A stretch of DNA of 64,000 nt, from the NCBI RefSeq assembly GCF_006912135.1, contig NZ_VIRS01000021.1, forward strand, positions 62,001 through 126,000. The letters run 5' to 3'. The notes beneath the pieces are model-generated. The model saw only the letters and a list, made by a program, of their open reading frames with translations, did not search any database and had not been told where the DNA came from. The stretch is from Cryptosporangium phraense. GTDB lineage: Bacteria; Actinomycetota; Actinomycetes; Mycobacteriales; Cryptosporangiaceae. How positions within the stretch are numbered: the first letter of the stretch is position 1; every line of letters starts with the position of its first letter. Below, in pieces: positions 1 to 64,000 of the stretch. A program made the translations under genes and the position numbers.

Positions 1-57
1 CGCGTACACGGACCCGTTGGTCAGGCCGGCCAAGAGGCGTTCGACGAAGAGCTCCAT
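1..57 (-). CDS. Branched-chain amino acid-type ABC transporter permease, LivH-like (N-terminal fragment)
   Basis: Only the first 19 codons lie in the window; the gene runs off the left edge. The peptide begins MELFVERLLAGLTNGSVYA, the usual opening of LivH-type inner-membrane permeases, where the first membrane helix begins with LxxGLxxGsvYAL. A GGAGG-type ribosome site lies 5-9 bases upstream of the ATG. It follows the LivF ATPase gene by 9 bases in the same direction, so it is the next gene of the same transport operon. The assignment rests on the short motif plus context; substrate cannot be told. Confidence 0.75.
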   Translation of the reverse strand, partial: MELFVERLLAGLTNGSVYA

Positions 58-66
58 GGAGGCCTC

Positions 67-765
67 CTAGTAACCGAGGTAGGCGCCGCGGACGGTGTCG
101 TCCTCGCGGAACCGCTCGACCGGGCCCTCGGCGGCGATCGTGCCGACCTCGAGCAGATAGACCGTGTCGGCGATGTCCATCGCCAGCTCGGCGTTCTGCT
201 CGACGATCAGCAGCGCGGTGCCGTCGGTGCGGTTGATGTCGGCGAGCGTCGCGAACAGCTCCTGGACGACGATCGGAGCCAGGCCGAGGCTGGGCTCGTC
301 GCAGAGCAGCAGGCGCGGGCGGCTCATCAGCGCGCGGGCGACCGCGAGCATCTGCTGCTCACCGCCGGAGAGCGTGCCGGCCCGCTGGTTGGCCCGGCGT
401 CCCAGGGCCGGGAACGTGGTGATCCACCGTTCGATGTCCTCGTCGACCGAGTCCTTGCGGACCGCGGCCCCGACCCGGAGGTTGTCGAGGACCGAGATGT
501 CGAGCGTGCCGCGGCCCTGGGGGACCAGGCTGACGCCCTGGCGGACGATCTCGTCGGGACGGCGGCCGAGCGGGGCGCCGTCGATCGTCACGTCGCCGCG
601 GTGGGAGATCAGGCCGGCCAGCGCGCGCATCGTCGTGGTCTTGCCGGCCCCGTTGGCGCCGAGCACGACGACGACCTGACCGGCGTCGACCTGCATGTCG
701 AGCCCGTGCAGCACGTCCCGTCCGCCGTAGCCGGCCCGGAGACCGGTCACCTCGAGCAGGCTCAT
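67..765 (-). CDS. livF: ABC transporter ATP-binding protein, LivF-like
   Basis: A 232-residue ATPase that would energise a LivHM-type permease on the cytoplasmic face. It shows Walker A GANGAGKTTT (about residues 34-43), the Q-loop QGRGT, the signature LSGGEQQML, Walker B LLLCDEPSLGL and the switch histidine region IVEQN (the usual H of this loop is Q-N in LivF, as here). Length matches LivF (about 233). The ATG overlaps the LivG stop by 4 bases (ATGA), so the two are translationally coupled. Neighbouring acyl-CoA synthetases suggest the imported compound may be a hydrophobic acid rather than an amino acid; that is inference. Confidence 0.93.
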   Translation of the reverse strand: MSLLEVTGLRAGYGGRDVLHGLDMQVDAGQVVVVLGANGAGKTTTMRALAGLISHRGDVTIDGAPLGRRPDEIVRQGVSLVPQGRGTLDISVLDNLRVGAAVRKDSVDEDIERWITTFPALGRRANQRAGTLSGGEQQMLAVARALMSRPRLLLCDEPSLGLAPIVVQELFATLADINRTDGTALLIVEQNAELAMDIADTVYLLEVGTIAAEGPVERFREDDTVRGAYLGY

Positions 766-1490
766 CGGGCCTCCCGCGCACCGGTTTTCGGACGGCCGAG
801 GTAGGCCGCGACCACGGCGTCGTCCTCGCGGACGCCCGCGGGCGTGCCCTCGTAGATCTTCTGGCCGAAGTCGAGCGCGACGACGTGGTCGCTGATGCCG
901 AGGACCAGTCCCATGTGGTGCTCGACCAGCAGCGCGGCGAAGCCGTAGTCGTCGCGCAGCGAGACGAGCAGCCGACCGAGATCGTCGACCTCGCTGTGGG
1001 TGAGCCCGCCGGCCGGCTCGTCGAGCAGCAGTAAGCGGGGGCGGGCCATCAGCGCCCGAGCCAGTTCGACCCGCTTGAGCGTGCCGAACGGGAGCCCGGC
1101 CGCGGGCTCGAGGGCCACGTCGACCAGGTCGAGCCGCTCCAGGATCTCCCAGGCCCGCGACCGCAGGCCCCGGTTCTTCTGCGAGACGCCCCCGGCCATC
1201 GTGTTCTCGAAGACGCTGAGCGTCGAGAACAGCGCCAGGTTCTGGAACGTCCGGGTGATGCCCTTCTTCGCCAGCCGGTGGGGGGCGATCGTCAGTAGGT
1301 CCTCGCCGTCGAACCGGAGCGTCCCGGCGGTCGGCCGGTAGATCCGGGTGATGCAGTTGAACAGCGTGGTCTTGCCGGCGCCGTTGGGCCCGATCAGGCC
1401 GAGGATCTGGCCCGGCTCCACGCCGAACGTGACCCCGTCGAGGGCGCGCACACCCCCGAAGTGGATGGCGACATCCGTGACGTCGAGCAA
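762..1490 (-). CDS. livG: ABC transporter ATP-binding protein, LivG-like
   Basis: A 242-residue ATPase partner of LivF. Walker A GPNGAGKTTLFNCI (about residues 34-47), signature in an atypical form PFGTLKRVELARAL, Walker B LLLLDEPAGGL and H-loop LVEHHMGLV are all visible, the last being typical of LivG. The start is TTG at 1490, supported by a GGGAGG ribosome site 4-9 bases upstream; no ATG or GTG gives a better fit to the family N-terminus (LLxVxxVxxxFGGVxAL). First gene of the leftward G-F-H operon and divergent from the SnoaL/SDR operon that begins at 1585. Confidence 0.92.
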   Translation of the reverse strand: MLDVTDVAIHFGGVRALDGVTFGVEPGQILGLIGPNGAGKTTLFNCITRIYRPTAGTLRFDGEDLLTIAPHRLAKKGITRTFQNLALFSTLSVFENTMAGGVSQKNRGLRSRAWEILERLDLVDVALEPAAGLPFGTLKRVELARALMARPRLLLLDEPAGGLTHSEVDDLGRLLVSLRDDYGFAALLVEHHMGLVLGISDHVVALDFGQKIYEGTPAGVREDDAVVAAYLGRPKTGAREAR

Positions 1491-1584
1491 GTCGCCTCCC
1501 TGGTGACGGTGACACTTCAGTTAACGGTGTGATACGGATTACTACAGGAAGCAGAGCAACTCGTCAACGACTCGGAGGCGGCCC
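1491..1584. promoter_or_regulatory. Divergent promoter region between liv genes and SnoaL operon
   Basis: This 94-base gap must contain promoters for both directions. It holds an A/T-richer core (about 1515-1550) with the palindrome GTTAAC at 1520-1525 flanked by ACAC (1512-1515) and GTGT (1527-1530), which could be part of a repressor site. A GGAGG ribosome site for the rightward gene lies about 10 bases before its GTG. No unambiguous -35/-10 pair is seen. Confidence 0.4.
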
Positions 1585-2115
1585 GTGGATCCCACCGCGC
1601 TCGATACTTTGCTGGCGAAGCAGGACATCTCTGACCTGCTCGTTCGGTACCTCCGGGCGATCGACCGGGGTGATGTCGCGGCCCTCGAGGCCTGCTATCT
1701 GCCCGGGGCGACCGAGGACCACGGCGGCCTGTTCGAGGGGTCGGCGGCCGACTACGTCGCCTCGATCGCCCGGACGATCACCCACCCCAGGGGCGTCTCC
1801 ACGCACGCGGTCACCAACGTCCTGATCGACGTCGACGGCGACCGGGCCCGGGCCGAGTCGTACGTGCTCGCGTTCGCGCGGGTGCGCCGCCCGGACAAGC
1901 AGATCGGTGACACGCTGACCTCGGCGCGGATGATCGACGACCTCGAGCGGGTCGACGGTCGCTGGGGCATCCGGCACCGGGCGCTGCGCTGGGACTGGAA
2001 CCACGACATGGAGCCGGCCGAGACCTGGGTCTTCGGAATGCTCGGCGAGGCGGCGGCGATGAAGCACAGCGCGAAGTACCCGGAGGACGTCGTGTACGCG
2101 GAGAGCGGGAAATGA
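1585..2115 (+). CDS. SnoaL-like (NTF2-fold) protein
   Basis: A 176-residue protein of the SnoaL/NTF2 superfamily. The opening LLAKQDISDLLVRYLRAIDRGD (helices with the RY..a.DrgD pattern), AxxxCYLPGATEDHG and the central SARMIDDLERVDGRWGIRHR strands are the usual signature of SnoaL_4-type proteins found in aromatic and steroid catabolic clusters. Active-site chemistry cannot be assigned; relatives include dehydratases, isomerases and small subunits of ring hydroxylases. GTG start with GGAGG about 10 bases upstream. Its stop overlaps the following SDR start by 4 bases. Confidence 0.8.
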   Translation: MDPTALDTLLAKQDISDLLVRYLRAIDRGDVAALEACYLPGATEDHGGLFEGSAADYVASIARTITHPRGVSTHAVTNVLIDVDGDRARAESYVLAFARVRRPDKQIGDTLTSARMIDDLERVDGRWGIRHRALRWDWNHDMEPAETWVFGMLGEAAAMKHSAKYPEDVVYAESGK

Positions 2116-2873
2116 AGGGCGTTCCGGTCGCCGGCGCCCGGGTCGTGGTCACCGGGGCGAACCGGGGGATCGGGCTGGCGTTCGTCCAGGAGGCGCTGGC
2201 CCAGGGCGCGGCCACCGTCTACGCCGGGGTGCGCGACCCGTCGTCGGTGCCCGAGGAGCTGCTGGCGACCGGGGCGGTGCCGGTGCGCCTCGACGTCACC
2301 TCGGACGCCGACGTGGCGGCGGCCGCCGAGACCTGCGCCGACGCGACGATCGTCGTCAACAACGCGGGGCTGCACGCCGGTGACCGGCTGATCGAGGCCA
2401 CGGACCCGGACGCGGCCCGGGCCGAGATGGAGGTCAACTACTTCGGCCCGCTGCGGATGATCCGGGCGTTCGCGCCGGTGCTGGCCCGGGCCGGGCACGG
2501 CTCGTTCGTCAACGTGCTGTCGGTGGCGGCGATCGCGCCGACCGCGTTCATGGGCGGGTACTCGCCGTCGAAGGCCGCCGCGCTGTACCTCGGCGGCATC
2601 GCCCGGGGCGAGCTCGAGCGGTACGGGACGACGGTGACGTCGCTGATCGTCGGCTCGGTCGACACGCGGATGGCCGCGCACGTCGACGGCCACAAGGAGG
2701 ACCCGCGGGAGATCGCCCGGACCGGGCTGGCCGCGATGGCCCGCGGGGAGTGGACCTGCGACACCGACCTGATGGCGGTGGAGTCGCGGGCGCGCCTGGC
2801 CCGCGACCCGATCCGCTACGAGAAGGGCCTCTCCAAGCTGCTCTTCGTGTCGTCGTTGAAGACCGGCAAATGA
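2112..2873 (+). CDS. Short-chain dehydrogenase/reductase (SDR)
   Basis: A 253-residue classical SDR, cytoplasmic NAD(P)-dependent oxidoreductase. The cofactor motif TGANRGIG is at about residues 14-21, the structural NNAG at about 81-84, catalytic Ser in SVLSVAAIAP context and the YSPSK catalytic Tyr-Lys pair near residue 154. An Arg just after the glycine motif and the VYAGVRDP stretch suggest NADP preference (inference). It overlaps both neighbours by 4 bases (ATGA), so it belongs to the SnoaL-SDR-dehydrogenase-synthetase operon. Substrate unknown. Confidence 0.92.
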   Translation: MKGVPVAGARVVVTGANRGIGLAFVQEALAQGAATVYAGVRDPSSVPEELLATGAVPVRLDVTSDADVAAAAETCADATIVVNNAGLHAGDRLIEATDPDAARAEMEVNYFGPLRMIRAFAPVLARAGHGSFVNVLSVAAIAPTAFMGGYSPSKAAALYLGGIARGELERYGTTVTSLIVGSVDTRMAAHVDGHKEDPREIARTGLAAMARGEWTCDTDLMAVESRARLARDPIRYEKGLSKLLFVSSLKTGK

Positions 2874-3985
2874 GCATTCGCGTCGCCCAGTGGGCGACCG
2901 GCGCGGTCGGCAAGACGATCCTGCGCGGGATCATCGACCGGCCCGACCTGGAGCTGGTCGCGTTACGCGTCTACGGCGACCGGAAGGTCGGCCGGGACGC
3001 CGGTGACATCGCCCGGCGCCCGCCGACCGGGGTGCTCGCCACCACCGACATCGCCGCCGTCATCGCGGCCCGGCCCGACGTCGTCGTCCACTCACCCCGT
3101 CTGCAGGTCCCGTACGAGACCCACGACGCGGACCTCGTCCGCCTGCTGTCGGCCGGCATCAACGTGGTGACGACCGCCGGTCAGCACTTCCCGCGGGCCC
3201 ACGGCCCGGAGCGGTCCGACCTGTTCGAGGACGCCTGCCGACGGGGCAACTCGACGTTGTTCGGGGTCGGCATCAGCCCCGGAGTGGTCGGGGAGCGGCT
3301 CGCGCTGGCGTTGACCGGCGCCAGCGTCACCCTCGACCGGATCACGATCGACGAGGTGCTGGACGCACGCTCGATGCCCGACCCGGACTTTATGTTCACG
3401 GTGATGGGGATGGGGTCGGATCCGGCGTCGCTGGACGGCACCGGGCCGCTGCCGACGCTGTACGGGCTGCTCTACCGGGAGACGATCGCGTTCCTGTGCG
3501 ACCGGCTGGGCGTCGTGCCCGACGACATCGTCCCGGATCACCGGATCGTCCCGGCGCTGACCGATCTGACCGTGGCCGCCGGGTCGATCGCAGCCGGCAC
3601 CGTGGGGACGACCGAGTGGCGGTGGCACGCGCTCGTCGACGGGAAGCCGTTCCTGACGCTGGCGATCATCTGGACGTGCGAGCCCGACCGTCCCGAGTAC
3701 GCGGGCCGGGACCACTGGCGCATCCACCTCGAGGGCAAGCCCGAGATGGTCCTCACGCTCAACCTGGTCGAGCCGTCCGAGCCGGGCGTGCGCACGACCG
3801 CGGCCCAGTACGTGACCGCCGGCCCGGCGCTGCGGGCGATCGAGCACGTGGTGGCCGCTCCGCCCGGGGTCTTCACCGCGCCGGTGTTCGGCCCCTGGAA
3901 CGCGTCCCGATCGCCGCGGGTGGCGCCGGGGGCCGCCGCCACTGCAGCCGCTGCGGCCGCCGCCTCGGCGGAGGTGGCGCGATGA
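2870..3985 (+). CDS. Dihydrodipicolinate reductase-like NAD(P)-binding protein
   Basis: A 371-residue protein with an N-terminal Rossmann fold of the DapB-like type (VAQWATGAVGKTIL, residues 4-17). It resembles the NAD(P)H-dependent amine dehydrogenase / diaminopimelate dehydrogenase-like proteins that recur in actinobacterial fatty-acid and steroid catabolic loci and whose substrates are mostly unknown. The C-terminus ends in an alanine-rich tail (about residues 352-368) that looks disordered. Start ATG overlaps the SDR stop; its own stop overlaps the next start by 4 bases. It is not DapB itself: it is about 100 residues longer and not in a lysine context. Confidence 0.8.
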   Translation: MSIRVAQWATGAVGKTILRGIIDRPDLELVALRVYGDRKVGRDAGDIARRPPTGVLATTDIAAVIAARPDVVVHSPRLQVPYETHDADLVRLLSAGINVVTTAGQHFPRAHGPERSDLFEDACRRGNSTLFGVGISPGVVGERLALALTGASVTLDRITIDEVLDARSMPDPDFMFTVMGMGSDPASLDGTGPLPTLYGLLYRETIAFLCDRLGVVPDDIVPDHRIVPALTDLTVAAGSIAAGTVGTTEWRWHALVDGKPFLTLAIIWTCEPDRPEYAGRDHWRIHLEGKPEMVLTLNLVEPSEPGVRTTAAQYVTAGPALRAIEHVVAAPPGVFTAPVFGPWNASRSPRVAPGAAATAAAAAAASAEVAR

Positions 3986-5565
3986 CCGCGGTCCTGCTGC
4001 CGACCCCGCCCGAGTACGTCGATCCGCACTACGCGCTGCACGCCGACGGGACGCGCGTCGAACGGCTGGAAGACATTCCGCGCCGGCGGGCGGCGGCCAC
4101 GCCGGAGGCGTCCGCCGTCGTGACGACGACCTCCACCACGACGTACGCCGAGCTCGACCGCGAGGCCAGCCGAGTGGCGAACGCGCTGCTGGCCGCGGGC
4201 GTGCGGCCCGGCGACCGGGTCGCCTACCTGGGCGAGAACTCGGCGCAGTTCCTGGCGACGCTCTACGGCGCGAGCAAGGCCGGCGCGATCCCGACCGCGC
4301 TGAACTTCCGGCTGGCGCCCCCGGAGGTGGAGTACATCCTCCGCGACGCGGAGCCGTTCGCGCTCGTTCTCGGAGCGGGGCACTCCGCGCTGGCCGGCGT
4401 CGCCCGGCAGGCGGGGGTGCGGTGCGTCGTGGAGGCGGACGGGTTCGACGCCTGGGTCGCCGGGGTGACCGACGCGGACGCCGGGTTCGCCCGGGACCCG
4501 GGCGAGACCGCGCTGATGTTCTACACGTCGGGCACGACCGGCCACCCCAAGGGCATCGAGCTGACCGGCGCGAACCTCGGCCAGGCCGTGGCCGCGATGC
4601 ACTACGTGATGGAGCTCGACACGACGTCGGTCGCGCTGGCGCCGGTGCCGTTCTTCCACGTGTCCGGGCTGGGCCTGGCGCTGGTCGCGGCGATCAACGG
4701 GTCCTCGCTGCTGCTGCGTAACCCCACGTCGCCGGCCGAGCTGTGCCGGATCCTGCAGGAGCACCGGGTGTCACACGCGGTCGCGGTGCCGACCGTGATC
4801 CAGTTCCTGCTCGGGCTGCCGGACGTGCGGGACGGCGACTGGAGCGCGCTGAAGTACCTGGTCTACGGCGCGTCGCCGATGCCGGAGCCGGTGCTGCGCG
4901 AGGCGACCGCGGTGTTCGGGTGCAAGTTCCTGCAGTCGTACGGGCTGACCGAGTCGACCGGCGGCGTGACGATGCTGAGCCCGGCGGACCATTTGGCGGC
5001 CACCCGGCTGCGGTCGGTGGGCCGGCCGATGCCGAACGTGCCGGTGCGGGTCGTGGACCCGGTGACCCTGCGCGACCTCCCGGCCGGGGAGCGCGGCGAG
5101 GTGCTGATCGGCGGCGGCCACGTGATGCGGAGGTACTGGCGGAACCCGTCCGCGACCGAGGCCGCGATCACCCCGGACGGCTGGCTGCGCACCGGCGACG
5201 GCGGCTCGTTCGACTCCGAGGGCTATCTCTACCTGCACGACAGGCTCAAGGACATGATCGTCTCGGGCGGTGAGAACGTGTACCCGGCCGAGGTCGAGAG
5301 CGTCCTGACCGGGCATCCGGCGGTGGCTCAGGTGGCGGTCATCGGGGTGCCGTCGGCGCGGTGGGGCGAGACGCCGCTGGCCGTCGTCGTCCCGGTGGCC
5401 GGGCAGACGATCGACGGCGGCGAGCTGATCGCCTGGGCGCGGGAGCGGATGGCGCACTACAAGTGCCCGACCGCGGTCGAGGTGGTCGACGCGTTGCCGC
5501 TGACCGCCAGCGGGAAGGTACTGAAGACGTCTCTCCGTGGTGAGTACGGAGGCTTTTCGGGCTAG
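3982..5565 (+). CDS. AMP-dependent acyl-CoA synthetase/ligase
   Basis: A 527-residue member of the ANL superfamily that would activate a carboxylic acid to its CoA thioester through an acyl-adenylate. Motif A3 YTSGTTGHPKG sits near residue 178, the adenine-binding QSYGLTEST near 316, GDG/LHDRLKDMIVSGGENVYP near 425-445 and the final catalytic lysine in LTASGKVLKT near 514. Full length for FadD-type enzymes. Fourth gene of the operon starting at 1585. A second, related synthetase lies at 8294-9862; their coexistence suggests that two acids, or two pathway branches, are activated here. Confidence 0.93.
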   Translation: MTAVLLPTPPEYVDPHYALHADGTRVERLEDIPRRRAAATPEASAVVTTTSTTTYAELDREASRVANALLAAGVRPGDRVAYLGENSAQFLATLYGASKAGAIPTALNFRLAPPEVEYILRDAEPFALVLGAGHSALAGVARQAGVRCVVEADGFDAWVAGVTDADAGFARDPGETALMFYTSGTTGHPKGIELTGANLGQAVAAMHYVMELDTTSVALAPVPFFHVSGLGLALVAAINGSSLLLRNPTSPAELCRILQEHRVSHAVAVPTVIQFLLGLPDVRDGDWSALKYLVYGASPMPEPVLREATAVFGCKFLQSYGLTESTGGVTMLSPADHLAATRLRSVGRPMPNVPVRVVDPVTLRDLPAGERGEVLIGGGHVMRRYWRNPSATEAAITPDGWLRTGDGGSFDSEGYLYLHDRLKDMIVSGGENVYPAEVESVLTGHPAVAQVAVIGVPSARWGETPLAVVVPVAGQTIDGGELIAWARERMAHYKCPTAVEVVDALPLTASGKVLKTSLRGEYGGFSG

Positions 5566-5585
5566 CGGTTGCGACGATCGGTCGC

Positions 5586-6197
5586 ATGATCGGTTATCTC
5601 GCCGAGCCGGCGCCGACGGCGGAGAGCGAAGCGCTCTTCGCCGAGGACGTCGCCGAGGTCGGCTACGTGATGAATCTGACCAGGCTGTGGGCCTATCGGC
5701 CGGAGACGCTGACGGGGTTGTTCGCGTTGGCGCCGTCGTTGTCGTTCCGGCAGAAGGCGATCCTGGTGTCGGCGACCGCCTCGGCGTTCGGTGATCCGTA
5801 CTGCGCGCTGGCCTGGGGGACGAGGCTGGCCGGGGTCGTCGGCGCGGAGGCGGCGGCGGGGGTGCTGACCGATGCCGGGGCGGCCCCGGACGGCGGCGGC
5901 CACGGCGCCGGCGGCGGCGGCCACGGCGCCGACGGCGGCCTCACCGCGGGCGAGCGGGCGATGGCGGGTTGGGCCCGGACGGTCGCGCGTAACCCGTTCG
6001 GCACGATGGCCGACGACGTCGACCCGCTGCGGGCGGCCGGGTTCGCCGACAGCGAGATCTTCGCGATGACGGTGTTCGTGGCGCTGCGGATGGCGTTCTC
6101 GATCGTCAACAACGCGCTGGGCGCGACCCCGGACGAGCAGCTGCGGCAGGATGCCCCGGTAGCCGTCCGGGAGGCGGTGGAGGCGGTGCGCCGGTAG
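5586..6197 (+). CDS. Carboxymuconolactone decarboxylase / AhpD-like protein lacking the CxxC pair
   Basis: A 203-residue all-helical protein resembling the AhpD-like peroxidase-related family (ETLTGLFALAPSLSFRQKAIL, ASAFGDPYCALAWG, ALRMAFSIVNNALG). Functional AhpD proteins carry E-x-x-C-x-x-C-x-x-x-H; here only one cysteine is present at that position (DPYCALAWG), so thiol peroxidase activity is doubtful. Residues about 102-117 are a Gly/His insert made by a 21-base tandem duplication. ATG at 5586 lies 20 bases after the acyl-CoA synthetase, so it may be the last gene of that operon. Confidence 0.75.
   Translation: MIGYLAEPAPTAESEALFAEDVAEVGYVMNLTRLWAYRPETLTGLFALAPSLSFRQKAILVSATASAFGDPYCALAWGTRLAGVVGAEAAAGVLTDAGAAPDGGGHGAGGGGHGADGGLTAGERAMAGWARTVARNPFGTMADDVDPLRAAGFADSEIFAMTVFVALRMAFSIVNNALGATPDEQLRQDAPVAVREAVEAVRR
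5892..5933 (+). repeat. 21-bp tandem duplication coding GGGHGAG/GGGHGAD
   Basis: Two adjacent 21-base copies (5892-5912 and 5913-5933) differ at one base and keep the reading frame, adding seven residues with a histidine in the AhpD-like protein. Confidence 0.85.
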
Positions 6198-6243
6198 CCG
6201 GCGTGGATCGACCCCGGGCCCGTCGCGGTCGTCCGCCGAGGAG

Positions 6244-6550
6244 TCAGCGGGCCTCGGCGGCGGCTCGGAAGCCCTCGGCCTCCCGCTCGAGATACCGCCG
6301 CACCTTTCGCCCGTACAGGAGGCCCACCAGGCCGGCCAGTCGGCCCGACTGGCGGATCCGTAACTCCAGCCGTGACCCGCCGCTCCTCGGCGACACGACG
6401 TGCGAGCCGATCGATGTCACGCCGGACGTCGTCGACTGCCAGACGAGCGCCCGGCCGGGCGTGAGCTCGGTGACCCGCCAGCGCGCCGGGCGCAGCCCGG
6501 GCTGGCGCACGTCGGCCTCGCTGCCGACCTGCAACGGGAGGTCGTCGAGC
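6244..6550 (-). pseudogene. SRPBCC/polyketide cyclase-like protein, C-terminal remnant
   Basis: Reading leftward, about 100 residues match the second half of SRPBCC ligand-binding proteins: QVGSEADVRQPGL, then WRVTELTPGRALVWQS, the GSHVV strand and the long C-terminal helix YLEREAEGFRAAAEA before the stop at 6244. Family members are about 145 residues, so roughly the first 45 are missing. Upstream of about 6550 the same strand is occupied by the 5'-less TetR gene running the other way. No start codon or ribosome site suits the fragment. I infer a deletion that removed the shared divergent promoter and both 5' ends; the breakpoint is placed only approximately (6540-6556). Confidence 0.7.
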
Positions 6551-7059
6551 CGCGGAGCCTGCGAACGATCGCCGAGCGGGTCGGCTCCAGCCACCGGATG
6601 CTCATCCACCACTTCGGCTCGCGCGACGGGCTGCTCACCGCCGTCGTCCGGGCCGTCGAGGACCGTCAGCGGGCGCTTCTGGCCGACCGCGACGACGACG
6701 GGTCGCCGGCGGACGCGGCCGCCGCGTTCTGGCGGCACCTCCGCTCGCCCGAGCTCGCCCCCCAGGAGCGGCTGTTCTTCGAGGTCTACGGCCAGACCCT
6801 CCAGGGCCGGAAGTGGGCCGAGCCGATGCTCGAGGGAGTGGTCAGCGACTGGCTCGGTCCGCTGACCGGGCTCCTCGCGGCCGGTGGCATCGACAACCCC
6901 GGCCCCCATGCCCGCCTCGCGCTCGCGGTTACCCGCGGCCTGCTCCTGGACCTCCTCGCTACCGGCGAGACCGCCGAGGTCGACGCAGCGATGGAACTTT
7001 TCGCCCGGCTCCTGCTCGGTCCGGTCGAGAACGGCGGATCGGCTCCGACCAGTACCTGA
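6551..7059 (+). pseudogene. TetR-family regulator lacking its first helix (5'-truncated)
   Basis: From 6556 the frame reads SLRTIAERVGSSHRMLIHHFGSRDGLL, an intact TetR helix-turn-helix second half, followed by a normal-length ligand domain ending at 7059 (about 168 residues). TetR proteins need a first helix of about 20 residues before SLRTIA; here the upstream codons are instead the antisense of the SRPBCC remnant. The frame is open back to 6400 but that extension has no TetR similarity in any frame. The open frame means a protein could still be made, yet DNA binding should be damaged. The gene is followed by a DHFR-like gene 22 bases later. Confidence 0.7.
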
Positions 7060-7081
7060 CACCACCGCCGAGGAGGCACGA

Positions 7082-7627
7082 ATGGGTACGGTCATCTACT
7101 GGGTCCACGCGTCGGTCGACGGCTTCATCGACGGGCCCAGGGGCGAGTTCGACTGGCCGGTCATGGGCCCCGAGCTCTCGGCCTACTCCGAGGCCCTCGA
7201 CGACCGCACCACCACGCTGCTCTACGGCCGGCCGGTCTGGGAGATGATGGTCGGCTTCTGGCCCGACGCCGACCGACTCGGCAACGACCCGCACACGCGA
7301 GCCTTCGCGCCGTTCTGGCGGGCCACCCCCAAGCTCGTCGTGTCCTCCGACTACCCCGGCGACAACTGGACCGACCGGGTCATCCGGCCGGACGACGTCC
7401 GCGACCTGGACGGAACGATCCTGCTCACCGGCGGCTCCGGCCTCGCCGCCGCGCTCACCGAACGCGGCCTCATCGACGAGTACCACGTCGCCACCCACCC
7501 GGTCGTGCTCGGTGGCGGCAAACCCCTGTTCGCCGCCACCGACACCCGCCGCACCCTGGACCTGCGCAGCTCGAGGGTCCTCGATCAGAACATCGTCGTG
7601 AACGTCTACACGCTCAGCCGGCCGTGA
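7082..7627 (+). CDS. Dihydrofolate reductase / RibD-C family protein
   Basis: A 181-residue protein of the RibD C-terminal-like DHFR family, small cytoplasmic NADPH-dependent reductases of mostly unknown substrate. Visible are the N-terminal strand VIYWVHASVDGFID, LLYGRPVWEMM, the NADPH-binding LLTGGSGLAAALTERGLIDEY near residue 118-138 and the VVLGGGKPLF loop near 142-151. ATG is preceded by GAGGAGGCACGA. The last 14 bases overlap the convergent VOC gene. Such proteins are often encoded beside TetR regulators, which fits the damaged TetR gene just upstream. Confidence 0.85.
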   Translation: MGTVIYWVHASVDGFIDGPRGEFDWPVMGPELSAYSEALDDRTTTLLYGRPVWEMMVGFWPDADRLGNDPHTRAFAPFWRATPKLVVSSDYPGDNWTDRVIRPDDVRDLDGTILLTGGSGLAAALTERGLIDEYHVATHPVVLGGGKPLFAATDTRRTLDLRSSRVLDQNIVVNVYTLSRP

Positions 7628-8297
7628 ACCGCACCCCGCCAAGGTCGAGCGGCGACCAGCCAGAAGCACCCACCGCCCGCAACGACACCGCCGACAGCAT
7701 CTTCCGCGGCCCGGCCGCGAACGACACCGTCCGCGACCCCAGCGCCAGCGTCCCCCCGGACGTGTCCGCGCCGAACACCCCGCCCCAGAGCCGCGCCTGC
7801 GCCACCGGATCCGGCGACGACACGGTCACCCCGAGCACGTCGTCCACCAGCGGCGCCGGTGGCGCGACCCGCGGGATCGAGTCCCAGAACCACACCGACG
7901 GGTCCGCGATCTCGTCCAGCTCGATCAGCAACCCCATGTCCCCGGGGTGAAGCTGCACGATCCGGTGCCCGTACACCTCCATGTCGGCCGCGATCCGGAC
8001 GCCCAGCTCCACGGCCCGGTCCACGTACTCCTGCACCGACGACACCTGGATCGACAGCCCGTACCCTCCGCCGCTGCCCCCCTTCCGGATCCAGGCCGCG
8101 ATCGACGTGTCCTCGCGCAACGGCCCGACGACCTCCAGGTGCGCTTCCTCGCCGACCCGGATCGTCTCGTCGGCCATGCCGATGTCCTCGAGGATCGGGT
8201 CGGCGAACCCCGGGGCCAGGCCGAACGTCTCCCGGAGCTGTTTCCCGGTCACCTCGACGTCCGACGCGCCGAGCACCACCTGTCGCAGAATGATCAT
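7614..8297 (-). CDS. VOC-family (glyoxalase/extradiol dioxygenase-fold) protein
   Basis: A 227-residue protein with two halves of the beta-alpha-beta-beta-beta type, beginning LRQVVLGASDVEVTGKQLRETFGL, typical of VOC proteins. The first module ends about residue 125 (HRIVQLHPGDMGLLIELDE) and a shortened second module starts at about 150 (VDDVLGVTVSSPDPVAQARLWGGVFG). The metal ligands are not obvious, so no enzyme activity is assigned. It overlaps the upstream acyl-CoA synthetase stop by 4 bases and is the last gene of the leftward operon starting at 13564. Confidence 0.75.
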   Translation of the reverse strand: MIILRQVVLGASDVEVTGKQLRETFGLAPGFADPILEDIGMADETIRVGEEAHLEVVGPLREDTSIAAWIRKGGSGGGYGLSIQVSSVQEYVDRAVELGVRIAADMEVYGHRIVQLHPGDMGLLIELDEIADPSVWFWDSIPRVAPPAPLVDDVLGVTVSSPDPVAQARLWGGVFGADTSGGTLALGSRTVSFAAGPRKMLSAVSLRAVGASGWSPLDLGGVRFTAG

Positions 8298-9862
8298 GAG
8301 ATCGCCCTCTCCCGCCCGGCCCAGTACGGCTCGCGCAACGTCCGCTTCAGCACCTTCCCCGACGGGTTCCGGGGCAGAGCCGCCACGATCTCCACCGCCG
8401 TCGGGCACTTGTAATGCGCCAGCCGCTCCCGGCAGTGCGCGATGATCGCGTCCGAATCGAGAGAAGCCCCGGGCCGCGGCACCACCACCGCCAGCGGCGT
8501 CTCGCCCCACTTCTCCGACGGCACGCCGATGATCGCGGTCTCCAGCACGTCGGGGTGGGACATGATCGCGTTCTCGACCTCGGCCGGGTACACGTTCTCG
8601 CCGCCGGACGAGATCATGTCCTTGATCCGGTCCTTCAGGAACAAATAGCCGTCCGCGTCCAGGTAGCCGGCGTCGCCGGTCCGGAACCACCCGCCCGGCC
8701 AGTACGAGTCCGTCGCCTCGGACGGCCGCTGCCAGTACCCCCGCGTCACGTTCGGCCCGCGCGTCACCACCTCGCCGACCTCGCCCGCCGGCAGGACACT
8801 CCCGTCGGCCGGGGACACGACCGCGACCTCGACCCCCGGCACCGCCCGCCCGGCCGACCGCAGCTTGCTCCCGGGGCCCACGACGTGATCGGAGGCCCCG
8901 AGCAGCGTCGTCACGCCGATCGTCTCGGTCAGCCCGTAGCTCTGCGCCAGCTCGGCCCCGAAGACCCGCTGCGCGCCGACCATCACCGACTCCGAGATCG
9001 GCGACCCGCCGTACACCACCCACTCCACCGACGAGTAGTCCGCCGCCGAGGCCTCGGGCGAGGAGATGAACAGCTGCATCACGGTCGGTACCATGATCAC
9101 GTGGGTCGCCCGGTGCCCGACGATCGCGCTGATCATCCCGGCCGGCGTGACCTCGGTGAACTGCACGATCCGCCCGCCGGCGGCCAGCGCGATCAGCGAC
9201 CAGCCCCCGGCCGCGATGTGGTAGTACGGCGTCGGCACCAGGCTCACCGACGCGGCCGACACGTCGAACTGCCGGCCGAACGCGTCCACCGCCCAGAGGA
9301 ACGCGCCCACGGTCGTGGTGACGCCCTTCGGGCGTCCGGTCGTGCCCGACGAGTACATCAGGCAGAACAGGTCGTCCCCGGTGCCGTCCCGGTGCGGGTC
9401 ACCGTCCGGCGCGGACGCCAGGAAGTCCTCGTAGGACCCGCCCATCACGAGCACCGGTCCGGGCACCGCGCCCGCCGGCACCAGCGAGACGAGTGACGGT
9501 TCGACGACGAGCGCGGCCGGCGCCGCGTCCGCCAGCACCCATTCGACCTCGGGACCGGCCAGCCGGAAGTTGAGCGGAACCACGACGAGGCCGGACTTCG
9601 CGCAGGCGAATAACAGCTCCCAGTACTCGGTCGCGTTCCGGGCCAGGTAGGCGACGCGGTCGCCGGGCTGCAGCCCGGCCGCCACCAGTCCGGCGGCGAG
9701 CGCGCTCGACCGCTGGTCGAGCTCGCCGTGGGTGACGTTCCGCCCGTCGCCGACGACGGCGGGCGAGCCGGGGGTCTCCGCGGCGGTACGACGAATCAGG
9801 TCGGCCAGGCTCGACGCCCGGGCGACGGCATCAGCAACTGTGGAGGGACTCGTTGCGCTCAT
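8294..9862 (-). CDS. AMP-dependent acyl-CoA synthetase/ligase
   Basis: A 522-residue ANL-superfamily ligase forming an acyl-CoA from a free acid, ATP and CoA. Motifs: YSSGTTGRPKGV near residue 170, QSYGLTETIGV near 310, FRTGDAGYLDADGYLFLKDRIKDMISSGGENVYPAE (about 405-440; the hinge/GENVYP motif) and the catalytic lysine in RNPSGKVLKR near 507. It parallels the synthetase at 3982-5565 but is clearly a separate gene. Start ATG lies 17 bases after the tandem HxlR gene, and the end overlaps the VOC gene, so it is in one leftward operon. Confidence 0.93.
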   Translation of the reverse strand: MSATSPSTVADAVARASSLADLIRRTAAETPGSPAVVGDGRNVTHGELDQRSSALAAGLVAAGLQPGDRVAYLARNATEYWELLFACAKSGLVVVPLNFRLAGPEVEWVLADAAPAALVVEPSLVSLVPAGAVPGPVLVMGGSYEDFLASAPDGDPHRDGTGDDLFCLMYSSGTTGRPKGVTTTVGAFLWAVDAFGRQFDVSAASVSLVPTPYYHIAAGGWSLIALAAGGRIVQFTEVTPAGMISAIVGHRATHVIMVPTVMQLFISSPEASAADYSSVEWVVYGGSPISESVMVGAQRVFGAELAQSYGLTETIGVTTLLGASDHVVGPGSKLRSAGRAVPGVEVAVVSPADGSVLPAGEVGEVVTRGPNVTRGYWQRPSEATDSYWPGGWFRTGDAGYLDADGYLFLKDRIKDMISSGGENVYPAEVENAIMSHPDVLETAIIGVPSEKWGETPLAVVVPRPGASLDSDAIIAHCRERLAHYKCPTAVEIVAALPRNPSGKVLKRTLREPYWAGRERAIS

Positions 9863-9879
9863 AGTCTCTCCCTTGAGAC

Positions 9880-10815
9880 TCAGAGGGGGACGATCCGGAT
9901 GTCACGGCGGTGGACGACGACGTTGCACTGATCGCACCGGAACTGCGGCTCGAACGGCGCACCGCACTGCTGGTGCGTCTCGATCAGTGCCGGGCCCTCG
10001 GGGGAGCGGAACCAGTGCTGGCTCCACGCCAGGGCGGTGGCGACGACCGGGAAGAACGCCCGGCCCTTCTCGGTGAGGCGGTATTCGACCCAGTCGGGTC
10101 GCTTGTCGTTCTGCATCGCGACCAGGACGTCGATCGCGACGAACGCGCGGATCCGGTCGGCGACGAGCGTCGGCGGGGCGCCGAGCGCCTTCTCGAAGTC
10201 GGTGAACCGGGTGACGCCCCGGAACGCGGCGCCCATCAGCGCCGACGCCCAGCGGTTGCCCAGGATCGTCATCGTGTCGGGGAACATACCGGCCGCGCCG
10301 CTGACCTGCTCGGAGTCCCAGCGCCGCCGGGTCGACGCGGCCGGCACCGACCGCTCCCAGCTGCCGCTCGGGCCCCACTCCACGCCGATCTCGCGCGCGG
10401 CCGCCGGCTTGTCGCAGGACGAGCACGACAGCACCGGGTGGAACTCCCGCTCGCAGACGGTGTGCACCATCTGCGGCAGCTCGTGCGCCGGGACCCAGCG
10501 CCGCTCCCACTCCCAGATCGCGATCATGAACGGCCAGAGCGACCGGCTGCGGGGCGTCGTCAGGTACTCGGCCCGCAGCGGGTTCGACTGGTAGACGTTC
10601 CGCTCCAGCAGGCCCTGCTCGGTCAGCAGGTTCAGCCGCGCGGTCAGCACCGCGTTGCTGATCGGCAGCGCGGCCTTGAACTGCCCGTACCGGGTGACGC
10701 CCTGCAGCGCCTGCTGGATCAGCAGCAACGTCCACTCGTCGCCGAGCAGCCCGAGCATCTTCCCGACGGCGTTGGTGCCGCCGGGCTCGAGTTCGGTGGG
10801 CTGCTCGTCGCTCAT
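9880..10815 (-). CDS. Tandem (double-domain) HxlR-type winged-helix regulator with two Cys pairs
   Basis: A 311-residue DNA-binding protein made of two HxlR modules. Module one (about residues 15-110) reads GLLGDEWTLLLIQQALQGVTRYGQF...ISNAVLTARLNLLTEQGLL; module two (about 180-275) reads TILGNRWASALMGAAFRGVTRFTDF...LVADRIRAFVAIDVL. Each module is followed by a cysteine pair (SCSSCDK and RCDQCNV) that looks like half of a zinc site. Ordinary HxlR proteins are about 110-150 residues and act as homodimers, so this looks like a fused pseudo-dimer. It sits inside the thiolase-oxygenase-synthetase operon, which it may regulate. Confidence 0.88.
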   Translation of the reverse strand: MSDEQPTELEPGGTNAVGKMLGLLGDEWTLLLIQQALQGVTRYGQFKAALPISNAVLTARLNLLTEQGLLERNVYQSNPLRAEYLTTPRSRSLWPFMIAIWEWERRWVPAHELPQMVHTVCEREFHPVLSCSSCDKPAAAREIGVEWGPSGSWERSVPAASTRRRWDSEQVSGAAGMFPDTMTILGNRWASALMGAAFRGVTRFTDFEKALGAPPTLVADRIRAFVAIDVLVAMQNDKRPDWVEYRLTEKGRAFFPVVATALAWSQHWFRSPEGPALIETHQQCGAPFEPQFRCDQCNVVVHRRDIRIVPL

Positions 10816-10835
10816 GGTTTGCTCGTTTCTGACGG

Positions 10836-12347
10836 TTAAAGGCCGATACTGGCCGCGGCGGACTCTGCATTGTGCCAGCGCCGCAACTCCGACCCGGCGG
10901 CCCACGTCGAATGGGTGCCCGACGAGATCCGCTCCGGCAGCTTGAGCTTGCAGACCGGCCCGTCGGCGATCCGGGCCGCGTCCAGCACCAGGCAGTACGA
11001 CGCGTCCTCGACCATGTCGGTGGTCAGCGTGATCAGGTAGCCGTCGTCCTCGCCGGTCGAGCCGGTCCGTGGGGCCATCGCGGTCTCCGAGCCGTAGACC
11101 CCGTCACCGAACGAGAGGTGCTCCTCGGCGCCGGTCAGCAGGTCGTGCCGGACCAGCCCGTCGAACAGGAACCACGACGGCTTCCCGGTCGCGGCCCAGG
11201 CGTAGCGGTAGTCGCGCCCCAGGAAATCGCCGTTGATCATGCCGAACTCGGTCACCCGGTCCGAGAGTTGCTCCTCGCGCACCGCCCCGGTCACCAGGTT
11301 CAGCCGCCAGCGGTGCAGCCGGGACTGCATGCGGTCGAGCGCGAGGAACCGGAACGCGCGCTGCCACTTGTCGCCCATGCCGTTGTCGGCCGGCTCCGGG
11401 TCGCCCTGGAAGAACCCGTCGAGGACGATCTCGTCCCCGTCCTCGTAGGCGTTGGTGAAGTGCAGAACGTACGTGGGTTCGGCCTCGAACCACCGGATGG
11501 CGCCTCCGCGCCGAGGGATCACGGCGAAGCGGGACGGAACGTCCCGGTGGAAGCGGGGCGCGTGGACCCCGCGCTCCAGCGCGGTCGCGTCCCAGAACAG
11601 CGGGAAGTCGTTGAGGATCGCGTAGTTCTCGGTGAACGCCATGTCGTGCGGCAGCCGCGGCCCGGGCAGCGGCACGTCCACGTAGTGCACCAGCGTGTTG
11701 TCCGCGTCCACCACGCCGTAGTGCATGAACGGCGCTTCCTTGCTGTAGTTGAAGAACAGCAGCTCGCCGGTGCGGTCGTCGACCTTCGGGTGCGCGGAGA
11801 CGCCCCACTCGAACGGGAACCGGCCGCCCCAGTCCTCCTTACCCCGGGTGTCGCCGCTGTACGGGTCGACCCGGTACAGGTCGCCGCACTGGTAGAAGCT
11901 GGTCAGCGCCATCCCGCGGTGCACGATGACGTCGGTGCTCGACGCGTCCTTCATCCGGCCGCGGGCGCCCCAGCCGTCGTCGCGGCGGGCCAGCGCCGGG
12001 TTCTCCGAGATCCCGGCCCACAGGGACTGCGAAGCCTCGCTCTCGGCCAGCAGCCCGTCGGTCCGGACGAACCGGTTGCGGTAGAACGTCTTCCCGTCCC
12101 GGAACCCGACGACGTGCACCATCCCGTCCCCGTCGAACGGGTGGTAGTTCTTCAGCGACGGGTGCAGCGGGTTCTCGGTGTTCCGGAGGTAGACCCCGTC
12201 CAGGTCGGCCGGCACCTCGCCCTCGACGACCTCCAGGTCGTCCGCGCTCCACTCGGTGGTCTGCGGACGCCACGGGCCGGTGCGGTACGGGTGGTCGTCG
12301 TCCTCCGGCAGCGTCGACAGCATCCGGCCCACGATCTCGACGCTCAT
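10836..12347 (-). CDS. Carotenoid/lignostilbene cleavage oxygenase family protein
   Basis: A 503-residue non-haem iron dioxygenase of the RPE65/CCD family, which cleaves a C=C bond in carotenoids, apocarotenoids or stilbenes to give aldehydes. The four expected iron-binding histidines are visible: H186 (SAHPK), H234 (PHDMAF), H296 (LHFTNA) and H479 (GTHSTW). The fold-typical LDGVYLRNTENP and HPFDGDGMVH motifs are also present (about 48-78). The ATG overlaps the thiolase stop by 4 bases. Location among acyl-CoA enzymes suggests the cleaved product enters CoA-dependent catabolism rather than pigment metabolism; substrate is not decidable from sequence. Confidence 0.9.
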   Translation of the reverse strand: MSVEIVGRMLSTLPEDDDHPYRTGPWRPQTTEWSADDLEVVEGEVPADLDGVYLRNTENPLHPSLKNYHPFDGDGMVHVVGFRDGKTFYRNRFVRTDGLLAESEASQSLWAGISENPALARRDDGWGARGRMKDASSTDVIVHRGMALTSFYQCGDLYRVDPYSGDTRGKEDWGGRFPFEWGVSAHPKVDDRTGELLFFNYSKEAPFMHYGVVDADNTLVHYVDVPLPGPRLPHDMAFTENYAILNDFPLFWDATALERGVHAPRFHRDVPSRFAVIPRRGGAIRWFEAEPTYVLHFTNAYEDGDEIVLDGFFQGDPEPADNGMGDKWQRAFRFLALDRMQSRLHRWRLNLVTGAVREEQLSDRVTEFGMINGDFLGRDYRYAWAATGKPSWFLFDGLVRHDLLTGAEEHLSFGDGVYGSETAMAPRTGSTGEDDGYLITLTTDMVEDASYCLVLDAARIADGPVCKLKLPERISSGTHSTWAAGSELRRWHNAESAAASIGL

Positions 12348-13564
12348 GCCGATGCTCCTTGCCCGACGACGAAGCTGACGGTGGTGGCGGTGCTCCCGCC
12401 GAAGTTGAGCGTGCCGAACGTCGACGCGCCCTCGACCTGGTACTCGCCCGCGTTGCCCGACACCTGGCGGGACGCGTCGAGCAGCATCCGCACGCCGGAC
12501 GCGCCGACCGGGTGGCCGCCGCCGATCAGCCCGCCGCTGGGGTTGATCGGTAACCGGCCGCCGATCGCGATGTCGCCGTTCTCCACGGCCTTCCACGACT
12601 CACCGGGGTCGGTGAGGCCGATGTGGTCGATCGCGAGGTACTCGCTCGGCGTGAAGCAGTCGTGCGTCTCCAGGCCGTCGAGCTGGTCGAGCTCGATCCC
12701 GGCCCGGCCGAACGCGTCCTGCACGGCCCGGCGGAGGTGGGGGAGAACGTACGGGTTCCCCTCGGACTTGTCGAGCTTCTGCTGGAGCGGCAGGCCGACC
12801 GTCCGGTGTCCCCACCCGAGGATCCGCGCCCACGGGCGCAGGTGCGGGTTCCGGCGCAGGTAGTCGTCGGTCACCAGGACGACGCCGGCCCCGCCGTCGG
12901 TGATCTGGCTGCAGTCGAACCGCCGGACGCGCCCCTCGACGGGTGGGTTCGTGGAATCGTCGTCGGTCAGCGACGGCACCTCCCACCCGCGGGTCTGGGC
13001 GTTCGGGTTGCGTCGCGCGTTCTCGAAGTTCAGCGCCGCGATCGCCCGCAGGTGCTGCTCGTCCAGGCCGTAGCGGTCGGCGTACTCGTCGGCGACCAGG
13101 CTGAACATGTGCGGCCACATGAACTTGACGCCGTCGCCCTCGTGGCCGGTCCAGGCCGCGGTGCCCAGGTGCTGGGCCGCGGTGTCGCCGGGCACGGTCT
13201 TCTCGAGCTCGACGCCGACGACCAGCGCGCTGTCGTAGTTGCCGGCCCGCAGGTCGGCCATGGCCGCGAGCGTGGCGATGCTGCCCGACGCGCAGGCCGC
13301 CTCGTGCCGGGACGCCGGGGTCTCCCACAGGTCGTCGCGGACCGTGGCCGGCATCGCGCCGAGGTGACCCTGGTTCGCGAACAGCTCCCCGAACGCGTTG
13401 CCGACGTGCACGACGCCGATCTGTTCGCCGGAGAGCCCGGCGGCGTCCAGCGTGCCGTCGACGACCTCGCGGGTCAGGTCGGCCAGATCGCCGCCCTCCC
13501 GCTTGAGGTTCCGGGCGAAGTCGGACTGGTAGCCGCCCAGGACCCAGATGTCGGTGCTGCTCAT
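12344..13564 (-). CDS. Thiolase family protein (SCP2/lipid-transfer-type acetyl-CoA acetyltransferase)
   Basis: A 406-residue thiolase-fold enzyme. The nucleophilic cysteine lies in EAACASGSIAT near residue 92, the THDCFTPSEY stretch near 312 and the catalytic histidine in GGLIGGGHPVGASG near 355. The C-terminal NFGGS replaces the CxGGGxG loop of classical thiolases, as in SCP-x-like thiolases used in steroid and branched-chain degradation. First gene of the leftward operon (thiolase, oxygenase, tandem HxlR, acyl-CoA synthetase, VOC) and divergent from another thiolase at 13676. Start ATG is preceded by a GGAGCGACC site. Confidence 0.88.
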   Translation of the reverse strand: MSSTDIWVLGGYQSDFARNLKREGGDLADLTREVVDGTLDAAGLSGEQIGVVHVGNAFGELFANQGHLGAMPATVRDDLWETPASRHEAACASGSIATLAAMADLRAGNYDSALVVGVELEKTVPGDTAAQHLGTAAWTGHEGDGVKFMWPHMFSLVADEYADRYGLDEQHLRAIAALNFENARRNPNAQTRGWEVPSLTDDDSTNPPVEGRVRRFDCSQITDGGAGVVLVTDDYLRRNPHLRPWARILGWGHRTVGLPLQQKLDKSEGNPYVLPHLRRAVQDAFGRAGIELDQLDGLETHDCFTPSEYLAIDHIGLTDPGESWKAVENGDIAIGGRLPINPSGGLIGGGHPVGASGVRMLLDASRQVSGNAGEYQVEGASTFGTLNFGGSTATTVSFVVGQGASA

Positions 13565-13675
13565 GGTCGCTCCTTCGCGTCCGACGCACTCAACCCTTGC
13601 GCATACGCTACAACTAGCAGAGTATCTCCCGCTGTTGAAGCCTTAACATTTCCTCGTCGATGAGGAGACACCCGT
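13565..13675. promoter_or_regulatory. Divergent promoter region between two thiolase genes
   Basis: A 111-base A/T-richer gap from which two thiolase operons diverge. It contains an imperfect GTT...AAC inverted element (GTTGAAGCCTTAAC, about 13635-13648), faintly like the GTTAAC core in the gap at 1491-1584. A GATGAGGAG ribosome site precedes the rightward ATG by about 9 bases. Exact promoters cannot be fixed by eye. Confidence 0.4.
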
Positions 13676-14890
13676 ATGTCCAGTAACGCACTGGTGCTCG
13701 ACTACGTCAGGACCCCGCGCGGAAAAGCGTCGGCCAAGGGCTCGTTGCACGGCACGTCGGCCGTCGACCTCGTCGTCGGTCTGCAGCGCGAGCTGGCCCG
13801 GCGCACCGGCCTCGACGTCGAACAGGTCGAGGACGTCGTCCTCGGCTGCGCGTCCCAGGTCGACGAGCAGGGCGCGGACCTCGCCCGGACCGCCACCCTC
13901 CTCGCCGGGTGGGGTGACCGGGTGCCCGGCGCGACGATCAACCGGTTCTGCGCGTCCGGCATCGACGCGGTCGGGCAGACCGCGGCCCGGGTCCGGGCCG
14001 GTGACCTCGGGCTGGGCGTCGCCGGCGGGGTCGAGAGCGTGTCCCGGGTGCCGATGTTCGCCGACCGCGGGCCGCTCTGGACCGACGCCGAGACGATCCG
14101 GCGCGTCGGGTCGGTGCACATGGGGATCGCCGCCGACCTGAACGCGACGATCGAGGGGATGGGCCGGGAGGAGCTCGACGCCTACGGGCTCGAGACCCAG
14201 CAGAAGGCGGCCGCGGCCCGGGAACGCGGTGCGTTCGCGCGGTCGCTGGTGCCGGTCGCGCCGTCGGACCACGGATCGGGCCTCGACCACGACGAGCTCG
14301 TGCGGCCCGGCACCACGCTGGAGACGCTGGCCGGGTTACCGCCGGCGTTCGCCGGGCTCGGCGAGGGCGGCCAGGATGCGATCGCACTCGGCGCCTACTC
14401 GGGCGTCGACCGGATCGACCACCTGCACACGGTCGGGACGTCCCCGGCCATGGCCGACGCGTCCGCACTGCTGCTGATCGGGAACGAGACGGCCGCGGAG
14501 CGGGCCGGGCTGCGGCCGCGGGCCCGGATCGTCGCGGCCGCGACCACGTCGGTGAACCCGGTCGTGATGCTGACCGCCGGGCAGAGCGCGGTGGAGGCGG
14601 TGATCGCCCGCGCCGGGCTGCGCCCGGCCGACATCGACGTGTTCGAGTTCGCCGAGGCGTTCTCCGCGCTCTGCCTGCGCTTCCGCCGTGATCTGGACGC
14701 CGGGCCGGACCGGCTGAACCCCAACGGAGGGACGATGGCGATGGGGCACGCGTTCGGCGCGACCGGGGCGATCCTGGTCGGGAGCTGCGTCGAGGCGCTC
14801 GAGGACCGCGACGGCCGGTACGGGGTCGCGGCGGTGTCGGGCGCGGCCGGGCTGGGTGTGGCCGTGCTGATCGAGCGGATCCCTTCGTGA
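13676..14890 (+). CDS. Thiolase family acetyl-CoA acetyltransferase with a Ser in place of the second Cys
   Basis: A 404-residue FadA-like thiolase that would cleave 3-ketoacyl-CoA or condense acyl-CoAs. It has RTPRGKASAKGSLH at the N-terminus, the acyl-accepting cysteine in NRFCASGIDAV (about residue 85), EFAEAFSAL near 322 and the histidine motif NPNGGTMAMGHAFGATGA near 345. The C-terminal loop reads AAVSGAAGLGVAV: in FadA-type enzymes the first Ser is the second catalytic Cys (CxGGGxG or CAAGGxG). Activity may therefore be altered. First gene of the rightward operon thiolase-SDR-DUF1295-TesB; overlaps the SDR start by 4 bases. Confidence 0.88.
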   Translation: MSSNALVLDYVRTPRGKASAKGSLHGTSAVDLVVGLQRELARRTGLDVEQVEDVVLGCASQVDEQGADLARTATLLAGWGDRVPGATINRFCASGIDAVGQTAARVRAGDLGLGVAGGVESVSRVPMFADRGPLWTDAETIRRVGSVHMGIAADLNATIEGMGREELDAYGLETQQKAAAARERGAFARSLVPVAPSDHGSGLDHDELVRPGTTLETLAGLPPAFAGLGEGGQDAIALGAYSGVDRIDHLHTVGTSPAMADASALLLIGNETAAERAGLRPRARIVAAATTSVNPVVMLTAGQSAVEAVIARAGLRPADIDVFEFAEAFSALCLRFRRDLDAGPDRLNPNGGTMAMGHAFGATGAILVGSCVEALEDRDGRYGVAAVSGAAGLGVAVLIERIPS

Positions 14891-15768
14891 CCGGCCTCGA
14901 CGGGCGGGTCGTGATCGTCACCGGGGCCGGCAAGGGGCTCGGGCGGGCGTTCGCGCTGGACCTGGCCGCGCGCGGCGCGCGGGTCGTCGTCAACAACCGG
15001 AACCGGGTGGTGGACGACGCCGGCCTCGGGCCGGCCGACCACGTCGTGCGCGAGATCGAAGCCGGCGGCGGGGAGGCCGTGGCCGACCACGGCGCGGTCG
15101 AGGACCCGGCCACCGCGCAGCGGCTGGTCGCGACCGCGCTCGACCGCTGGGGACGCCTCGACGGGCTGGTGACCAGCGCGGCGGTCAGCCGGCCGCAGAT
15201 CCTGCACAACACGACCCCGGAGAACCTCCAGGAGGTGCTGGCCGTCAACGTGATCGGCACCGCGCTGGTCGCCGCGGCCGCGTCCAAGGCCATGCGGGTA
15301 GCCGGGTACGGGCGGATCGTGCTGGTCGCGTCCACCGCGGGCCTGCACGGCGAGCCGACCGTCTCCGCCTACGCGGCCAGCAAGGGTGCGGTGATCGCCC
15401 TCGGGCGGACCGCGGCCGTCGAGGGCGCGCGGCGGGGCGTCCTCACGAACGTCGTCCTGCCGTACGCGACGACGCAGATGACGTCGGACGGAATGGACCC
15501 GCGGTACGCGGGCCTGATGCGCGCGGAGGCGGTCGCGCCGCTGGTGAGCGCGCTGCTCGAGCCGGGGTCGGAGGTCAACGGCCAGGTGGTCGTGGCCGCG
15601 GCCGGCGGCCTGCGGGCCGCGGACTCGGTCGAGGGCGGGACCGTGCGGCTGGCCGACTTCCCGGACCTGTCGTCCGCGCTCGCGGCCAGCCGCGAGGGGA
15701 AGCAGCACACGTACCCGGAGGCGCAGGCCGCGTTCCAGGACTTCGCGGCCGAGCTGGTGATCCCGTGA
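14887..15768 (+). CDS. SDR dehydrogenase resembling the 3-hydroxyacyl-CoA dehydrogenase module of multifunctional enzyme type 2
   Basis: A 293-residue SDR. TGAGKGLG (about residues 12-19) binds cofactor, followed by VVVNNRNRVVDDAGLG, a stretch shared with peroxisomal MFE-2/FOX2-type dehydrogenases acting on 3-hydroxyacyl-CoAs. The catalytic set is SAAV (NAG equivalent), VASTAG serine and YAASK Tyr-Lys near 164. A C-terminal extension after residue 230 is longer than in classical SDRs, as in MFE-2. GTG start overlaps the thiolase stop (GTGA) and its stop overlaps the next GTG, so the beta-oxidation role fits the partner thiolase. Confidence 0.87.
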   Translation: MTGLDGRVVIVTGAGKGLGRAFALDLAARGARVVVNNRNRVVDDAGLGPADHVVREIEAGGGEAVADHGAVEDPATAQRLVATALDRWGRLDGLVTSAAVSRPQILHNTTPENLQEVLAVNVIGTALVAAAASKAMRVAGYGRIVLVASTAGLHGEPTVSAYAASKGAVIALGRTAAVEGARRGVLTNVVLPYATTQMTSDGMDPRYAGLMRAEAVAPLVSALLEPGSEVNGQVVVAAAGGLRAADSVEGGTVRLADFPDLSSALAASREGKQHTYPEAQAAFQDFAAELVIP

Positions 15769-16568
15769 ACTGGGGCGGGTTCGGGCTGAACGTGCTGCTG
15801 TCGATCGTCACGATCGTGGTGTTCTTCGGCGTGCTGATGGCGGTCGCGATCCGGATCCGGAACCAGTCGATCATCGACATCTTCTGGGGGCCGGGGTTCG
15901 TGGCGGTGGCGGTCGTGAGCTACCTGGCCTCCTTCGGCTCCGGGAACGATCTCCGGCGGGCGATCGTGCTGGCGCTGACCGCGATCTGGGGGCTGCGGCT
16001 GGGGGTGTACATCGGCAACCGGAACCGCGGCCACGGCGAGGACAAGCGGTACACGGCGCTGATGCGGCACCGGACCGGGTCGCTGGTCGGGTTCCTGATC
16101 CGGAAGATCTACGGGCTGCAGGGTGTGCTGCTGCTGGTCGTGTCGCTGCCGGTGCAGCTGGCGATGTACCAGACCGCGTCGCTCGGCGTGCTGGGCTGGC
16201 TCGGGGTCGCAATCTGGCTGATCGGGTTCCTGTTCGAGGCGGTCGGCGACGCGCAGCTCGCCGCGTTCAAGAAGGACCCGGCGAACGCCGGCCGGATCAT
16301 GGACCGCGGCCTGTGGGCCTGGACCCGGCACCCGAACTACTTCGGGGACGCGTGTGTCTGGGTCGGGCTGTGGCTGCTCGCGCTCGGGCACGTCGTCGGG
16401 GCCGTCGCGGTGGTCTCGCCGATCGTGATGACGTTCCTGTTGACCCGGTACAGCGGGAAGGCGCTGCTGGAGCGGCGGATGCGCCGTCACCGGGGCGCCG
16501 AGTACGAGTCGTATCTCTCCCGGACCAGCGGATTCTTCCCCCGGCCGCCGCGGAAGACGCCGGCGTGA
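15765..16568 (+). CDS. DUF1295 / steroid 5-alpha-reductase-like integral membrane protein
   Basis: A 267-residue polytopic membrane protein with about six to seven hydrophobic segments. The C-terminal GLWAWTRHPNYFGDACVWVGLWLLAL and the distal LEKRM-like LLERRMRRHRGAEYESYLSRTSGFFPRPP are the hallmark of the DUF1295 branch of the ICMT/5-alpha-reductase superfamily, NADPH-linked membrane reductases or methyltransferases. The substrate is unknown; position inside a thiolase-SDR-thioesterase operon hints at a steroid-like or isoprenoid lipid. GTG start overlaps the SDR stop by 4 bases. Confidence 0.85.
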   Translation: MNWGGFGLNVLLSIVTIVVFFGVLMAVAIRIRNQSIIDIFWGPGFVAVAVVSYLASFGSGNDLRRAIVLALTAIWGLRLGVYIGNRNRGHGEDKRYTALMRHRTGSLVGFLIRKIYGLQGVLLLVVSLPVQLAMYQTASLGVLGWLGVAIWLIGFLFEAVGDAQLAAFKKDPANAGRIMDRGLWAWTRHPNYFGDACVWVGLWLLALGHVVGAVAVVSPIVMTFLLTRYSGKALLERRMRRHRGAEYESYLSRTSGFFPRPPRKTPA

Positions 16569-17380
16569 TCGTGCTCGGGCTGACGCCGCTCGGCGATCGG
16601 CGCTTCCGCGGCGAGAGCGACGGCGTCCCGCTGCCGCAGCCGTTCGGCGGCCAGCTCGTCGGGCAATCGGTCGTCGCGGCCGGGCGTCTGCTGCCCGGCG
16701 ACCGGGCCGTGCACTCGGTGCGTACCACGTTCCTGCGGGCCGGCGTCACCGGACGGCCGGTGACGCTCGAGGTCACCCCGCTGCGGGACGGGCGCCGGGT
16801 GTCGGTGCTCGAGGTCAGCGTCCGGCAGGACGACCGGGAGCTCTGCCGGTCGATCGTGTCGGCCGCCGTCGACCAACCGGACGGCGTGCGTCACGCGACC
16901 GCGCCGCCGCCGGTCCCCGGACCGGACGCGAGCGTCCCGCTCGCCGACCTGGCCGCCGACGACGGCGGGCTGGGCCCGCTGTGGGACGGCTTCTCCCAGG
17001 TGGACGTCCGGGTGGCCGGCGCCTGCGCGGACGGCACCGTGCACCTGTGGATGCGGTGCGCGCCGCTGCCCGACGACCCGCTGCTGCACCGGGGCGCGCT
17101 CGCCTACGCCAGCGACCTCATGCTGATGGCGACGGTGCTGGCCCGGCACGGCGTCCCGGTGGGGCACGAACGGACGCTGGCCCGGGACTGGAACGCGGTG
17201 TCGCTCGACCACGGGGTCGTGTTCGGCGGCGAGGCGCGGGCCGACGAGTGGCAGCTGTTCTCGCAGTTCTCGCCGAGCGCGGCCGGGGGCCGGGCGGTCG
17301 TGCGGGCGTCGGTGACCGACGAGGCGGGACGGCCGGTGGGCGAGGTGGAGCAGCTCGCTCTGGTGTGGCCGGGCGCTTAG
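16565..17380 (+). CDS. Acyl-CoA thioesterase, TesB-like double hot-dog protein
   Basis: A 271-residue double hot-dog protein that would hydrolyse acyl-CoA to free acid. The N-terminal FGGQLVGQSVVAAGRLLPGDRAVHSVRTTFLRAG (about residues 30-64) and the second-domain SLDHGVVFGGEARADEWQLFSQFSPSAAGGRAVV (about 212-245) match TesB. The catalytic triad of TesB (Asp-Thr/Ser-Gln) can be placed only loosely: D and Q of the second domain are present. GTG start overlaps the DUF1295 stop by 4 bases. Last gene of the operon from 13676; it would release CoA from end products. Confidence 0.88.
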   Translation: MIVLGLTPLGDRRFRGESDGVPLPQPFGGQLVGQSVVAAGRLLPGDRAVHSVRTTFLRAGVTGRPVTLEVTPLRDGRRVSVLEVSVRQDDRELCRSIVSAAVDQPDGVRHATAPPPVPGPDASVPLADLAADDGGLGPLWDGFSQVDVRVAGACADGTVHLWMRCAPLPDDPLLHRGALAYASDLMLMATVLARHGVPVGHERTLARDWNAVSLDHGVVFGGEARADEWQLFSQFSPSAAGGRAVVRASVTDEAGRPVGEVEQLALVWPGA

Positions 17381-17425
17381 TCCTTGCACTTAGGATGGTG
17401 GGCGCGACGGTGGGAGGTGAGTACC

Positions 17426-17446
17426 GTGCGTAACAAGAACTGGTAG
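17426..17446 (+). CDS. Candidate six-codon mini-ORF (MRNKNW)
   Basis: In the 67-base gap between two converging genes, a near-perfect ribosome site GGGAGGTGA (17412-17420) is followed at ideal spacing by GTG and codons for MRNKNW, then TAG. A -10-like TAGGAT lies at 17391-17396, about 30 bases before the GTG. An in-frame GTG nine bases upstream would give MSTVRNKNW but overlaps the ribosome site. No gene follows on this strand, so it is not an obvious attenuator leader. Could be a tiny peptide, a decayed gene start, or chance. Confidence 0.3.
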   Translation: MRNKNW

Positions 17447-17447
17447 G

Positions 17448-18617
17448 TCACGACAGGCGCTTCCAGGCCACCGCGCCGACGGCGGCGCAGGCCGCACCGA
17501 TCCCGCCGGCAGCCGCCACTGCCTGCGGCGGCGACATCAGGTCGGCGAGGACGCCCCCGGCGAGCACGGTCACTCCCTGGGCGGCGAGAAGGCCCGAGGC
17601 CGCGAAGCCGATCGCCCGGCCGCGTTCGGCGTCGGGAGTCGCGCGGACGAACGTCGCCTGGGTCTTGAGTAGGTAGGCGGTGCTCGCGGACCCGGACAGG
17701 GCCCAGAGGGCCAGCGTGGCCGGGAGACCGGGCGCGACGAGGCAGAGGATCAGCGGAACGCCGGCGGCGACGGCGAGCGGGCCGATCAGCCGGTCGCGGA
17801 CGGGAGCCGGGACGAAGCGGACGAGGGCCCAGGCGCCGAGGACGCTGCCGAGCGGGTCGGCGGCCATCAGCAGCCCGACGGCGGCCGGGCCGGATCCCAG
17901 GGCGGCGGCGTAGGGCGCGGCCAGCGCCTCGGGCACCACGAACCACCCGACGTTCCAGGCCAGCAGGAGCAGCACCCGCCGCCGGGGATCTGCGAAGACG
18001 TGGGCGATCGCGGCGTTGCCGGAGGCGCGCGTGGTCGGTCGGGGCTTCGGCCGGTCGGTGAGGCCGAGGCGCAGGATCAGGGCGGAGAGGCCGAATGTCG
18101 CCGCGTCGGCGCCCAGGGCCACCGACGGGCTGGCCGCGGCGAGCAGGCCCCCGGCGCCGAAACCCACCAGCTGCACGGTCTGGCTCGTCACCTGCCGGAC
18201 GGCGAGCCCCCGCTGGTAGAGCTCACCCGGCAGCACCTCGGGCAGCAGCGCACCCTGCGCGGCCGTGAACGGGGCCCCGGCCAGCACGACCCCGGTCAGC
18301 AGCACGCAGAGCACCCACAGCGGGACCCCCGGGAGCGCCATACCCGCCACCAGCCCGGCCCGGACGACGTCGGCCACCACCAGGACGGTCCGGCGCCGGT
18401 ACCGGTCGGCCGGCCACGACAGCACCACCCCGCCGACGACCGCGGGCAGGAACGTCAGCGCGTAGGCGAACGCGGCCCAGCCCGCCGATCCGGTCCGCCC
18501 GAATACCAGGACCGCGACCGCCACCCGGGCCAGCTGGTCACCGGCCAGCGAGAGCAGTTCCGCGCCCCACAGCGCGCGGAACTCCCCGACCCTGAGCGAG
18601 GATGTGAGCGACGCCAC
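17448..18617 (-). CDS. MFS transporter (enterobactin-exporter/EntS-like fold)
   Basis: A 389-residue integral membrane protein with about twelve hydrophobic segments. The start SLRVGEFRALWGAELLSLAGDQLARVAVAVLVF and the loop WPADRYRRRTVLVVADVVRAG (motif A-like) are typical of MFS drug or siderophore exporters of the DHA3 type. I chose GTG at 18617 because the homology begins there; an upstream frame exists to 18680 but adds a poor N-terminus. The leader hairpin at 18619-18634 places the GGGTGT ribosome site in its loop. Substrate unknown. Divergent from the glutathione peroxidase gene. Confidence 0.85.
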   Translation of the reverse strand: MASLTSSLRVGEFRALWGAELLSLAGDQLARVAVAVLVFGRTGSAGWAAFAYALTFLPAVVGGVVLSWPADRYRRRTVLVVADVVRAGLVAGMALPGVPLWVLCVLLTGVVLAGAPFTAAQGALLPEVLPGELYQRGLAVRQVTSQTVQLVGFGAGGLLAAASPSVALGADAATFGLSALILRLGLTDRPKPRPTTRASGNAAIAHVFADPRRRVLLLLAWNVGWFVVPEALAAPYAAALGSGPAAVGLLMAADPLGSVLGAWALVRFVPAPVRDRLIGPLAVAAGVPLILCLVAPGLPATLALWALSGSASTAYLLKTQATFVRATPDAERGRAIGFAASGLLAAQGVTVLAGGVLADLMSPPQAVAAAGGIGAACAAVGAVAWKRLS

Positions 18618-18694
18618 GAGGCAACACCCTGCCTTATCGATACGCTTCCAGTAAGGGGCGCGGAGGCCCCTCTCGATCACCGGGCGAGGCTGAG
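18618..18694. promoter_or_regulatory. Divergent promoter region with two inverted repeats
   Basis: Between the MFS and glutathione peroxidase genes lie AGGCA-N6-TGCCT (18619-18634), abutting the MFS start, and AGGGGC-N6-GCCCCT (18654-18671). Either may be an operator; the first could also fold in the mRNA around the MFS ribosome site. Confidence 0.4.
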
Positions 18695-19240
18695 TTGAGC
18701 GCTATCCAGGACATTCCGCTGCAGACGATCACCGGCGAAGAGACCACGCTGGGGGCCTACTCGGGCCAGGTTCTCCTGGTCGTCAACGTCGCCTCGAAAT
18801 GCGGGCTCACCCCGCAGTACGCGGGCCTCGAGAAGCTCCACGAGCAGTTCCGCGACCGGGGCTTCTCGGTGCTCGGGTTCCCGGCCAACGACTTCCTGGG
18901 GCAGGAGCCGGGCACCGACGAGGAGATCGCCGAGTTCTGCCAGAGCACCTATGCCGTCCAGTTCCCGATGTTCTCCAAGATCGCCGTCACCGGCGACGAC
19001 AAGCACGAGCTCTACCGCGAGCTGACCGCTGCGGTGCCCCACGCGGACGGCGAGCCCGAGAAGCAGCGGGAGCGGTTACAGGGGTTCGGCATTCCGACGA
19101 CCGAGGAGCCCGAGGTGCTCTGGAACTTCGAGAAGTTCCTGGTCTCGCGGGCGGGCGAGGTGGTCGGGAGGTTCGCGCCGAACCTGGAGCCGGGCGACGA
19201 GCGCTTGGCGGCCGCCGTGGAGCGGGAACTGGCCGGCTGA
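18695..19240 (+). CDS. Glutathione peroxidase-family thiol peroxidase
   Basis: A 181-residue thioredoxin-fold peroxidase that reduces hydroperoxides, in bacteria usually with thioredoxin or mycothiol-linked donors rather than glutathione. The peroxidatic cysteine is C36 in NVASKCGLTPQY, followed by the GFPANDFLGQEPGTDEEI stretch with the catalytic Gln and by WNFEKFLV with the catalytic Trp-Asn. A second cysteine in EFCQSTYAVQFPMF is positioned as the resolving Cys of thioredoxin-dependent members. The start is TTG at 18695 with GCGAGG upstream. It stands alone, divergent from an MFS exporter. Confidence 0.92.
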   Translation: MSAIQDIPLQTITGEETTLGAYSGQVLLVVNVASKCGLTPQYAGLEKLHEQFRDRGFSVLGFPANDFLGQEPGTDEEIAEFCQSTYAVQFPMFSKIAVTGDDKHELYRELTAAVPHADGEPEKQRERLQGFGIPTTEEPEVLWNFEKFLVSRAGEVVGRFAPNLEPGDERLAAAVERELAG

Positions 19241-19692
19241 GTTCGCTGTCCGGATCCGTGGGCCTGGACGGCCAGGGGTCGCGCTGGCCGGGCGGGCGCG
19301 TCGGCGATGAGTGAGCCGAAAGTGTCGTGGGGGGATGGTGGCGCGGATTTCGCGCCGGCGCGCCGACGCTCGGCCGCTGCCGGATCTCACCAGTGGCTAG
19401 CCATCACGGATGCGGCGCTTGACCACCCGGCTTCGTCGGCGGCAGCCGGTGGCCTGCTGATCGCGGCGTTCCGGGGTCGTCGTGATGATGCGGCGGCGGA
19501 GATGCCGCGGAACGCGCGGCTGGAGTAGCGCTGTCCGCGAGGACTCGCGTCGGGTGGGTCGGGGTCCGCCCCGGGAAGCGACGCGCCCGCCGCGGGAACG
19601 GCCGATGGCACGATCGCCCGGCTCGGTCTGCCCCGCCGGCACGCCCTCGGGCCGGGGCCGGGCCCGGCCCGCGCCGCGATTAGGATCTCAGC
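19241..19692. other. 452-base intergenic region, no confident gene
   Basis: A frame of 73 codons is open at 19307-19528 (+), starting MSEPKVSWGDGG, but it has a weak ribosome site and no recognisable family, so I do not call it. A TAGGAT -10-like hexamer at 19681-19686 lies six bases before the GTG of the DUF72 gene, which suggests a leaderless transcript for that gene. The GGGCCGGGGCC stretch near 19650 is simple GC-rich sequence. Confidence 0.5.
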
Positions 19693-20547
19693 GTGTATCT
19701 GGCCGTGGGGTGTGCGATGTGGACGCACAAAGCATGGCCCTGGCACTCCCTCCCCTCCGCGGAGCGCCTGCGCGCGTACTCCTCCTGGTGCACCGCCGTC
19801 GAGGGCAACACCACGTTCTACGCGACCCCACCCCTCGCCACGGCCCGCTCCTGGGCCGCCCAGACCTCCCCGGACTTCCGCTTCATCCCCAAATTCCCAC
19901 GCACCGTCACCCACGAGCGCCGGTTCACCGGCGTCGAGGCCGACGTCCGCGCGTTCCTCGACGCGGTCGAACCCCTCGGCCGGCGTGCCTCCGCGCTGTG
20001 GGTGCAGCTGCCGAGCGCGTTCGCGCCCGCCGACGTCCCCGCGCTCGCCACGTTCCTCCGCCGGCTGCCGCGCTCCTTCCGGTACGCGGTCGAGGTCCGT
20101 CACCCGGCCTTCTTCGCGGACGCGACGACCGCGGGCGCCCTGGAGCAGGTGCTCGCCGCGGCCGGCGCGGAGTGGCTCCCGTTCGACACGACCGAGTTCT
20201 TCCGGACGCCCCCCAGCAGCGACGACGAGCGCGACGCCTGGACGAAGAAGCCGCGGGTGGCCCGGCGAGACACCGCGCTCACCGACCGGCCGATCGTGCG
20301 CTACCTCGGCCGCGACGACCCGGCCCGCACCGTGGAGGGCTGGCGGCCCTGGGTCGAGACCGTGGCCGGCTGGCTCCGCGAGGGCCGCTCGCCGACCGTC
20401 TTCCTCCACACCCCGGACAACGCCGCCGCCCCGCAGTTGGCCCGCCGTTTCCACGACGACGTCCGGGCCGCGGTCCCGGCGCTCGAACCGCTCCCCGAAC
20501 CCGCTCCGATCGACGCGAGCCCGGCCGAACCGCTCACGCTCTTCTGA
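19693..20547 (+). CDS. DUF72 (YecE-like) TIM-barrel protein
   Basis: A 284-residue member of the DUF72 family, widespread conserved proteins with a TIM-barrel resembling endonuclease IV and xylose isomerase and no settled function. It shows VGCAMWTHKAW near the N-terminus (family GtsgwsYk-like), YSSWCTAVEGNTTFYATP, FRFIPKFPRTVTHERR and FRYAVEVRHPAFF near residue 135, and the late FLHTPDNAAAPQLARRF. GTG start; the -10-like TAGGAT six bases upstream suggests leaderless expression. Stands alone. Confidence 0.88.
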   Translation: MYLAVGCAMWTHKAWPWHSLPSAERLRAYSSWCTAVEGNTTFYATPPLATARSWAAQTSPDFRFIPKFPRTVTHERRFTGVEADVRAFLDAVEPLGRRASALWVQLPSAFAPADVPALATFLRRLPRSFRYAVEVRHPAFFADATTAGALEQVLAAAGAEWLPFDTTEFFRTPPSSDDERDAWTKKPRVARRDTALTDRPIVRYLGRDDPARTVEGWRPWVETVAGWLREGRSPTVFLHTPDNAAAPQLARRFHDDVRAAVPALEPLPEPAPIDASPAEPLTLF

Positions 20548-20736
20548 CGCGAGCCGGGATCTGAGCCGATCCACACGCTACCGGACGCCAACGGGGCAGT
20601 GCCGCAGGCAACACACTCGTTAGAGTGATTCCAGCAATGACGGACGGTAAGCGGAATCCCCGGTCGGTAGCCCAGCGACGAGGCTGACCAGCCCGGCGCT
20701 CGGGACCCGCCAGGCTCGCGGGGCAGGAGGCAGACC
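20548..20736. other. Intergenic region before the STAS gene
   Basis: A 189-base gap with an A/T-richer stretch near 20615-20650 that probably carries the STAS promoter. GGCAGGAGGC before the GTG at 20737 is a strong ribosome site. No terminator or repeat stands out. Confidence 0.4.
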
Positions 20737-21147
20737 GTGGGATTGGGGAGCACCCAGCGCGGGAGCACCCAGCGCTCGACCGTGACCGCGGACGACATCG
20801 TCTTCCGGGACGGCACCGTGCTCAGCGTCCGCCGCACGCTGCGCTACCACTGCGCGCGGTTCGTCGTGCGGGGCGCGATCGAGAACCGCAACGCCGAGTG
20901 GCTCAGCGACGTGCTGGTCCGCCCGTGCACCGACCCGGCGATCGACGTCATCAGCGTCGACCTGGCCGGCGTGACGTTCTTCGGCGCCGGCGGGCTGCAC
21001 AGCCTGAACCGGGCGGCCGAACGCGCGAGCGAACGGGGGCGATGGTTCTCGGTCTGGGACCCGCCGCCGTTCGTCCGCCGGGTGCTGGACGCGGGCGGGG
21101 TGACGTCGGCCATGCTGATCGAACCACCGACGCACGGGCGCGCCTGA
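20737..21147 (+). CDS. STAS-domain protein (anti-sigma factor antagonist-like) without phospho-serine
   Basis: A 136-residue STAS protein, normally the cytoplasmic anti-anti-sigma partner of an RsbW/SpoIIAB-type kinase. The core VISVDLAGVTFFGAGGLHSLNRA (about residues 71-93) corresponds to DLsgVtFiDSsGL in SpoIIAA, but the phosphorylatable Ser position is Gly/Ala (GAGGL). If folded alike it could not be switched off by phosphorylation. Residues 4-13 are a tandem GSTQR repeat from a 15-base DNA duplication. It converges, 9 bases apart, on a STAS-ATPase gene that may be its partner. Confidence 0.78.
   Translation: MGLGSTQRGSTQRSTVTADDIVFRDGTVLSVRRTLRYHCARFVVRGAIENRNAEWLSDVLVRPCTDPAIDVISVDLAGVTFFGAGGLHSLNRAAERASERGRWFSVWDPPPFVRRVLDAGGVTSAMLIEPPTHGRA
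20746..20775 (+). repeat. 15-bp tandem repeat in the STAS gene
   Basis: The unit GGGAGCACCCAGCGC occurs twice in a row near the 5' end of the STAS gene and encodes GSTQR twice. Boundaries are accurate to a few bases. Confidence 0.75.
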
Positions 21148-21156
21148 CGACGGGCC

Positions 21157-21888
21157 TCAGCCGGCCCGGACGACCGCCCAGGTGGTCTTGCCGTCGACGA
21201 CCGGGAGCGTGCCCCAGCCGGTCGCGAACTCGTCGACCAGCAGGAGGCCCTTGCCGGGCGGGCCGTCGGCGGTGGCCGCGCGCCGCAGGCGGGCGGGCTC
21301 GTGGGCGCGGTCGCGGACCGCGAGGTGCAACATCGGCGCCCGGTAGGTCACGGTGACCGTGAACTCCGTTCGCGCGTGCCGGGCCGCGTTGTCGGCCAGC
21401 TCGGTCGCGATCACCATCGCCTCGTTGCGGATGCCGTCCAGGCCCCAGGCCGTGCAGGCGTCCTCGACCAGGGCCCGTGCCTGCCCGGACGCCGCGTCGG
21501 TCGGCCGCAGGTGGAGGCGGACGCGAGGCATCGGGTGACCACCGCGGACGGCGTCGACCGCCGACTCGACCGTGGGGTGGACCGGGATCAGGGCCGGCAC
21601 CGACGTGCGCGCCAGCGCCGCCGCGGCCGACGCGCTCGGCGCGGCGAGCACCACCGGGACGGCCGGCCAGTCCGCGGTGCGCCCGAGGACGGCGGGGAAG
21701 ACCGTCAGGAGCGTCGCCTGGCTCACCTCGAGCCCGGACAGGTCGACGACGACCCCGGCCGGGCACTCGGCAAGGCATTTCAGCAGCACACCGCGGACGG
21801 CGGGCACGCCGGCGAGCCCGAGCGAGCCGGACAGGCCGACCAGCGTGACCGCACCGGTCTCGCCGACCTCCCACCGCAGTTCCCCCAT
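21157..21888 (-). CDS. STAS-HATPase fusion (anti-sigma regulatory factor-like)
   Basis: A 243-residue fusion: an N-terminal STAS-like half (about residues 1-110, containing VVVDLSGLEVSQATLL) and a C-terminal GHKL ATPase of the RsbW/SpoIIAB type (about 120-240). The N-box is ELADNAARHA near residue 170, then LHLAVRDRAHEPARL and the G2-like PPGKGLLLVDEFATGWG. Such proteins take part in partner-switching control of alternative sigma factors. The ATG at 21888 is favoured by domain limits; a TTG at 21924 is possible. It converges with the stand-alone STAS protein, suggesting one regulatory module; no sigma factor gene is in the window. Confidence 0.82.
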   Translation of the reverse strand: MGELRWEVGETGAVTLVGLSGSLGLAGVPAVRGVLLKCLAECPAGVVVDLSGLEVSQATLLTVFPAVLGRTADWPAVPVVLAAPSASAAAALARTSVPALIPVHPTVESAVDAVRGGHPMPRVRLHLRPTDAASGQARALVEDACTAWGLDGIRNEAMVIATELADNAARHARTEFTVTVTYRAPMLHLAVRDRAHEPARLRRAATADGPPGKGLLLVDEFATGWGTLPVVDGKTTWAVVRAG

Positions 21889-22031
21889 GCTGCTAATAGG
21901 ACTCCGGAAAGCCGCGCCGGGCAAGCCCCCGGCGCATCGGGCCGAACCGAGGAGGCACCGTGGCCGACGTCGCGGCCGCGCTTCCGGGGTCCGGCTTTAG
22001 AGCTGATCGTCAGTGGGGTAGAAGCAGTCTC

Positions 22032-22535
22032 ATGACTGAACTGCCTCTCTACGCCACCTGGGGCTTTACCGACAGCGAATGGGGGCTGCTGGTCGGGCTG
22101 CCGCAGTCCGTGCTGGTCGCGGCCAGCGCGGCGACGCCCGACAGCACCCGCAAGACCCGCGCCGAGGCCGAGGCGGGCGTCGTCGCGATCTCCGACGGGC
22201 GGGGCTCGGCCAGCGCGCTGGTGGCCGAGGTCGCGAACCAGATCGTCGCCCGGGCCGGTGACCCCGAGCTGGGCGAGGACCCGCCGGTGATCGCGCCGTC
22301 GGACCCGGTCGCCTACGCGGCCGACGTCGTGAGCCGGGCCGCCGAGGCGAACGCGCTGCTGGTCACCAAGGCCGAGCAGGCCGACGCCGAGACGTACAAG
22401 CACTGGCTGGTCGAGATCGCCGAGAGCGTCGTCGGCGCGGCCTCGACCGGCGGAGTGCTCGGCATCGGCGGCGAGACCGTCACCGACGCCGAGCGGGCGT
22501 TCCGCGACGACCTGGCCGAGGCCCTGGCCGACTGA
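22032..22535 (+). CDS. Conserved hypothetical protein
   Basis: A 167-residue soluble protein that I do not recognise. It begins MTELPLYATWGFTDSEWGLLVGLPQSVLVAASAATPDS, continues as mostly Ala/Glu-rich helices and has a glycine-rich loop STGGVLGIGGETVTDAE near the end. The composition and Ala-rich helices suggest a compact helical bundle; no signal peptide or membrane segment is present. ATG at 22032 is chosen because the first in-frame codons upstream lack a ribosome site. A 54-codon acidic gene follows 43 bases later. Confidence 0.7.
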   Translation: MTELPLYATWGFTDSEWGLLVGLPQSVLVAASAATPDSTRKTRAEAEAGVVAISDGRGSASALVAEVANQIVARAGDPELGEDPPVIAPSDPVAYAADVVSRAAEANALLVTKAEQADAETYKHWLVEIAESVVGAASTGGVLGIGGETVTDAERAFRDDLAEALAD

Positions 22536-22578
22536 CCGGCCCGGCCCGGCCCGGTCGGGATGGGGTACCTTGCCCGGC

Positions 22579-22743
22579 ATGAGCGAACCCGAGACCGACG
22601 ACGAGCGGGCCCGGCTGGACGATCTGTCCAGCGAACTCGGCGAGGTCCTGCCGGACGACCTCGACGCGGCCGGGGCCGAGAAGCTGATCGCCGAGCTCCA
22701 GGACCGTGAGGACCACGGCGAGTCGACGTACACGTCCGAATAG
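22579..22743 (+). CDS. Small acidic protein, 54 residues, unknown
   Basis: An ORF of 54 codons beginning MSEPETDDERARLDDLSSEL and ending with TYTSE before TAG. It is strongly acidic (about 40 percent Asp/Glu) and helix-forming, without cysteines or hydrophobic segment. Codon use has the same G/C third positions as real genes around it, and a perfect hairpin terminator follows 7 bases after the stop. The ribosome site (CCTTGCCCGGC) is weak. I infer a real small gene co-transcribed with the preceding hypothetical gene; no family recognised. Confidence 0.6.
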   Translation: MSEPETDDERARLDDLSSELGEVLPDDLDAAGAEKLIAELQDREDHGESTYTSE

Positions 22744-22749
22744 ACGGGA

Positions 22750-22779
22750 GCGGGCCCGGCCGGGATCGGCCGGGCCCGC
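22750..22779. terminator. Bidirectional hairpin terminator
   Basis: A perfect 12-base inverted repeat (GCGGGCCCGGCC / GGCCGGGCCCGC) with a 6-base loop lies between the 54-codon gene and the converging katG stop at 22791, without a clear T-tract, as is common in actinobacteria. Confidence 0.75.
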
Positions 22780-22790
22780 CCCGGACGGAC

Positions 22791-25501
<2,711 letters not shown>

Positions 25502-25523
25502 GGCATGAACATAGACCGCTTTT

Positions 25524-25538
25524 CTTGAACAGATCAAG
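25524..25538. promoter_or_regulatory. Candidate FurA operator
   Basis: A perfect inverted repeat CTTGA-N5-TCAAG lies 23 bases upstream of the furA GTG in an A/T-rich patch followed (on the furA strand) by AAGAAAAG. In mycobacteria FurA binds an A/T-rich element just upstream of furA containing TCTTGACT and AGAAAAGGG; the similarity supports autoregulation. Not tested. Confidence 0.6.
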
Positions 25539-25616
25539 TCTTGGTGCGAGTTTCGGTCCGGGTTCTGAGGTTAGTTTCCCGGCGTGGGGCGCGGCGGGGC
25601 GGGTATGCCGGGGCGC

Positions 25617-26723
25617 ATGTCGACTCCGAGCTCGAACCTGGCCACCGACGAATCGATCGGCCCGCTGGAGGTCGTCCACCTCTTCGACGGCGCGATGCCG
25701 ACCGGCGTCAGCGTGTCCCACCGGGGCCGGATCTTCGTCTGCTTCCCCAAGTGGGGCGACGACGTCGAGTTCACGGTCGCCGAGGTCCGCGACGGGAAGC
25801 TGCACGCGTTCCCCGACCAGCGCTGGAACGACAACGACGGGAACGCCGATCCGGACGCGCTGGTCTCGGTGCAGAGCATCGTCGTCGACCCGGCCGACCG
25901 GCTCTGGCTGCTCGACACCGGCAGCCCGATGTTCGAGCCGACGTCTCCGGGCGGACCGAAGCTGGTCTGCGTCGACCTGGAGACCGATCAGGTCGTGCAG
26001 ACGATCACGTTCCCCGCGGACGTGGCCCTGCCGACCACCTACCTCAACGACGTCCGGTTCGACCTCCGGCGGGGCGCGGCCGGGACCGCGTTCATCACCG
26101 ACTCGTCCGACCAGGGCCCGAACGGGATCATCGTCGTCGACCTCGCCACCGGTCAGAGCAAGCGACGGCTGCACGACCACCCGAGCACCAAGGCCGAGAC
26201 CGGCCTGCGCCTGATCGTCGAAGGGCTGGAGTTCCTGGAGCGCTCGCCGGACGGCGGGACCTCCCCGGTCACGATGGGCGCGGACGGGATCGCGATCGCC
26301 GCCGACGGCAGCCGGCTCTTCTACTGCTGCCTGGTCAGCCGCGTCTGGTGGAGCGTCGACGTCGACGCTCTGGTCGACCCGACCTACGCGGACGAGGAGG
26401 TCGCGGCGACCGTCCGCCACGAGGGCGACAAGGGCGGGGCCGGTGACGGGATGGAGACCGACGCGGACGGCCGGCTGTACGTGACCGACGGCGAGCACAA
26501 CGCGATCCACCGGCGGCACCCCGACGGGTCCTGGGAGACCGTCGTGCACGACGAGCGGCTGCTCTGGCCGGACACGATGTCGGTCGCGGCCGACGGGAAC
26601 CTGTACGTGACCGCGAATCAGCTCTACCGCCAGGACAAATACCGCGGTGGCGAGGACCAGCGGCGCAAGCCGTACGTCCTGTTCCGCACGCCGATCGGCT
26701 CGGGCCCGGTCGCGCTGCGCTGA
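25617..26723 (+). CDS. Major royal jelly protein/SMP-30-like beta-propeller protein
   Basis: A 368-residue predicted six-bladed beta-propeller related to bacterial MRJP/yellow and SMP-30/gluconolactonase proteins. Typical stretches are GVSVSHRGRIFVCFPKWGDDVEFTVAEV, VQSIVVDPADRLWLLDTG, YLNDVRFDLRRGAAGTAFITDSS and GMETDADGRLYVTDGEHNAIHRR. Enzymatic role is unknown; relatives are lactonase-like. ATG at 25617 is used; ATG 25605 and GTG 25584 in the same frame are possible and none has a strong ribosome site. No signal peptide is evident from 25617. Divergent from furA. Confidence 0.82.
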   Translation: MSTPSSNLATDESIGPLEVVHLFDGAMPTGVSVSHRGRIFVCFPKWGDDVEFTVAEVRDGKLHAFPDQRWNDNDGNADPDALVSVQSIVVDPADRLWLLDTGSPMFEPTSPGGPKLVCVDLETDQVVQTITFPADVALPTTYLNDVRFDLRRGAAGTAFITDSSDQGPNGIIVVDLATGQSKRRLHDHPSTKAETGLRLIVEGLEFLERSPDGGTSPVTMGADGIAIAADGSRLFYCCLVSRVWWSVDVDALVDPTYADEEVAATVRHEGDKGGAGDGMETDADGRLYVTDGEHNAIHRRHPDGSWETVVHDERLLWPDTMSVAADGNLYVTANQLYRQDKYRGGEDQRRKPYVLFRTPIGSGPVALR

Positions 26724-26745
26724 GGCCGGAATGCGGGGAACCCGG

Positions 26746-26760
26746 CCGGACTTGGTCCGG
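26746..26760. promoter_or_regulatory. Inverted repeat just before the AraC-type regulator
   Basis: CCGGAC-TTG-GTCCGG is a perfect 6+6 inverted repeat ending two bases before the ATG at 26763. It may be an autoregulatory site or an RNA hairpin affecting translation start. Confidence 0.4.
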
Positions 26761-26762
26761 TC

Positions 26763-27620
26763 ATGGAGTGGTGCGCGCCCGCCGTGCCGGGTGACCCGGT
26801 CTCGAGCCTGCTGAACGGTCTGCGCTGGACGGCCACCGGCTACACCCGGCACGAGCTCGGGCCGGGCTCCGACCGGCGCTTCGCCGGTCGGGAGGCCCGC
26901 CTCCACGCGGTCGTCAGCGGGACCGCGACCGTCCGCGATCCCGCGGCCGCGGTCCGGCTCCGGACGGACGACGTCCTGCTGACGTTGCGGGGCGGCGACT
27001 ACGCGGTGCGGGCCGAGACCGACACCGTGCTGGTCAGCGCGGCGCTCGAGCCCGACACCGGACGGGACGCCCAGCTGGCGGCGCTGCCGGCCTGGCTGCT
27101 GAGCTGCGAGTTCAGTGCGAAGGAGCCGCTGGCCTCGGTGTTGCTGGCCCGGATCGAGGCCGAGGTGGCGTCGGGGCGGCCGGGGGTCGCTCCGGTGGTG
27201 ACCCAGCTGGCGAACGTGGTGGCGGCGATCGCGCTGCGAACGTGGGTCGAGGGCGGGTGCGACGTCGAGAACCGGCACTTCGCGGCGGCCGACCCGGACA
27301 TCGCCCGGGTGCTGGAGGCGGTCCGGGAGCGGCCCGGGGACCCGTGGACGGTCGCCGACCTGGCCCGGGTGGCGCACGCTTCGCGGTCGGCGTTCGCCGA
27401 GCGGTTCCGGGCGACGCTGGGGGAGTCGCCGGCCCGGTACGTGCTGCGGGTCCGGATGGAGCGGGCCAAGCGGATGCTGGCCGACGAGGGGGTGTCGGTG
27501 GCGCGGGCCGCGGTCGCGCTCGGGTACACGTCGGAGGCCGCGTTCAGCCGGGCGTTCCGCCGGGTCCACGGCACGTCCCCGGGAACCTGGAGCCGATCCA
27601 CCCGCCGCCCACCTAGTTAG
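26763..27620 (+). CDS. AraC-family transcriptional regulator with cupin-type N-terminus
   Basis: A 285-residue regulator. The N-terminal about 165 residues form a cupin-like sensor (EARLHAVVSGTATVRDPAAAVRLRTDDVLLTLRGGDYAVR). The C-terminal AraC domain has both helix-turn-helix units: TVADLARVAHASRSAFAERFRATLGESPARYVLRVRMERAKRML (about 200-243) and SVARAAVALGYTSEAAFSRAFRRVHGTSPGTW (about 249-280). This cupin-AraC class often controls a neighbouring exporter or oxidoreductase; the converging MFS exporter is a candidate target. ATG at 26763 has a hairpin immediately upstream. Confidence 0.92.
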   Translation: MEWCAPAVPGDPVSSLLNGLRWTATGYTRHELGPGSDRRFAGREARLHAVVSGTATVRDPAAAVRLRTDDVLLTLRGGDYAVRAETDTVLVSAALEPDTGRDAQLAALPAWLLSCEFSAKEPLASVLLARIEAEVASGRPGVAPVVTQLANVVAAIALRTWVEGGCDVENRHFAAADPDIARVLEAVRERPGDPWTVADLARVAHASRSAFAERFRATLGESPARYVLRVRMERAKRMLADEGVSVARAAVALGYTSEAAFSRAFRRVHGTSPGTWSRSTRRPPS

Positions 27621-27621
27621 A

Positions 27622-27647
27622 CCCCGCCGCCGTGCGGGGCGGCGGGG
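27622..27647. terminator. Bidirectional hairpin terminator
   Basis: A perfect 9-base stem (CCCCGCCGC / GCGGCGGGG) with an 8-base loop sits between the converging AraC and MFS genes, two bases after the AraC stop. Confidence 0.7.
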
Positions 27648-27657
27648 TGGTGGGGGG

Positions 27658-28824
27658 TCAGCGGCGGCGGAGGGTGGCCAGGGTGGCGCCGCCGAGGACG
27701 GCGGACAGGCCTCCGGCCAGTAGTGCGGCGCGGACGCCCGCGTGGTCGACGAGGAGGCCGCCGGCGAATGCCCCGGCCGCGATCGCCGCCTGGAACACCG
27801 CGATCATCAGGCCGCTCGCGCTCTCCAGACGGTCGGGCTCGGTGCGGGCGACCCAGGTCTGGAACGTCGTCGGCACCGCCCCGAACCCGACGCCCCAGGC
27901 GAACACGGCGACGAACACCAGCGCGAGCGATCCCGAGCCGGCTGCGAACCCCCAGGTCGACGCCCCGATCAGCAGCGGCACCCCGAGCACGAGCAGCGTC
28001 AGCCGCCGGTCGGCCAGCGGCCCCGCGACCAGGTTCCCGACGACGTTCGCCACCCCGTACACCAGCAGCAACGCGGCCAGCACCCCGGCCGACAGCCCCG
28101 GCACCAGCGCCGCGGCCGGCCGCAGGTACGTGAACGCGGCGAAGTGCCCGCCCGCGACCAGCGCGATCGCCACCAGCCCGACCGCCAGCACCGGCCGGCG
28201 CAGCGTCCCGAACAACGTCGACAGGCCCGGGAAACCGGACGGAGGCACCGCGGGCAGCCAGCGGACCTGGGCGAGCACGGCCGCGCCGCCGGCCGCGGCG
28301 GCGAGCCAGAACACCCCGCGCCACCCCCACACCTCACCCAGGTACGCGCCGAGCGGCACCGCCGCGACGGTCGCGACCGTCGTCCCGGTGTTGACGACGG
28401 TCAGCGCGCGGCCGAGCCGGTCCGGCGGGACGAGGTGCGAGGTGACCGCGATCGCGAACGCCCACGACCCGGCGATCGCCGCGCCGAGCAGCAGGCGCGC
28501 GGCCAGCAGCCCCCAGAAGCTCGGCGCCACCGCCACCAGGACGTTCGACACGACCGCGAGCGTGGTCAGCCCGATCAGCACCTTCCGCCGGTCGGCCCGG
28601 GGCAGCAGGACCGCGATGGTCGGCGCGGTCAGGGCGCCGACCAGCGCGGTCGCGGTGACGGCCTGGCCCGCGGTGCCCTCGCTGACCCCGAGGTCGGCGG
28701 CGATTCTCGGGAGCGTGCTGGCCGGCAGGAACTCGCTCGCCACCAGCGTGAACAGCCCGAGCCCGACGGAGCTGACCGCGGGCCAGTCGGCTCGCACCGC
28801 CGGGGTGAGATCGGTTGTGGTCAC
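27658..28824 (-). CDS. MFS transporter, DHA1-type drug exporter
   Basis: A 388-residue twelve-helix exporter. The N-terminal LFTLVASEFLPASTLPRIAADLGVSEGTAGQAVTATALVGAL matches the AraJ/YdhP-like DHA1 group (family motif ASEFlPvglLp.ia.dlgvs.g.aG.lvta.al), followed by the motif A loop LLPRADRRKVLIGL and motif C-like LVVNTGTTVATVAAVPLG. The GTG at 28824 is favoured over ATG 28878 because GAGGAG lies at correct spacing before it and the extra residues are not family-like. Substrate unknown; converges on the AraC-type regulator. Confidence 0.88.
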   Translation of the reverse strand: MTTTDLTPAVRADWPAVSSVGLGLFTLVASEFLPASTLPRIAADLGVSEGTAGQAVTATALVGALTAPTIAVLLPRADRRKVLIGLTTLAVVSNVLVAVAPSFWGLLAARLLLGAAIAGSWAFAIAVTSHLVPPDRLGRALTVVNTGTTVATVAAVPLGAYLGEVWGWRGVFWLAAAAGGAAVLAQVRWLPAVPPSGFPGLSTLFGTLRRPVLAVGLVAIALVAGGHFAAFTYLRPAAALVPGLSAGVLAALLLVYGVANVVGNLVAGPLADRRLTLLVLGVPLLIGASTWGFAAGSGSLALVFVAVFAWGVGFGAVPTTFQTWVARTEPDRLESASGLMIAVFQAAIAAGAFAGGLLVDHAGVRAALLAGGLSAVLGGATLATLRRR

Positions 28825-28886
28825 GTTCTGTGCTCCTCGGATCGGCCGGATGATGCCGATTCGAGGCTGCTGCGCCATGGGGCCCG

Positions 28887-29684
28887 CTACTTGATCGAAC
28901 GTCCGGGGAAAGCGCCCGATCGTCCGGACCTGGATCGCCGGTACGACGCCGCGCGCATCGAGGCCAGCGGCTCCGGGAGCACCAGGCCTGGAATCGGGTT
29001 GCGGACCGGGTCGAACGAGAGGTCGTCGGCGAGATCGGCGGTGAGCTCGAGCCGCCCGAACCTCCGCCAGGCGCCTCGTGGGGCGGCCACGACCAGGTCG
29101 AACGCCGGCGGCGCGGGCAGCGCGGCGACCATGACCAGCCCGGCCGGGGCTCGGTACGGCGTGACGCTGGTGTAGACCGCGCGGTGCGGGTCGCGGCGGA
29201 AGCGCAGGACGTGCCGCGACACCGGGGCCCGGCCCGCGGTGGACAGGAGCAGGTCGGCGGGGTTCCCGTCCACCTCGGTGCGGAGGGCCAGCCCGAGGAC
29301 GTCGGGAAGGGCGGACGGGAACCCGCCGGCGCGGGAGAGCCGGACGACGACCTCGTCGGTGCCAGGGGTGTCGAGCCAGCCGACGCCGGTCGGGTCGGTC
29401 AGGCCGGAGCGATGGACCCGGCCGCGGTGCAGCGATCCCGTCGGGTGCAGCGCCTTCGCGCCCCGCACCCGCGCCACCAGGCCGAACGCGGCTCCGACGA
29501 CGCGCGCGAGGCCCGCGACCGCGGCCGACGGCCGCTCGCCGGGCCGCGCGGCGGGTCGCGCGCCGGGCCGGTCGCCGGGCCGGTCGCTGGGCCGGTCGCT
29601 AGGCCGGTCGCCGGGCTGCTCGCCCGGCCGCTCGGCGAGCGCGCCGGGGGCCGAGACGGGCGACGGCGGGGTGTCGGTAGGCAT
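28887..29684 (-). CDS. Catalase-like-domain protein with PxDR-repeat N-terminus
   Basis: A 265-residue protein. From residue about 75 it reads AKALHPTGSLHRGRVHRSG, then VVVRLSRAGGFPSALPDVLGLALRT, DLLLSTAG and YTSVTPYRAPAG, a pattern found in actinobacterial proteins with a shortened catalase-like fold, some labelled phosphodiesterase. The proximal haem ligand (RxxxY) of real catalases is not identifiable, so catalase activity should not be assumed. Residues about 20-52 are a low-complexity RPGD/RPSD repeat coded by a 12-base DNA repeat, probably disordered. ATG at 29684 is the only start giving the repeat region. Confidence 0.6.
   Translation of the reverse strand: MPTDTPPSPVSAPGALAERPGEQPGDRPSDRPSDRPGDRPGARPAARPGERPSAAVAGLARVVGAAFGLVARVRGAKALHPTGSLHRGRVHRSGLTDPTGVGWLDTPGTDEVVVRLSRAGGFPSALPDVLGLALRTEVDGNPADLLLSTAGRAPVSRHVLRFRRDPHRAVYTSVTPYRAPAGLVMVAALPAPPAFDLVVAAPRGAWRRFGRLELTADLADDLSFDPVRNPIPGLVLPEPLASMRAASYRRSRSGRSGAFPGRSIK
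29565..29624. repeat. 12-bp tandem repeat, five units
   Basis: Five adjacent 12-base units of the type GGGCCGGTCGCC (29565, 29577, 29589, 29601 and a diverged one at 29613) encode the (RPGD/RPSD)n segment of the catalase-like protein on the minus strand. Confidence 0.85.
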
Positions 29685-29790
29685 AGCCGCGGACTACCCG
29701 CTGACGCGCCACCCTCACCTGTCCGCCCGACCGCGCCCGCCCGCGCGCCCCACCGCGCCCGCCCGCGCGCGCGACCGCGCGGCCGGGCGG

Positions 29791-29940
29791 GCCGAGCCGA
29801 GCCGAGTCGAGCCGAGCCGAGCCGAGCCGGGCCTAGCCGAAGCCGGGCCGAGCCGGGCCGAGCCGAGCCGGGCCGGGCCCAGCCGGGCCGGGCCGAGCCG
29901 GGCCGGGTCGGGCGGAACCGGGCCGGGTCGGGCGGAACCG
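29791..29940. repeat. GCCGA/GCCGG pentanucleotide repeat tract ending in a 20-bp duplication
   Basis: About 150 bases between two genes consist of GCCGA and GCCGG pentamers in irregular order, ending with two exact 20-base copies at 29901-29920 and 29921-29940. The tract starts about 100 bases upstream of the catalase-like gene start and ends one base before the stop of the esterase gene. It contains no credible gene; open frames across it are repeat artefacts. Confidence 0.9.
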
Positions 29941-29941
29941 G

Positions 29942-31213
29942 TTACGCCGAGGCGGTCTCCTCGGGGGCTCGGTGGGCGCCGTAGACCAGGCCGAGGAAGC
30001 GTTCGACCGCCTCGGCGCAGGCGTGGGCCCGGGGCGAGCTGAAGATCTCGAACGCGTGCTGCGCACCCGGGAACTCCGCGTACGCGACCGGCGACGCCGA
30101 GACTCCGCGCAGCTCGGCCGCGAACTCCCGCGCGGTCCGCACCGGCACCAGCGAGTCGTTCGTCCCGTGCAGGACGAAGAACGGCGGCGCGTCCGACCGG
30201 ATCGCGAACCGCGGCGAGGCGGCCCGGAACAGCTCGGGCGCCTCGGCCAGGCTCTGCTTGATCACCGAACGCTCGATCAGCCGCACCAGCCCGACGTCGT
30301 CCTCGTCGGTCCAGTCGTAGACGCCGTAGAACGGCACCGCCGCCACCACCGACGTGTCGACGTCCTCGAAGCCCGGCTGCCAGCGCCGATCCGGCGCGGT
30401 CAGCGCGTGCAGGGCGGTCAGGTGACCCCCGGCCGACCCGCCGGTGATCGCCACGAACGACGGATCGCCCCCGTAGGACGCGATGTTCTCCTTCACCCAG
30501 GCCACCGCCCGTTTGACGTCGACGATCATGTCCGGCCAGGTCGCCCGCGGGCCGAGCCGGTAGTTGACCGAGACGCACACCCAGCCCCGCTCGGTCAGGT
30601 GGGCCAGCAGCGGTAACGCCTGCTCACGCTTGTTCCCGACCGTCCACGCCCCGCCGTGCACCTGTACCAGCACCGGCGCTTTCCCGTCCCGGGGCAGGTC
30701 CGGGCGTCGCCAGACGTCCAAATGATTGCGGAGGCCGGCCGGGCCGTAGGGGATGTCGACGTCGAGCGCGTAGCGCCGCCGGACCTGGAACGTACGGACG
30801 ACGCCGGGGCGCGGGCCGAGCGGGGCGTCCGGGTCGGGGCGGGCCGGATGCCGGACGTGGCGGCGGTAGTCGAGGCCGAACGCGCCGGTGAGCGCGTCGT
30901 CGAGGATCGCGGGCGCCTCGTCGGAGGCGCGGGCGACGCTCACCAGACCGGCCGCGGCGGCCAGCGAGAGGGCCAGGCCGACCTGGCCGGTGCGGGTCCG
31001 CAGGCCGCCGGCCGCGGCCAGGCCGAGCTGCGGCAGCAGCGTCGCGGCCGCGGCGGCGACCGGGAGCTCGGAGGTGAGGGCCCCGGCGGCGAACGACGGG
31101 ATCGAGGCGCGCCCGGGCCCGGTGTACGAGCGGAGCGCGTTGGCCGTGTTCAGCGCGGACGTGACGCCGTGCAGCAGTCCGGCCGCACCGGCCACGGTGG
31201 TTCGGAGGGACAT
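29942..31213 (-). CDS. Alpha/beta-hydrolase (hormone-sensitive-lipase type) with N-terminal membrane segments
   Basis: A 423-residue esterase/lipase. Residues about 30-110 hold two to three hydrophobic segments, so the protein is probably membrane-anchored. The catalytic domain has the oxyanion motif VQVHGGAWTVG, the nucleophile elbow ITGGSAGGHLTAL, the acidic residue in HGTNDSLVPV and the histidine in GAQHAFE, the full set for family IV (HSL). ATG at 31213 is chosen because GAGAGGAG lies at proper spacing; an upstream frame to 31324 overlaps the glgX promoter. Natural substrate unknown. Divergent from glgX. Confidence 0.88.
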   Translation of the reverse strand: MSLRTTVAGAAGLLHGVTSALNTANALRSYTGPGRASIPSFAAGALTSELPVAAAAATLLPQLGLAAAGGLRTRTGQVGLALSLAAAAGLVSVARASDEAPAILDDALTGAFGLDYRRHVRHPARPDPDAPLGPRPGVVRTFQVRRRYALDVDIPYGPAGLRNHLDVWRRPDLPRDGKAPVLVQVHGGAWTVGNKREQALPLLAHLTERGWVCVSVNYRLGPRATWPDMIVDVKRAVAWVKENIASYGGDPSFVAITGGSAGGHLTALHALTAPDRRWQPGFEDVDTSVVAAVPFYGVYDWTDEDDVGLVRLIERSVIKQSLAEAPELFRAASPRFAIRSDAPPFFVLHGTNDSLVPVRTAREFAAELRGVSASPVAYAEFPGAQHAFEIFSSPRAHACAEAVERFLGLVYGAHRAPEETASA

Positions 31214-31276
31214 GACGCTCCTCTCAGCCCGGTACCGAAGAGTACCGAAGGTCGGGCGATTAATTCCCGGAGTTCT

Positions 31277-31292
31277 CGGGAAGCGCTTCCCG
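31277..31292. promoter_or_regulatory. LacI-family-type operator abutting the glgX start
   Basis: CGGGAAGCGCTTCCCG is a perfect 16-base palindrome with the central CG flanked by AAGC/GCTT, as in LacI-family operators that control sugar genes. It ends one base before the GTG of glgX, so a bound repressor would block transcription start or early elongation. Two GTACCGAAG copies in direct repeat at 31232-31250 may belong to the same control region. Confidence 0.65.
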
Positions 31293-31293
31293 C

Positions 31294-33411
31294 GTGACGA
31301 TCTGGCCCGGTTCTCCATATCCACTTGGCGCTTCGTACGACGGGGGAGGTACCAACTTCGCGTTGTTCTCGGAAGCCGCGGAGCGTGTCGAGCTCTGCCT
31401 GTTCGATGACGACGGGACCGAGACCCGGATCGACCTGCCCGAACGCGAGGCGCTGGTCTGGCACGGGTACCTGCCCCGGGTGGTCCCCGGGCAGAAGTAC
31501 GGCTACCGGGTGCACGGTCCGTACGACCCGGCCGCGGGGCTGCGCTGCAACCCGAACAAACTGCTGCTCGACCCGTACGCGAAGGCCATCGACGGCGACT
31601 ACCGCTGGGGCCAGGAGCTGTTCTCGTACGACTTCGGCGACCCGATGTCGTACAACGACTCCGACTCGGCCGCCGCGGCGATGCGCTCGGTGGTGATCAA
31701 CCCGTTCTTCGACTGGGCCAACGACCGGCCGCTGCGGATCCCGTACCACGAGACCGTGATCTACGAGGCCCACGTCAAGGGCATGACCGCCCAGCACCCC
31801 GGGATCCCTGCCGACGTCCAAGGGACGTATTCCGGGCTGGCGCACCCGGTGATGATCGAGTACCTGCGCGGCCTGGGCGTGACCGCGGTCGAGCTGATGC
31901 CGATCCACCAGTTCGTGCACGACAGCGGGCTGTTGGAGCGCGGGCTCTCGAACTACTGGGGCTACAACACGATCGGGTTCTTCGCCCCGCACAACGGCTA
32001 CGCCTCGTTCAGCGGCCACGGCGGCCAGGTGCAGGAATTCAAGTCGATGGTGAAGGCGCTGCACCGGGCCGGCATCGAGGTCATCCTCGACGTCGTCTAC
32101 AACCACACCGCCGAGGGCAACCACCTGGGTCCGACGCTCAGCTTCAAGGGCATCGACAACGCGGCCTACTACCGCCTGGTGGACGACGACCGGCAGCACT
32201 ACTACGACACGACCGGCACCGGGAACAGCCTCAACGTGCGGCACCACGAGTCGCTGCGGCTGATCATGGACTCGCTGCGGTACTGGGTCACCGAGATGCA
32301 CGTGGACGGGTTCCGGTTCGACCTGGCGTCGGCGCTGGCCCGGGAGTTCCACTCGGTGGACCGGCTGGCCGCGTTCTTCGACCTGGTCAACCAGGACCCG
32401 ATCGTCAGCCAGGTGAAGCTGATCGCCGAGCCCTGGGACGTCGGCGACGGCGGGTACCAGGTCGGCGGGTTCCCGCCGTTGTGGACCGAGTGGAACGGCA
32501 AGTACCGGGACACGGTCCGGGACTTCTGGCGCGGCGAGCCCGGCACGCTGGGCGAGTTCGCGTCCCGGTTCGCCGGGTCGTCCGACCTCTACGAGATCGA
32601 CGGGCGGCGGCCGATCGCGTCGATCAACTTCGTCACCGCCCACGACGGGTTCACGCTGACCGACCTCGTCTCGTACGACGAGAAGCACAACGAGGCCAAC
32701 GGCGAGGACAACAACGACGGCGAGAGCCACAACCGGTCGTGGAACGGCGGGGTCGAGGGTCCGACCGACGACCCGGAGATCGTGGGGCTGCGCGAACAGC
32801 AGAAGCGCAACTTCCTGGCGACGCTGCTGCTCTCCCAGGGCGTGCCGATGATCGCCCACGGCGACGAGCTGGGACGCACCCAGCAGGGCAACAACAACGT
32901 CTACTGCCAGGACAGCGAGTTGTCGTGGGTGGACTGGGTCGCGGCCCGCGAGAACGAGGTGCTGACCCGGTTCACCACGTCGCTGATCCGGCTGCGGGCC
33001 GAGCACCCGCTGTTCCGGCGGCGGCGGTTCTTCTCCGGGCAGCCGGTGGGCGACAGTGGCGTCGAGGACATCGTCTGGCTGCGGCCGGACGGCGACCCGA
33101 TGGCGCCGGACGACTGGGTCGCCGAGGGGGCGCAGGCGATCGTCGTGTACCTCAATGGTCAGGGGATCCACGAGTCGGACGCGCTGGGTGAGCCGATCGT
33201 GGACGACTCGTTCCTGCTGCTGTTCAACCCGTCGGGGGAGGAGTTGACGTGCACGTTGCCGGGCGAGCAGTACGGGCATGCGTGGGAGATCGTGGCCGAT
33301 ACGGCGGATCCTCTGCTGGCGACGGCTCCGGATCTGGCTTCTGATCTGAAGGCGGGGGGCCAGACGGCGCTGCCGGCCCACAGCATGGCGGTGCTGCGCT
33401 GTAAGTATTAG
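31294..33411 (+). CDS. glgX: Glycogen debranching enzyme GlgX (isoamylase type)
   Basis: A 705-residue GH13 enzyme that hydrolyses alpha-1,6 branches of phosphorylase-limit glycogen in the cytoplasm. The CBM48-like N-terminus starts WPGSPYPLGASYDGGGTNFALFSEAAERVELCLFD, the usual GlgX opening, which fixes the GTG start. GH13 regions follow: DVVYNHTAEG, the nucleophile DGFRFDLASAL, the acid/base IAEPWDVG and NFVTAHDGFTLTDLVSY. No ribosome site lies at normal distance; the LacI-type palindrome occupies that place, so leaderless translation is possible. Stands alone, divergent from the esterase. Confidence 0.96.
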   Translation: MTIWPGSPYPLGASYDGGGTNFALFSEAAERVELCLFDDDGTETRIDLPEREALVWHGYLPRVVPGQKYGYRVHGPYDPAAGLRCNPNKLLLDPYAKAIDGDYRWGQELFSYDFGDPMSYNDSDSAAAAMRSVVINPFFDWANDRPLRIPYHETVIYEAHVKGMTAQHPGIPADVQGTYSGLAHPVMIEYLRGLGVTAVELMPIHQFVHDSGLLERGLSNYWGYNTIGFFAPHNGYASFSGHGGQVQEFKSMVKALHRAGIEVILDVVYNHTAEGNHLGPTLSFKGIDNAAYYRLVDDDRQHYYDTTGTGNSLNVRHHESLRLIMDSLRYWVTEMHVDGFRFDLASALAREFHSVDRLAAFFDLVNQDPIVSQVKLIAEPWDVGDGGYQVGGFPPLWTEWNGKYRDTVRDFWRGEPGTLGEFASRFAGSSDLYEIDGRRPIASINFVTAHDGFTLTDLVSYDEKHNEANGEDNNDGESHNRSWNGGVEGPTDDPEIVGLREQQKRNFLATLLLSQGVPMIAHGDELGRTQQGNNNVYCQDSELSWVDWVAARENEVLTRFTTSLIRLRAEHPLFRRRRFFSGQPVGDSGVEDIVWLRPDGDPMAPDDWVAEGAQAIVVYLNGQGIHESDALGEPIVDDSFLLLFNPSGEELTCTLPGEQYGHAWEIVADTADPLLATAPDLASDLKAGGQTALPAHSMAVLRCKY

Positions 33412-33671
33412 GAGTGCGGGGCGGGAGCTCTCCGGCTCGGCTGAGGAATCGTTCCGCCGACCGGGGGGCTTTCGCGTCGAGCCGATGGCCGCTGCCGTGG
33501 TTCAGCGGAGGCAGGCGGCCTCCCTGCCTCCGGCGGCAGGATCGAGCGCGGGCCACCCAGCTTCGCCGGCGGCGACCCGCAACGAAGGCTTGCCACTCCG
33601 CATCTCTCGAGCCGGGGCTTCGCGACTTCGCGGCGGCCAGGGTTTGAACTCGTGCCGGTGGGACGCGGCGG
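33412..33671. other. 260-base intergenic region with a stem-loop
   Basis: No gene is supported. An inverted repeat CGGAGGCAG / CTGCCTCCG (33506-33514 and 33524-33532) may end glgX transcription or simply be a hairpin. A T-arm-like GGTTTGAAC near 33641 does not fold into a tRNA. Confidence 0.45.
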
Positions 33672-34184
33672 TTACGAGAGTTTGATGGGGACTCCGGCGG
33701 TGCCTGGGGCGGCGTGTAAGTGGAGCTCGGTCGCGCGGAAGCCGGCCGGGACGGTGAAGACCAGGGCGACGGTCGCGGCCTCGTGGGGTTCCAGCGACGT
33801 CAGCGAGACCTGGCCGGCCACCGTCCGGTTCTCCGAGCTGACGAGTTCCTGGCTCTCCCCGTAGAACGAGACGAAGGCGGCCGTGCGGTTCTGGACCGTC
33901 ACGGTCGCGGTGAGGGTCCGCGGGCCGGTCGACTGCAGCGAGCGCAGCTGCATCTGGAGGTCGCCGTCGGTGACCGGACGGGTGGTGCCCACGGTGGGCT
34001 GGCCGGTCTTCGCGGGGTTGCCGGCCCGGTCGCCGGCGTCGCCGTGGTCGCTGCCCAGGAACCGGACCGCGCCGGTGGTGATCGCCCAGATCGCGAAGAT
34101 CACCACGACGAGGATCGCCGCGATCACCAGCACGCGATTCCAGGCCGGCGGTCGGCGATGCGACGGTTCACCAAGGCGCGCCAC
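33672..34184 (-). CDS. Membrane-anchored extracytoplasmic protein, unknown
   Basis: A 170-residue protein with one membrane segment (about residues 16-37, WNRVLVIAAILVVVIFAIWA), a short disordered linker and an outside domain of about 95 residues rich in beta strands (LQMQLRSLQ, TLTATVTVQNRTAAFVSFYG, VSLTSLEPHEAATVALVFTVP), reminiscent of DUF4352-type immunoglobulin-like domains. That resemblance is only structural in feel. GTG start at 34184 with AAGGGA upstream. The gene converges on the region after glgX; no operon partner. Confidence 0.7.
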   Translation of the reverse strand: MARLGEPSHRRPPAWNRVLVIAAILVVVIFAIWAITTGAVRFLGSDHGDAGDRAGNPAKTGQPTVGTTRPVTDGDLQMQLRSLQSTGPRTLTATVTVQNRTAAFVSFYGESQELVSSENRTVAGQVSLTSLEPHEAATVALVFTVPAGFRATELHLHAAPGTAGVPIKLS

Positions 34185-34486
34185 GGCAGGTCCCTTCTCG
34201 CCAGTTCAAGCCGGAATACCCGGCCGCACCCACCGGCAACCGACGGCCACGCCCACCGACGCCCGCCCACCGGCGCCCGCCGGCCGCGCCCGCCCACAGG
34301 CGTCCGCCGGCCGCGCCCGACGGGCGCACAACCGCCGCCCCACAGTGGATCATGGCCGCGCGGTGAATACCCGGTTACCGGGAATCTTCGCAGGTCAGCG
34401 TGGCCAGGAGAACAAGTTTCGCGCAAGGATCCCGCCAGCCGGGCCAGGGACGCTGAGCCGGCCAGTCTCCGACCGAAAGGCCGCAC
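34185..34486. other. 302-base intergenic region with short direct repeats
   Basis: Between two divergent genes encoding exported proteins. A GC-only stretch (34255-34330) has two 16-base copies of CCGCCGGCCGCGCCCG 27 bases apart (34277 and 34304). The stretch 34395-34430 is richer in A/T and is the likelier promoter area for the peptidoglycan-binding gene. No gene seen. Confidence 0.5.
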
Positions 34487-34873
34487 ATGTCTCTCCGTAC
34501 GATCCTGGCCCGCGGACGCCGCGTCTCGACCGCCGCCGCTCTCGGCGTCGCCCTCTCGATCGGCGCCGTCGGTGGCGCGACCGTCCTCGCGAACCCGGCG
34601 TCCGCCTCCCCGGGCGACCACGCCTGGTGCGACGACTACAAGTTCTCGATGGCCCGCAACTCGTCCGGCGCCTGCGTCGAGCTCATCCAGGTCTACCTGT
34701 ACCAGTACGGCTTCGGCAGCTACCTCGACGGCCACGGCGGCGTCGACGGCGACTTCGGTCAGGCCACCGACAAGGCCGTGCGGGCGTTCCAGACCAAGTA
34801 CAAGAAGGACGTCAAGTACGTCGACGGCGAGGTCGGCCCGCTGACCTGGGCCGAGTTCGGCAAGCTCGCGTAG
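34487..34873 (+). CDS. Secreted peptidoglycan-binding domain protein
   Basis: A 128-residue exported protein. A Sec signal peptide (basic RTILARGRRVST, hydrophobic AAALGVALSIGAVGGATVL, cleavage about ASA-SPGD near residue 41) precedes one PG_binding_1 domain: ACVELIQVYLYQYGF...VDGDFGQATDKAVRAFQTKYKKD...VDGEVGPLTWAEF, the standard repeat of three helices that binds cell-wall peptides. There is no catalytic domain, so it may be an adaptor or wall-bound protein. Two cysteines (WCDDY and GACVEL) could form a disulfide. ATG with AAAGG upstream. Confidence 0.9.
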   Translation: MSLRTILARGRRVSTAAALGVALSIGAVGGATVLANPASASPGDHAWCDDYKFSMARNSSGACVELIQVYLYQYGFGSYLDGHGGVDGDFGQATDKAVRAFQTKYKKDVKYVDGEVGPLTWAEFGKLA

Positions 34874-34880
34874 CTCGGCG

Positions 34881-35180
34881 TCAGAACCCGAGGACCTCGA
34901 CGGTGACGGCCGCGGTGTCGCCGGCGTCGAGGTCCTCGGCCTTCCGGACCGCCTTCTTGATCGGCAGCACGTACGCGCCGCGTCCCTTGTCGGGGAAGAT
35001 CGACGTCGTCCAGGTCGTCAGGCCGATCCGGACGCGTACCCGCACGGCGCCGAACCCGGCCCGGAGCCCGGCGAACCGCGCGCGGATCTCCTCCGACGGC
35101 TCCTCGGGCAGGCTCACGAACGTCCACGTCTCGTCCCGGCGGGCGTCCCAGATCCACAGTTGCGCGTCGAACGTGATCAC
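34881..35180 (-). CDS. DUF1905 domain protein
   Basis: A 99-residue beta-barrel-like protein: ITFDAQLWIWDARRDETWTFVSLPEE, then RIGLTTWTTSIFPDKGRGAYVLPIKKAVRKAEDLDAGDTAAVTVEV, the full DUF1905 signature (W-x-T-S-x-FPD..., lPvKkavRkae...GD.V.v.l). Function unknown; members are often adjacent to regulators. GTG at 35180 overlaps the stop of the XRE regulator by 4 bases (a second GTG three bases upstream is possible), so it is co-translated with the regulator. Confidence 0.88.
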   Translation of the reverse strand: MITFDAQLWIWDARRDETWTFVSLPEEPSEEIRARFAGLRAGFGAVRVRVRIGLTTWTTSIFPDKGRGAYVLPIKKAVRKAEDLDAGDTAAVTVEVLGF

Positions 35181-36025
35181 CACTCGGTCAGCCTGACACC
35201 CGGGTCCGACAGTTCCAGCAGCCTCAGCGCGTTCTGGGCCGGGGACCCGGGGGCGGCGGTGTACGCGAACAACGTCTGGTCGGGATCCTCGGGCAGCGTC
35301 AGGGCCTGATACGTGAGCGTCAGGCCACCAACCACCGGATGGTGGTACCGCTTCGTGCCCGACGTCCGGGCCAGCACCCGGTGGTCGCCCCACCAGCGCA
35401 CGAACTCCTCGCTCTTCACCGACAGCTCGCCGACCAGCGCCGACAGGTCCGGGTCGTCGGGATACCGGCCCGCGTCCACCCGCAGCACCGCGACCGTGTC
35501 GGCCGCCACCTGAGCCCAATCCGGGTGCAGTGCGCGGGCGTTCTCGTCCAGGAACACGAACCGGGCGTAGTTGCGGTCGCGGGCGGCCAGCGCCGGGAAG
35601 TCCGCGATCAGCGCGCGGGCGATCCGGTTCGCGGCCAGCACGTCCATCCGTCGGCCGAGGACGAGCGCCGGGCTCGCCGTCGCGTCGAGCGTCTCGAGCA
35701 GTTGGAAGGTCGCGACCGAGACGCGCTGCGCGCGGCGCGGCGGTCGCCGGCGGCGGGCCGCCGGCGGTCGGGCGAGGTCGGAGAGGTGCGCGCGCTCGAC
35801 GTCGTCGAGCTCCAGGGCGCGGGCGAGCGCGTCGAGGACCGCGTCCGACGGGTTGAGGTTCCGTCCCTGCTCCAGACGGACGTAGTAGTCGACGCTGACG
35901 CCCGCGAGCGCGGCCAGCTCCTCGCGCCGCAGGCCGGGAACCCGGCGGCCCGGCCCGGCCACCGACGGCTGGACGCGGGCGCGGCGGGACCGGAGGAACT
36001 CGCGCAGCTCGGCGTTGTGCACCAC
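35177..36025 (-). CDS. XRE-family regulator with MmyB-like ligand domain
   Basis: A 282-residue transcription factor. Residues about 1-75 are an XRE helix-turn-helix (AELREFLRSRRARVQPS, PGLRREELAALAGVSVDYYVRLEQGRNLNPSDAVLDALARAL). The remainder is the MmyB-like PAS-related domain (ALVLGRRMDVLAANRIARALIADF, FVFLDENARALHPDWAQVAADTVAVLR, FVRWWGDHRV, HHPVVGGLTLTYQAL). Actinobacteria have many such regulators, often next to a dehydrogenase they control; here the divergent zinc alcohol dehydrogenase at 36173 is the candidate. GTG at 36025. Confidence 0.93.
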   Translation of the reverse strand: MVHNAELREFLRSRRARVQPSVAGPGRRVPGLRREELAALAGVSVDYYVRLEQGRNLNPSDAVLDALARALELDDVERAHLSDLARPPAARRRRPPRRAQRVSVATFQLLETLDATASPALVLGRRMDVLAANRIARALIADFPALAARDRNYARFVFLDENARALHPDWAQVAADTVAVLRVDAGRYPDDPDLSALVGELSVKSEEFVRWWGDHRVLARTSGTKRYHHPVVGGLTLTYQALTLPEDPDQTLFAYTAAPGSPAQNALRLLELSDPGVRLTEW

Positions 36026-36172
36026 GACCCCAGTATCCGACGAGGTCGCCCCGGGGAGCCCGGCCCGGGTAGGAACGCTGGTCCTAGGGTGGAGAGGGCT
36101 CGCCCGAGGCCCCTGAGCAGGCGTTCCGGCCGCTGGAATGGCATCGCAACCGCTTCTCGGGAGGTCGACGCG
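36026..36172. promoter_or_regulatory. Divergent promoter region, XRE regulator / alcohol dehydrogenase
   Basis: A 147-base gap. TAGGAA and TAGGGT hexamers near 36069-36090 could serve as -10 elements. GGGAGG lies about 10 bases before the alcohol dehydrogenase ATG. No clear operator palindrome seen. Confidence 0.4.
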
Positions 36173-37183
36173 ATGTCCAGAATTCGATCCGCTCAGATCG
36201 ACGAGCCCGGCGGGCCGTTCCGTCTCGTCGAGCGGGAACGGCCGGAGCCCGGCCCCGGCCAGGTCCGGGTCACGGTGGAGGCCTGCGGGGTCTGCCGGAC
36301 CGACTCGGCGTTCGTCGACGGCGTGTTCCCGGTGTCGTTCCCGCTGGTCACGGGCCACGAGATCGCCGGCCGGATCGACGCCGTCGGGGACGGCGCCGAC
36401 GGGTGGGAGGTCGGTGACCGGGTGGCGGTCGGCTGGTTCGGCGGCCACTGCGGGGTGTGCGACCCGTGCCGGGAGGGCGACTTCATCCACTGCGCGCGTC
36501 TGCAGGTCCCGGGCTGGGCGTATCCCGGTGGCTACTCGGAGGCGGTCGTCGTGCCGGCCACCGCGCCGGCCCGGATTCCCGACGCGCTGACCGCGGTCGA
36601 GGCCGCGCCGATGGGCTGCGCCGGGGTGGCGGTGTTCAACGCGCTGCGGCGCAGCAGCGCGCGGGCCGGTGACCTCGTCGCGGTGCTCGGCCTCGGCGGC
36701 CTCGGCCACCTCGGCGTCCAGTTCGCCCGGGCGATGGGCTTCGAGGTCGTCGCGGTGACCCGTGCGCCGGAGAGTGCGGCGGCCGAGCTCGGTGCCCACC
36801 ACCACGTCGACGCCTCCCGGGGCGACGTCGCCGACCGGCTGCTGGGGCTGGGCGGGGCCCGGGTCGTGCTGGCCACCGCGGCCAGCTCCGACGCGATGAC
36901 CGCGACGATCGACGGGCTGCGTCACGACGGGCAGCTCGTCGTGGTCGGCGCCGACCCGGAGCCGATCCGGGTCAGCCCCTTCCAGCTCATCTCGACCAGC
37001 CGGACCGTGCACGGCCACCCGTCCGGCACGGCCCGGGACGTCGAGGAGACCCTGCGTTTCGCGGCGCTCAGCGGCGTCCGTCCGAAGACCGAAACGGTGG
37101 GGCTGGACGACGTGGCGGATGCGTACGACCGCATGCTGGCGGGCAAAGCCCGCTACCGGATGGTGCTGACGACCGGAAGGTAG
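36173..37183 (+). CDS. Zinc-dependent alcohol dehydrogenase (MDR family)
   Basis: A 336-residue medium-chain dehydrogenase. The catalytic zinc ligands are in EACGVCRTDSAF and TGHEIAGRID (C, H, E), and the structural zinc loop GGHCGVCDPCREGDFIHCARL has four cysteines at about residues 91-107. The Rossmann motif is VLGLGGLGHLGVQFARAMG near 172. The group resembles AdhP-like enzymes that oxidise primary alcohols or reduce aldehydes with NAD(P). ATG has GGGAGG upstream. A SnoaL-like gene follows 4 bases later; the divergent XRE protein likely controls both. Confidence 0.94.
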   Translation: MSRIRSAQIDEPGGPFRLVERERPEPGPGQVRVTVEACGVCRTDSAFVDGVFPVSFPLVTGHEIAGRIDAVGDGADGWEVGDRVAVGWFGGHCGVCDPCREGDFIHCARLQVPGWAYPGGYSEAVVVPATAPARIPDALTAVEAAPMGCAGVAVFNALRRSSARAGDLVAVLGLGGLGHLGVQFARAMGFEVVAVTRAPESAAAELGAHHHVDASRGDVADRLLGLGGARVVLATAASSDAMTATIDGLRHDGQLVVVGADPEPIRVSPFQLISTSRTVHGHPSGTARDVEETLRFAALSGVRPKTETVGLDDVADAYDRMLAGKARYRMVLTTGR

Positions 37184-37187
37184 ACCG

Positions 37188-37568
37188 ATGAGGGCGCACT
37201 ACCTCGACTACATCGCCGCGCTGAACGCGCGCCGGTTCGACGACCTCGGCGCGTACGTGGCCGACCGGCTGACCTACAACGAGCGGCCGCTGACGCTCGC
37301 CGAGTACCGGGCGTTGCTGGTCGAGGACGTGCGCCGGATCCCGGACCTGCACTACGACGTCCGGCAGCTGGTCGTGGAGGGGGAGACGGTCGCGAGCCGG
37401 ATCCGGTTCGCCTGCACCCCGCGGGAGCCGTTCCACGGCCTGGAGCCGACCGGCCGTCCGGTCGTGTTCGACGAGCACGTGTTCTACCGGTTCGCGTCCG
37501 GCCGGATCGCCGAGGTCTGGTCGCTGCTCGATCTGGACGGGCTCAGACGGCAACTAGCTGCTCGCTGA
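37188..37568 (+). CDS. SnoaL-like polyketide cyclase/ester cyclase-family protein
   Basis: A 126-residue NTF2-fold protein. YLDYIAALNARRFDDLGAYVADRLTYNERPLTLAEYRALL and the following RIPDLHYDVRQLVVEGETVASRIRFACTP, then FDEHVFYRFASGRIAEVWSLLD, match the SnoaL ester-cyclase-like family. Several members bind small cyclic ligands; enzymatic residues are not certain. It begins 4 bases after the alcohol dehydrogenase stop and overlaps the converging FAD monooxygenase by 15 bases at its end. Confidence 0.85.
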   Translation: MRAHYLDYIAALNARRFDDLGAYVADRLTYNERPLTLAEYRALLVEDVRRIPDLHYDVRQLVVEGETVASRIRFACTPREPFHGLEPTGRPVVFDEHVFYRFASGRIAEVWSLLDLDGLRRQLAAR

Positions 37569-38711
37569 GCGTGCCGCCCCGTACTCCGGCAGGTCGATCG
37601 CGTTCGCGGCCTTGTGCAGCGGCGCCATCGCCGCGGCCAGCAGGCGATCCTTGAACGGCAGGTGGTCCATCACCGCGAGCATCCGCATCGAGGCGCGGAC
37701 CTGGCGCTCCGTGCTCAGCACCATCCGCTTGACGTTCGCCGGCCCGAGCTTCTGGTTCCGCTCGGCGAACGGACGCATCCGCCGCTCGTACCCGGCGAAC
37801 CCACCCCCGGTCGCCAGCTCCCCGGCCAGCACGTACGCCCCCACCAGCGCGAGGCTCGTGCCCTGCCCGGACGCCGGCGAGGCGCACCAGGCCGCGTCGC
37901 CCACCAGCGCCACCGGCCCGGCCGACCAGCGGTCCATCCTCACCTGCGTCATCACGTCGGCATACAGATCGGGCGCGGAGCCGGCCGCCTCCAGCAGCGC
38001 GGGCACCTCCCAGCCCGAGCCCGCGTAGACGTCGCGGAGCGACGGCTCCGCCCCGGCGTACAGGAACATCGCCTTCGCGTCGGACGACCCCGCGGTGCTG
38101 TAGACGAGCGCGGTCCGGCCCGGACCGACGTAGGTGACCTCCTCGCGGTCGAGCCCCAGGTGGTTGGGTACCGAGCAGATCGCGATCCGGTAGCCGAGGT
38201 CGTGCCGGAACCGCTCCTCGGGCCCGAACGCGAGCGCGCGGGTCGTCGAGTGGACGCCGTCGGCGCCGATGATCAGGTCGTAGGACGCGGAGGACCCGCT
38301 CGCGAACCCGACCCGGTTCCCGTCGAGCGCGGTGATCGCCTCGCCGAAGCGGTACTCGACGTCGTTCCCGGTCAGGTCGTAGAGGACCCGGGTCAGGTCC
38401 CCGCGCAGCAGCTCGGCGTCACCGTGGGTCCGGCCGCCGAACGTGTCGCCGTCCATGCTCGCCACCCGCTTGCCCGAGCCGTCGACGACCGTGCCGGCCC
38501 GCACCTCGGTCCGTAACGACCGCAGCGTGTCCAGGATGCCCATCCGGGAGACGACGTCGATCGCGGCGCCGCGGATGTCCACCTTGTACCCGCCGTCGCG
38601 CAGGGCCGCGGCCCGCTCGACGACCGTGACCGCGAAACCGTGCCGGTGCAGCCAGTAGGCCAGCGAGGTACCGGCGATGCTGCCACCCACGATGAGAACC
38701 GAAGAAGTCAT
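37554..38711 (-). CDS. FAD-dependent monooxygenase (PHBH fold)
   Basis: A 385-residue flavoprotein hydroxylase. The dinucleotide motif VLIVGGSIAGTSLAYWLHRHGFAVTVVERA opens the protein, the DG motif is YDLIIGADGVHSTTR near residue 150, and the GD motif VALVGDAAWCASPASGQGTSLALVGAYVLA is near 275-305. It resembles actinobacterial TetX/RdmE-like monooxygenases that hydroxylate aromatic or antibiotic substrates; the true substrate is unknown. A promoter with -35 TTGCAC and -10 TACTGT ends seven bases before the ATG, so the mRNA is probably leaderless. Divergent from a TetR regulator that likely represses it. Confidence 0.92.
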   Translation of the reverse strand: MTSSVLIVGGSIAGTSLAYWLHRHGFAVTVVERAAALRDGGYKVDIRGAAIDVVSRMGILDTLRSLRTEVRAGTVVDGSGKRVASMDGDTFGGRTHGDAELLRGDLTRVLYDLTGNDVEYRFGEAITALDGNRVGFASGSSASYDLIIGADGVHSTTRALAFGPEERFRHDLGYRIAICSVPNHLGLDREEVTYVGPGRTALVYSTAGSSDAKAMFLYAGAEPSLRDVYAGSGWEVPALLEAAGSAPDLYADVMTQVRMDRWSAGPVALVGDAAWCASPASGQGTSLALVGAYVLAGELATGGGFAGYERRMRPFAERNQKLGPANVKRMVLSTERQVRASMRMLAVMDHLPFKDRLLAAAMAPLHKAANAIDLPEYGAARSASS

Positions 38712-38769
38712 ACGCAGACAGTACGACCGTCTAAGACGATCGTGCAAGACGTTCGTGTAAGGTCGGGGC
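38712..38769. promoter_or_regulatory. Overlapping divergent promoters with TetR operator candidates
   Basis: For the leftward gene, TTGCAC (38747-38742) and TACTGT (38723-38718) are 18 bases apart on the minus strand. For the rightward TetR gene, TAAGGT (38757-38762) lies seven bases before the ATG. Overlapping both are an imperfect palindrome CGACCGTCT-A-AGACGATCG (38725-38743) and two direct 13-base copies of AAGACGNTCGTGY (38733 and 38746). This layout fits autoregulation and repression by the TetR protein. Confidence 0.65.
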
Positions 38770-39330
38770 ATGGGAAATCGGGAGGACCTGCTCGACGCGG
38801 CCACGCGCTGCCTCGAGAGCAAGGGGTACGTGCGCACCAGCGCCCGGGACGTCGCCACCGCCGCGAACGTCAGCCTGGCCGCGATCGGCTACCACTACGG
38901 CTCCAAGGACGCGCTGCTCCAGGCCGCCCTCCGGCAGGCGCTCGAGCGCTGGGGCGACGAGCTCGCCCGCTCGCTCGCGGCCACTCCGCTCGACGACGAC
39001 CCGGTCGCGCGCTTCACCGCGCTCTGGGACGCGATCGTCGCGTCGTTCGCCGCCAACCCGTCGCTCTGGCGGGTCCAGTTCGAGGTCCTGGCCCAGCCCG
39101 ACCTGCCGGACGAGCTCCGCGGGCTGTTCCGGGACGCCCACCGGCAGGCCCGGCTGGGCCTGGTCGAGTTGTTCGGCGGCGCCCCGGACGGCGAGGCCCC
39201 GCGGGTCGGCGCTGTCTATCAGGCGCTGCTCGGCGGGCTGGCCGCGATCTGGCTCGCCGACCCGGCCGGGCCGCCGTCCGGAGACGACCTGCTCGCGGCA
39301 ATTCGCGCGGTCGCATCCACATTGCACTAA
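38770..39330 (+). CDS. TetR-family transcriptional regulator
   Basis: A 186-residue regulator. The helix-turn-helix is REDLLDAATRCLESKGYVRTSARDVATAANVSLAAIGYHYGSKDALLQAAL (residues 3-53). The C-terminal domain has nine-helix TetR architecture with FTALWDAIVASFAANPSLWRVQFEVLAQ in the ligand region. ATG at 38770 directly follows the -10-like element, so a leaderless mRNA is likely. Divergent from the FAD monooxygenase, its probable target; ligand unknown. Confidence 0.93.
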   Translation: MGNREDLLDAATRCLESKGYVRTSARDVATAANVSLAAIGYHYGSKDALLQAALRQALERWGDELARSLAATPLDDDPVARFTALWDAIVASFAANPSLWRVQFEVLAQPDLPDELRGLFRDAHRQARLGLVELFGGAPDGEAPRVGAVYQALLGGLAAIWLADPAGPPSGDDLLAAIRAVASTLH

Positions 39331-39433
39331 ACGCTGTTCGCCGTACCGGCCTTTCCCTGAAAATCCGGCAACGACGGGTATGAGCAGCGCAAACACAAAA
39401 CATTGCCCCGCGGTAAATCCTGAGAGGAGGGTG

Positions 39434-39462
39434 TTGACTGAGGGTCGAAAAGAGGCCAATGT
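39434..39462 (+). promoter_or_regulatory. Candidate promoter of the conservon operon
   Basis: In the 249-base gap before cvnA, TTGACT (39434-39439), a 17-base spacer and CAATGT (39457-39462) form a plausible housekeeping promoter, giving a leader of about 110 bases. The rest of the gap (39331-39579) is A/T-richer than average and has a CTAAGGAG ribosome site 10 bases before the GTG at 39580. Confidence 0.5.
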
Positions 39463-39579
39463 TCGGCGAGCGATACGCGTGAGCCGTTTTCAATTCGCAG
39501 CGGTATGCCTACGCGCGTTTCCGCTCATCACCATCGGCGGAACCAGCCTCAGACGACGGCCTCCTAAGGAGCTGATCGC

Positions 39580-41997
39580 GTGCGCAGGGCCGACTCACCC
39601 CAGCGATCCGGCTCCACGATCGGACGGCGGATCGTGCGGACGCTCGCGCTGCCGGTCGTCGCCGCGCTGGTGCTGCTGATCGTCATCGCGGGGATCCAGG
39701 TCGGCAACTACACCGCGGCCGCGGCCACCGCCCGCGCGGTCACGCTGGACCTCGCGGTCCAGGACCTCGTCCAGGAGCTCCAGACCGAGCGCGGCGTCAC
39801 CGCCGGCCTGCTCGGCGGCAACGCCGGGTTCCGCGCCGAGCTCGCCCGCGTCCGCGACCGGGTCGACGACGAGCGCACCGCCGTCGAGAGGCTGGTCGAG
39901 GACGGCGGCGCGGTCGAGGACCGGGTCGCGGACGCCCTGCGCGACCTCGAGGGGCTCGCCGGAGTGCGGGCCGGCGCCGACACCGGCGGCGCCGCCCGGG
40001 CGGCCACGTTCACGTTCTACACGGCCCGGATCGCCCAGCTCAGCAACGTCGACTTCGGTCTGGACAGCTCGACCGACGGACAGCTGCGCAGCAGCGTCAC
40101 CGCCCTCCAGGCGCTGGCCGACGTCAAGGAGGCCACCGCCCAGGAGCGGGCGTTCCTCAACGGCGTGTTCTCGGCCAGTGGATTCGGGAAGGGCGAGTTC
40201 CTGCAGTTCGTCACCATGCGGTCGGCCAAGGACGCGGCGCTGCAGACGTTCACCCGGTACGCGCCCGAGGACGCCCGCGCCTCGATGAGCTACGTCCTCG
40301 ACACCGGGGCGGCCCGCGAAGCCACCTACTTCGAGACCGTCGCCCTCAACGCCGGCGACGGACGGCCGCTGCAGGTCAACCCGCAGTCCTGGTGGTCGGC
40401 GCTGACCACGGTCCTCGACGACATGCTCAGCCTGCAGCAGCACGTGGGCTCGGTGATCCGGGCCCGGGCCGAGACGCTCCAGAACGGCGCGACCGTCCGC
40501 GTCGCCGTGCTGCTCGCGGCCGTCCTGCTGTCGGTCGTCGGATCGATCTACCTCGCGTTCCGCGCGTCGCGGTCGATCGCGCGGCCGCTGGCCGCGCTGG
40601 CCGGGGAGGCCAACCGCCTGGCCGGACGGGCGCTTCCGGACGCGGTCCGCCGCGCGTCGGCCGGCGACGACGCCCCGCCACCACCGCCGGTCCTGGTCTC
40701 CAGCGGGTCGACCGAAGAGGTCCGGCAGGTCGCCGACGCGTTCGACCGGGTCCAGGCCACCGCCTACGCGCTGGCCACCGAGCAGGCCCGGCTGCGCCGC
40801 AGCAGCGCCGAGTCGCTGGCCAACCTCGGGCGGCGCAATCAGAACCTGCTCCGCCGCCAGCTCGGGTTCATCACCCGGCTCGAGCGCGAGGAGTCCGACC
40901 CGACCGGCCTGGCCAACCTGTTCGAGCTCGACCACCTCGCCACCCGCATGCGACGCAACGCCGAGAGCCTGCTGGTGCTGGTCGGCGCGGCCAGCCCCCG
41001 GCAGTGGTCGCAACCGCTGCCGGTCGCCGACGTGATCCGGGCCGCCGTGTCCGAGGTCGAGGAGTACCGCCGGGTGACGCTGCGCCGGGTCGACGACATC
41101 CAGGTCGCCGGGTCGGTGGTCAGCGGCATCGCGCACATGCTGGCCGAGCTGATCGAGAACGGGCTGTCGTTCTCGCCGCCCGACGAGCACGTCGAGATCC
41201 ACGGGCGGCGGCTCGGCGACGGCTACCTGATCGCGGTGTTCGACCAGGGCATCGGCCTCAACCCGGCCGAGATCGAGCGGGCCAACCAGCGGCTGCGGGG
41301 CGAGGGCGACTTCATCACCGCGCCCGCGCGGTTCCTCGGCCACTACGTGGTCGGCCGCCTGGCGGCCGACATGGGCATCAGCGTCCAGCTCGCGCCGTCG
41401 CCGGTGACCGGGGTGACGGCCCGGATCACGCTCCCGCCGTCGATGCTGTCCGAGCCTCCGGCGGTGGAGGTCCCCGGCCCGGCCGAGCCGACCCTCGGCC
41501 GCCGTCTCCAACTGCACCAGGCCATTGCCGACGGGACGGGAGCGCGCCGATTCCCCGCCGCGGTGCCCGAACCGCGGTGGGCTCCACCGGTGAGTCCGGC
41601 GCCGATGGGTGCCGGGCCGGTCGGTGCGCCGCTCACCGTCGAATCGGTCGTCGTGGCCGGGCCGCTGCCGGTGCCGTCGCAGCGGCCGGGCAGCCCCGAG
41701 GTTCCGGCCTACAGCACGCTCAAGGCGCCGTCGTCGCTGGGCGTCGACCTGTACACGGTCGAGCCGGTCGACGACGCGGTCGAGCGCACCACGAACGGCC
41801 TGCGCAAGCGGACGCCGCGGGCCCGGCGGGCGACCACGACGACCGGGGCGCACCCGACCATCACCGCGCCGCCCGCGGGCGAACGCCCGGCGCTGCTCAA
41901 CGAGTCGCCGGACGCGCTGCGGGCCCGGCTGGCCGCGTTCCGCGACGGCGTCCACCGCGGCACCAGCTCGACCTCCGACGAAGGAAGCCTTTCGTGA
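39580..41997 (+). CDS. cvnA: Conservon sensor kinase-like protein CvnA (NIT-HAMP-HATPase)
   Basis: An 805-residue membrane protein. TM1 is about residues 19-41, followed by an extracytoplasmic nitrate/nitrite-sensing (NIT)-type domain (LQTERGVTAGLLGG...; about 45-300), TM2 near 308-330, a HAMP-like linker, and a GHKL ATPase (about 455-640: MLAELIENGLSFSPPDEHVEIHG, VFDQGIGLNPAEIERANQRL, GHYVVGRLAADMGISVQL). No classical H-box is evident, as in other CvnA. The last about 150 residues are Pro-rich and disordered. It is first of four overlapping conservon genes; CvnA-D complexes act like eukaryotic G-protein-coupled receptors in Streptomyces. Confidence 0.92.
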   Translation: MRRADSPQRSGSTIGRRIVRTLALPVVAALVLLIVIAGIQVGNYTAAAATARAVTLDLAVQDLVQELQTERGVTAGLLGGNAGFRAELARVRDRVDDERTAVERLVEDGGAVEDRVADALRDLEGLAGVRAGADTGGAARAATFTFYTARIAQLSNVDFGLDSSTDGQLRSSVTALQALADVKEATAQERAFLNGVFSASGFGKGEFLQFVTMRSAKDAALQTFTRYAPEDARASMSYVLDTGAAREATYFETVALNAGDGRPLQVNPQSWWSALTTVLDDMLSLQQHVGSVIRARAETLQNGATVRVAVLLAAVLLSVVGSIYLAFRASRSIARPLAALAGEANRLAGRALPDAVRRASAGDDAPPPPPVLVSSGSTEEVRQVADAFDRVQATAYALATEQARLRRSSAESLANLGRRNQNLLRRQLGFITRLEREESDPTGLANLFELDHLATRMRRNAESLLVLVGAASPRQWSQPLPVADVIRAAVSEVEEYRRVTLRRVDDIQVAGSVVSGIAHMLAELIENGLSFSPPDEHVEIHGRRLGDGYLIAVFDQGIGLNPAEIERANQRLRGEGDFITAPARFLGHYVVGRLAADMGISVQLAPSPVTGVTARITLPPSMLSEPPAVEVPGPAEPTLGRRLQLHQAIADGTGARRFPAAVPEPRWAPPVSPAPMGAGPVGAPLTVESVVVAGPLPVPSQRPGSPEVPAYSTLKAPSSLGVDLYTVEPVDDAVERTTNGLRKRTPRARRATTTTGAHPTITAPPAGERPALLNESPDALRARLAAFRDGVHRGTSSTSDEGSLS

Positions 41998-42419
41998 GCG
42001 TTGACACCTCCGCCGACCGGCACCAGTTCAACTGGCTGCTGGGCAACTTCGTGCACCAGACCGACGGGGTGCGGGACGCGGTCGCGGTGTCGTCGGACGG
42101 CCTGCTGATCGCCGCGTCCGACGGGCTCACCCGGGCCTCGGCCGACCAACTGGCGGCGATCGTCTCGAGCCTGGCCAGCATCGCCCGCAGCGCGTCCCGG
42201 CGCTACGACTTCGACGGGCTGAAGCTGATCATGATCGAGATGCGCCGGGGGTTCCTGCTGGTCTCGGTCATCGCCGGCGGGAGCTGCCTGGGCGTCGTGG
42301 CCGGGGGAGACAGCGACCTGGGGCTCGTCGGCTACGAGATCTCGCTGCTCGCCGACCGGTTCGGCGCGCTGCTCACCCCGGCGCTCATCGCGGAATCACG
42401 GCAGCACTTACCCCGATGA
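41994..42419 (+). CDS. cvnB: Roadblock/LC7-domain protein CvnB
   Basis: A 141-residue roadblock/LC7 protein: FNWLLGNFVHQTDGVRDAVAVSSDGLLIAASDGLTRASADQLAAIVSSLASIA followed by LLVSVIAGGSCLGVVAGGDSDLGLVGYEISLLADRFG, the standard CvnB sequence pattern. Roadblock proteins are non-catalytic platforms that can stimulate nucleotide turnover of the partner GTPase. GTG start overlaps the cvnA stop by 4 bases, and its own stop overlaps cvnC, so the products are made in coupled amounts. Confidence 0.95.
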   Translation: MSVDTSADRHQFNWLLGNFVHQTDGVRDAVAVSSDGLLIAASDGLTRASADQLAAIVSSLASIARSASRRYDFDGLKLIMIEMRRGFLLVSVIAGGSCLGVVAGGDSDLGLVGYEISLLADRFGALLTPALIAESRQHLPR

Positions 42420-42760
42420 CGCCCACCGAGCCGGAGGAGGATCCGGTCGTCAGACCGTTCATGCTCACCGGTGGGCGCACGCGACCCCAGCACGACGGCT
42501 TGCGGATCGAGACCCAGCTGCACGCCATCCCCGGGGCGCTCTCCGCGCCGCTGCGGTTCGAATCGCGGCGGATCGTCGAGCTCTGCCAGGCCCCGCGGAG
42601 CATCGCGGACCTCTCCGCGGCGCTCCGGGCACCGCTCGCCGTCGTGCGGGTGATCGTCGCCGATCTGGTCACCGACGGATACCTGCGGATCGACGAGCCG
42701 ATCTCCGACTTCACGCCGGAGTTGATCGAAAGGATCAGGGACCGTGTTCGGGCGCTCTAG
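42416..42760 (+). CDS. cvnC: DUF742 protein CvnC
   Basis: A 114-residue DUF742 protein. VVRPFMLTGGRTRP (residues 11-24), the central LRFESRRIVELCQAPRSIADLSAALRAPLAVVRVIVADLVTDGYL (winged-helix-like) and the C-terminal ELIERIRDRVRAL are the family signature. In conservons it binds the other Cvn proteins; the wHTH-like core has no known DNA target. ATG overlaps cvnB by 4 bases and the end overlaps cvnD by 17 bases. Confidence 0.95.
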   Translation: MTPTEPEEDPVVRPFMLTGGRTRPQHDGLRIETQLHAIPGALSAPLRFESRRIVELCQAPRSIADLSAALRAPLAVVRVIVADLVTDGYLRIDEPISDFTPELIERIRDRVRAL

Positions 42761-43343
42761 TGAGCCGATCGCACCGCCGATCGCCGTCAAGATCGTCGTC
42801 GGCGGCGGGTTCGGCGTCGGGAAGACGACGTTCGTCAGCGCGATCTCCGAGATCGAGCCGCTGATCACCGAGGCCGAGATGACCGAGCGGTCCATCGGGA
42901 TCGACGACCTGTCCGGGGTCGCGGGCAAGACGACGACGACCGTCGCGCTCGACTTCGGCCGGATCACGCTCGACCAGTCGCTGCTCCTCTACCTGTTCGG
43001 CACACCCGGTCAGGACCGCTTCGCGTTCCTCTGGGACGACCTGGTCGACGGGGCCCTGGGCGCGATCGTGCTGGTCGACACCCGGCGGGTGGAGGACTGC
43101 TTCACCACGATCGACTACTTCGAGGAGCGCGACATCCCGTTCGTCATCGGCGTCAACGTCTTCGACTCCCGGAGCCGGTTCGAGCTGGAGGAGGTGCGCG
43201 AGGCACTCGGCGTCGAGCCCGACGTCCGGCTCGTCGAGTGCGACGCGCGGTACCGCGAGTCGGTGAAGAACGTGCTGGTGGCGCTCACCGAGGAAGTGCT
43301 GATGCAGCGGTTGACCAAGCAGCGGGCGGGGTCGTCGTGGTGA
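42744..43343 (+). CDS. cvnD: Ras-like GTPase CvnD
   Basis: A 199-residue small GTPase of the bacterial MglA/CvnD type. P-loop GGGFGVGKTTF (about residues 19-29), switch II region FGTPGQDRF near 86, and the guanine-specificity motif in the degenerate form GVNVFDS near 133 (NKxD elsewhere) are visible. It would cycle between GDP and GTP and transmit the state of CvnA. GTG start lies inside the end of cvnC. Its stop overlaps by 4 bases the start of a solute-binding lipoprotein gene, an unusual extension of a conservon. Confidence 0.95.
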   Translation: MFGRSSEPIAPPIAVKIVVGGGFGVGKTTFVSAISEIEPLITEAEMTERSIGIDDLSGVAGKTTTTVALDFGRITLDQSLLLYLFGTPGQDRFAFLWDDLVDGALGAIVLVDTRRVEDCFTTIDYFEERDIPFVIGVNVFDSRSRFELEEVREALGVEPDVRLVECDARYRESVKNVLVALTEEVLMQRLTKQRAGSSW

Positions 43344-44278
43344 CGCGGGTGGTGGCCCTGTTGACGATCCTGGTGCTGGCCGGGTGCGGCGCCCAGACCG
43401 CGATCGCCCCGCCGCCCGGCGTCCCCGAAGGCCGGTGCGGGACCGTGAACGTCGCGGTCAACCCCTGGGTGGGGTACGCGGCGAACGCCGCGGTCGTGAG
43501 CTACCTGCTCAAGGAGCAGCTCGGCTGCACGGTCGTGCGGAAGGACCTGACCGAGGCCGCGTCCTGGGAGGGTCTGGCCAACGGCGGGGTCGACGTGATC
43601 CTGGAGACGTGGGGTCACGACGCCGAGAAGAAGCGGTACATCGACGACACGAAGGTCGCGGTCGAGCTCGGGTTGACCGGCAACAAGGGCGTGATCGGCT
43701 GGTACGTGCCGCCGTGGATGGCGACGCAGTACCCGGACATCACCGACTGGAAGAACCTCGACAAGTACGCGGACCTGTTCCGGACCGAGCAGTCGGGCGG
43801 TAAGGGCCAGTTCCTCGACGGGGATCCGTCGTTCGTGACCAACGACGCGGCGCTGATCCGGAACCTGAAGCTCGACTACACGGTCGTCTACGCCGGGAGC
43901 GAGGACAAGCTGATCGCCGCGTTCCGCGCCGCGCAGACCGACCGCACCCCGCTGATCGGCTACTTCTACGCGCCGCAGTGGTTGCTGTCGGAGATCAAGC
44001 TGGTCCACATCGCCCTGCCGACGTACAAGCCGGGCTGTGACGCCGACCCGAAGACGGTGGCCTGTGACTATCAGCCCTACGACCTCGACAAGGTGGGGCG
44101 GAAGAAGTTCGTCGACTCGGGTAGCCCGGCGGCGACGCTGATCAAGAACTTCACCTGGACCGACGAGGACCAGAACGCCGTGGCCAGGGATCTGACGGTG
44201 GGGAAGATGTCGCCGGACGCGGCGGCGAAGAAGTGGCTCGACGCCCACCGGGCGGTGTGGCAGGAGTGGATGCCTTAG
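43340..44278 (+). CDS. Glycine betaine/choline-type solute-binding lipoprotein (OpuAC-like), orphan
   Basis: A 312-residue exported lipoprotein. The signal peptide VVALLTILVLAGC ends in a lipobox with Cys16. The mature part is a type II periplasmic-binding protein of the OpuAC/ProX class: VNVAVNPWVGYAANAAVVSYLL, ASWEGLANGGVDVILETWGHD, GNKGVIGWYVPPWM and YFYAPQWLLSEIKL. The tryptophans in NPW, ETW, GWY and PPW may build the aromatic cage for quaternary ammonium ligands. No permease or ATPase gene is beside it; instead the GTG overlaps the cvnD stop (GTGA), suggesting it may present a ligand to CvnA (inference). Confidence 0.88.
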   Translation: MTRVVALLTILVLAGCGAQTAIAPPPGVPEGRCGTVNVAVNPWVGYAANAAVVSYLLKEQLGCTVVRKDLTEAASWEGLANGGVDVILETWGHDAEKKRYIDDTKVAVELGLTGNKGVIGWYVPPWMATQYPDITDWKNLDKYADLFRTEQSGGKGQFLDGDPSFVTNDAALIRNLKLDYTVVYAGSEDKLIAAFRAAQTDRTPLIGYFYAPQWLLSEIKLVHIALPTYKPGCDADPKTVACDYQPYDLDKVGRKKFVDSGSPAATLIKNFTWTDEDQNAVARDLTVGKMSPDAAAKKWLDAHRAVWQEWMP

Positions 44279-44470
44279 CCGGGGAGCTGACCCGGTTCGA
44301 GACCATCCGGCGGTGACGCCCATCCGTTCGTGCAGCCGATCAGCTATGTCGGATGACGTTGCCGTCCACTTGGGGTGACTTATTCCGGCGCGAGTTTTCC
44401 TGATGTGTTTCCCGTGCTATCTATTCCACGGGGAAATGGCTGCGGGTGGCGGCCGACTGATGGGGGACTC
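44279..44470. promoter_or_regulatory. Intergenic region before the FN3-MoxR-TIR gene unit
   Basis: A 192-base gap with lower GC than the surroundings, likely holding the promoter for the six-gene unit. A/T-rich TTATTCC and GCTATCTATTCC near 44383 and 44416 could host -10 elements, but I cannot fix one. GATGGGGGACTC before the ATG at 44471 is a reasonable ribosome site. No terminator hairpin for the conservon operon is obvious. Confidence 0.45.
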
Positions 44471-46444
44471 ATGGGGGAGCGGCAGCGCGCCTTCGGGCGC
44501 CGGCGGATCGCGATAGCGGTCACCGCTATTCTGACAATACTCGTCGGAATAGCGGTGACGCAGATACTCCATTCCGCACCGCGGGCCGACCGCCTTCGAT
44601 TCGCAGATGATTCCGCTTGGCTCGCAAGTACGGCCGCTGGTTCGTTATCGCACGTCATGGCTACTGCCAGGACAGCTGACGCCACTGTCGACGTTGGAGC
44701 GTCGGGTGCCGATCTCGTGGTGGGTCGCACCGATCGCTCGGCCATCGTGCTGGATCGCGGCGCGCGAACCGTGTCGCGCATCGACGGCGCGCATCTCTCT
44801 GTGGCGCGTGCGAAAGAACTTTCGTGGAGTCCGGATACGATTCTGTCGCGGACTACCAGTGCGTACCTAGTTGACGTCTCTGCAGGCCAAGTCAGTTATA
44901 TCGACCCTAACAGCCTTGATGAGCTGAAAGTCCCGATTCGGCTCGGGGTTGCGGTGGGAACGCCGATACTGACCGGTGACGGCTCTCTATGGATCCCTGT
45001 GCCCTCGACCGGGGAGATCATTCCGATTCGAAAGGGCCTCAGGGAATCAGCTGTCCGTGTCTCGCCTGACACGGCGGTGACCGAGATCGACGGCACGGTG
45101 TATGCCGTCGACGTCTTGCGTCGGGAACTGGTTCCGGTGCGGGGCGGCAAGCGAATCGGAGTCGCACTGACGGGATTGCCGCCCGATCCCGAGTTCATGG
45201 TCCCGGACGGACCGTCGGTTCGATTCGTCGCGGTGGAACAGCGATCTGCCGTACTCCACGTCGCGAATGCCGATGGTGAAGGCTATCGAGCGGTGAGCCT
45301 GCCTGTTCCGGGCGGTGGGGGCGGCGAGGTTCATTACGGAAAGCCTCTGACGGTGGGCGATTACGTCTACGTTCCCGATAACTCGACTGGTTCTCTGCTG
45401 AGCTACAACGTCCGGACCAGGCAGTTGTTGTCGTTGCCCATCACCGGTAGGCCGACGGAGCTCGAGGCCTTCCGGCAGGACGATCGAATCTGGGTGAACG
45501 ATCCGGCCGGGCCGGCGGCCGCAGTCGTCACGGGTCAATCGGTCCATCGCGTCACCAAGTACCAGACGGTTGCGAAGCCGAGTCCGAGTCCGAGTCCTAG
45601 CCCGACGGCGAATTCACCGACATCGGCGACGCCGGACGACGTGTTGGCTGCGCCGGCCGGCAACGACGCCGGCGGAGCGATGACAACATCCGGACGGCCC
45701 TCGCCGCCCACGGACCGGGCGTTGGCGTCTCCGTCGCTGGGTACCGGGTCGTCGGCGGAGTCCCGACCCGCGGCGGGTCCGGCGGAGTTGCCGCCGGTGC
45801 CGGGGACCCAGCCGACGGGCGGTGCGCCGCTCGACGGCCCGGCCGCCGAGGAGCCTGCGCCATCGAGCCCGGGCACGGTCCCGGCGCCGGAGGAACCCGG
45901 TCCCGATCGAACTCCGGGACCGGATCCCGCTCCTGATGGCTCACCCGCGACGGAAGCCCCGTCGCCCGGCCCGGGCACCCCGTCCGGCACCCCGGAACCG
46001 ACCACTCCGGGTCCTTCCGATTCTTCAGCGACGCCCGGACCTGAACCTTCTCCGACGACCGCCGAGCCCAGCCCGTCCTCGACGTCGGCCGAGCCGGATC
46101 CGACGTCCGAGCAGCCGCAGCCCGAGCCGTCGTCCGAGTCGCCCAGTCCGGAGCCGCCTCCGGTTTCGCCGCCCGGCGCAGTCTCCGTCTCGGTCTCGTC
46201 CGGACCCGGCTACATCGATGTCTCCTGGTCCCCTCCGAGCGACGGCGGCCCGACAGTGTTCTACATCGTCGCCTGGCTCGACACGACCGACGGCAGCTCG
46301 GGTGGCGTCCCGGTCTTCGACCCCGGAGCCACCAGCTACCGGATCACCGGTCTCAAGGCCGGTGACCAGGTACTCGTCGGTGTCGCGGCCGGCAATGAGT
46401 CGGGCCAGGGCCCGAACTCCTTCGTAGAAGCCACCGTTCAATGA
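44471..46444 (+). CDS. Membrane-anchored protein with Pro/Ser linker and C-terminal fibronectin type III domain
   Basis: A 657-residue protein: basic start, one membrane segment (about residues 12-33, IAIAVTAILTILVGIAVTQIL), an outside region of about 330 residues with repeated beta strands like a propeller (LVVGRTDRSAIVLDRGARTVSRIDG, GDGSLWIPVPSTGEIIPI, VGDYVYVPDNSTGSLLSYNVRT), a disordered Pro/Ser/Thr/Glu linker (about 369-565), and a fibronectin type III domain (about 566-657, PGYIDVSWSPPSDGGPTVFYIVAW). ATG at 44471 follows GATGGGGGAC. GC content in its first 1.1 kb is clearly lower than the neighbours. Its stop overlaps the MoxR start (ATGA), so it belongs to that system. Confidence 0.85.
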   Translation: MGERQRAFGRRRIAIAVTAILTILVGIAVTQILHSAPRADRLRFADDSAWLASTAAGSLSHVMATARTADATVDVGASGADLVVGRTDRSAIVLDRGARTVSRIDGAHLSVARAKELSWSPDTILSRTTSAYLVDVSAGQVSYIDPNSLDELKVPIRLGVAVGTPILTGDGSLWIPVPSTGEIIPIRKGLRESAVRVSPDTAVTEIDGTVYAVDVLRRELVPVRGGKRIGVALTGLPPDPEFMVPDGPSVRFVAVEQRSAVLHVANADGEGYRAVSLPVPGGGGGEVHYGKPLTVGDYVYVPDNSTGSLLSYNVRTRQLLSLPITGRPTELEAFRQDDRIWVNDPAGPAAAVVTGQSVHRVTKYQTVAKPSPSPSPSPTANSPTSATPDDVLAAPAGNDAGGAMTTSGRPSPPTDRALASPSLGTGSSAESRPAAGPAELPPVPGTQPTGGAPLDGPAAEEPAPSSPGTVPAPEEPGPDRTPGPDPAPDGSPATEAPSPGPGTPSGTPEPTTPGPSDSSATPGPEPSPTTAEPSPSSTSAEPDPTSEQPQPEPSSESPSPEPPPVSPPGAVSVSVSSGPGYIDVSWSPPSDGGPTVFYIVAWLDTTDGSSGGVPVFDPGATSYRITGLKAGDQVLVGVAAGNESGQGPNSFVEATVQ

Positions 46445-47481
46445 CCTCGACCTCACAGGAGCACCCGATCGTGTCCACCGCCTTCCACCGGGCCGAGAGC
46501 GCCGTGCCGCCGCACGACCAGATCGTCGCGTTCGCCACGTCCTTCCGGGACGTCGTCCGGAACGTCGAACAGGCCGTGCACGGGAAGACCGCCACGGTCG
46601 AGCTGGCCCTGATCTGCGTCTTCGCGCAACAACACATTCTGATCGAGGACGTGCCTGGCGTCGGCAAGACGCTGCTGGCCCGTTCGCTGGCCGGATCACT
46701 GGACCTGCCCTGCCGTCGCATCCAGTTCACCCCGGACCTGCTTCCGGCCGACGTGACCGGCTCGATCATCTACGACCAGCGAAATCATGCCTTCGACTTC
46801 CGGCCGGGGCCCGTCTTCACCAACGTGCTGATCGCTGACGAGATCAACCGCGCTTCTCCGCGCACGCAGTCGGCGTTGCTGGAAGCCATGGAGGAGGGCC
46901 AGGTCACCGTCGACGTGGAGTCCCGGCCGCTACCCTCTCCGTTTCTCGTCGTCGCCACCGAGAACCCGATCGAGATGCAGGGCACCTATCCGTTGCCGGA
47001 GGCTCAACTCGACCGGTTCCTCATTCGGGCCCGGCTCGACTACCCGGACGCCGAGGCGGAGGGCGCGATCCTTCGGGACGCTCGGACCGGTAGCCGTTTC
47101 CCGACCGTGTCGAAGGTGCTGACCGGCAGCGACGTCCTCGATCTGGTGGAGATCGCCCGTCGTGTGGAGGTCTCCCCGGCGATCGATGCCTACGTGATGC
47201 GGCTCGTGGCCGCGACCCGGTCGAGGCCGCAGGTCCGGCTGGGCGCCGGCCCCCGGGGAAGCATCGGGTTGATGCGGGCATCTCAGGTCCGGGCCGCTTC
47301 CCTGGGCCGGACCTTCGTCGATCCGGACGACGTGAAGGCATTGGCCGTCCCGGTGCTCGCCCATCGGCTCCTGCTGTCCGGTGACGCCGAGCGACGGGCG
47401 ACCTCCGCCGAGGAGGTGATCCGGGAGATCGTCGACGAGCTGCCGGTGCCTCGGGCGCTCGGTCTCCACGGGCGCCCATGA
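46441..47481 (+). CDS. MoxR-family AAA+ ATPase
   Basis: A 346-residue AAA+ chaperone-like ATPase. Walker A is PGVGKTLL (residues 72-79), Walker B LIADEINRASPRTQSALLEAMEEGQVTV with D133-E134, sensor 1 VVATENPIEMQGTYPLPEAQLDRF, and a sensor 2 lid domain follows from about 225. MoxR proteins remodel or activate partners encoded beside them, usually a DUF58 or vWA protein; here DUF58 follows with an ATGA overlap. It is coupled in the same way to the upstream FN3 gene. Cytoplasmic. Confidence 0.95.
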   Translation: MTSTSQEHPIVSTAFHRAESAVPPHDQIVAFATSFRDVVRNVEQAVHGKTATVELALICVFAQQHILIEDVPGVGKTLLARSLAGSLDLPCRRIQFTPDLLPADVTGSIIYDQRNHAFDFRPGPVFTNVLIADEINRASPRTQSALLEAMEEGQVTVDVESRPLPSPFLVVATENPIEMQGTYPLPEAQLDRFLIRARLDYPDAEAEGAILRDARTGSRFPTVSKVLTGSDVLDLVEIARRVEVSPAIDAYVMRLVAATRSRPQVRLGAGPRGSIGLMRASQVRAASLGRTFVDPDDVKALAVPVLAHRLLLSGDAERRATSAEEVIREIVDELPVPRALGLHGRP

Positions 47482-48635
47482 GCAGGCAGACACCGACCGG
47501 CGACGGTCGGATCGCTACGGCTCCTACCGCGGACGGGTACGGAGTGGGGGTTGCCGTCGCCGTCCTCGCGGTGGCCGCCATCGGCCTGGGTTATCCGCAG
47601 TTCCTGCTGCTCGTGCTCGGAGGAGTGGCGGCCGGCGTATTCGCCGTGGCGTGCACCTGGCGTCCGCCCGGCGTCGACGTCGTCCTCAGGGTGAAGCCGG
47701 ATCACATCTCCCGCGGCGAGCATGCGGACGCGGCGATCGAGCTGACGAATCGCGCGACGCGGTCGTCGCCGCCGTTCCAGATACTCGTGCCGGTCGGCGA
47801 TACGTCGGTCTCGATCGCCGCGGGCGCCGTCCCGGCCGGGTCGCGGGTGGAGGTGCAGGTTCCGCTGACCGGCCGGCGTCGCGGTCCCTTGGACGTCGGC
47901 CCGGTCGTGCTGCGGCGGACCGATCCGCTCGGTCTGCTCAGCCGCCGGTGGTCGACGCATGCCGCCGCCACGCTGCTCGTGCTGCCGGTCCGGCGCGATG
48001 TGCCGATCCGGGACCTCGCCGAAGCCGATACCGGGTCGGCACTGTCCGGCGGCCGGGCGTACTCGGGTGGCGTCACGTTCCAAGGGATCCGCAAGTACGT
48101 GGCCGGGGACGATCTCCGCCGCATCCACTGGCGTTCGTTCGCGAAGACCGGTGAGCTGATGGTCCGGGAGGAAGCCGCACACGGGGACCCCGCAGCGATC
48201 GTCCTGCTGGACGCCCGCGCGGCCTCCTACGGGTCGCCCGCGGAGCGCGCCGACCGATTCGAGCTCGCCACCGACGTCGCGGCCTCGATCGTCCTCGCCG
48301 CGTCGGCTCATGGCTACCGGGCCCGGCTGAGCGTCTACCCCGAGGACACGGACGGCCTCCACCTTCCGTCGGTCAACCGGCTGCTGGCGACTCTGTGCAC
48401 GGCCCGGCTGAGTGAGGAACCGGCCGCTCGCGAGTTGCCCTTCGCCCGGATCGTCATCTCCGGGACGTCGGCGGACCTCGACATCTCGTCCACCGGGCGC
48501 TTCCGCGGGGCCACGATCGTCCAGGTCGGTCCGGCCGGGGCGTTGCCGTCGACGGGTGGTGACACCGACGTCGTGTCGGCGCCCGACCTCGATCAGTTCG
48601 TAGCCGCCTGGTCGGATCGGGCGGTTCGTCGATGA
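47478..48635 (+). CDS. DUF58 (vWA-like) membrane protein
   Basis: A 385-residue protein with two close hydrophobic helices (about residues 20-60) and a cytoplasmic domain carrying the DUF58 core GVTFQGIRKYVAGDDLRRIHWRSFAKTGELMVREEA (about 195-230), followed by a vWA-like Rossmann fold beginning IVLLDARAASYG. The MIDAS DxSxS is reduced to DARAA, so metal binding is doubtful. DUF58 proteins work with MoxR ATPases and transglutaminase-like membrane proteins. ATG overlaps moxR by 4 bases and the next start overlaps its stop. Confidence 0.93.
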   Translation: MSRQTPTGDGRIATAPTADGYGVGVAVAVLAVAAIGLGYPQFLLLVLGGVAAGVFAVACTWRPPGVDVVLRVKPDHISRGEHADAAIELTNRATRSSPPFQILVPVGDTSVSIAAGAVPAGSRVEVQVPLTGRRRGPLDVGPVVLRRTDPLGLLSRRWSTHAAATLLVLPVRRDVPIRDLAEADTGSALSGGRAYSGGVTFQGIRKYVAGDDLRRIHWRSFAKTGELMVREEAAHGDPAAIVLLDARAASYGSPAERADRFELATDVAASIVLAASAHGYRARLSVYPEDTDGLHLPSVNRLLATLCTARLSEEPAARELPFARIVISGTSADLDISSTGRFRGATIVQVGPAGALPSTGGDTDVVSAPDLDQFVAAWSDRAVRR

Positions 48636-50791
48636 GCGTCCCTATCCGTCCACTGACGATCTGCGGCCTGCTCGCGGGCATTGCCGGGCTCAGCTTTCAC
48701 CGCGGGTTCGAGCTCGGGTCGCTGATCGCTCCGGTGCTCCTGGCCGCGGTCCTCCCGGTCGTCGCGGTCGGCGTTCAGTGCGTCCGGGGCCGGCCCGGAC
48801 TCGTCGTCGGTGTGGTCGTCTCGGCGGCGCTGTGGCTGGTCGTCGTCACGGTCACGCTCTTCCGGCCGAGTGAGGGTGTCCCGACCCTCGCCGCAATGCG
48901 CGATCTCGGAGATGCCCTGCTACACGGCTGGTCCCGATTCCTGGACGTCTCCCTGCCGGCCCCGGCGCGACCCGACCTGCTCCTCGTCCCAGAAGTCCTC
49001 ACCTGGTGTGCGGCGTCGTCGGCAGCCGGACTCGTCGTACGAACTCGCAGCCGCTTCGGCCCGGCGCTCCCGGCGGTCGGCGTGTTCGTCGTCGCAACTG
49101 TGCTCACGGTGCCGGGACCGGGGCCGGTCCTGATTTCGGCGGCGGCACTGGCCATCGGGGTCTGCCTCCTTGCGCTCAGCCGGTCCGAGAGTGTGCTGCC
49201 GGCGCCCGGCTTGCGGAGGCGGACGGCTCGGGCGCTGTCGGTCGGGGCCCCGTTGGTCGTCGCGTCGACGACGATCGTCCTTGCGGCCGGCTGGCTGCCT
49301 CTACCCGCGTCCACGCCGTACGACCCCCGCGACGCCGTCCGGACGCAGGTCGTCGGGCTGACCGAGAGCGACCCGTTGTCGCGCGCGCAGTCGTGGCTCT
49401 CCCAGCCGGGCCGGCCGCTGTTCACCGTGGCGTCGGAACGGCCTCGGAATCTCTCGCTCGCCGCGCTGAATCGATTCGACGGCGAGAGGTGGTCCTCGTC
49501 GGCCGAGTTCGTGTCGCCAGGACTGCGGCTCCCCGGAGCCGACCGGACGGCCGGCCCGACCGAACGGGTCCGGGAGACCATCACGGTTCAGGGGCTCGAC
49601 GGCTCGCTCCTCCCGGCGACCAGCACCCCGATCGAGCTCGACGGCGTGCGACCGCGGGTGGACCCGGACAGCGGGACCCTGCTCAGTTCCGGGCCGCTAG
49701 GGCGCGGCCTGACCTACGCAGTGGTCTCGGATGTTCCGAAGCCGGTCTCGGCGCGGACACTGGCGTCGCTGCGAGAGGCCACCGACTCATCGGCCCGTTC
49801 CGCGGTCGCCCTGCCACCCGGGACGCCGTCGGCGCTCACCCTGCTGGCGCAGTACGCCACCCGGTCATCGAACGGTGCGTTTCAACGCGCCGCCGATCTC
49901 GAGGCCTACCTCCGGGCCAACTACCGCAACAACCCGTCAGCGTCTCCGGGCGTCTCCTACGGACATCTGACCGAGTTCCTCGGGGGCTCCCACGGAGGGA
50001 CCTCGGCGCAGTTCGCGGCGACCTTCGCTGTAATGGCCAGGTCTCTTCGGTTACCGACCAGGATCGTGGTCGGCTTCGTCCCCGGCACAACGGTGCCAGG
50101 GACGTCGCTCCGGCAGGTCCGCACGGACGACGTACTCGTGTGGAACCAGGTCAAGTTCGCGGGCCTCGGATGGTTCTCGTTCTTTCCGACGCCGAACAAG
50201 TCCGCGCGGGAGAGCCCGGACGCCGCCGTGCTTCCCGCACCGGGCGAGACCGCGGCCCGGGCGGCGGCGGTGGCCGCGGCCCGCCGTCTGCCACCGGCGC
50301 ATGCCCAGGCCAGGGCGCGAACCGGCGCCTTCGACGCCCCTGTTCATCGAGAGGCGCTCGTGGTATTGGCGTTCCTCGTCCCGCTCGCGCTGTACGTCGC
50401 GGTCATCGTCCTCGTGCCGGTTCTGCGGCGACATCGTCGACGGTCCACCGGGTCGGCTCGGCATCGGCTCGTCGGAGCCTGGTGGGACGGGCTGACCGAG
50501 CTGGACCGGACCGGCGCCCTCGTTCCTTCCTCGGCCACCGCGAGCGAGGTCGCCGTCCTCGGGGGCCGCACCTCTGCGGCGATCGGCCCGGTCTTCGCGC
50601 AGCTGGCTCGGGACGCGGACCGAGCGCTGTTCTCGAACGACCCGGTGTCCGCCGACCAGGCCGCGTCCGCGTGGGCTCGGGCCGACGAGATCCGAGCAGT
50701 CCTGCGCCGGGGCCAGAAACCGGGCGCACGGCTCGGCTCGCGACTGTCGGTCCGCGCGCTGCGCATCCCGGCGGGGTGCCGGCATGACTGA
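48632..50791 (+). CDS. TgpA/transglutaminase-like membrane protein with lost catalytic triad
   Basis: A 719-residue protein: about six N-terminal membrane helices (to about residue 230), an outside domain and a C-terminal membrane helix near 570-592 with a cytoplasmic tail. The transglutaminase-like core aligns from YGHLTEFLGGSHGGTSAQFAATFAVMARSLRLPTRIVVGF. Active enzymes have GxC, HAW and FDPTP; here the positions are S458, L502 (LVW) and F518 (FFPTP). All three catalytic residues are replaced, so it should be an inactive binding or scaffold version. It is coupled by ATGA to DUF58 and overlaps the TIR gene by 8 bases. Confidence 0.9.
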   Translation: MSVPIRPLTICGLLAGIAGLSFHRGFELGSLIAPVLLAAVLPVVAVGVQCVRGRPGLVVGVVVSAALWLVVVTVTLFRPSEGVPTLAAMRDLGDALLHGWSRFLDVSLPAPARPDLLLVPEVLTWCAASSAAGLVVRTRSRFGPALPAVGVFVVATVLTVPGPGPVLISAAALAIGVCLLALSRSESVLPAPGLRRRTARALSVGAPLVVASTTIVLAAGWLPLPASTPYDPRDAVRTQVVGLTESDPLSRAQSWLSQPGRPLFTVASERPRNLSLAALNRFDGERWSSSAEFVSPGLRLPGADRTAGPTERVRETITVQGLDGSLLPATSTPIELDGVRPRVDPDSGTLLSSGPLGRGLTYAVVSDVPKPVSARTLASLREATDSSARSAVALPPGTPSALTLLAQYATRSSNGAFQRAADLEAYLRANYRNNPSASPGVSYGHLTEFLGGSHGGTSAQFAATFAVMARSLRLPTRIVVGFVPGTTVPGTSLRQVRTDDVLVWNQVKFAGLGWFSFFPTPNKSARESPDAAVLPAPGETAARAAAVAAARRLPPAHAQARARTGAFDAPVHREALVVLAFLVPLALYVAVIVLVPVLRRHRRRSTGSARHRLVGAWWDGLTELDRTGALVPSSATASEVAVLGGRTSAAIGPVFAQLARDADRALFSNDPVSADQAASAWARADEIRAVLRRGQKPGARLGSRLSVRALRIPAGCRHD

Positions 50792-53546
50792 GCAATCGCC
50801 GCGTACGTACACCTACGACGCGTTCATCACCTACAACGCGAGGGCGGACTCTGAGCTCGCCCCAGCCGTCCGGCGAGTTCTTCACCGGCTCGGCCGACCG
50901 TGGTACCGGCCGCGGGCTCTCCGAGTGTTTCTCGATACCGCCGAAATGGCCTTCGAGGAGAGTCTTCCAGTGGCGATCACCGAGGCCCTCCTCGATTCGC
51001 GCTACCTGATCCTGCTGGCCTGTCCGGAGTCAGCCGCGTCCGTCTGGGTCGGCAAAGAGACCGCGATCTGGCTCGAGCACCGCTCCGCCGCGGACATCGT
51101 CGTGGTCGTGACCGGCGAAGAGGAATTGGTCTGGGACGAGTCCGCGAACGTGCTGACCGGGCCGGCGCTCTCCGAGCCGGTCCGGACAGCGATCACCGCG
51201 CAGCCGCGGTGGGTCGACCTTCGCTGGGCCAAGCACGAGGAGCACGGCGCCGATCACCCGGGATTCCGGGACACGGTCGCCGAGATCGCCGCGCCGCTGC
51301 ACGGCATGTCCAAGGTCCAGCTCGTGGGCGAGGACCTCCAGCAGCAGCGACGTTCCCGCCGCATCGTGCGGACCACGATCGCGGCGCTGGTCGCTCTCGT
51401 GCTCGTCATCGGTGGGCTGGCCCGGTACGCGGTGGAGCAGCGTGACACCGCTCGCGGGCAGACCGCCCGCGCGGTGTCGCAGCGCGTCGCGGTCCGCTCC
51501 GACGAGGTTCGATCCACCGACCCGTCGCTCGCGGCGCAACTCGCGCTGGCGGCCTACCGAGGTTCGCCGACCACGGAAGCGGCGAGCAGCATGCTCACCG
51601 CGGTCAGCACGAGCCTGGACTCCCGCGCGCTCGGTCACGCGTCCGGGGTGACGGCGGTCGCGGTCAGCCCGGACGGCGCCGTCGTGGTGACCGGAGGACT
51701 CGACGACGCCCTCCGTTTCTGGGTGCGGGGACGTACTGGTGGGCTCACACTCGCCGCTCGGCGCACCGCCGGCGTGCTGGGAGTGTCGGGATTGACGTTC
51801 GCACCGACCGGCCGCCAGCTCGCCGTAATCGGAACGACCGGGGTTCTGACGATGGTCGACGTCCGGGTTCCACGCCTGCCGGCCGTCGTGGCCACCGTGC
51901 GGACCCGACACGCCCAGATCTTCGACGTCGTGTCCGGCGCCGACGGCGTGGTGGCGACGGCGTCCAAGGACGGCACCGTTCTTCTCTGGGACGTCCGAAC
52001 ACCATCTCGCCCGATACTGCGTCACACGCTCTCCACCGGGCGGTACCTCGGTGGCATCGACCTGGCGGCGGACGGTCGCACCCTCGCCATCGCCTACCGC
52101 GGGGCGACGCCGAGGATCGAGCTGGTCGACGTGGCCCGAGGCCGCACCACGAAGACGCTCCCGGTACCTGTTGACACGTCCGATGACGTGCTCGCCCGGT
52201 ATTCCCCGGACGGTCACCAGTTGGCCGTGGTGTTCGACCACGCGTTCGGTGTGTTCGATCTCGCCGGTGCCAATCCCCGGTTCACGCCGCTGCCGACCGT
52301 GCACGCGGGCCAGATCACGGTTCTCCGGTTCAGTACCGACGGCAGCCGGATCGCGACCGGTTCGCAGGATCACCTGGTCGTGCTCTGGGATGCCCACCGG
52401 CTGCGCGCTCTCCTCAAGCTGGCGCATCCGGCCCTCGTCACCGACCTGGTGTTCGTGCCGGGGAGCACCACGGTGGTGACGGCGGCCGACGACGGCGCCG
52501 CGCGGGTCTGGGATCCTGATCGCCGACTCACCACGACCGAGACCGGACCGATCTGGGCCATGGCTCGCAGCGCCGACGGCCGCCTGCTCGCCGAGGCAGG
52601 GTCGGATCGGTCGGTCGTGCTGTGGCGGGTCGTGCCCGGGCGGCCGATCGTCGAGATCGGGCGGATCAGCGGCCTGCCCGGCCGGGTCGACTCGCTGGCT
52701 CCGACCCCCGACGGGCGCCGGGTCATCGTCCACTCGGCCGTGACCGAAACCAGCAGCCGCGTCCAGGTGTGGGACGTCAGTCATCCAGCGAGCCCGGCGC
52801 TGATCACCACGCTCGGCGTTCACGACGTCAGCGCGGTCGCGCTCAGCCCGGACGGCACCACCCTGGCGACCGGACACCATAACGGCGCCGTGCGCCTGTG
52901 GTCCGCGTCCGACCTGCGAGGCTCCGCGCCGAAACAGAGTCTCCTGCTGCCGCTCCGGTCATCACCGGTCTGGACCCTCAGGTTCAGCCCGGACGGCCGG
53001 CAGCTGGCGGCCGCGAGCAAGGAACGCGCGACGTACCTCTGGACGGTCGCCACGCCGGAGGCGTTTCCCCGAATGGTTCCGTCGGCCGACGATTCGGCGA
53101 CGGCAGTCGCGTTCAGCCCGGACGGTAGATACCTGGCGACCGGGGCACCCCAGCACGACGTCCAGATCTGGGACGTGGCGACCGCACCGTACCGCGGTCC
53201 GATCGCTACGCTCCACGGGCACACCGACGGCATTTATGCGCTGGCGTTCAGCCCGGACGGACGGACTCTGGTGAGCGGCGGGCGCGATCACACCGTGATC
53301 GTCTGGGACGTCGCCGACCTACGGGCCCCGGCGCTCCGCGCCCGACTGACGTCACCGGGCGGTGAGGTGGCGGCGCTGGTGTTCCTCGACTCCCACACGG
53401 TGGCGGTCGCGGACCAGACCGTCCGGCTCGTGGAGACGAGCCTCGCCCGCGCGTCCAGTCTGGTCTGTGACTTGGCCGGGGACGGGCTGACCGCGGCCGA
53501 GTGGCGGGTCTACCTGCCCGAGTGGACGTACGACAAGCCGTGCTGA
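50784..53546 (+). CDS. TIR domain - transmembrane - WD40 repeat protein
   Basis: A 920-residue protein. Residues 8-140 are a TIR domain: YDAFITYNARAD, FLDTAEMAFEESLPVAITEALLDSRYLILLACPESAASVWVGKE, with the Glu position of NADase TIRs occupied by E92. A basic helix QQQRRSRR leads to one membrane segment (about 192-213), a helical stalk RGQTARAVSQRVAVRSD, and then a dozen or so WD40 repeats (about 272-890; VTAVAVSPDGAVVVTGG, VSAVALSPDGTTLATGHHNGAVRLWSA, IYALAFSPDGRTLVSGGRDHTVIVWDV). The end TAAEWRVYLPEWTYDKPC matches the tail motif of nSTAND-WD40 proteins, but no STAND NTPase is present. With TIR inside, WD40 would face outside. Confidence 0.93.
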   Translation: MTEQSPRTYTYDAFITYNARADSELAPAVRRVLHRLGRPWYRPRALRVFLDTAEMAFEESLPVAITEALLDSRYLILLACPESAASVWVGKETAIWLEHRSAADIVVVVTGEEELVWDESANVLTGPALSEPVRTAITAQPRWVDLRWAKHEEHGADHPGFRDTVAEIAAPLHGMSKVQLVGEDLQQQRRSRRIVRTTIAALVALVLVIGGLARYAVEQRDTARGQTARAVSQRVAVRSDEVRSTDPSLAAQLALAAYRGSPTTEAASSMLTAVSTSLDSRALGHASGVTAVAVSPDGAVVVTGGLDDALRFWVRGRTGGLTLAARRTAGVLGVSGLTFAPTGRQLAVIGTTGVLTMVDVRVPRLPAVVATVRTRHAQIFDVVSGADGVVATASKDGTVLLWDVRTPSRPILRHTLSTGRYLGGIDLAADGRTLAIAYRGATPRIELVDVARGRTTKTLPVPVDTSDDVLARYSPDGHQLAVVFDHAFGVFDLAGANPRFTPLPTVHAGQITVLRFSTDGSRIATGSQDHLVVLWDAHRLRALLKLAHPALVTDLVFVPGSTTVVTAADDGAARVWDPDRRLTTTETGPIWAMARSADGRLLAEAGSDRSVVLWRVVPGRPIVEIGRISGLPGRVDSLAPTPDGRRVIVHSAVTETSSRVQVWDVSHPASPALITTLGVHDVSAVALSPDGTTLATGHHNGAVRLWSASDLRGSAPKQSLLLPLRSSPVWTLRFSPDGRQLAAASKERATYLWTVATPEAFPRMVPSADDSATAVAFSPDGRYLATGAPQHDVQIWDVATAPYRGPIATLHGHTDGIYALAFSPDGRTLVSGGRDHTVIVWDVADLRAPALRARLTSPGGEVAALVFLDSHTVAVADQTVRLVETSLARASSLVCDLAGDGLTAAEWRVYLPEWTYDKPC

Positions 53547-54235
53547 TACCTCGCCGCGGACTCTCCGCCCTGATTCTGGTTCTCGCCACGGCAGTGATTC
53601 CGGGCGGAGCGGGCACGTCGCCGCACTTGCCGGCCAGGTACACCGATGCCCAGCAGACCGTCGACGCGGCCCGGACCGCCCTGCTCAGCACCGCCGGTGT
53701 GCGGGTCGTCGGCGTCGAGGAGTACCGAGGGCGCCGGATCGATGCCGACTACCGGTTCGGGCCGCACGAATGCCAGGCGTTCGGCCGGATGGAGGCCGGA
53801 GGCTGGGAGGTCCGCCGGGTCGACGGAAGCACGTTCGTCCGCGTCGATGCGGGCATGCTCGTCGCGAACGGGCTTCAGGACCGCGCCGCCGAGTTGGTCG
53901 GAGGACGATGGCTGCAGGTGACGGCCTTGGTGCCGAAACTCCCGGGTGCCGATGCGGTGACCCTGGACGGCCTCCTCCGGACGTTGCCGTTCGACGCGCT
54001 GCGCGGCGGGCGGGTGGTCCCGGTCGCGTTCCGGGGCGAGGCTACCGCGATGGTCGTCGCCTCCTCCGGCGCTTCCATGCTCGTCCATGTCGGGACCGAT
54101 CCGTATCCGATCCGGATCGTGGTACCGGCTGCCGGTACCAGCTACGAGTTCCGGAGTTACGGCGAGGCTCCGCACGTCGTCGCTCCCGCTGATGCGTTCG
54201 ACGTCACCGGTTTCCACGATGTCGATGGGAACTGA
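53540..54235 (+). CDS. Secreted LolA/LprG-like protein
   Basis: A 231-residue exported protein. A Sec-type signal (PRRGLSALILVLATAVIPGGAG) has no lipobox cysteine. The mature part alternates strands like LolA/LprG-type lipid-binding proteins of actinobacteria (AARTALLSTAGVRVVGVEEY, ECQAFGRMEAGGWEVRRVDGSTFVRVDAGMLVANG, GGRWLQVTALVPKL), but the match is by pattern only. GTG at 53540 overlaps the stop of the TIR-WD40 gene by 7 bases, so it is the last gene of the six-gene unit. Possible role: envelope ligand or substrate binding. Confidence 0.65.
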   Translation: MLIPRRGLSALILVLATAVIPGGAGTSPHLPARYTDAQQTVDAARTALLSTAGVRVVGVEEYRGRRIDADYRFGPHECQAFGRMEAGGWEVRRVDGSTFVRVDAGMLVANGLQDRAAELVGGRWLQVTALVPKLPGADAVTLDGLLRTLPFDALRGGRVVPVAFRGEATAMVVASSGASMLVHVGTDPYPIRIVVPAAGTSYEFRSYGEAPHVVAPADAFDVTGFHDVDGN

Positions 54236-54348
54236 GTGGTGACGGGTCGGTCCGCGGCCCGGATCCCATGACACCAACCCGCAGCTCTTCGGCCCGGACC
54301 GGATCGATCTGTGGAAACGTCAGACCGGCCGCAACCCGGGAGGTCCGC
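54236..54348. other. Intergenic region before aldehyde dehydrogenase
   Basis: A 113-base gap without gene or clear terminator; TCCG-N5-CGGA near 54264 is a minor hairpin. GGGAGGTCC before the ATG at 54349 is a strong ribosome site. Confidence 0.4.
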
Positions 54349-55770
54349 ATGACCACTCCGCGCACCGTCACGATCGACGGCGCCGCCGTCGAGACCGCGA
54401 AACACTTCGACGTCGTCAACCCCGCCACCGGTACCCCGTTCGCCGAGGCCCCGGCCATTTCCGAGAACCAGCTCGACGCGGCCGTCCGCGCCGCCGACGC
54501 CGCCTTCGGCACCTGGCGCCGCGACGAGGGCGTCCGCAGGCAAGCCCTCCTCGACGCCGCCGACGCGGTCGACAAGGCCCGCGACGAGCTGGCCGCGATC
54601 CTCACCACCGAGCAGGGCAAACCGCTCAAGGAGGCGGTCGCCGAGACGTACGCGGTCTCGATGTGGCTGCGCTACTACGCGTCCCTCGAGCTCGCCCCGG
54701 AGATCGTCCGCGACGACGCCAAGGGCTACGCCGAGGTGCACCGCCGTCCGCTCGGCGTCGTCGGCGCGATCACGCCCTGGAACTTCCCGCTGACGCTGGC
54801 CATGTGGAAGATCGCGCCGGCGTTGCGGGCCGGCAACACCGTCGTCGTCAAGCCCTCGCCGTACACGCCGCTGGCCACGCTGAAACTCGGCGACGTCCTG
54901 CGCGACGTGCTGCCCCCGGGCGTCCTCAACGTGATCAGTGGCCCGGACCCGCTGGGCGCGAGCCTGACCGCGCACCCGCTCGTCCGCAAGATCAGTTTCA
55001 CCGGGAGCACCGCGACCGGGAAGAAGGTGGCGGCCGCGGCCGCGACCGACCTCAAGCGGGTCACGCTCGAGCTCGGCGGGAACGACCCGGCGATCGTCCT
55101 GCCGGACGCGCCGATCCAGAAGCTCGCGCACTCGCTGTTCTGGAGCGGTTTCATGAACAACGGCCAGGTCTGTCTGGCCGCGAAGCGGCTCTACGTGCAC
55201 CGCGACCAGCACGACGACCTGGTCGACGCGCTGGCCGACCTGGCCCGGACCGTGCACGTCGACGAGGGCACGGCCGAGGGCGTCGAGCTCGGCCCGATCA
55301 ACAACAAGATGCAGTTCGACCGCGTCTCCGGCCTGGTGGAGGATGCGATCGCGCAGGGCGCGACGGTCGCGGCCGGTGGCGCGCCGCTGGACCGCCCGGG
55401 GTACTTCTTCGCCCCGACGATCCTGACCGGTCTGTCGGACGGTGTCCGCATCGTCGACGAGGAACAGTTCGGTCCGGCCCTGCCGGTCCTGGTTTACGAC
55501 GACGTCTCCGACGCCGTCGCCCGCGCGAATCGCACCAGCTACGGCCTCACCGCCTCGGTCTGGTCGGACGATCCGGACGCCGCGGCGGCGATCGCCCTGG
55601 AGCTGGACGCCGGGCAGGTGACCGTGAACTCGCACGGCACCGCGGTGACGCCGGATCTGCCGTTCGGCGGGCACAAGTCGAGCGGGATCGGCGTCGAGAA
55701 CGGGCCGTGGGGGCTGCTCGGCTTCACCGAGATCCAGGTCCTGGCCGGGCCGTCCCGTCAGAAGGCCTGA
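54349..55770 (+). CDS. NAD(P)-dependent aldehyde dehydrogenase
   Basis: A 473-residue ALDH-superfamily enzyme oxidising an aldehyde to its acid. Visible are the N-terminal FDVVNPATGTPFAEAP, the catalytic Asn in ITPWNFPL near residue 145, VVVKPSPYTPLATLKLG, the Rossmann FTGSTATGKKV near 220, the general base in LELGGNDPAIV, and the nucleophile C275 in NNGQVCLAAKR. DEEQFGPALPVL near 380 is the usual EEIFGPVLPV. It resembles vanillin/benzaldehyde-type or succinate-semialdehyde-type dehydrogenases; substrate open. ATG at 54349 has GGGAGG upstream; a longer frame to 54268 lacks one. Confidence 0.94.
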   Translation: MTTPRTVTIDGAAVETAKHFDVVNPATGTPFAEAPAISENQLDAAVRAADAAFGTWRRDEGVRRQALLDAADAVDKARDELAAILTTEQGKPLKEAVAETYAVSMWLRYYASLELAPEIVRDDAKGYAEVHRRPLGVVGAITPWNFPLTLAMWKIAPALRAGNTVVVKPSPYTPLATLKLGDVLRDVLPPGVLNVISGPDPLGASLTAHPLVRKISFTGSTATGKKVAAAAATDLKRVTLELGGNDPAIVLPDAPIQKLAHSLFWSGFMNNGQVCLAAKRLYVHRDQHDDLVDALADLARTVHVDEGTAEGVELGPINNKMQFDRVSGLVEDAIAQGATVAAGGAPLDRPGYFFAPTILTGLSDGVRIVDEEQFGPALPVLVYDDVSDAVARANRTSYGLTASVWSDDPDAAAAIALELDAGQVTVNSHGTAVTPDLPFGGHKSSGIGVENGPWGLLGFTEIQVLAGPSRQKA

Positions 55771-55773
55771 CCG

Positions 55774-55809
55774 GCGCGGTGACGGCGGACGCGTCCGCCG
55801 TCACCGCGC
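55774..55809. terminator. 36-bp perfect palindrome, bidirectional terminator
   Basis: Eighteen bases starting GCGCGGTGACGGCGGACG are followed immediately by their exact reverse complement. It lies 3 bases after the aldehyde dehydrogenase stop and covers the stop codon of the converging histidine kinase (55801-55803), so it should end transcription in both directions. Confidence 0.8.
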
Positions 55810-56961
55810 GGCAGCGATCGCCGGAGGCCCGGCCGGGACGCCGATCGGGAGCGAGACCTCGACGGCGTAGCCGCGGTCGCCGTCCGGGCCTGCGGTCAGG
55901 TGACCGCCCACGCTGGCCGCGCGTTCACGCATGCCGACGAGTCCCCGGCCGGTCGAGAGTGCGCTGACCTGGCCGCCGGCCGGGACCTCGTTGCGCACCA
56001 CGAGGTCCAGCGTCCCGGCGCACCACCCGATCCGGACCCGGATCGCCCGCTCGGGGTCGCCGTACCGGGTCGCGTTCGTCAACGCCTCCTGCACGATCCG
56101 GTACGCGCACAACCCGACGCCCGCATCCAGCGGCACCGGTGCGCCGTCCTCGGCCAGCACGACGCGGCGCCCGCTCAGCCGCACCTGCTCGACCAGCACC
56201 GGGACGTCCTCGATCCCGACCGGCGCGGACGTGGGCTCGGGTCGGTCGTCGGACGGCGCCAGCACCGCGAGCATCCGGCGCAGCTCGACGACCGCCTGCT
56301 GCCCGAGCGTGCCGACCGCGTCGAGCGCGGTCTCGGCCCGGTCCTGGTCGACCCGCAGCACCCGGGCCGCTCCGGCCGACTGCAGCATCATCAGCGTCAC
56401 CGTGTGGGCGACCACGTCGTGCAGGTCCCGGGCGATCCGGCGACGCTCGGCCTCCACCGCGTCGGCGGCCGCGCGCTCGGCGGCCAGCACCCGTTGCCTC
56501 CGGGTCCAGGCGACCCACCGTCCGGCGCCGAACACCGTGAGCGTCAGCAGCGACGAGAGCACGCCCGCGACGACCAGCGCGTCGGTCCGGTCGGCGGGCG
56601 CCGCCGACGCCCGCTCGGTGACCGCGGCGATCGCGACCGGGCCGGACATCGCGGCGAGCGCCAGGCCGGCCCGGAGCGGGCCGGTCCGGCTCGCGACCGT
56701 GTAGAGCGCGACCAGCAGGCCCAGCGTCGGCACGTACACCGGGGCCATCGCCCAGGCCAGCAGCGCGTGGCCGAGCAGGACCAGGAAGACGGTCCCGGGG
56801 AACCGGCGGCGCCAGACCAGCGCGGCGCAGCCGGCCGCCGCGAACAGCGGGACCCAGGGATCGGCGGCGGACCCGGTCGGCTGCCAGAACGCGGCCAGAT
56901 CGAGGACGCACGCGCCACCTGCGAGCGCCGCGTCCAGCAGGAGGGGCCGGTTCGGTCTCAC
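55801..56961 (-). CDS. NarL-type sensor histidine kinase (HisKA_3)
   Basis: A 386-residue membrane kinase. About five N-terminal hydrophobic segments (residues 10-165) are followed by the dimerisation/phosphoacceptor motif EAERRRIARDLHDVVAHTVTLMMLQ (His about 190) and a HATPase with N-box IVQEALTNATRYG and G-box STGRGLVGMRERAASVGGHLTAG near 345. It lacks a large outside sensor domain, so it may sense membrane state. GTG at 56961 overlaps the upstream gene stop by 4 bases (GTGA). Its partner regulator is at 57619-58305, separated by one unusual gene. Confidence 0.92.
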   Translation of the reverse strand: MRPNRPLLLDAALAGGACVLDLAAFWQPTGSAADPWVPLFAAAGCAALVWRRRFPGTVFLVLLGHALLAWAMAPVYVPTLGLLVALYTVASRTGPLRAGLALAAMSGPVAIAAVTERASAAPADRTDALVVAGVLSSLLTLTVFGAGRWVAWTRRQRVLAAERAAADAVEAERRRIARDLHDVVAHTVTLMMLQSAGAARVLRVDQDRAETALDAVGTLGQQAVVELRRMLAVLAPSDDRPEPTSAPVGIEDVPVLVEQVRLSGRRVVLAEDGAPVPLDAGVGLCAYRIVQEALTNATRYGDPERAIRVRIGWCAGTLDLVVRNEVPAGGQVSALSTGRGLVGMRERAASVGGHLTAGPDGDRGYAVEVSLPIGVPAGPPAIAAAR

Positions 56962-57527
56962 AACCACCACAGCCCCCGGCACTCGCACTTCGGGCTGATC
57001 CGGCACCAGATGCCGCCGACCCCCGCGGCGGTGTCGCGGAGTTCGAACACCGGCCAGGTCGCCCGGGTGTCGATCTCCCGGTCCCGCACCGGGCCGAGCA
57101 CGCCGGCCACCGGGAGCGTGCGGACGCCCTCGGGAACCGCGTCGGCGGCTTCCAGCGCGGTCCACAGGTCGGGGTCGACGCCCAGCGCGGTCTCGATCCG
57201 GGTGAGGTCGGTCCAGCGGTCGCTCGGGGTGAGCAACGACGGGTGGGTGAGTGTCAGCACCGCGACCTCGGTGCCGGGCGCGTTGTCGAGTCCGATCACG
57301 ACGGCGGTCCTGATCCGCAGGCGCTCGACCGTGCCCGGCCCGGACGACCCGGCCGCCGCCAGCAGCACCTCGAACGGGGTCGAGTCGTCGAGCCACCCGG
57401 TGGGCCCGGGTACGGCGACGGTGTCCGGCGACAGCAACACGCCGAACGTCACATGTCCGTCGATCGGGTCGGCGACGTGCGCTCTCTGAATAGAGACGAC
57501 AGGTTCGCAATTATCACGGACCACCAT
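56958..57527 (-). CDS. Unknown protein, possibly a degenerate trypsin-fold protein, between regulator and kinase
   Basis: A 189-residue protein. The N-terminal VVSIQRAHVADPIDGHVTFGVLLSPDTVAVPGP and later VAVLTLTHPSLL resemble the first strands of trypsin-like proteases (gvLlsp..vLTaaHC, DvAlL.L), but the catalytic His (AAHC) is absent and no GDSGG serine motif occurs, so no protease activity is proposed. It ends with a Cys-containing tail (WCRISPKCECRGLWWL). ATG at 57527 is chosen for AAGGAG at ideal spacing. The stop overlaps the kinase start, so it is translated with the kinase. Assignment is weak. Confidence 0.55.
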   Translation of the reverse strand: MVVRDNCEPVVSIQRAHVADPIDGHVTFGVLLSPDTVAVPGPTGWLDDSTPFEVLLAAAGSSGPGTVERLRIRTAVVIGLDNAPGTEVAVLTLTHPSLLTPSDRWTDLTRIETALGVDPDLWTALEAADAVPEGVRTLPVAGVLGPVRDREIDTRATWPVFELRDTAAGVGGIWCRISPKCECRGLWWL

Positions 57528-57618
57528 GCGAAGGCTCCTTCTCAACCTTGCGAATGGGAGACCAGTGTGGAACGGAGCCGCCGCGAATGCCTACCGTGTA
57601 TTCCCTGAAATTGCGCCG

Positions 57619-58305
57619 CTAGGGCCGGGACGGAACCGTCACCAGGCCACTCTGATAAGCAGCCACCACAGCCTGGGCCCGGTCCCGCAGACCCAATTTC
57701 GTGAAAATGCGGCCCAGGTGCGTCTTGACCGTGCCTTCTCCGACGTGCAGCCGCGCGGCGATCTCGGCGTTCGTCAACCCGTGGGCGACCAGGATCAGCA
57801 CCTCCCGCTCGCGGCCGGTCAGCCGGGCCAGTTCGGCCGGGGTACGCAGCGCCGGCTCCGGACGGGCGGCGAACTCCCTGACCAGGCTCAACGTCACGGC
57901 CGGGTCGAGCCACCCGCCGCCGGCCGCCACCTCGCGCACCGCCCGTACCAGTTCGGTCGGGGCGGCGTCCTTGAGCAGGAACCCGGACGCGCCCGCCCGC
58001 AGCGCGTCGAACACCGCGACGTCCACGTTGTACCCGGTCATCATCAGCACCTTCACCGGCCGGCCGGGGTCGGCCGAGAACGCGTCGGCGGTGATCAGGC
58101 GGGTCGCCTCGACGCCGGTCAGGCCGGGCATCGAGACGTCCATGAGTACGACGTCGGGCTGGAGCGCCCGGACCATCTCGACGGCAATTGTTCCGTCCTC
58201 GGCCTCACCGACAACGTCCAGGTCGGCTTCGGTGGCCAGCAGCATGCAAATACCGGATCGCACCAATAATTGATCGTCGGCCACGATGACCCGAACCGTT
58301 GTCAT
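57619..58305 (-). CDS. NarL/LuxR-family response regulator
   Basis: A 228-residue regulator. Receiver domain residues 4-125 have acidic pocket VADDQLLVR, phosphoacceptor D in DVVLMDVSMPG (about residue 57), switch T in LMMTGY and K in FLLKDA. The LuxR-type helix-turn-helix is LTGREREVLILVAHGLTNAEIAARLHVGEGTVKTHLGRIFTKLGLRDRAQAV (about 162-213). ATG at 58305 is used since homology begins there. First gene of the regulator / unknown protein / kinase set, with a 91-base gap before the second gene. Confidence 0.95.
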   Translation of the reverse strand: MTTVRVIVADDQLLVRSGICMLLATEADLDVVGEAEDGTIAVEMVRALQPDVVLMDVSMPGLTGVEATRLITADAFSADPGRPVKVLMMTGYNVDVAVFDALRAGASGFLLKDAAPTELVRAVREVAAGGGWLDPAVTLSLVREFAARPEPALRTPAELARLTGREREVLILVAHGLTNAEIAARLHVGEGTVKTHLGRIFTKLGLRDRAQAVVAAYQSGLVTVPSRP

Positions 58306-58457
58306 TGGTCCCTCGCCCTGATGTCCGCCCGTATGCCTGTGGTCATACGGCAAAGATCGGCTTTCGGCCAGACGTCGGAGACGCGTCGCCCCGCAAATGA
58401 TTGCCTCCGTCGGCGAGGACTCGCCGAGAACCACGAATCCCTTCCGGAGGAATCGAC
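58306..58457. promoter_or_regulatory. Divergent promoter region, response regulator / small beta protein
   Basis: A 152-base gap with A/T-richer patches next to the regulator start. GGAGG lies 9 bases before the ATG at 58458. No palindrome stands out. Confidence 0.4.
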
Positions 58458-58877
58458 ATGTCGAGCAAGTTCCAGTCTCTCGAGGTACCGGCGGCCGCGC
58501 TGAACGGCAGCATTTCCGCGCAGGTCCTCGACCCGGGCTCCCAGCCCACCGAGATCGTCACCGGCAGCTCCGCGTGGCAGATCGAGGTCGAGTGGGAGAT
58601 CCGCGGGTTCCTGGTGCCGTCGCTGGCCGGGACCTGGCGCGTCCAGACCGCGTTCGACCCGGTGGGTCCGGGCGCCGGCCAGCTGTTCCCGGCCGCCCCG
58701 CAGAACGTGACGCTGACGCCCACCAACGGCAACTACCGGGTGGTGTTCAACCTGGCGAACGCGATCCCGAACGGCACCTACGAGGTCGTCGTCAACCTGA
58801 GCTACGTCACCGCGGCCGGGACGCCCGGGCGCATGGCCGGGCTCGTCGAGCTCGGCACGGTCGTCGTTCAGGCCTGA
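58458..58877 (+). CDS. Small beta-rich protein, unknown
   Basis: A 139-residue protein that I do not recognise. It has no signal peptide or membrane segment, and alternating strands suggest a beta sandwich: WQIEVEWEIRGFLVPSLAGTWRVQTAFDPVG, NVTLTPTNGNYRVVFNLANAIPNGTYEVVVNLSYVT. The last strand GLVELGTVVVQA closes the fold. GGAGG at ideal spacing supports the ATG at 58458. A membrane-anchored gene follows 70 bases later on the same strand; both may be targets of the adjacent two-component system. Confidence 0.75.
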   Translation: MSSKFQSLEVPAAALNGSISAQVLDPGSQPTEIVTGSSAWQIEVEWEIRGFLVPSLAGTWRVQTAFDPVGPGAGQLFPAAPQNVTLTPTNGNYRVVFNLANAIPNGTYEVVVNLSYVTAAGTPGRMAGLVELGTVVVQA

Positions 58878-58947
58878 CCCATCGCCGGGCGGCCCGGGCC
58901 ACCTGGCCCGGGCCGCGCGGCCCCTGCGCAGAAAGGAAACCATCGCC

Positions 58948-59454
58948 GTGTTCGGCCAACGCGCCACCGCGTTCTGGACGGTCGTCGCCGGCATCATCGC
59001 GATCCCGTCCTGCCTGATCGGTCTGCTCCAGCTGGGGATGCCGGGAGGCGCCCCGGCGGCGACCACGAGCGCCCCGCCCGCGGTGCACGACACGTACTCA
59101 CCCGCGTCCGCCGCGACGTCGGCCACCGCGATCACCGTGACGTTCTCGGACGACCTCACCGACGGAGCCGCGGAGGAGACGATCGCGATCTCGCTCAACG
59201 GCGAGCAGCTCCCGCAACTGCACGCCTCGACGTCGAACCCGCAGGCCACCACCGAGGTCACCGCGGCCACTGAGGGCACGATCGGGTACGTCGCCGACGC
59301 CGAGATCTACTGGTACGACAGCGGCGGCGTCCTCCGGCGGACCGCCGCGACCGGGCGGGGCGAGATCTACCTGGCCGACGGAGCCGAGATCGCCGTCTAC
59401 CTGCACGAGGACGGCAACGGCGGCTACACGCTCTCGCTGGACACGGTGTCGTAA
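58948..59454 (+). CDS. Membrane-anchored beta-rich protein, unknown
   Basis: A 168-residue protein with an N-terminal membrane segment (about residues 8-30, AFWTVVAGIIAIPSCLIGLLQLG), a Ser/Ala/Pro linker and an outside domain of strands (AITVTFSDDLTDGAAEETIAISLNGEQL, IGYVADAEIYWYDSGGVLRRTAATGRGEIYLADGAEIAVYL). Not recognised as a family. GTG at 58948 has AGAAAGGAAAC upstream. The last 31 bases overlap the converging HxlR gene. Confidence 0.7.
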   Translation: MFGQRATAFWTVVAGIIAIPSCLIGLLQLGMPGGAPAATTSAPPAVHDTYSPASAATSATAITVTFSDDLTDGAAEETIAISLNGEQLPQLHASTSNPQATTEVTAATEGTIGYVADAEIYWYDSGGVLRRTAATGRGEIYLADGAEIAVYLHEDGNGGYTLSLDTVS

Positions 59455-59834
59455 GCGGCCCGCGCCGCGTGGACCTCGCCGATGTGCGTCTCGGCCCAGG
59501 TCTTGATCGCCCGTTGCAGCGGCAGCAGGCTCTGCCCCAGCGCCGTGAGCCGGTAGTCGACCCGCACCGGGACGCTCGCCGTCACGGTGCGGGTGACCAG
59601 GCCCTCGCGCTCGGCCTTCCGCAGCGTCTGGGTGAGCATCTTCTGGGTCGCGCCTGCCACCACCGCGCTCAGCTCGCCGTGCCGGAGCGGCCCGCCGGCC
59701 AGCGCGCTGATCACCAGCGTCAGCCACTTGTCGCTCAGCGTCGCCAGCACGTCGTGCCCCGGGCACTCGGCGAGGTTCGCGTTGTACTCGCGGCGCTGCT
59801 CGGCGCGCCGGGCGGCCGCGCTCGTCGTCGGCAT
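59424..59834 (-). CDS. HxlR-type winged-helix regulator
   Basis: A 136-residue HxlR protein. CPGHDVLATLSDKWLTLVISALAGGPLRHGELSAVVAGATQKMLTQTLRKAEREGLVTRTV (residues 24-84) is the complete family core, including the N-terminal Cys (C24) that in YodB/HypR-type members senses quinones or electrophiles. VPVRVDYRLTALGQSLLPL forms the wing and C-terminal helix. It is divergent from a quinone-oxidoreductase-like gene with an inverted repeat between them, the standard layout for electrophile-responsive control. Confidence 0.94.
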   Translation of the reverse strand: MPTTSAAARRAEQRREYNANLAECPGHDVLATLSDKWLTLVISALAGGPLRHGELSAVVAGATQKMLTQTLRKAEREGLVTRTVTASVPVRVDYRLTALGQSLLPLQRAIKTWAETHIGEVHAARAAYDTVSSESV

Positions 59835-59854
59835 CAGGACCTCCCGCGATCCCT

Positions 59855-59872
59855 AGGCACTTCCGAGTGCCT
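59855..59872. promoter_or_regulatory. Candidate HxlR operator
   Basis: AGGCACT-TCCG-AGTGCCT is a perfect 7+7 inverted repeat in the 76-base divergent gap between the HxlR and quinone oxidoreductase genes. HxlR-family sites contain ACT...AGT half-sites of this type, so this is a likely autoregulatory and target operator. Confidence 0.72.
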
Positions 59873-59910
59873 TCTTACCCGGCCGGACCGACATTTCTAG
59901 CGTCGAGCGC

Positions 59911-60876
59911 ATGAGAACCGCGCTGCTGCGCCGCTTCGGCGGACCCGAGGTCATCGAGTTCGCCGACGTCCCCCGCCCGGAGCCCGGGCCCGGACAGGTC
60001 CTGGTCCGCGTCGCGGCGGCGGCCGTGAACCGGATCGACCTGTCCACCCGCGACGGAGCGCTCGCCCGGGCCGGGCTGCTGGCCCCGGCGCCCGCGTACG
60101 CTCTGGGCTGGGACGTCGCCGGGACGGTGACCGCGACCGGTCCGGGCGTGGCCCGCTTCGCCGGCGGTGACGCGGTGATCGGCCTGCGGGACGTGCTCTC
60201 CGCGCCCGGCACGTACGCCGAGTACGTCGTCCTCGACGAGGGCGCGCTGGCCCCGGCACCGCGTACCGTCCCGCTCCCCGCTGCCGCCACGCTGCCGCTG
60301 ATCGGCCTCACCGCCGATCGGTCGCTGGCCCTGACCGGGCTGGGTCCCGGGGGGATCCTGCTGGTGACCGGCGCCGCGGGCGGCGTGGGTGGGCTCGTGC
60401 TGCAACTGGCCGCGGCCCGCGGGATCCGCACGGTCGCGCTGGCCCGCCCACGTGACGAGGCGCTCGTGGCCGGGTTGGGCGCGACCTGGTTCGTCCCGCA
60501 CGGAGGCGCCGCTGAGACCCAGGCTGAGGTGGAGACGGTGGCGGCCGCCGTGCGCCGGGTGGTTCCCGGCGGGGTCGACGCGGTGATCGATGCCGCCGTG
60601 CTCGGGGTTCCGGCCCACGAGGCGCTTCGCGGTGGCGGGGTCTTCGTCACGCTGGTCGCGCCGTTCGCTCCGCCGCCGTTGCGCGCCACGCGCGTCGTGG
60701 TCCAGGAGGTGTTCGCGGACGGCGCCCGGCTGGGCGAACTGTCGGCCCTGGTGGACGCCGGGCAGCTCACGCTCGCCGTCGCGGACACCTACCCCCTCGA
60801 CCGGGCGGCGGACGCTCATCGGCGCCTGGCCGCGGGCGGGCTGCGCGGCCGGTTGGTGTTGGTTCCCGGGCACTGA
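59911..60876 (+). CDS. Zinc-free quinone oxidoreductase-like MDR enzyme
   Basis: A 321-residue NADPH-dependent MDR of the quinone oxidoreductase class. It has MRTALLRRFGGPEVIEFADVPRPEPGPGQVLVRV at the start, NRIDLSTRDGAL, GWDVAGTVTATGPGV, and the Rossmann LLVTGAAGGVGGLVLQLAAARG near residue 150. The zinc ligands of alcohol dehydrogenases are absent, as usual in this class. It probably detoxifies quinones or enones; divergent HxlR control fits. ATG at 59911. Confidence 0.93.
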   Translation: MRTALLRRFGGPEVIEFADVPRPEPGPGQVLVRVAAAAVNRIDLSTRDGALARAGLLAPAPAYALGWDVAGTVTATGPGVARFAGGDAVIGLRDVLSAPGTYAEYVVLDEGALAPAPRTVPLPAAATLPLIGLTADRSLALTGLGPGGILLVTGAAGGVGGLVLQLAAARGIRTVALARPRDEALVAGLGATWFVPHGGAAETQAEVETVAAAVRRVVPGGVDAVIDAAVLGVPAHEALRGGGVFVTLVAPFAPPPLRATRVVVQEVFADGARLGELSALVDAGQLTLAVADTYPLDRAADAHRRLAAGGLRGRLVLVPGH

Positions 60877-60921
60877 CCCCGAATCGCTGCGGCGGCGGGC
60901 GTCACCGCCGATGCTGGATCC

Positions 60922-61911
60922 GTGTCGGAGAAATGGCTGGTCGGCGTCGTCGCCCTGGTCGCGGTTCTGGCCATGGCCGGCGGTGCCGCGCTGGGCGTCG
61001 TCCTCATCGGTCACAGCGGGCCGCCACGGCGCGCGGGGCACCCGTCGCACCCGGCGTCCGGACCGGTCGAGAGCGACTTCGTCGCGATCGGATCCGTGCC
61101 GCGGACGGCCGCGCCGCCGGCGGCGCGGACTTTCCGGGTGCGGTGCGGGAACAACGAGAACGGTCACTACAACCCGGACAACATGATCGTGACGCCGGGG
61201 ATTCGGAACGGGTCGCACCACCTGCACGACTACGTGGGGAATACGACGACGTCCGCCTCCTCGACCGACCTGAGCCTGGCGACCGCGCCCACGACCTGCG
61301 CGGACCGGACCGACCGGTCGGCGTACTTCTGGCCGGTGCTGCGAGACCGGACCGGGACCGACCGGCTCCACCCGGGCGAGTCCGCGGCCGACCGCAACAC
61401 CGGCCGGGTGCTGAGGCCGCAGGTTCGAATCACGTTCTCGGGCAACCCGCGGTCGGACGTGGTGGCGATCCCGCGGTTCCTGCGGGTGATCGCCGGTGAC
61501 GCCAAGGCCTACACGAACGGCGGCGGCAACGCGCACGCCCAGTTCACCTGCGCGGGATCGACCGACCGGATCGCGACCGAGAAGTATCCGCTCTGCCCGG
61601 CCGGCTGGGGCGTGACCCGGATCCTGGAGTTCCCGAGCTGCTGGGACCAGCAGAATTTGGACAGCGCGAACCATCGGGCGCACGTCGTGTACCCGTCGGC
61701 GGCCGGGGTGTGCCCGCGCGGAACGGCGGCGATTCCGAAGCTCATCTACACGCTGACGTACGACGTTCCGCCGGGGGCGTCGTATGCGGTCGATTCGTTC
61801 CCGAGCCAGCTGAGGAGTCCGATCAGCGACCATGCGGATTATGTGAACGTGATGTCGTCGAAGTCCACGGCGCGGGTGGTGGCCTGCCTGAACGGCGTCG
61901 GCCCGTGTTGA
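60922..61911 (+). CDS. Secreted DUF1996 domain protein
   Basis: A 329-residue exported or anchored protein with one hydrophobic segment (about residues 6-30, GVVALVAVLAMAGGAALGVVLI), a linker and a DUF1996 domain: DNMIVTPGIRNGSHHLHDYVGNTTT, SAYFWPVLRD, CPAGWGVTRILEFPSCWDQQNLDSANHRAHVVYPSAAGVCPRGTAAIPKLIYTLTYD. The His-rich HHLHDY and paired cysteines are conserved in this family, which occurs in actinobacteria and fungi without a settled function. GTG at 60922, 45 bases after the oxidoreductase. Confidence 0.9.
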   Translation: MSEKWLVGVVALVAVLAMAGGAALGVVLIGHSGPPRRAGHPSHPASGPVESDFVAIGSVPRTAAPPAARTFRVRCGNNENGHYNPDNMIVTPGIRNGSHHLHDYVGNTTTSASSTDLSLATAPTTCADRTDRSAYFWPVLRDRTGTDRLHPGESAADRNTGRVLRPQVRITFSGNPRSDVVAIPRFLRVIAGDAKAYTNGGGNAHAQFTCAGSTDRIATEKYPLCPAGWGVTRILEFPSCWDQQNLDSANHRAHVVYPSAAGVCPRGTAAIPKLIYTLTYDVPPGASYAVDSFPSQLRSPISDHADYVNVMSSKSTARVVACLNGVGPC

Positions 61912-61984
61912 GCGGCCCGAGCTGGCCTTTCGGGGTGCCAGCCGGGAGCGCTGGTGCGCTCGCCGGCCCTCGGGGCGATCAGGG

Positions 61985-62107
61985 TCAGTACGAGTAGTCC
62001 CAGCAGTCGTTGTGGTGGCGACGCTTGTGGTGACGCCGGCGCGGGCGGCAGTAGTCGTCGTAGTCGTTGCCGCAGTAGTCGTACTCGTAGTCGTAGCAGC
62101 CGCTCAT
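61985..62107 (-). CDS. 40-residue Cys/Tyr/His-rich mini-protein
   Basis: A 40-codon gene reading leftward with GGAGG nine bases before the ATG. The product has cysteines at 4, 12, 20 and 35 and tyrosines at 5, 7, 9, 11, 16, 19, 38 and 40. The first half is Tyr/Asp alternating (CYDYEYDYC) and the middle a basic Arg/His block (RPRRRHHKRRHH, residues 21-32). No hydrophobic segment. Three cysteines are spaced exactly eight apart. Metal binding, a peptide modified after translation, or a redox peptide are possible; I recognise no family. The strong ribosome site argues for a real gene. Confidence 0.6.
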   Translation of the reverse strand: MSGCYDYEYDYCGNDYDDYCRPRRRHHKRRHHNDCWDYSY

Positions 62108-62423
62108 GATGTCCAGCCTCCGAGAGTTCGTGGTGGGGTGTGTTCCCCGTGTGCCATCAGCGTGCCGCTGATCCTTGGTGCGCTCGATCGGCTGGGAAAC
62201 CCCCGGACTGTTCAGTTCAGAACAGAGCGGCCAACTCTGCGGTAATCGAGTGCCGGCCGGTCCGGCGATCAGTGGGCGCGAGTGGCTGCGCCGCGCGTCG
62301 GCGACGTCCGGCCACGGGGTTCGCGGCTCGGCCATCTGTGGCCGGGCACCGTTGCTCGGGTCCAGGAAGAGCCCCCGGCAACTCGGCGCTGCTCGCCGGG
62401 CGCGGCGATGACATGCTGGCCGC
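62108..62423. promoter_or_regulatory. Divergent region between the mini-protein and RbsD/FucU genes, with an inverted repeat
   Basis: A 316-base gap. CTGTTC-N6-GAACAG (62208-62225) is a perfect inverted repeat in the A/T-richer part and is the best operator candidate for either gene. It is not a LexA box, whose half-sites point the other way (GAAC-N4-GTTC). No further gene is supported; GCGGCGATGACATG near the RbsD start gives no strong ribosome site. Confidence 0.45.
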
Positions 62424-62879
62424 ATGCTCAAAGGGATCGATCCGCTGCTCAACGGCGACCTGCTCAAGCTCCTCGACGAGATGGGCCACGGCGACCAGCT
62501 CCTCGTCGCCGACCGCAACTACCCGGCGTTCGCGTCCGGCCGGCCGGTGGTCCGGCTCGGCGAGGCCGGGTCCGTGCGCGCGCTCACCGCGATCCTCTCC
62601 GTCTTCCCGCTCGACGCCTTCGTCGGGCATCCCCTCGAGCGCATGGAGGTCAAGGACGACCCCGCCCTGACCACGCCGGTCCAGGACCAGGCGCTCGACC
62701 TGGCCCGCGCCACCCATCCGGTCCCGCTCGAGTACGGCGTGATCCCACGACACGATTTCTACCGGCGCGCGGCCGGCGTCTACGCGGTCGTCCACACCCT
62801 CGAGGACGCCCCCTACAGCTGCTTCATCCTGCACAAAGGCGTCGTCTTCCCGCCCGGAATGCCGGAAGACGGGAGCTGA
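62424..62879 (+). CDS. RbsD/FucU family sugar mutarotase
   Basis: A 151-residue protein of the RbsD/FucU family, which interconverts anomers or pyranose/furanose forms of ribose or fucose. Typical are MLKGIDPLLNGDLLKLLDEMGHGDQLLVADRNYPA (with the catalytic His at about residue 22), HPLERMEVKDDP, RHDFYRRAAGVYAVVHTLEDAPYSCFILHKGVV. FucU-type features (RhdFY, yantil ki-like end) favour FucU over RbsD. No sugar transporter is adjacent, so the sugar cannot be inferred. ATG start; an M20 peptidase follows 17 bases later. Confidence 0.92.
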   Translation: MLKGIDPLLNGDLLKLLDEMGHGDQLLVADRNYPAFASGRPVVRLGEAGSVRALTAILSVFPLDAFVGHPLERMEVKDDPALTTPVQDQALDLARATHPVPLEYGVIPRHDFYRRAAGVYAVVHTLEDAPYSCFILHKGVVFPPGMPEDGS

Positions 62880-62896
62880 GTGGCAGGATCGGGGAC

Positions 62897-64000
62897 ATGC
62901 CGAACGAAGCGCTAGCGGCCGCCGTCGACGCCGTGATCCCCGGAGCCCTCGCTGACCACGCGCGTCTCGTCCGCATACCGAGTATCTGGGCCGACCCGGC
63001 GCACGCGGCCGACACCGAGGCGAGCGCGGCGCTCGTCGCCGAGCTCGCCGGAGCGCTGGCGCCGGAGAGCGTGCAGATCCTGCGCGCCGACGGCGGCGCA
63101 CCCGCCGTCGTGGCCCGGTGGCCCGCGCCGGAGGGCACGCCGACCGTCCTGCTGTACGCGCACCACGACGTGCAGCCGACCGGCGACCTCGCGGCCTGGA
63201 CCTCGCCGCCGTTCGAGCCGGCGACGCGAGACGGCCGGATCTACGGCCGCGGCGCGGCCGACGACAAGGCCGGGGTGCTGACCCACCTCGCGGTGCTGCG
63301 CGCGTTCGAGGGCCGTCCGCCGGTCGGCGTGACGCTGTTCGTCGAGGGCGAGGAGGAGTCGGGTTCCCCGACCCTGCCCGCGCTGCTGCGCGAGCACCAC
63401 GCTCTGCTCGCGGCCGACGTCATCGTCATCGCGGACGCGGCGAACCCGAGCGTCGACGTGCCCGGTCTGACGACGAGCCTGCGTGGCCTGGTGGACGTGG
63501 TCGTCGAGGTGTCGATGCTCGAGCACCCGGTGCACTCGGGGGTGTACGGCGGCCCGGTCGGCGACGCGCTGACCGCGCTGTGCCACGCGCTGGCCAGCCT
63601 GCACGACGAGAAGGGCGAGGTCGCGGTCGCGGGCCTGCGCCGCAACGACGGCACCGACGCGGCCGCCGTCGACATGCCCGAGGACACGTTCCGGTCCGAG
63701 GTCGGGCTGCTCGACGGCGTCGACCTGCTCGGCTCGGGCACGATCGCCGAGCGGGTCTGGCAGGCGCCGGCGATCGCCGTGCTGGGGATCGACGCTCCGT
63801 CGGTCGCGGCCTCGTCGAACGTGCTGCTGCCGCGGGCCAGGGCCGCGGTCAGCCTGCGGCTGGCCCCCGGTGAGGACGCGCCGGCCGCGCGCGAGCTCCT
63901 CTCCGAGCACCTGCGGACGCACGTGCCGTGGGGCGCGCAGGTCACGGTCACGCCGCACTCCGGCATCGCCGAGCCGTTCAGCCTGGACTCGACCGGCCGG
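62897..64000 (+). CDS. M20-family metallopeptidase (dipeptidase-like), 3' end beyond window
   Basis: The frame is open from the ATG at 62897 to the window edge: 368 codons of a family usually about 440-470 long. Zinc-site motifs are LLYAHHDVQPTG (H and catalytic D), GRGAADDKAGVLTHL (bridging D) and VEGEEESGSPTL (catalytic E-E), followed by the dimerisation lid from about residue 195 (LRGLVDVVVEVSMLEHPVHSGVYGG). It matches the dipeptidase branch (ArgE/DapE/CPG2-like) acting on small peptides in the cytoplasm. Starts 17 bases after the FucU-like gene. Confidence 0.93.
   Translation, partial: MPNEALAAAVDAVIPGALADHARLVRIPSIWADPAHAADTEASAALVAELAGALAPESVQILRADGGAPAVVARWPAPEGTPTVLLYAHHDVQPTGDLAAWTSPPFEPATRDGRIYGRGAADDKAGVLTHLAVLRAFEGRPPVGVTLFVEGEEESGSPTLPALLREHHALLAADVIVIADAANPSVDVPGLTTSLRGLVDVVVEVSMLEHPVHSGVYGGPVGDALTALCHALASLHDEKGEVAVAGLRRNDGTDAAAVDMPEDTFRSEVGLLDGVDLLGSGTIAERVWQAPAIAVLGIDAPSVAASSNVLLPRARAAVSLRLAPGEDAPAARELLSEHLRTHVPWGAQVTVTPHSGIAEPFSLDSTGR

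Follow-up and report, generated by a model that had tools for sequence, protein, structure and literature searches.

A choline/betaine-type solute-binding lipoprotein encoded directly behind cvnD as a candidate ligand-binding input of a conservon

INTRODUCTION

Periplasmic binding proteins present their ligand to the ectodomain of a kinase in TorT-TorS, LuxP-LuxQ and ChvE-VirA, which are systems of Gram-negative cells with a classical two-component output. In mycobacteria and other actinobacteria a solute-binding lipoprotein, a membrane sensor and a kinase are encoded in one operon (GlnH-GlnX-PknG), according to PMC6069109, where a TMAO-binding protein working with TorS is also named. The sensory inputs of conservons remain largely unexplored, as stated in a 2026 mBio paper (PMC13343842), and the accessory genes described there, CvnE (P450) and CvnF (GAF), are found with a CvnA that lacks the NIT domain. 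For the mycobacterial mfp conservon, PMC4316618 reports that MfpA interacts with the GTP-bound GTPase and thereby influences DNA gyrase. Within the accessible portion of the conservon literature searched, fifth genes encoding a P450, a GAF protein and MfpA were seen, and we found no report of one of the binding-protein class.

RESULTS

A conservon whose last gene overlaps a lipoprotein gene

We analyzed a 64,000-nucleotide stretch of Cryptosporangium phraense DNA (the window), which holds the following features (coordinates within the window, Pfam or sequence basis in brackets):

39580..41997, + strand: cvnA, sensor histidine-kinase-like, 805 aa, GTG start (NIT and HATPase_c, 3.1e-10)
39763..40452, + strand: CvnA residues 62-291, extracytoplasmic NIT-type domain (PF08376, E 1.6e-44)
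41994..42419, + strand: cvnB, Roadblock/LC7 (MglB-like), overlapping cvnA by 4 nt (PF03259, Robl_LC7, 1.6e-17)
42416..42760, + strand: cvnC, DUF742, overlapping cvnB via ATGA (PF05331, 3.9e-25)
42744..43343, + strand: cvnD, Ras-like small GTPase, P-loop GGFGVGKTT (PF03029, ATP_bind_1, 1.4e-26; Ras, 1.8e-5)
43340..43343, + strand: GTGA shared by the cvnD stop and the start of the lipoprotein gene (sequence)
43340..44278, + strand: solute-binding lipoprotein of the OpuAC family (TmoX/ProX/ChoX-type), 312 aa (PF04069, 1.8e-39)
43376..43387, + strand: lipobox LAGC (Cys 16) of the lipoprotein (sequence)

The first four genes, encoding CvnA (HATPase), CvnB (Roadblock), CvnC (DUF742) and CvnD (small GTPase) in that order, make up a conservon. 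Hydrophobic helices predicted by hydropathy at residues 21-39 and 308-326 bracket the NIT domain of CvnA, in agreement with the large outside domain described in an earlier sequence-only reading of this DNA; its label 'GPCR-like' was loose, as CvnA resembles a two-helix histidine-kinase-like receptor and not a 7-helix one. NIT was present in CvnA of all five loci scanned (the window, L045, L048, L050 and L066). The GTGA overlap claimed in the same reading can be read directly, the TGA of cvnD lying at 43341-43343 and the GTG start of the lipoprotein gene at 43340. Starting there gives a signal peptide with the lipobox, while the longer start in the open reading frame list (43238) falls within cvnD. 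An artefact of this choice of frame was ruled out by the recurrence of the frame, the lipobox and the domain across the 38 loci described below. We also ruled out membership of the lipoprotein gene in the downstream FN3-MoxR-DUF58-transglutaminase operon, the genes of which were unmatched in 15-kb stretches from two relatives in the genus (L013 and L014).

The arrangement recurs across related genera

Surveying conservons for a solute-binding lipoprotein (SBP) as fifth gene, we found the order cvnABCD-SBP in 38 distinct loci, mostly of Micromonosporaceae and also of Kineosporiaceae and Cryptosporangium (the window, two relatives from its genus and 35 of the 80 nearest named loci), which indicates that the arrangement is more than chance. 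The earlier reading had named a lack of recurrence as grounds for refutation, and on this point the outcome is in its favor. The lipoprotein directly follows CvnD in every one of them, with 0-163 nt between the aligned end of CvnD and the aligned start of the SBP (38/38), and an in-frame start codon at -4, as in the window, is available in 33 of the 38. These distances support the earlier proposal that the binding protein is made with the conservon. By a permissive pattern, a lipobox-like motif was present in 38/38 conservon-linked SBPs versus 68/74 ProW-linked ones.

An SBP is not a habit of all conservons. Eight genomes gave 52 CvnD matches, of which 30 loci were surveyed. In these a choline-type SBP follows CvnD in 7; in an eighth (L203) a permease separates CvnD from such an SBP, two carry a YdcS-like SBP after CvnD, and the remaining 20 were judged from tblastn matches and crude gene calling. 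In the C. phraense genome, another conservon (G000:C18) has a YdcS-like binding lipoprotein. Nor is the SBP obligatory, since two related conservons next to a betaine-type cluster (L291 and L295) have none in the 1.5-1.8 kb after CvnD.

The lipoprotein belongs to the choline/betaine-type binding proteins

The lipoprotein is a member of the OpuAC family by score (136 bits against a gathering score of 21.2) and by matching fold. Its predicted structure (model pLDDT 90.6) was matched best by Foldseek to TmoX (4xz6, E 4.2e-24), with DmpX ranking third, OpuAC fourth and fifth and choline-bound 2reg sixth. In a tree of 117 sequences, from which three duplicate rows (L161, L186 and L192) had been removed beforehand, a branch (98/89) separates the 38 conservon-linked SBPs and two intermediates from the 77 others. 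By this sequence comparison, the conservon-linked SBPs form a single branch, and its sister group is made up of the binding proteins that serve the choline/betaine-type ABC transporter. We draw no substrate name from the NCBIfam choline and ProX SBP models, which were dropped for substrate assignment because their matches lie far below cut-off (for the choline-binding model 6.7e-12, 45 versus 379 bits).

To compare the putative ligand box, residues of TmoX and DmpX were taken from PMC8918994 and mapped by sequence onto an alignment of 33 conservon-linked and 31 other SBPs (29 ProW-linked, two without adjacent ProW). TmoX Trp55, Trp102, Phe220 and Trp222 correspond to W43, W91, Y208 and Y210, which are invariant in all 33 + 31 sequences, and Trp177 corresponds to F165, a position that is always F or Y. 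Together these five residues would form an aromatic box of the kind that holds quaternary ammonium. TmoX Glu131 and Phe106 are not kept (Ile and Asp in the window lipoprotein), and DmpX Trp152 and Ala153 lack a similar counterpart. Position 71 (DmpX Thr64) is mostly T/S in the conservon-linked SBPs versus mostly K in the other copies, suggesting that the two groups may prefer different ligands.

Gene neighborhoods are consistent with this ligand class. In several genera the conservon adjoins genes for choline dehydrogenase, a ProVW transporter and sarcosine/betaine oxidation. Four Actinoplanes (L168, L178, L180 and L182) have betA-betB-proV-proW-SBP-soxB-soxA-soxG-cvnABCD-SBP in one direction; Micromonospora pattaloongensis (L045) has a divergent betA-betB-proV-proW-SBP; and in Pseudosporangium (L166) GMC-proV-proW-SBP and dimethylglycine-oxidase-like, sarcosine-oxidase-like and GbcA-like genes precede cvnABCD-SBP. 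BetA (L045), SoxA and SoxB (L066) and choline-type ProW and ProV (L016) score above the NCBIfam cut-offs, whereas for betaine-aldehyde dehydrogenase and SoxG the best match stays below them. The mostly kept aromatic box and these neighborhoods thus support the quaternary-ammonium class suggested from the sequence alone. As a point against, the C. phraense genome itself has no BetA at E<=1e-100, although it does have a sarcosine oxidase alpha.

The CvnA ectodomain has diverged where the lipoprotein is absent

We compared eight conservons of the same type without an SBP to 37 SBP-linked CvnAs (41 before removal of duplicates). Left out of the set are the duplicate CvnA loci L068, L077, L108 and L122, as well as L284 (no CvnA match) and two loci whose CvnA was not usable (L069 and L079); L071 is part of it. 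NIT identity was 43.7% between the SBP-less and the SBP-linked CvnAs versus 62.6% among the latter, whereas HATPase identity was nearly the same (66.5% versus 68.5%). The NIT/HATPase ratios do not overlap, at 0.63-0.68 for SBP-less and 0.76-1.42 for SBP-linked CvnAs, the lower end of the second range being the part that matters and its top being unreliable because the L047 CvnA is matched in two frames and the SBP-linked HATPase values include one as low as 43.7%. The SBP-less CvnAs are mutually related and represent one well-supported SBP loss, at most three. This divergence of NIT and not of HATPase supports the proposed link between the lipoprotein and the CvnA ectodomain.

Duplicate conservons diverge for other reasons too, which limits the ectodomain comparison.

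The single origin in the SBP tree would also be expected if the genes were neighbors through ancestry alone, a duplicated SBP gene having landed behind cvnD once without functional coupling. We regard this as very improbable: placement, ligand box and lipobox have been retained while other surroundings were reshuffled, and ectodomain divergence correlates with SBP absence.

A transporter is encoded elsewhere in most genomes

The sequence-only reading called the lipoprotein an orphan. Consistent with this, no permease or ATPase gene was found close to it in a crude gene list, and tblastn of the window with ProV/ProW queries gave no ProW and, as its only match, an ABC-ATPase-like gene 38 kb off at about 0.7-1.5 kb; a transporter half hidden in the window was looked for and not found. 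The term does not simply hold for the genome, which carries a 59%-identical paralogue of the lipoprotein within a complete ProV-ProW-SBP operon on another contig (contig 4), and a transport role can therefore not be dismissed from the window alone. A further transporter-type SBP is found in 33 of the 38 conservon-SBP genomes, the same 33 having a ProW match. The lipoprotein might then be an extra binding protein for a ProV-ProW transporter encoded elsewhere, with the conservon only sharing its mRNA. The core choline/betaine/carnitine transporter of Chen et al. 2010, which reportedly recruits several SBPs, would be a precedent for several binding proteins serving one transporter, and in Planosporangium (L071 and L181) a permease gene lies between CvnD and the SBP, with no ATPase found nearby. 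We consider this explanation unlikely. Five Micromonospora, related species with perhaps one loss, keep conservon and SBP while a second such SBP (E<=1e-20) and a TmoX-type double permease are both missing, which speaks against the SBP being a spare component of a transporter. An extra transport protein would also leave unexplained both the tight position behind cvnD and the ectodomain divergence in SBP-less conservons. A search of these five species for sarcosine oxidase alpha gave no match at E<=1e-80, and two of them have BetA in the form of 42-45% relatives only; the ligand there need not be choline.

Alternatively, the lipoprotein or the transporter's own SBP could report transporter traffic to CvnA. 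The same-cluster layout in Actinoplanes, Amorphoplanes and Pseudosporangium would fit such a transport-coupled sensor, as would the Planosporangium permease and the L291/L295 conservons, whose adjoining cluster has the transporter SBP only. We give this somewhat less weight than an extra transport protein, since it does not account for the five transporter-less genomes, and since 20 of the 33 genomes that have both SBPs do not carry them within 30 kb of each other on the same contig; in the single contig of G001 they are 4 Mb apart.

DISCUSSION

Overall, these results suggest that the lipoprotein is probably the ligand-binding input subunit of CvnA, for choline/betaine-type compounds; we infer both the contact and the ligand. 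Tethered to the outside of the membrane, it would close its aromatic box around a quaternary-ammonium compound, perhaps choline, glycine betaine or a close relative, and may dock onto the NIT ectodomain. CvnA would then alter CvnB/CvnC activity and through it the GTP state of CvnD, assuming that the signal runs inward. Where choline/betaine genes adjoin, the output most likely would control uptake and oxidation of these compounds; where they do not, it may respond to a broader signal from nutrients or a host.

With the YdcS-like lipoprotein of the second C. phraense conservon (G000:C18) beside the choline/betaine-type one, we lean slightly toward regarding conservons as a general chassis for binding-protein-fed G-protein signaling, into which SBPs copied from importers have been plugged at least twice. 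If so, the ligand of a conservon could be guessed from the importer whose lipoprotein was copied. The conservon described here bears a binding protein whose fold and ligand class are known, and it adjoins the pathway for that ligand class in several genera. This yields a short list of ligands for testing and a means of activating a conservon in the laboratory. Dozens of related genomes share the arrangement, which would allow the ligand sensed by such operons to be predicted and put to the test.

The locus resembles Cvn8/Cvn9 of Streptomyces coelicolor, an actinobacterial G protein system, in its cvnA-B-C-D order, NIT-bearing CvnA, Roadblock and DUF742 proteins and Ras-like GTPase. It differs from the CvnE/CvnF conservons in that the fifth gene encodes an OpuAC-domain binding lipoprotein and not a P450 or GAF protein, and CvnA has a NIT domain; the lipoprotein thereby extends the range of accessory proteins to an extracellular kind. 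The mfp conservon likewise has a fifth gene directly after it, but MfpA is an output partner whereas the lipoprotein is proposed as an input. TmoX, DmpX, OpuAC and ChoX have the fold and most of the aromatic box in common with the window lipoprotein; they serve ABC transporters, and Glu131 of TmoX is replaced. TorT-TorS, LuxP-LuxQ and ChvE-VirA end in a two-component output in place of a GTPase switch. GlnH-GlnX-PknG is alike in that a solute-binding lipoprotein gene shares an operon with a membrane sensor gene, and differs in its ligand (aspartate, glutamate or asparagine) and in its output, a Ser/Thr kinase and not a small GTPase. If the lipoprotein does feed CvnA, the locus would connect the study of importer-derived receptors with that of bacterial Ras-like GTPases.

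A binding lipoprotein is encoded as the fifth gene of the conservon

The conservon cvnA-cvnB-cvnC-cvnD is followed by a gene for an OpuAC-family solute-binding lipoprotein (SBP), arranged as follows:

39580-41997 (+): cvnA, NIT ectodomain and HATPase domain (Pfam)
41994-42419 (+): cvnB, Roadblock protein
41994-41997 (+): cvnA/cvnB overlap (sequence)
42416-42760 (+): cvnC, DUF742
42416-42419 (+): cvnB/cvnC overlap (sequence)
42744-43343 (+): cvnD, Ras-like GTPase
42744-42760 (+): cvnC/cvnD overlap (sequence)
43340-44278 (+): lipoprotein gene (SBP), OpuAC family
43340-43343 (+): cvnD/lipoprotein overlap (sequence)

The sequence-only reading had described these five genes, and the domains of all five were matched, including the NIT domain in the 39580-41997 product; the overlap it placed between cvnD and the lipoprotein gene is 4 nt long. 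At its N-terminus the lipoprotein carries a signal peptide that closes with LAGC, as read from the sequence. Neither ProV/ProW tblastn nor a crude gene list found an importer gene beside it, again as that reading had stated, and the observation of a conservon-coupled binding lipoprotein is confirmed. Its description as an orphan holds for these surroundings but needs qualification: OpuAC gives five matches across the window's genome, and the closest relative (59%) lies on contig 4 within a ProV-ProW-SBP operon, whose ProW clears the NCBIfam cut-off for choline ABC permease and whose ProV clears that for the betaine/proline/choline ATPase subfamily. The window protein is therefore kin of a transporter's binding protein, housed with a conservon instead. 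Right downstream (44468-50791) is a tight operon of FN3 protein, MoxR ATPase, DUF58 and transglutaminase-core proteins; two relatives from the genus showed no match to these genes next to their conservon.

The arrangement recurs and probably arose once

The unit is present in three of four genomes of the window's genus. An order-wide search of 298 genomes found SBP relatives (E<=1e-40) in 25 genomes at 30 places, behind CvnD in six (G000, the window's own genome, and G001, G003, G062, G076 and G211) and behind ProW in 23 of the remaining 24. Scanning an 84,980-species genome collection gave 286 relatives, and the analysis went on with the best 80; 35 of these (36 if Planosporangium L071, where a ProW intervenes, is included) lie right after CvnD, which is no frequency because the best 80 are the closest relatives only, and the other 44 are transporter-type. 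Hosts include Actinoplanes (wide sense), Micromonospora, Salinispora, Pseudosporangium, Mangrovihabitans, a Dactylosporangium MAG and Kineosporia. Once duplicates are taken out, this survey for an overlapping fifth solute-binding gene, which the sequence-only reading had proposed, comes to 38 distinct conservon-linked loci. In all 38 the SBP alignment starts 0-163 nt from where the CvnD alignment ends, and in 33 the SBP frame offers a start codon that would overlap the stop of CvnD by 4 nt; the rows share descent. Given a TGA stop and the right downstream frame such a start arises easily by chance, so the evidential weight rests on the conserved frame and distance. A lipobox-like motif occurs in 38/38 conservon-linked versus 68/74 ProW-linked copies, and thus marks a lipoprotein rather than a sensor role.

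In a 117-protein tree, a branch with support 98/89 places all 38 conservon-linked SBPs and two intermediates (L071 and L073, which cluster with L074) opposite 72 ProW-linked and five other copies; a single origin of the conservon-linked SBPs is the simplest reading. In Planosporangium mesophilum (L071/L181), whose lineage branches close to the base of the conservon-linked SBPs, the order is CvnABCD-ProW-SBP, with the permease between CvnD and the lipoprotein and no ProV match in the fetched flanks.

The ligand box points to a quaternary-ammonium compound

The structure model of the window lipoprotein is confident (mean pLDDT 90.6), and its top solved-structure matches are TmoX with TMAO, DmpX with DMSP, OpuAC (open, and with glycine betaine) and ChoX with choline. 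The seven box residues of TmoX, as listed in PMC8918994, correspond to W43, W91, D94, I119, F165, Y208 and Y210. Across 33 conservon-linked and 31 other sequences W43, W91, Y208 and Y210 are invariant and position 165 is always F or Y. In the window protein D94 and I119 differ from the TmoX residues, and DmpX Trp152 and Ala153 (PMC10030565) have no like residue. The kept aromatic residues make quaternary-ammonium binding likely, with polar contacts that would not be those of TmoX. Position 71 separates the groups (conservon-linked, n=33: T 21, S 8, A 3, K 1; others, n=31: K 23, L 4, T 3, D 1), and sensor and transporter may therefore differ in preferred compound.

Choline and betaine genes adjoin the transporter and some conservon units

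By hand count, 34 of the 44 transporter-type loci (of the best 80 of 286) have a BetA match in the fetched flank, adjoining proV-proW, and 29 have both BetA and BetB. Four Actinoplanes loci (L168, L178, L180, L182) read betA-betB-proV-proW-SBP-soxB-soxA-soxG-cvnA-B-C-D-SBP, all in the same direction; in Micromonospora pattaloongensis the conservon unit and betA-betB-proV-proW-SBP run divergently, and in a MAG (L079) cvnBCD-SBP precedes betA-proV-proW-SBP. In Pseudosporangium the genes immediately upstream of cvnA encode a dimethylglycine-oxidase-like protein (DAO, FAO_M and GCV_T domains), a protein resembling monomeric sarcosine oxidase, and a Rieske protein whose nearest match is glycine betaine monooxygenase (199 bits; cut-off 670). 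The two units lie <30 kb apart on one contig in 13 of the 33 genomes having both (within 11.2 kb in 12; both by hand) and farther apart or on separate contigs in the remaining 20. Several hosts are close kin, and we judge the distinct layouts to number about five. Two Winogradskya loci (L049, L058) read SBP-cvnABCD-SBP, with a transporter-type SBP directly before cvnA and the lipoprotein behind; ProW matches lie on other contigs.

In five of the 38 unit-bearing genomes, Micromonospora zingiberis, craterilacus, endophytica, radicis and rosaria, the conservon's SBP is the sole SBP of its type (E<=1e-20). No TmoX-type double permease was found in the five (E<=1e-20); M. rosaria has a single permease at 43%. 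Quality is known for two (G076, 100% complete; G211, 99%), and since the species are related, transporter loss was perhaps a single event. Sarcosine oxidase alpha had no match in any of the five (E<=1e-80), nor BetA in three (E<=1e-100), the other two having 42-45% relatives; in these species the ligand may serve as a cue instead of a food, or may be another compound. In the window's genome BetA had no match at E<=1e-100, but sarcosine oxidase alpha is present on contig 36.

The CvnA ectodomain has changed where the lipoprotein is absent

In nine genomes CvnB revealed a second conservon of the same type. One (L284, G304:C125) lacks SBP and CvnA matches, has only a short CvnD match and looks decayed; it was left out. 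None of the other eight has an SBP after CvnD, and whole-genome searches found no SBPs beyond two already placed elsewhere. Identity of SBP-less to SBP-linked CvnA, with that among SBP-linked copies in brackets, is 66.5% (68.5%) for HATPase, 85.9% (86.7%) for the DHp-like part, 57.0% (60.4%) for the HAMP-like part and 43.7% (62.6%) for the ectodomain. The NIT/HATPase ratio of the eight (0.63-0.68) falls below all 37 SBP-linked copies (0.76-1.42). Within these eight genomes, SBP-linked copies share 74% (ectodomain) and 85% (HATPase) among themselves, and SBP-less copies 49% and 75%. A tree was built from the CvnA intracellular parts together with CvnB and CvnD, with SBP-less conservons of greater distance as the root. 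It groups seven of the eight within the SBP-linked copies (support 99.7/100 for the clade that also holds the window's three), while L287, the eighth, and the three g66 copies (L291, L293, L295) fall apart from them with weak support. These placements suggest one well-supported SBP loss and at most three, the ectodomain having changed with each. This is what docking on the ectodomain predicts, though no proof, since duplicates diverge anyway. In L291 (G235) and L295 (G394) the related-type conservon lies downstream of a GMC-proV-proW-SBP-demethylation cluster, with a strongly diverged CvnA ectodomain (35-38%), and the 1.5-1.8 kb behind CvnD holds no lipoprotein.

A second conservon carries a YdcS-like lipoprotein

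On contig C18 of the window's genome (L257 2701-8242), a further conservon, whose CvnA also bears NIT, overlaps by 4 nt with the gene behind it, which encodes a 398-aa SBP_bac_8 lipoprotein (best NCBIfam model YdcS, 331 bits against a cut-off of 725). The same arrangement and overlap occur in G001 (L258 10576-16247), and in G002 (L228) a YdcS-like lipoprotein likewise lies behind CvnD. Another 27 relatives were given as loci, and CvnD is absent from the 1.5-kb flank of every one; an ABC-ATPase matches in 25 of these flanks and an aldehyde dehydrogenase in 13. Together with the OpuAC-type case, these genes suggest that conservons have recruited importer-type lipoproteins at least twice. A 75%-identical copy of the YdcS-like lipoprotein lies ~6 kb upstream in the window's genome. 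In L207 (G076:C4) and L214 (G211:C30) a candidate further solute-binding protein, seen by eye, starts ~1.3 kb after another conservon's CvnD, behind a beta-propeller/lactonase-like gene.

Comparison with known conservon accessories

The sequence-only interpretation, in which the lipoprotein captures a quaternary-ammonium or similar ligand and presents it to CvnA, is partly supported, by recurrence and coupling at 38 loci, by the likely ligand class and by the changed CvnA ectodomain in copies lacking the lipoprotein; the case is stronger than that reading could show. We consider it probable that the lipoprotein is the input of CvnA, an estimate that stayed the same after a recheck of counts. 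A 2026 mBio paper on CvnF8 names P450 and GAF accessory classes, which go with CvnA lacking NIT, and describes conservon inputs as largely unexplored (PMC13343842); MfpA is a further accessory, from PMC4316618. The literature searched, with most subscription papers outside it, gave no report of a binding-protein class. A binding lipoprotein as fifth gene would add to the accessory classes named in those texts: P450, GAF and MfpA.
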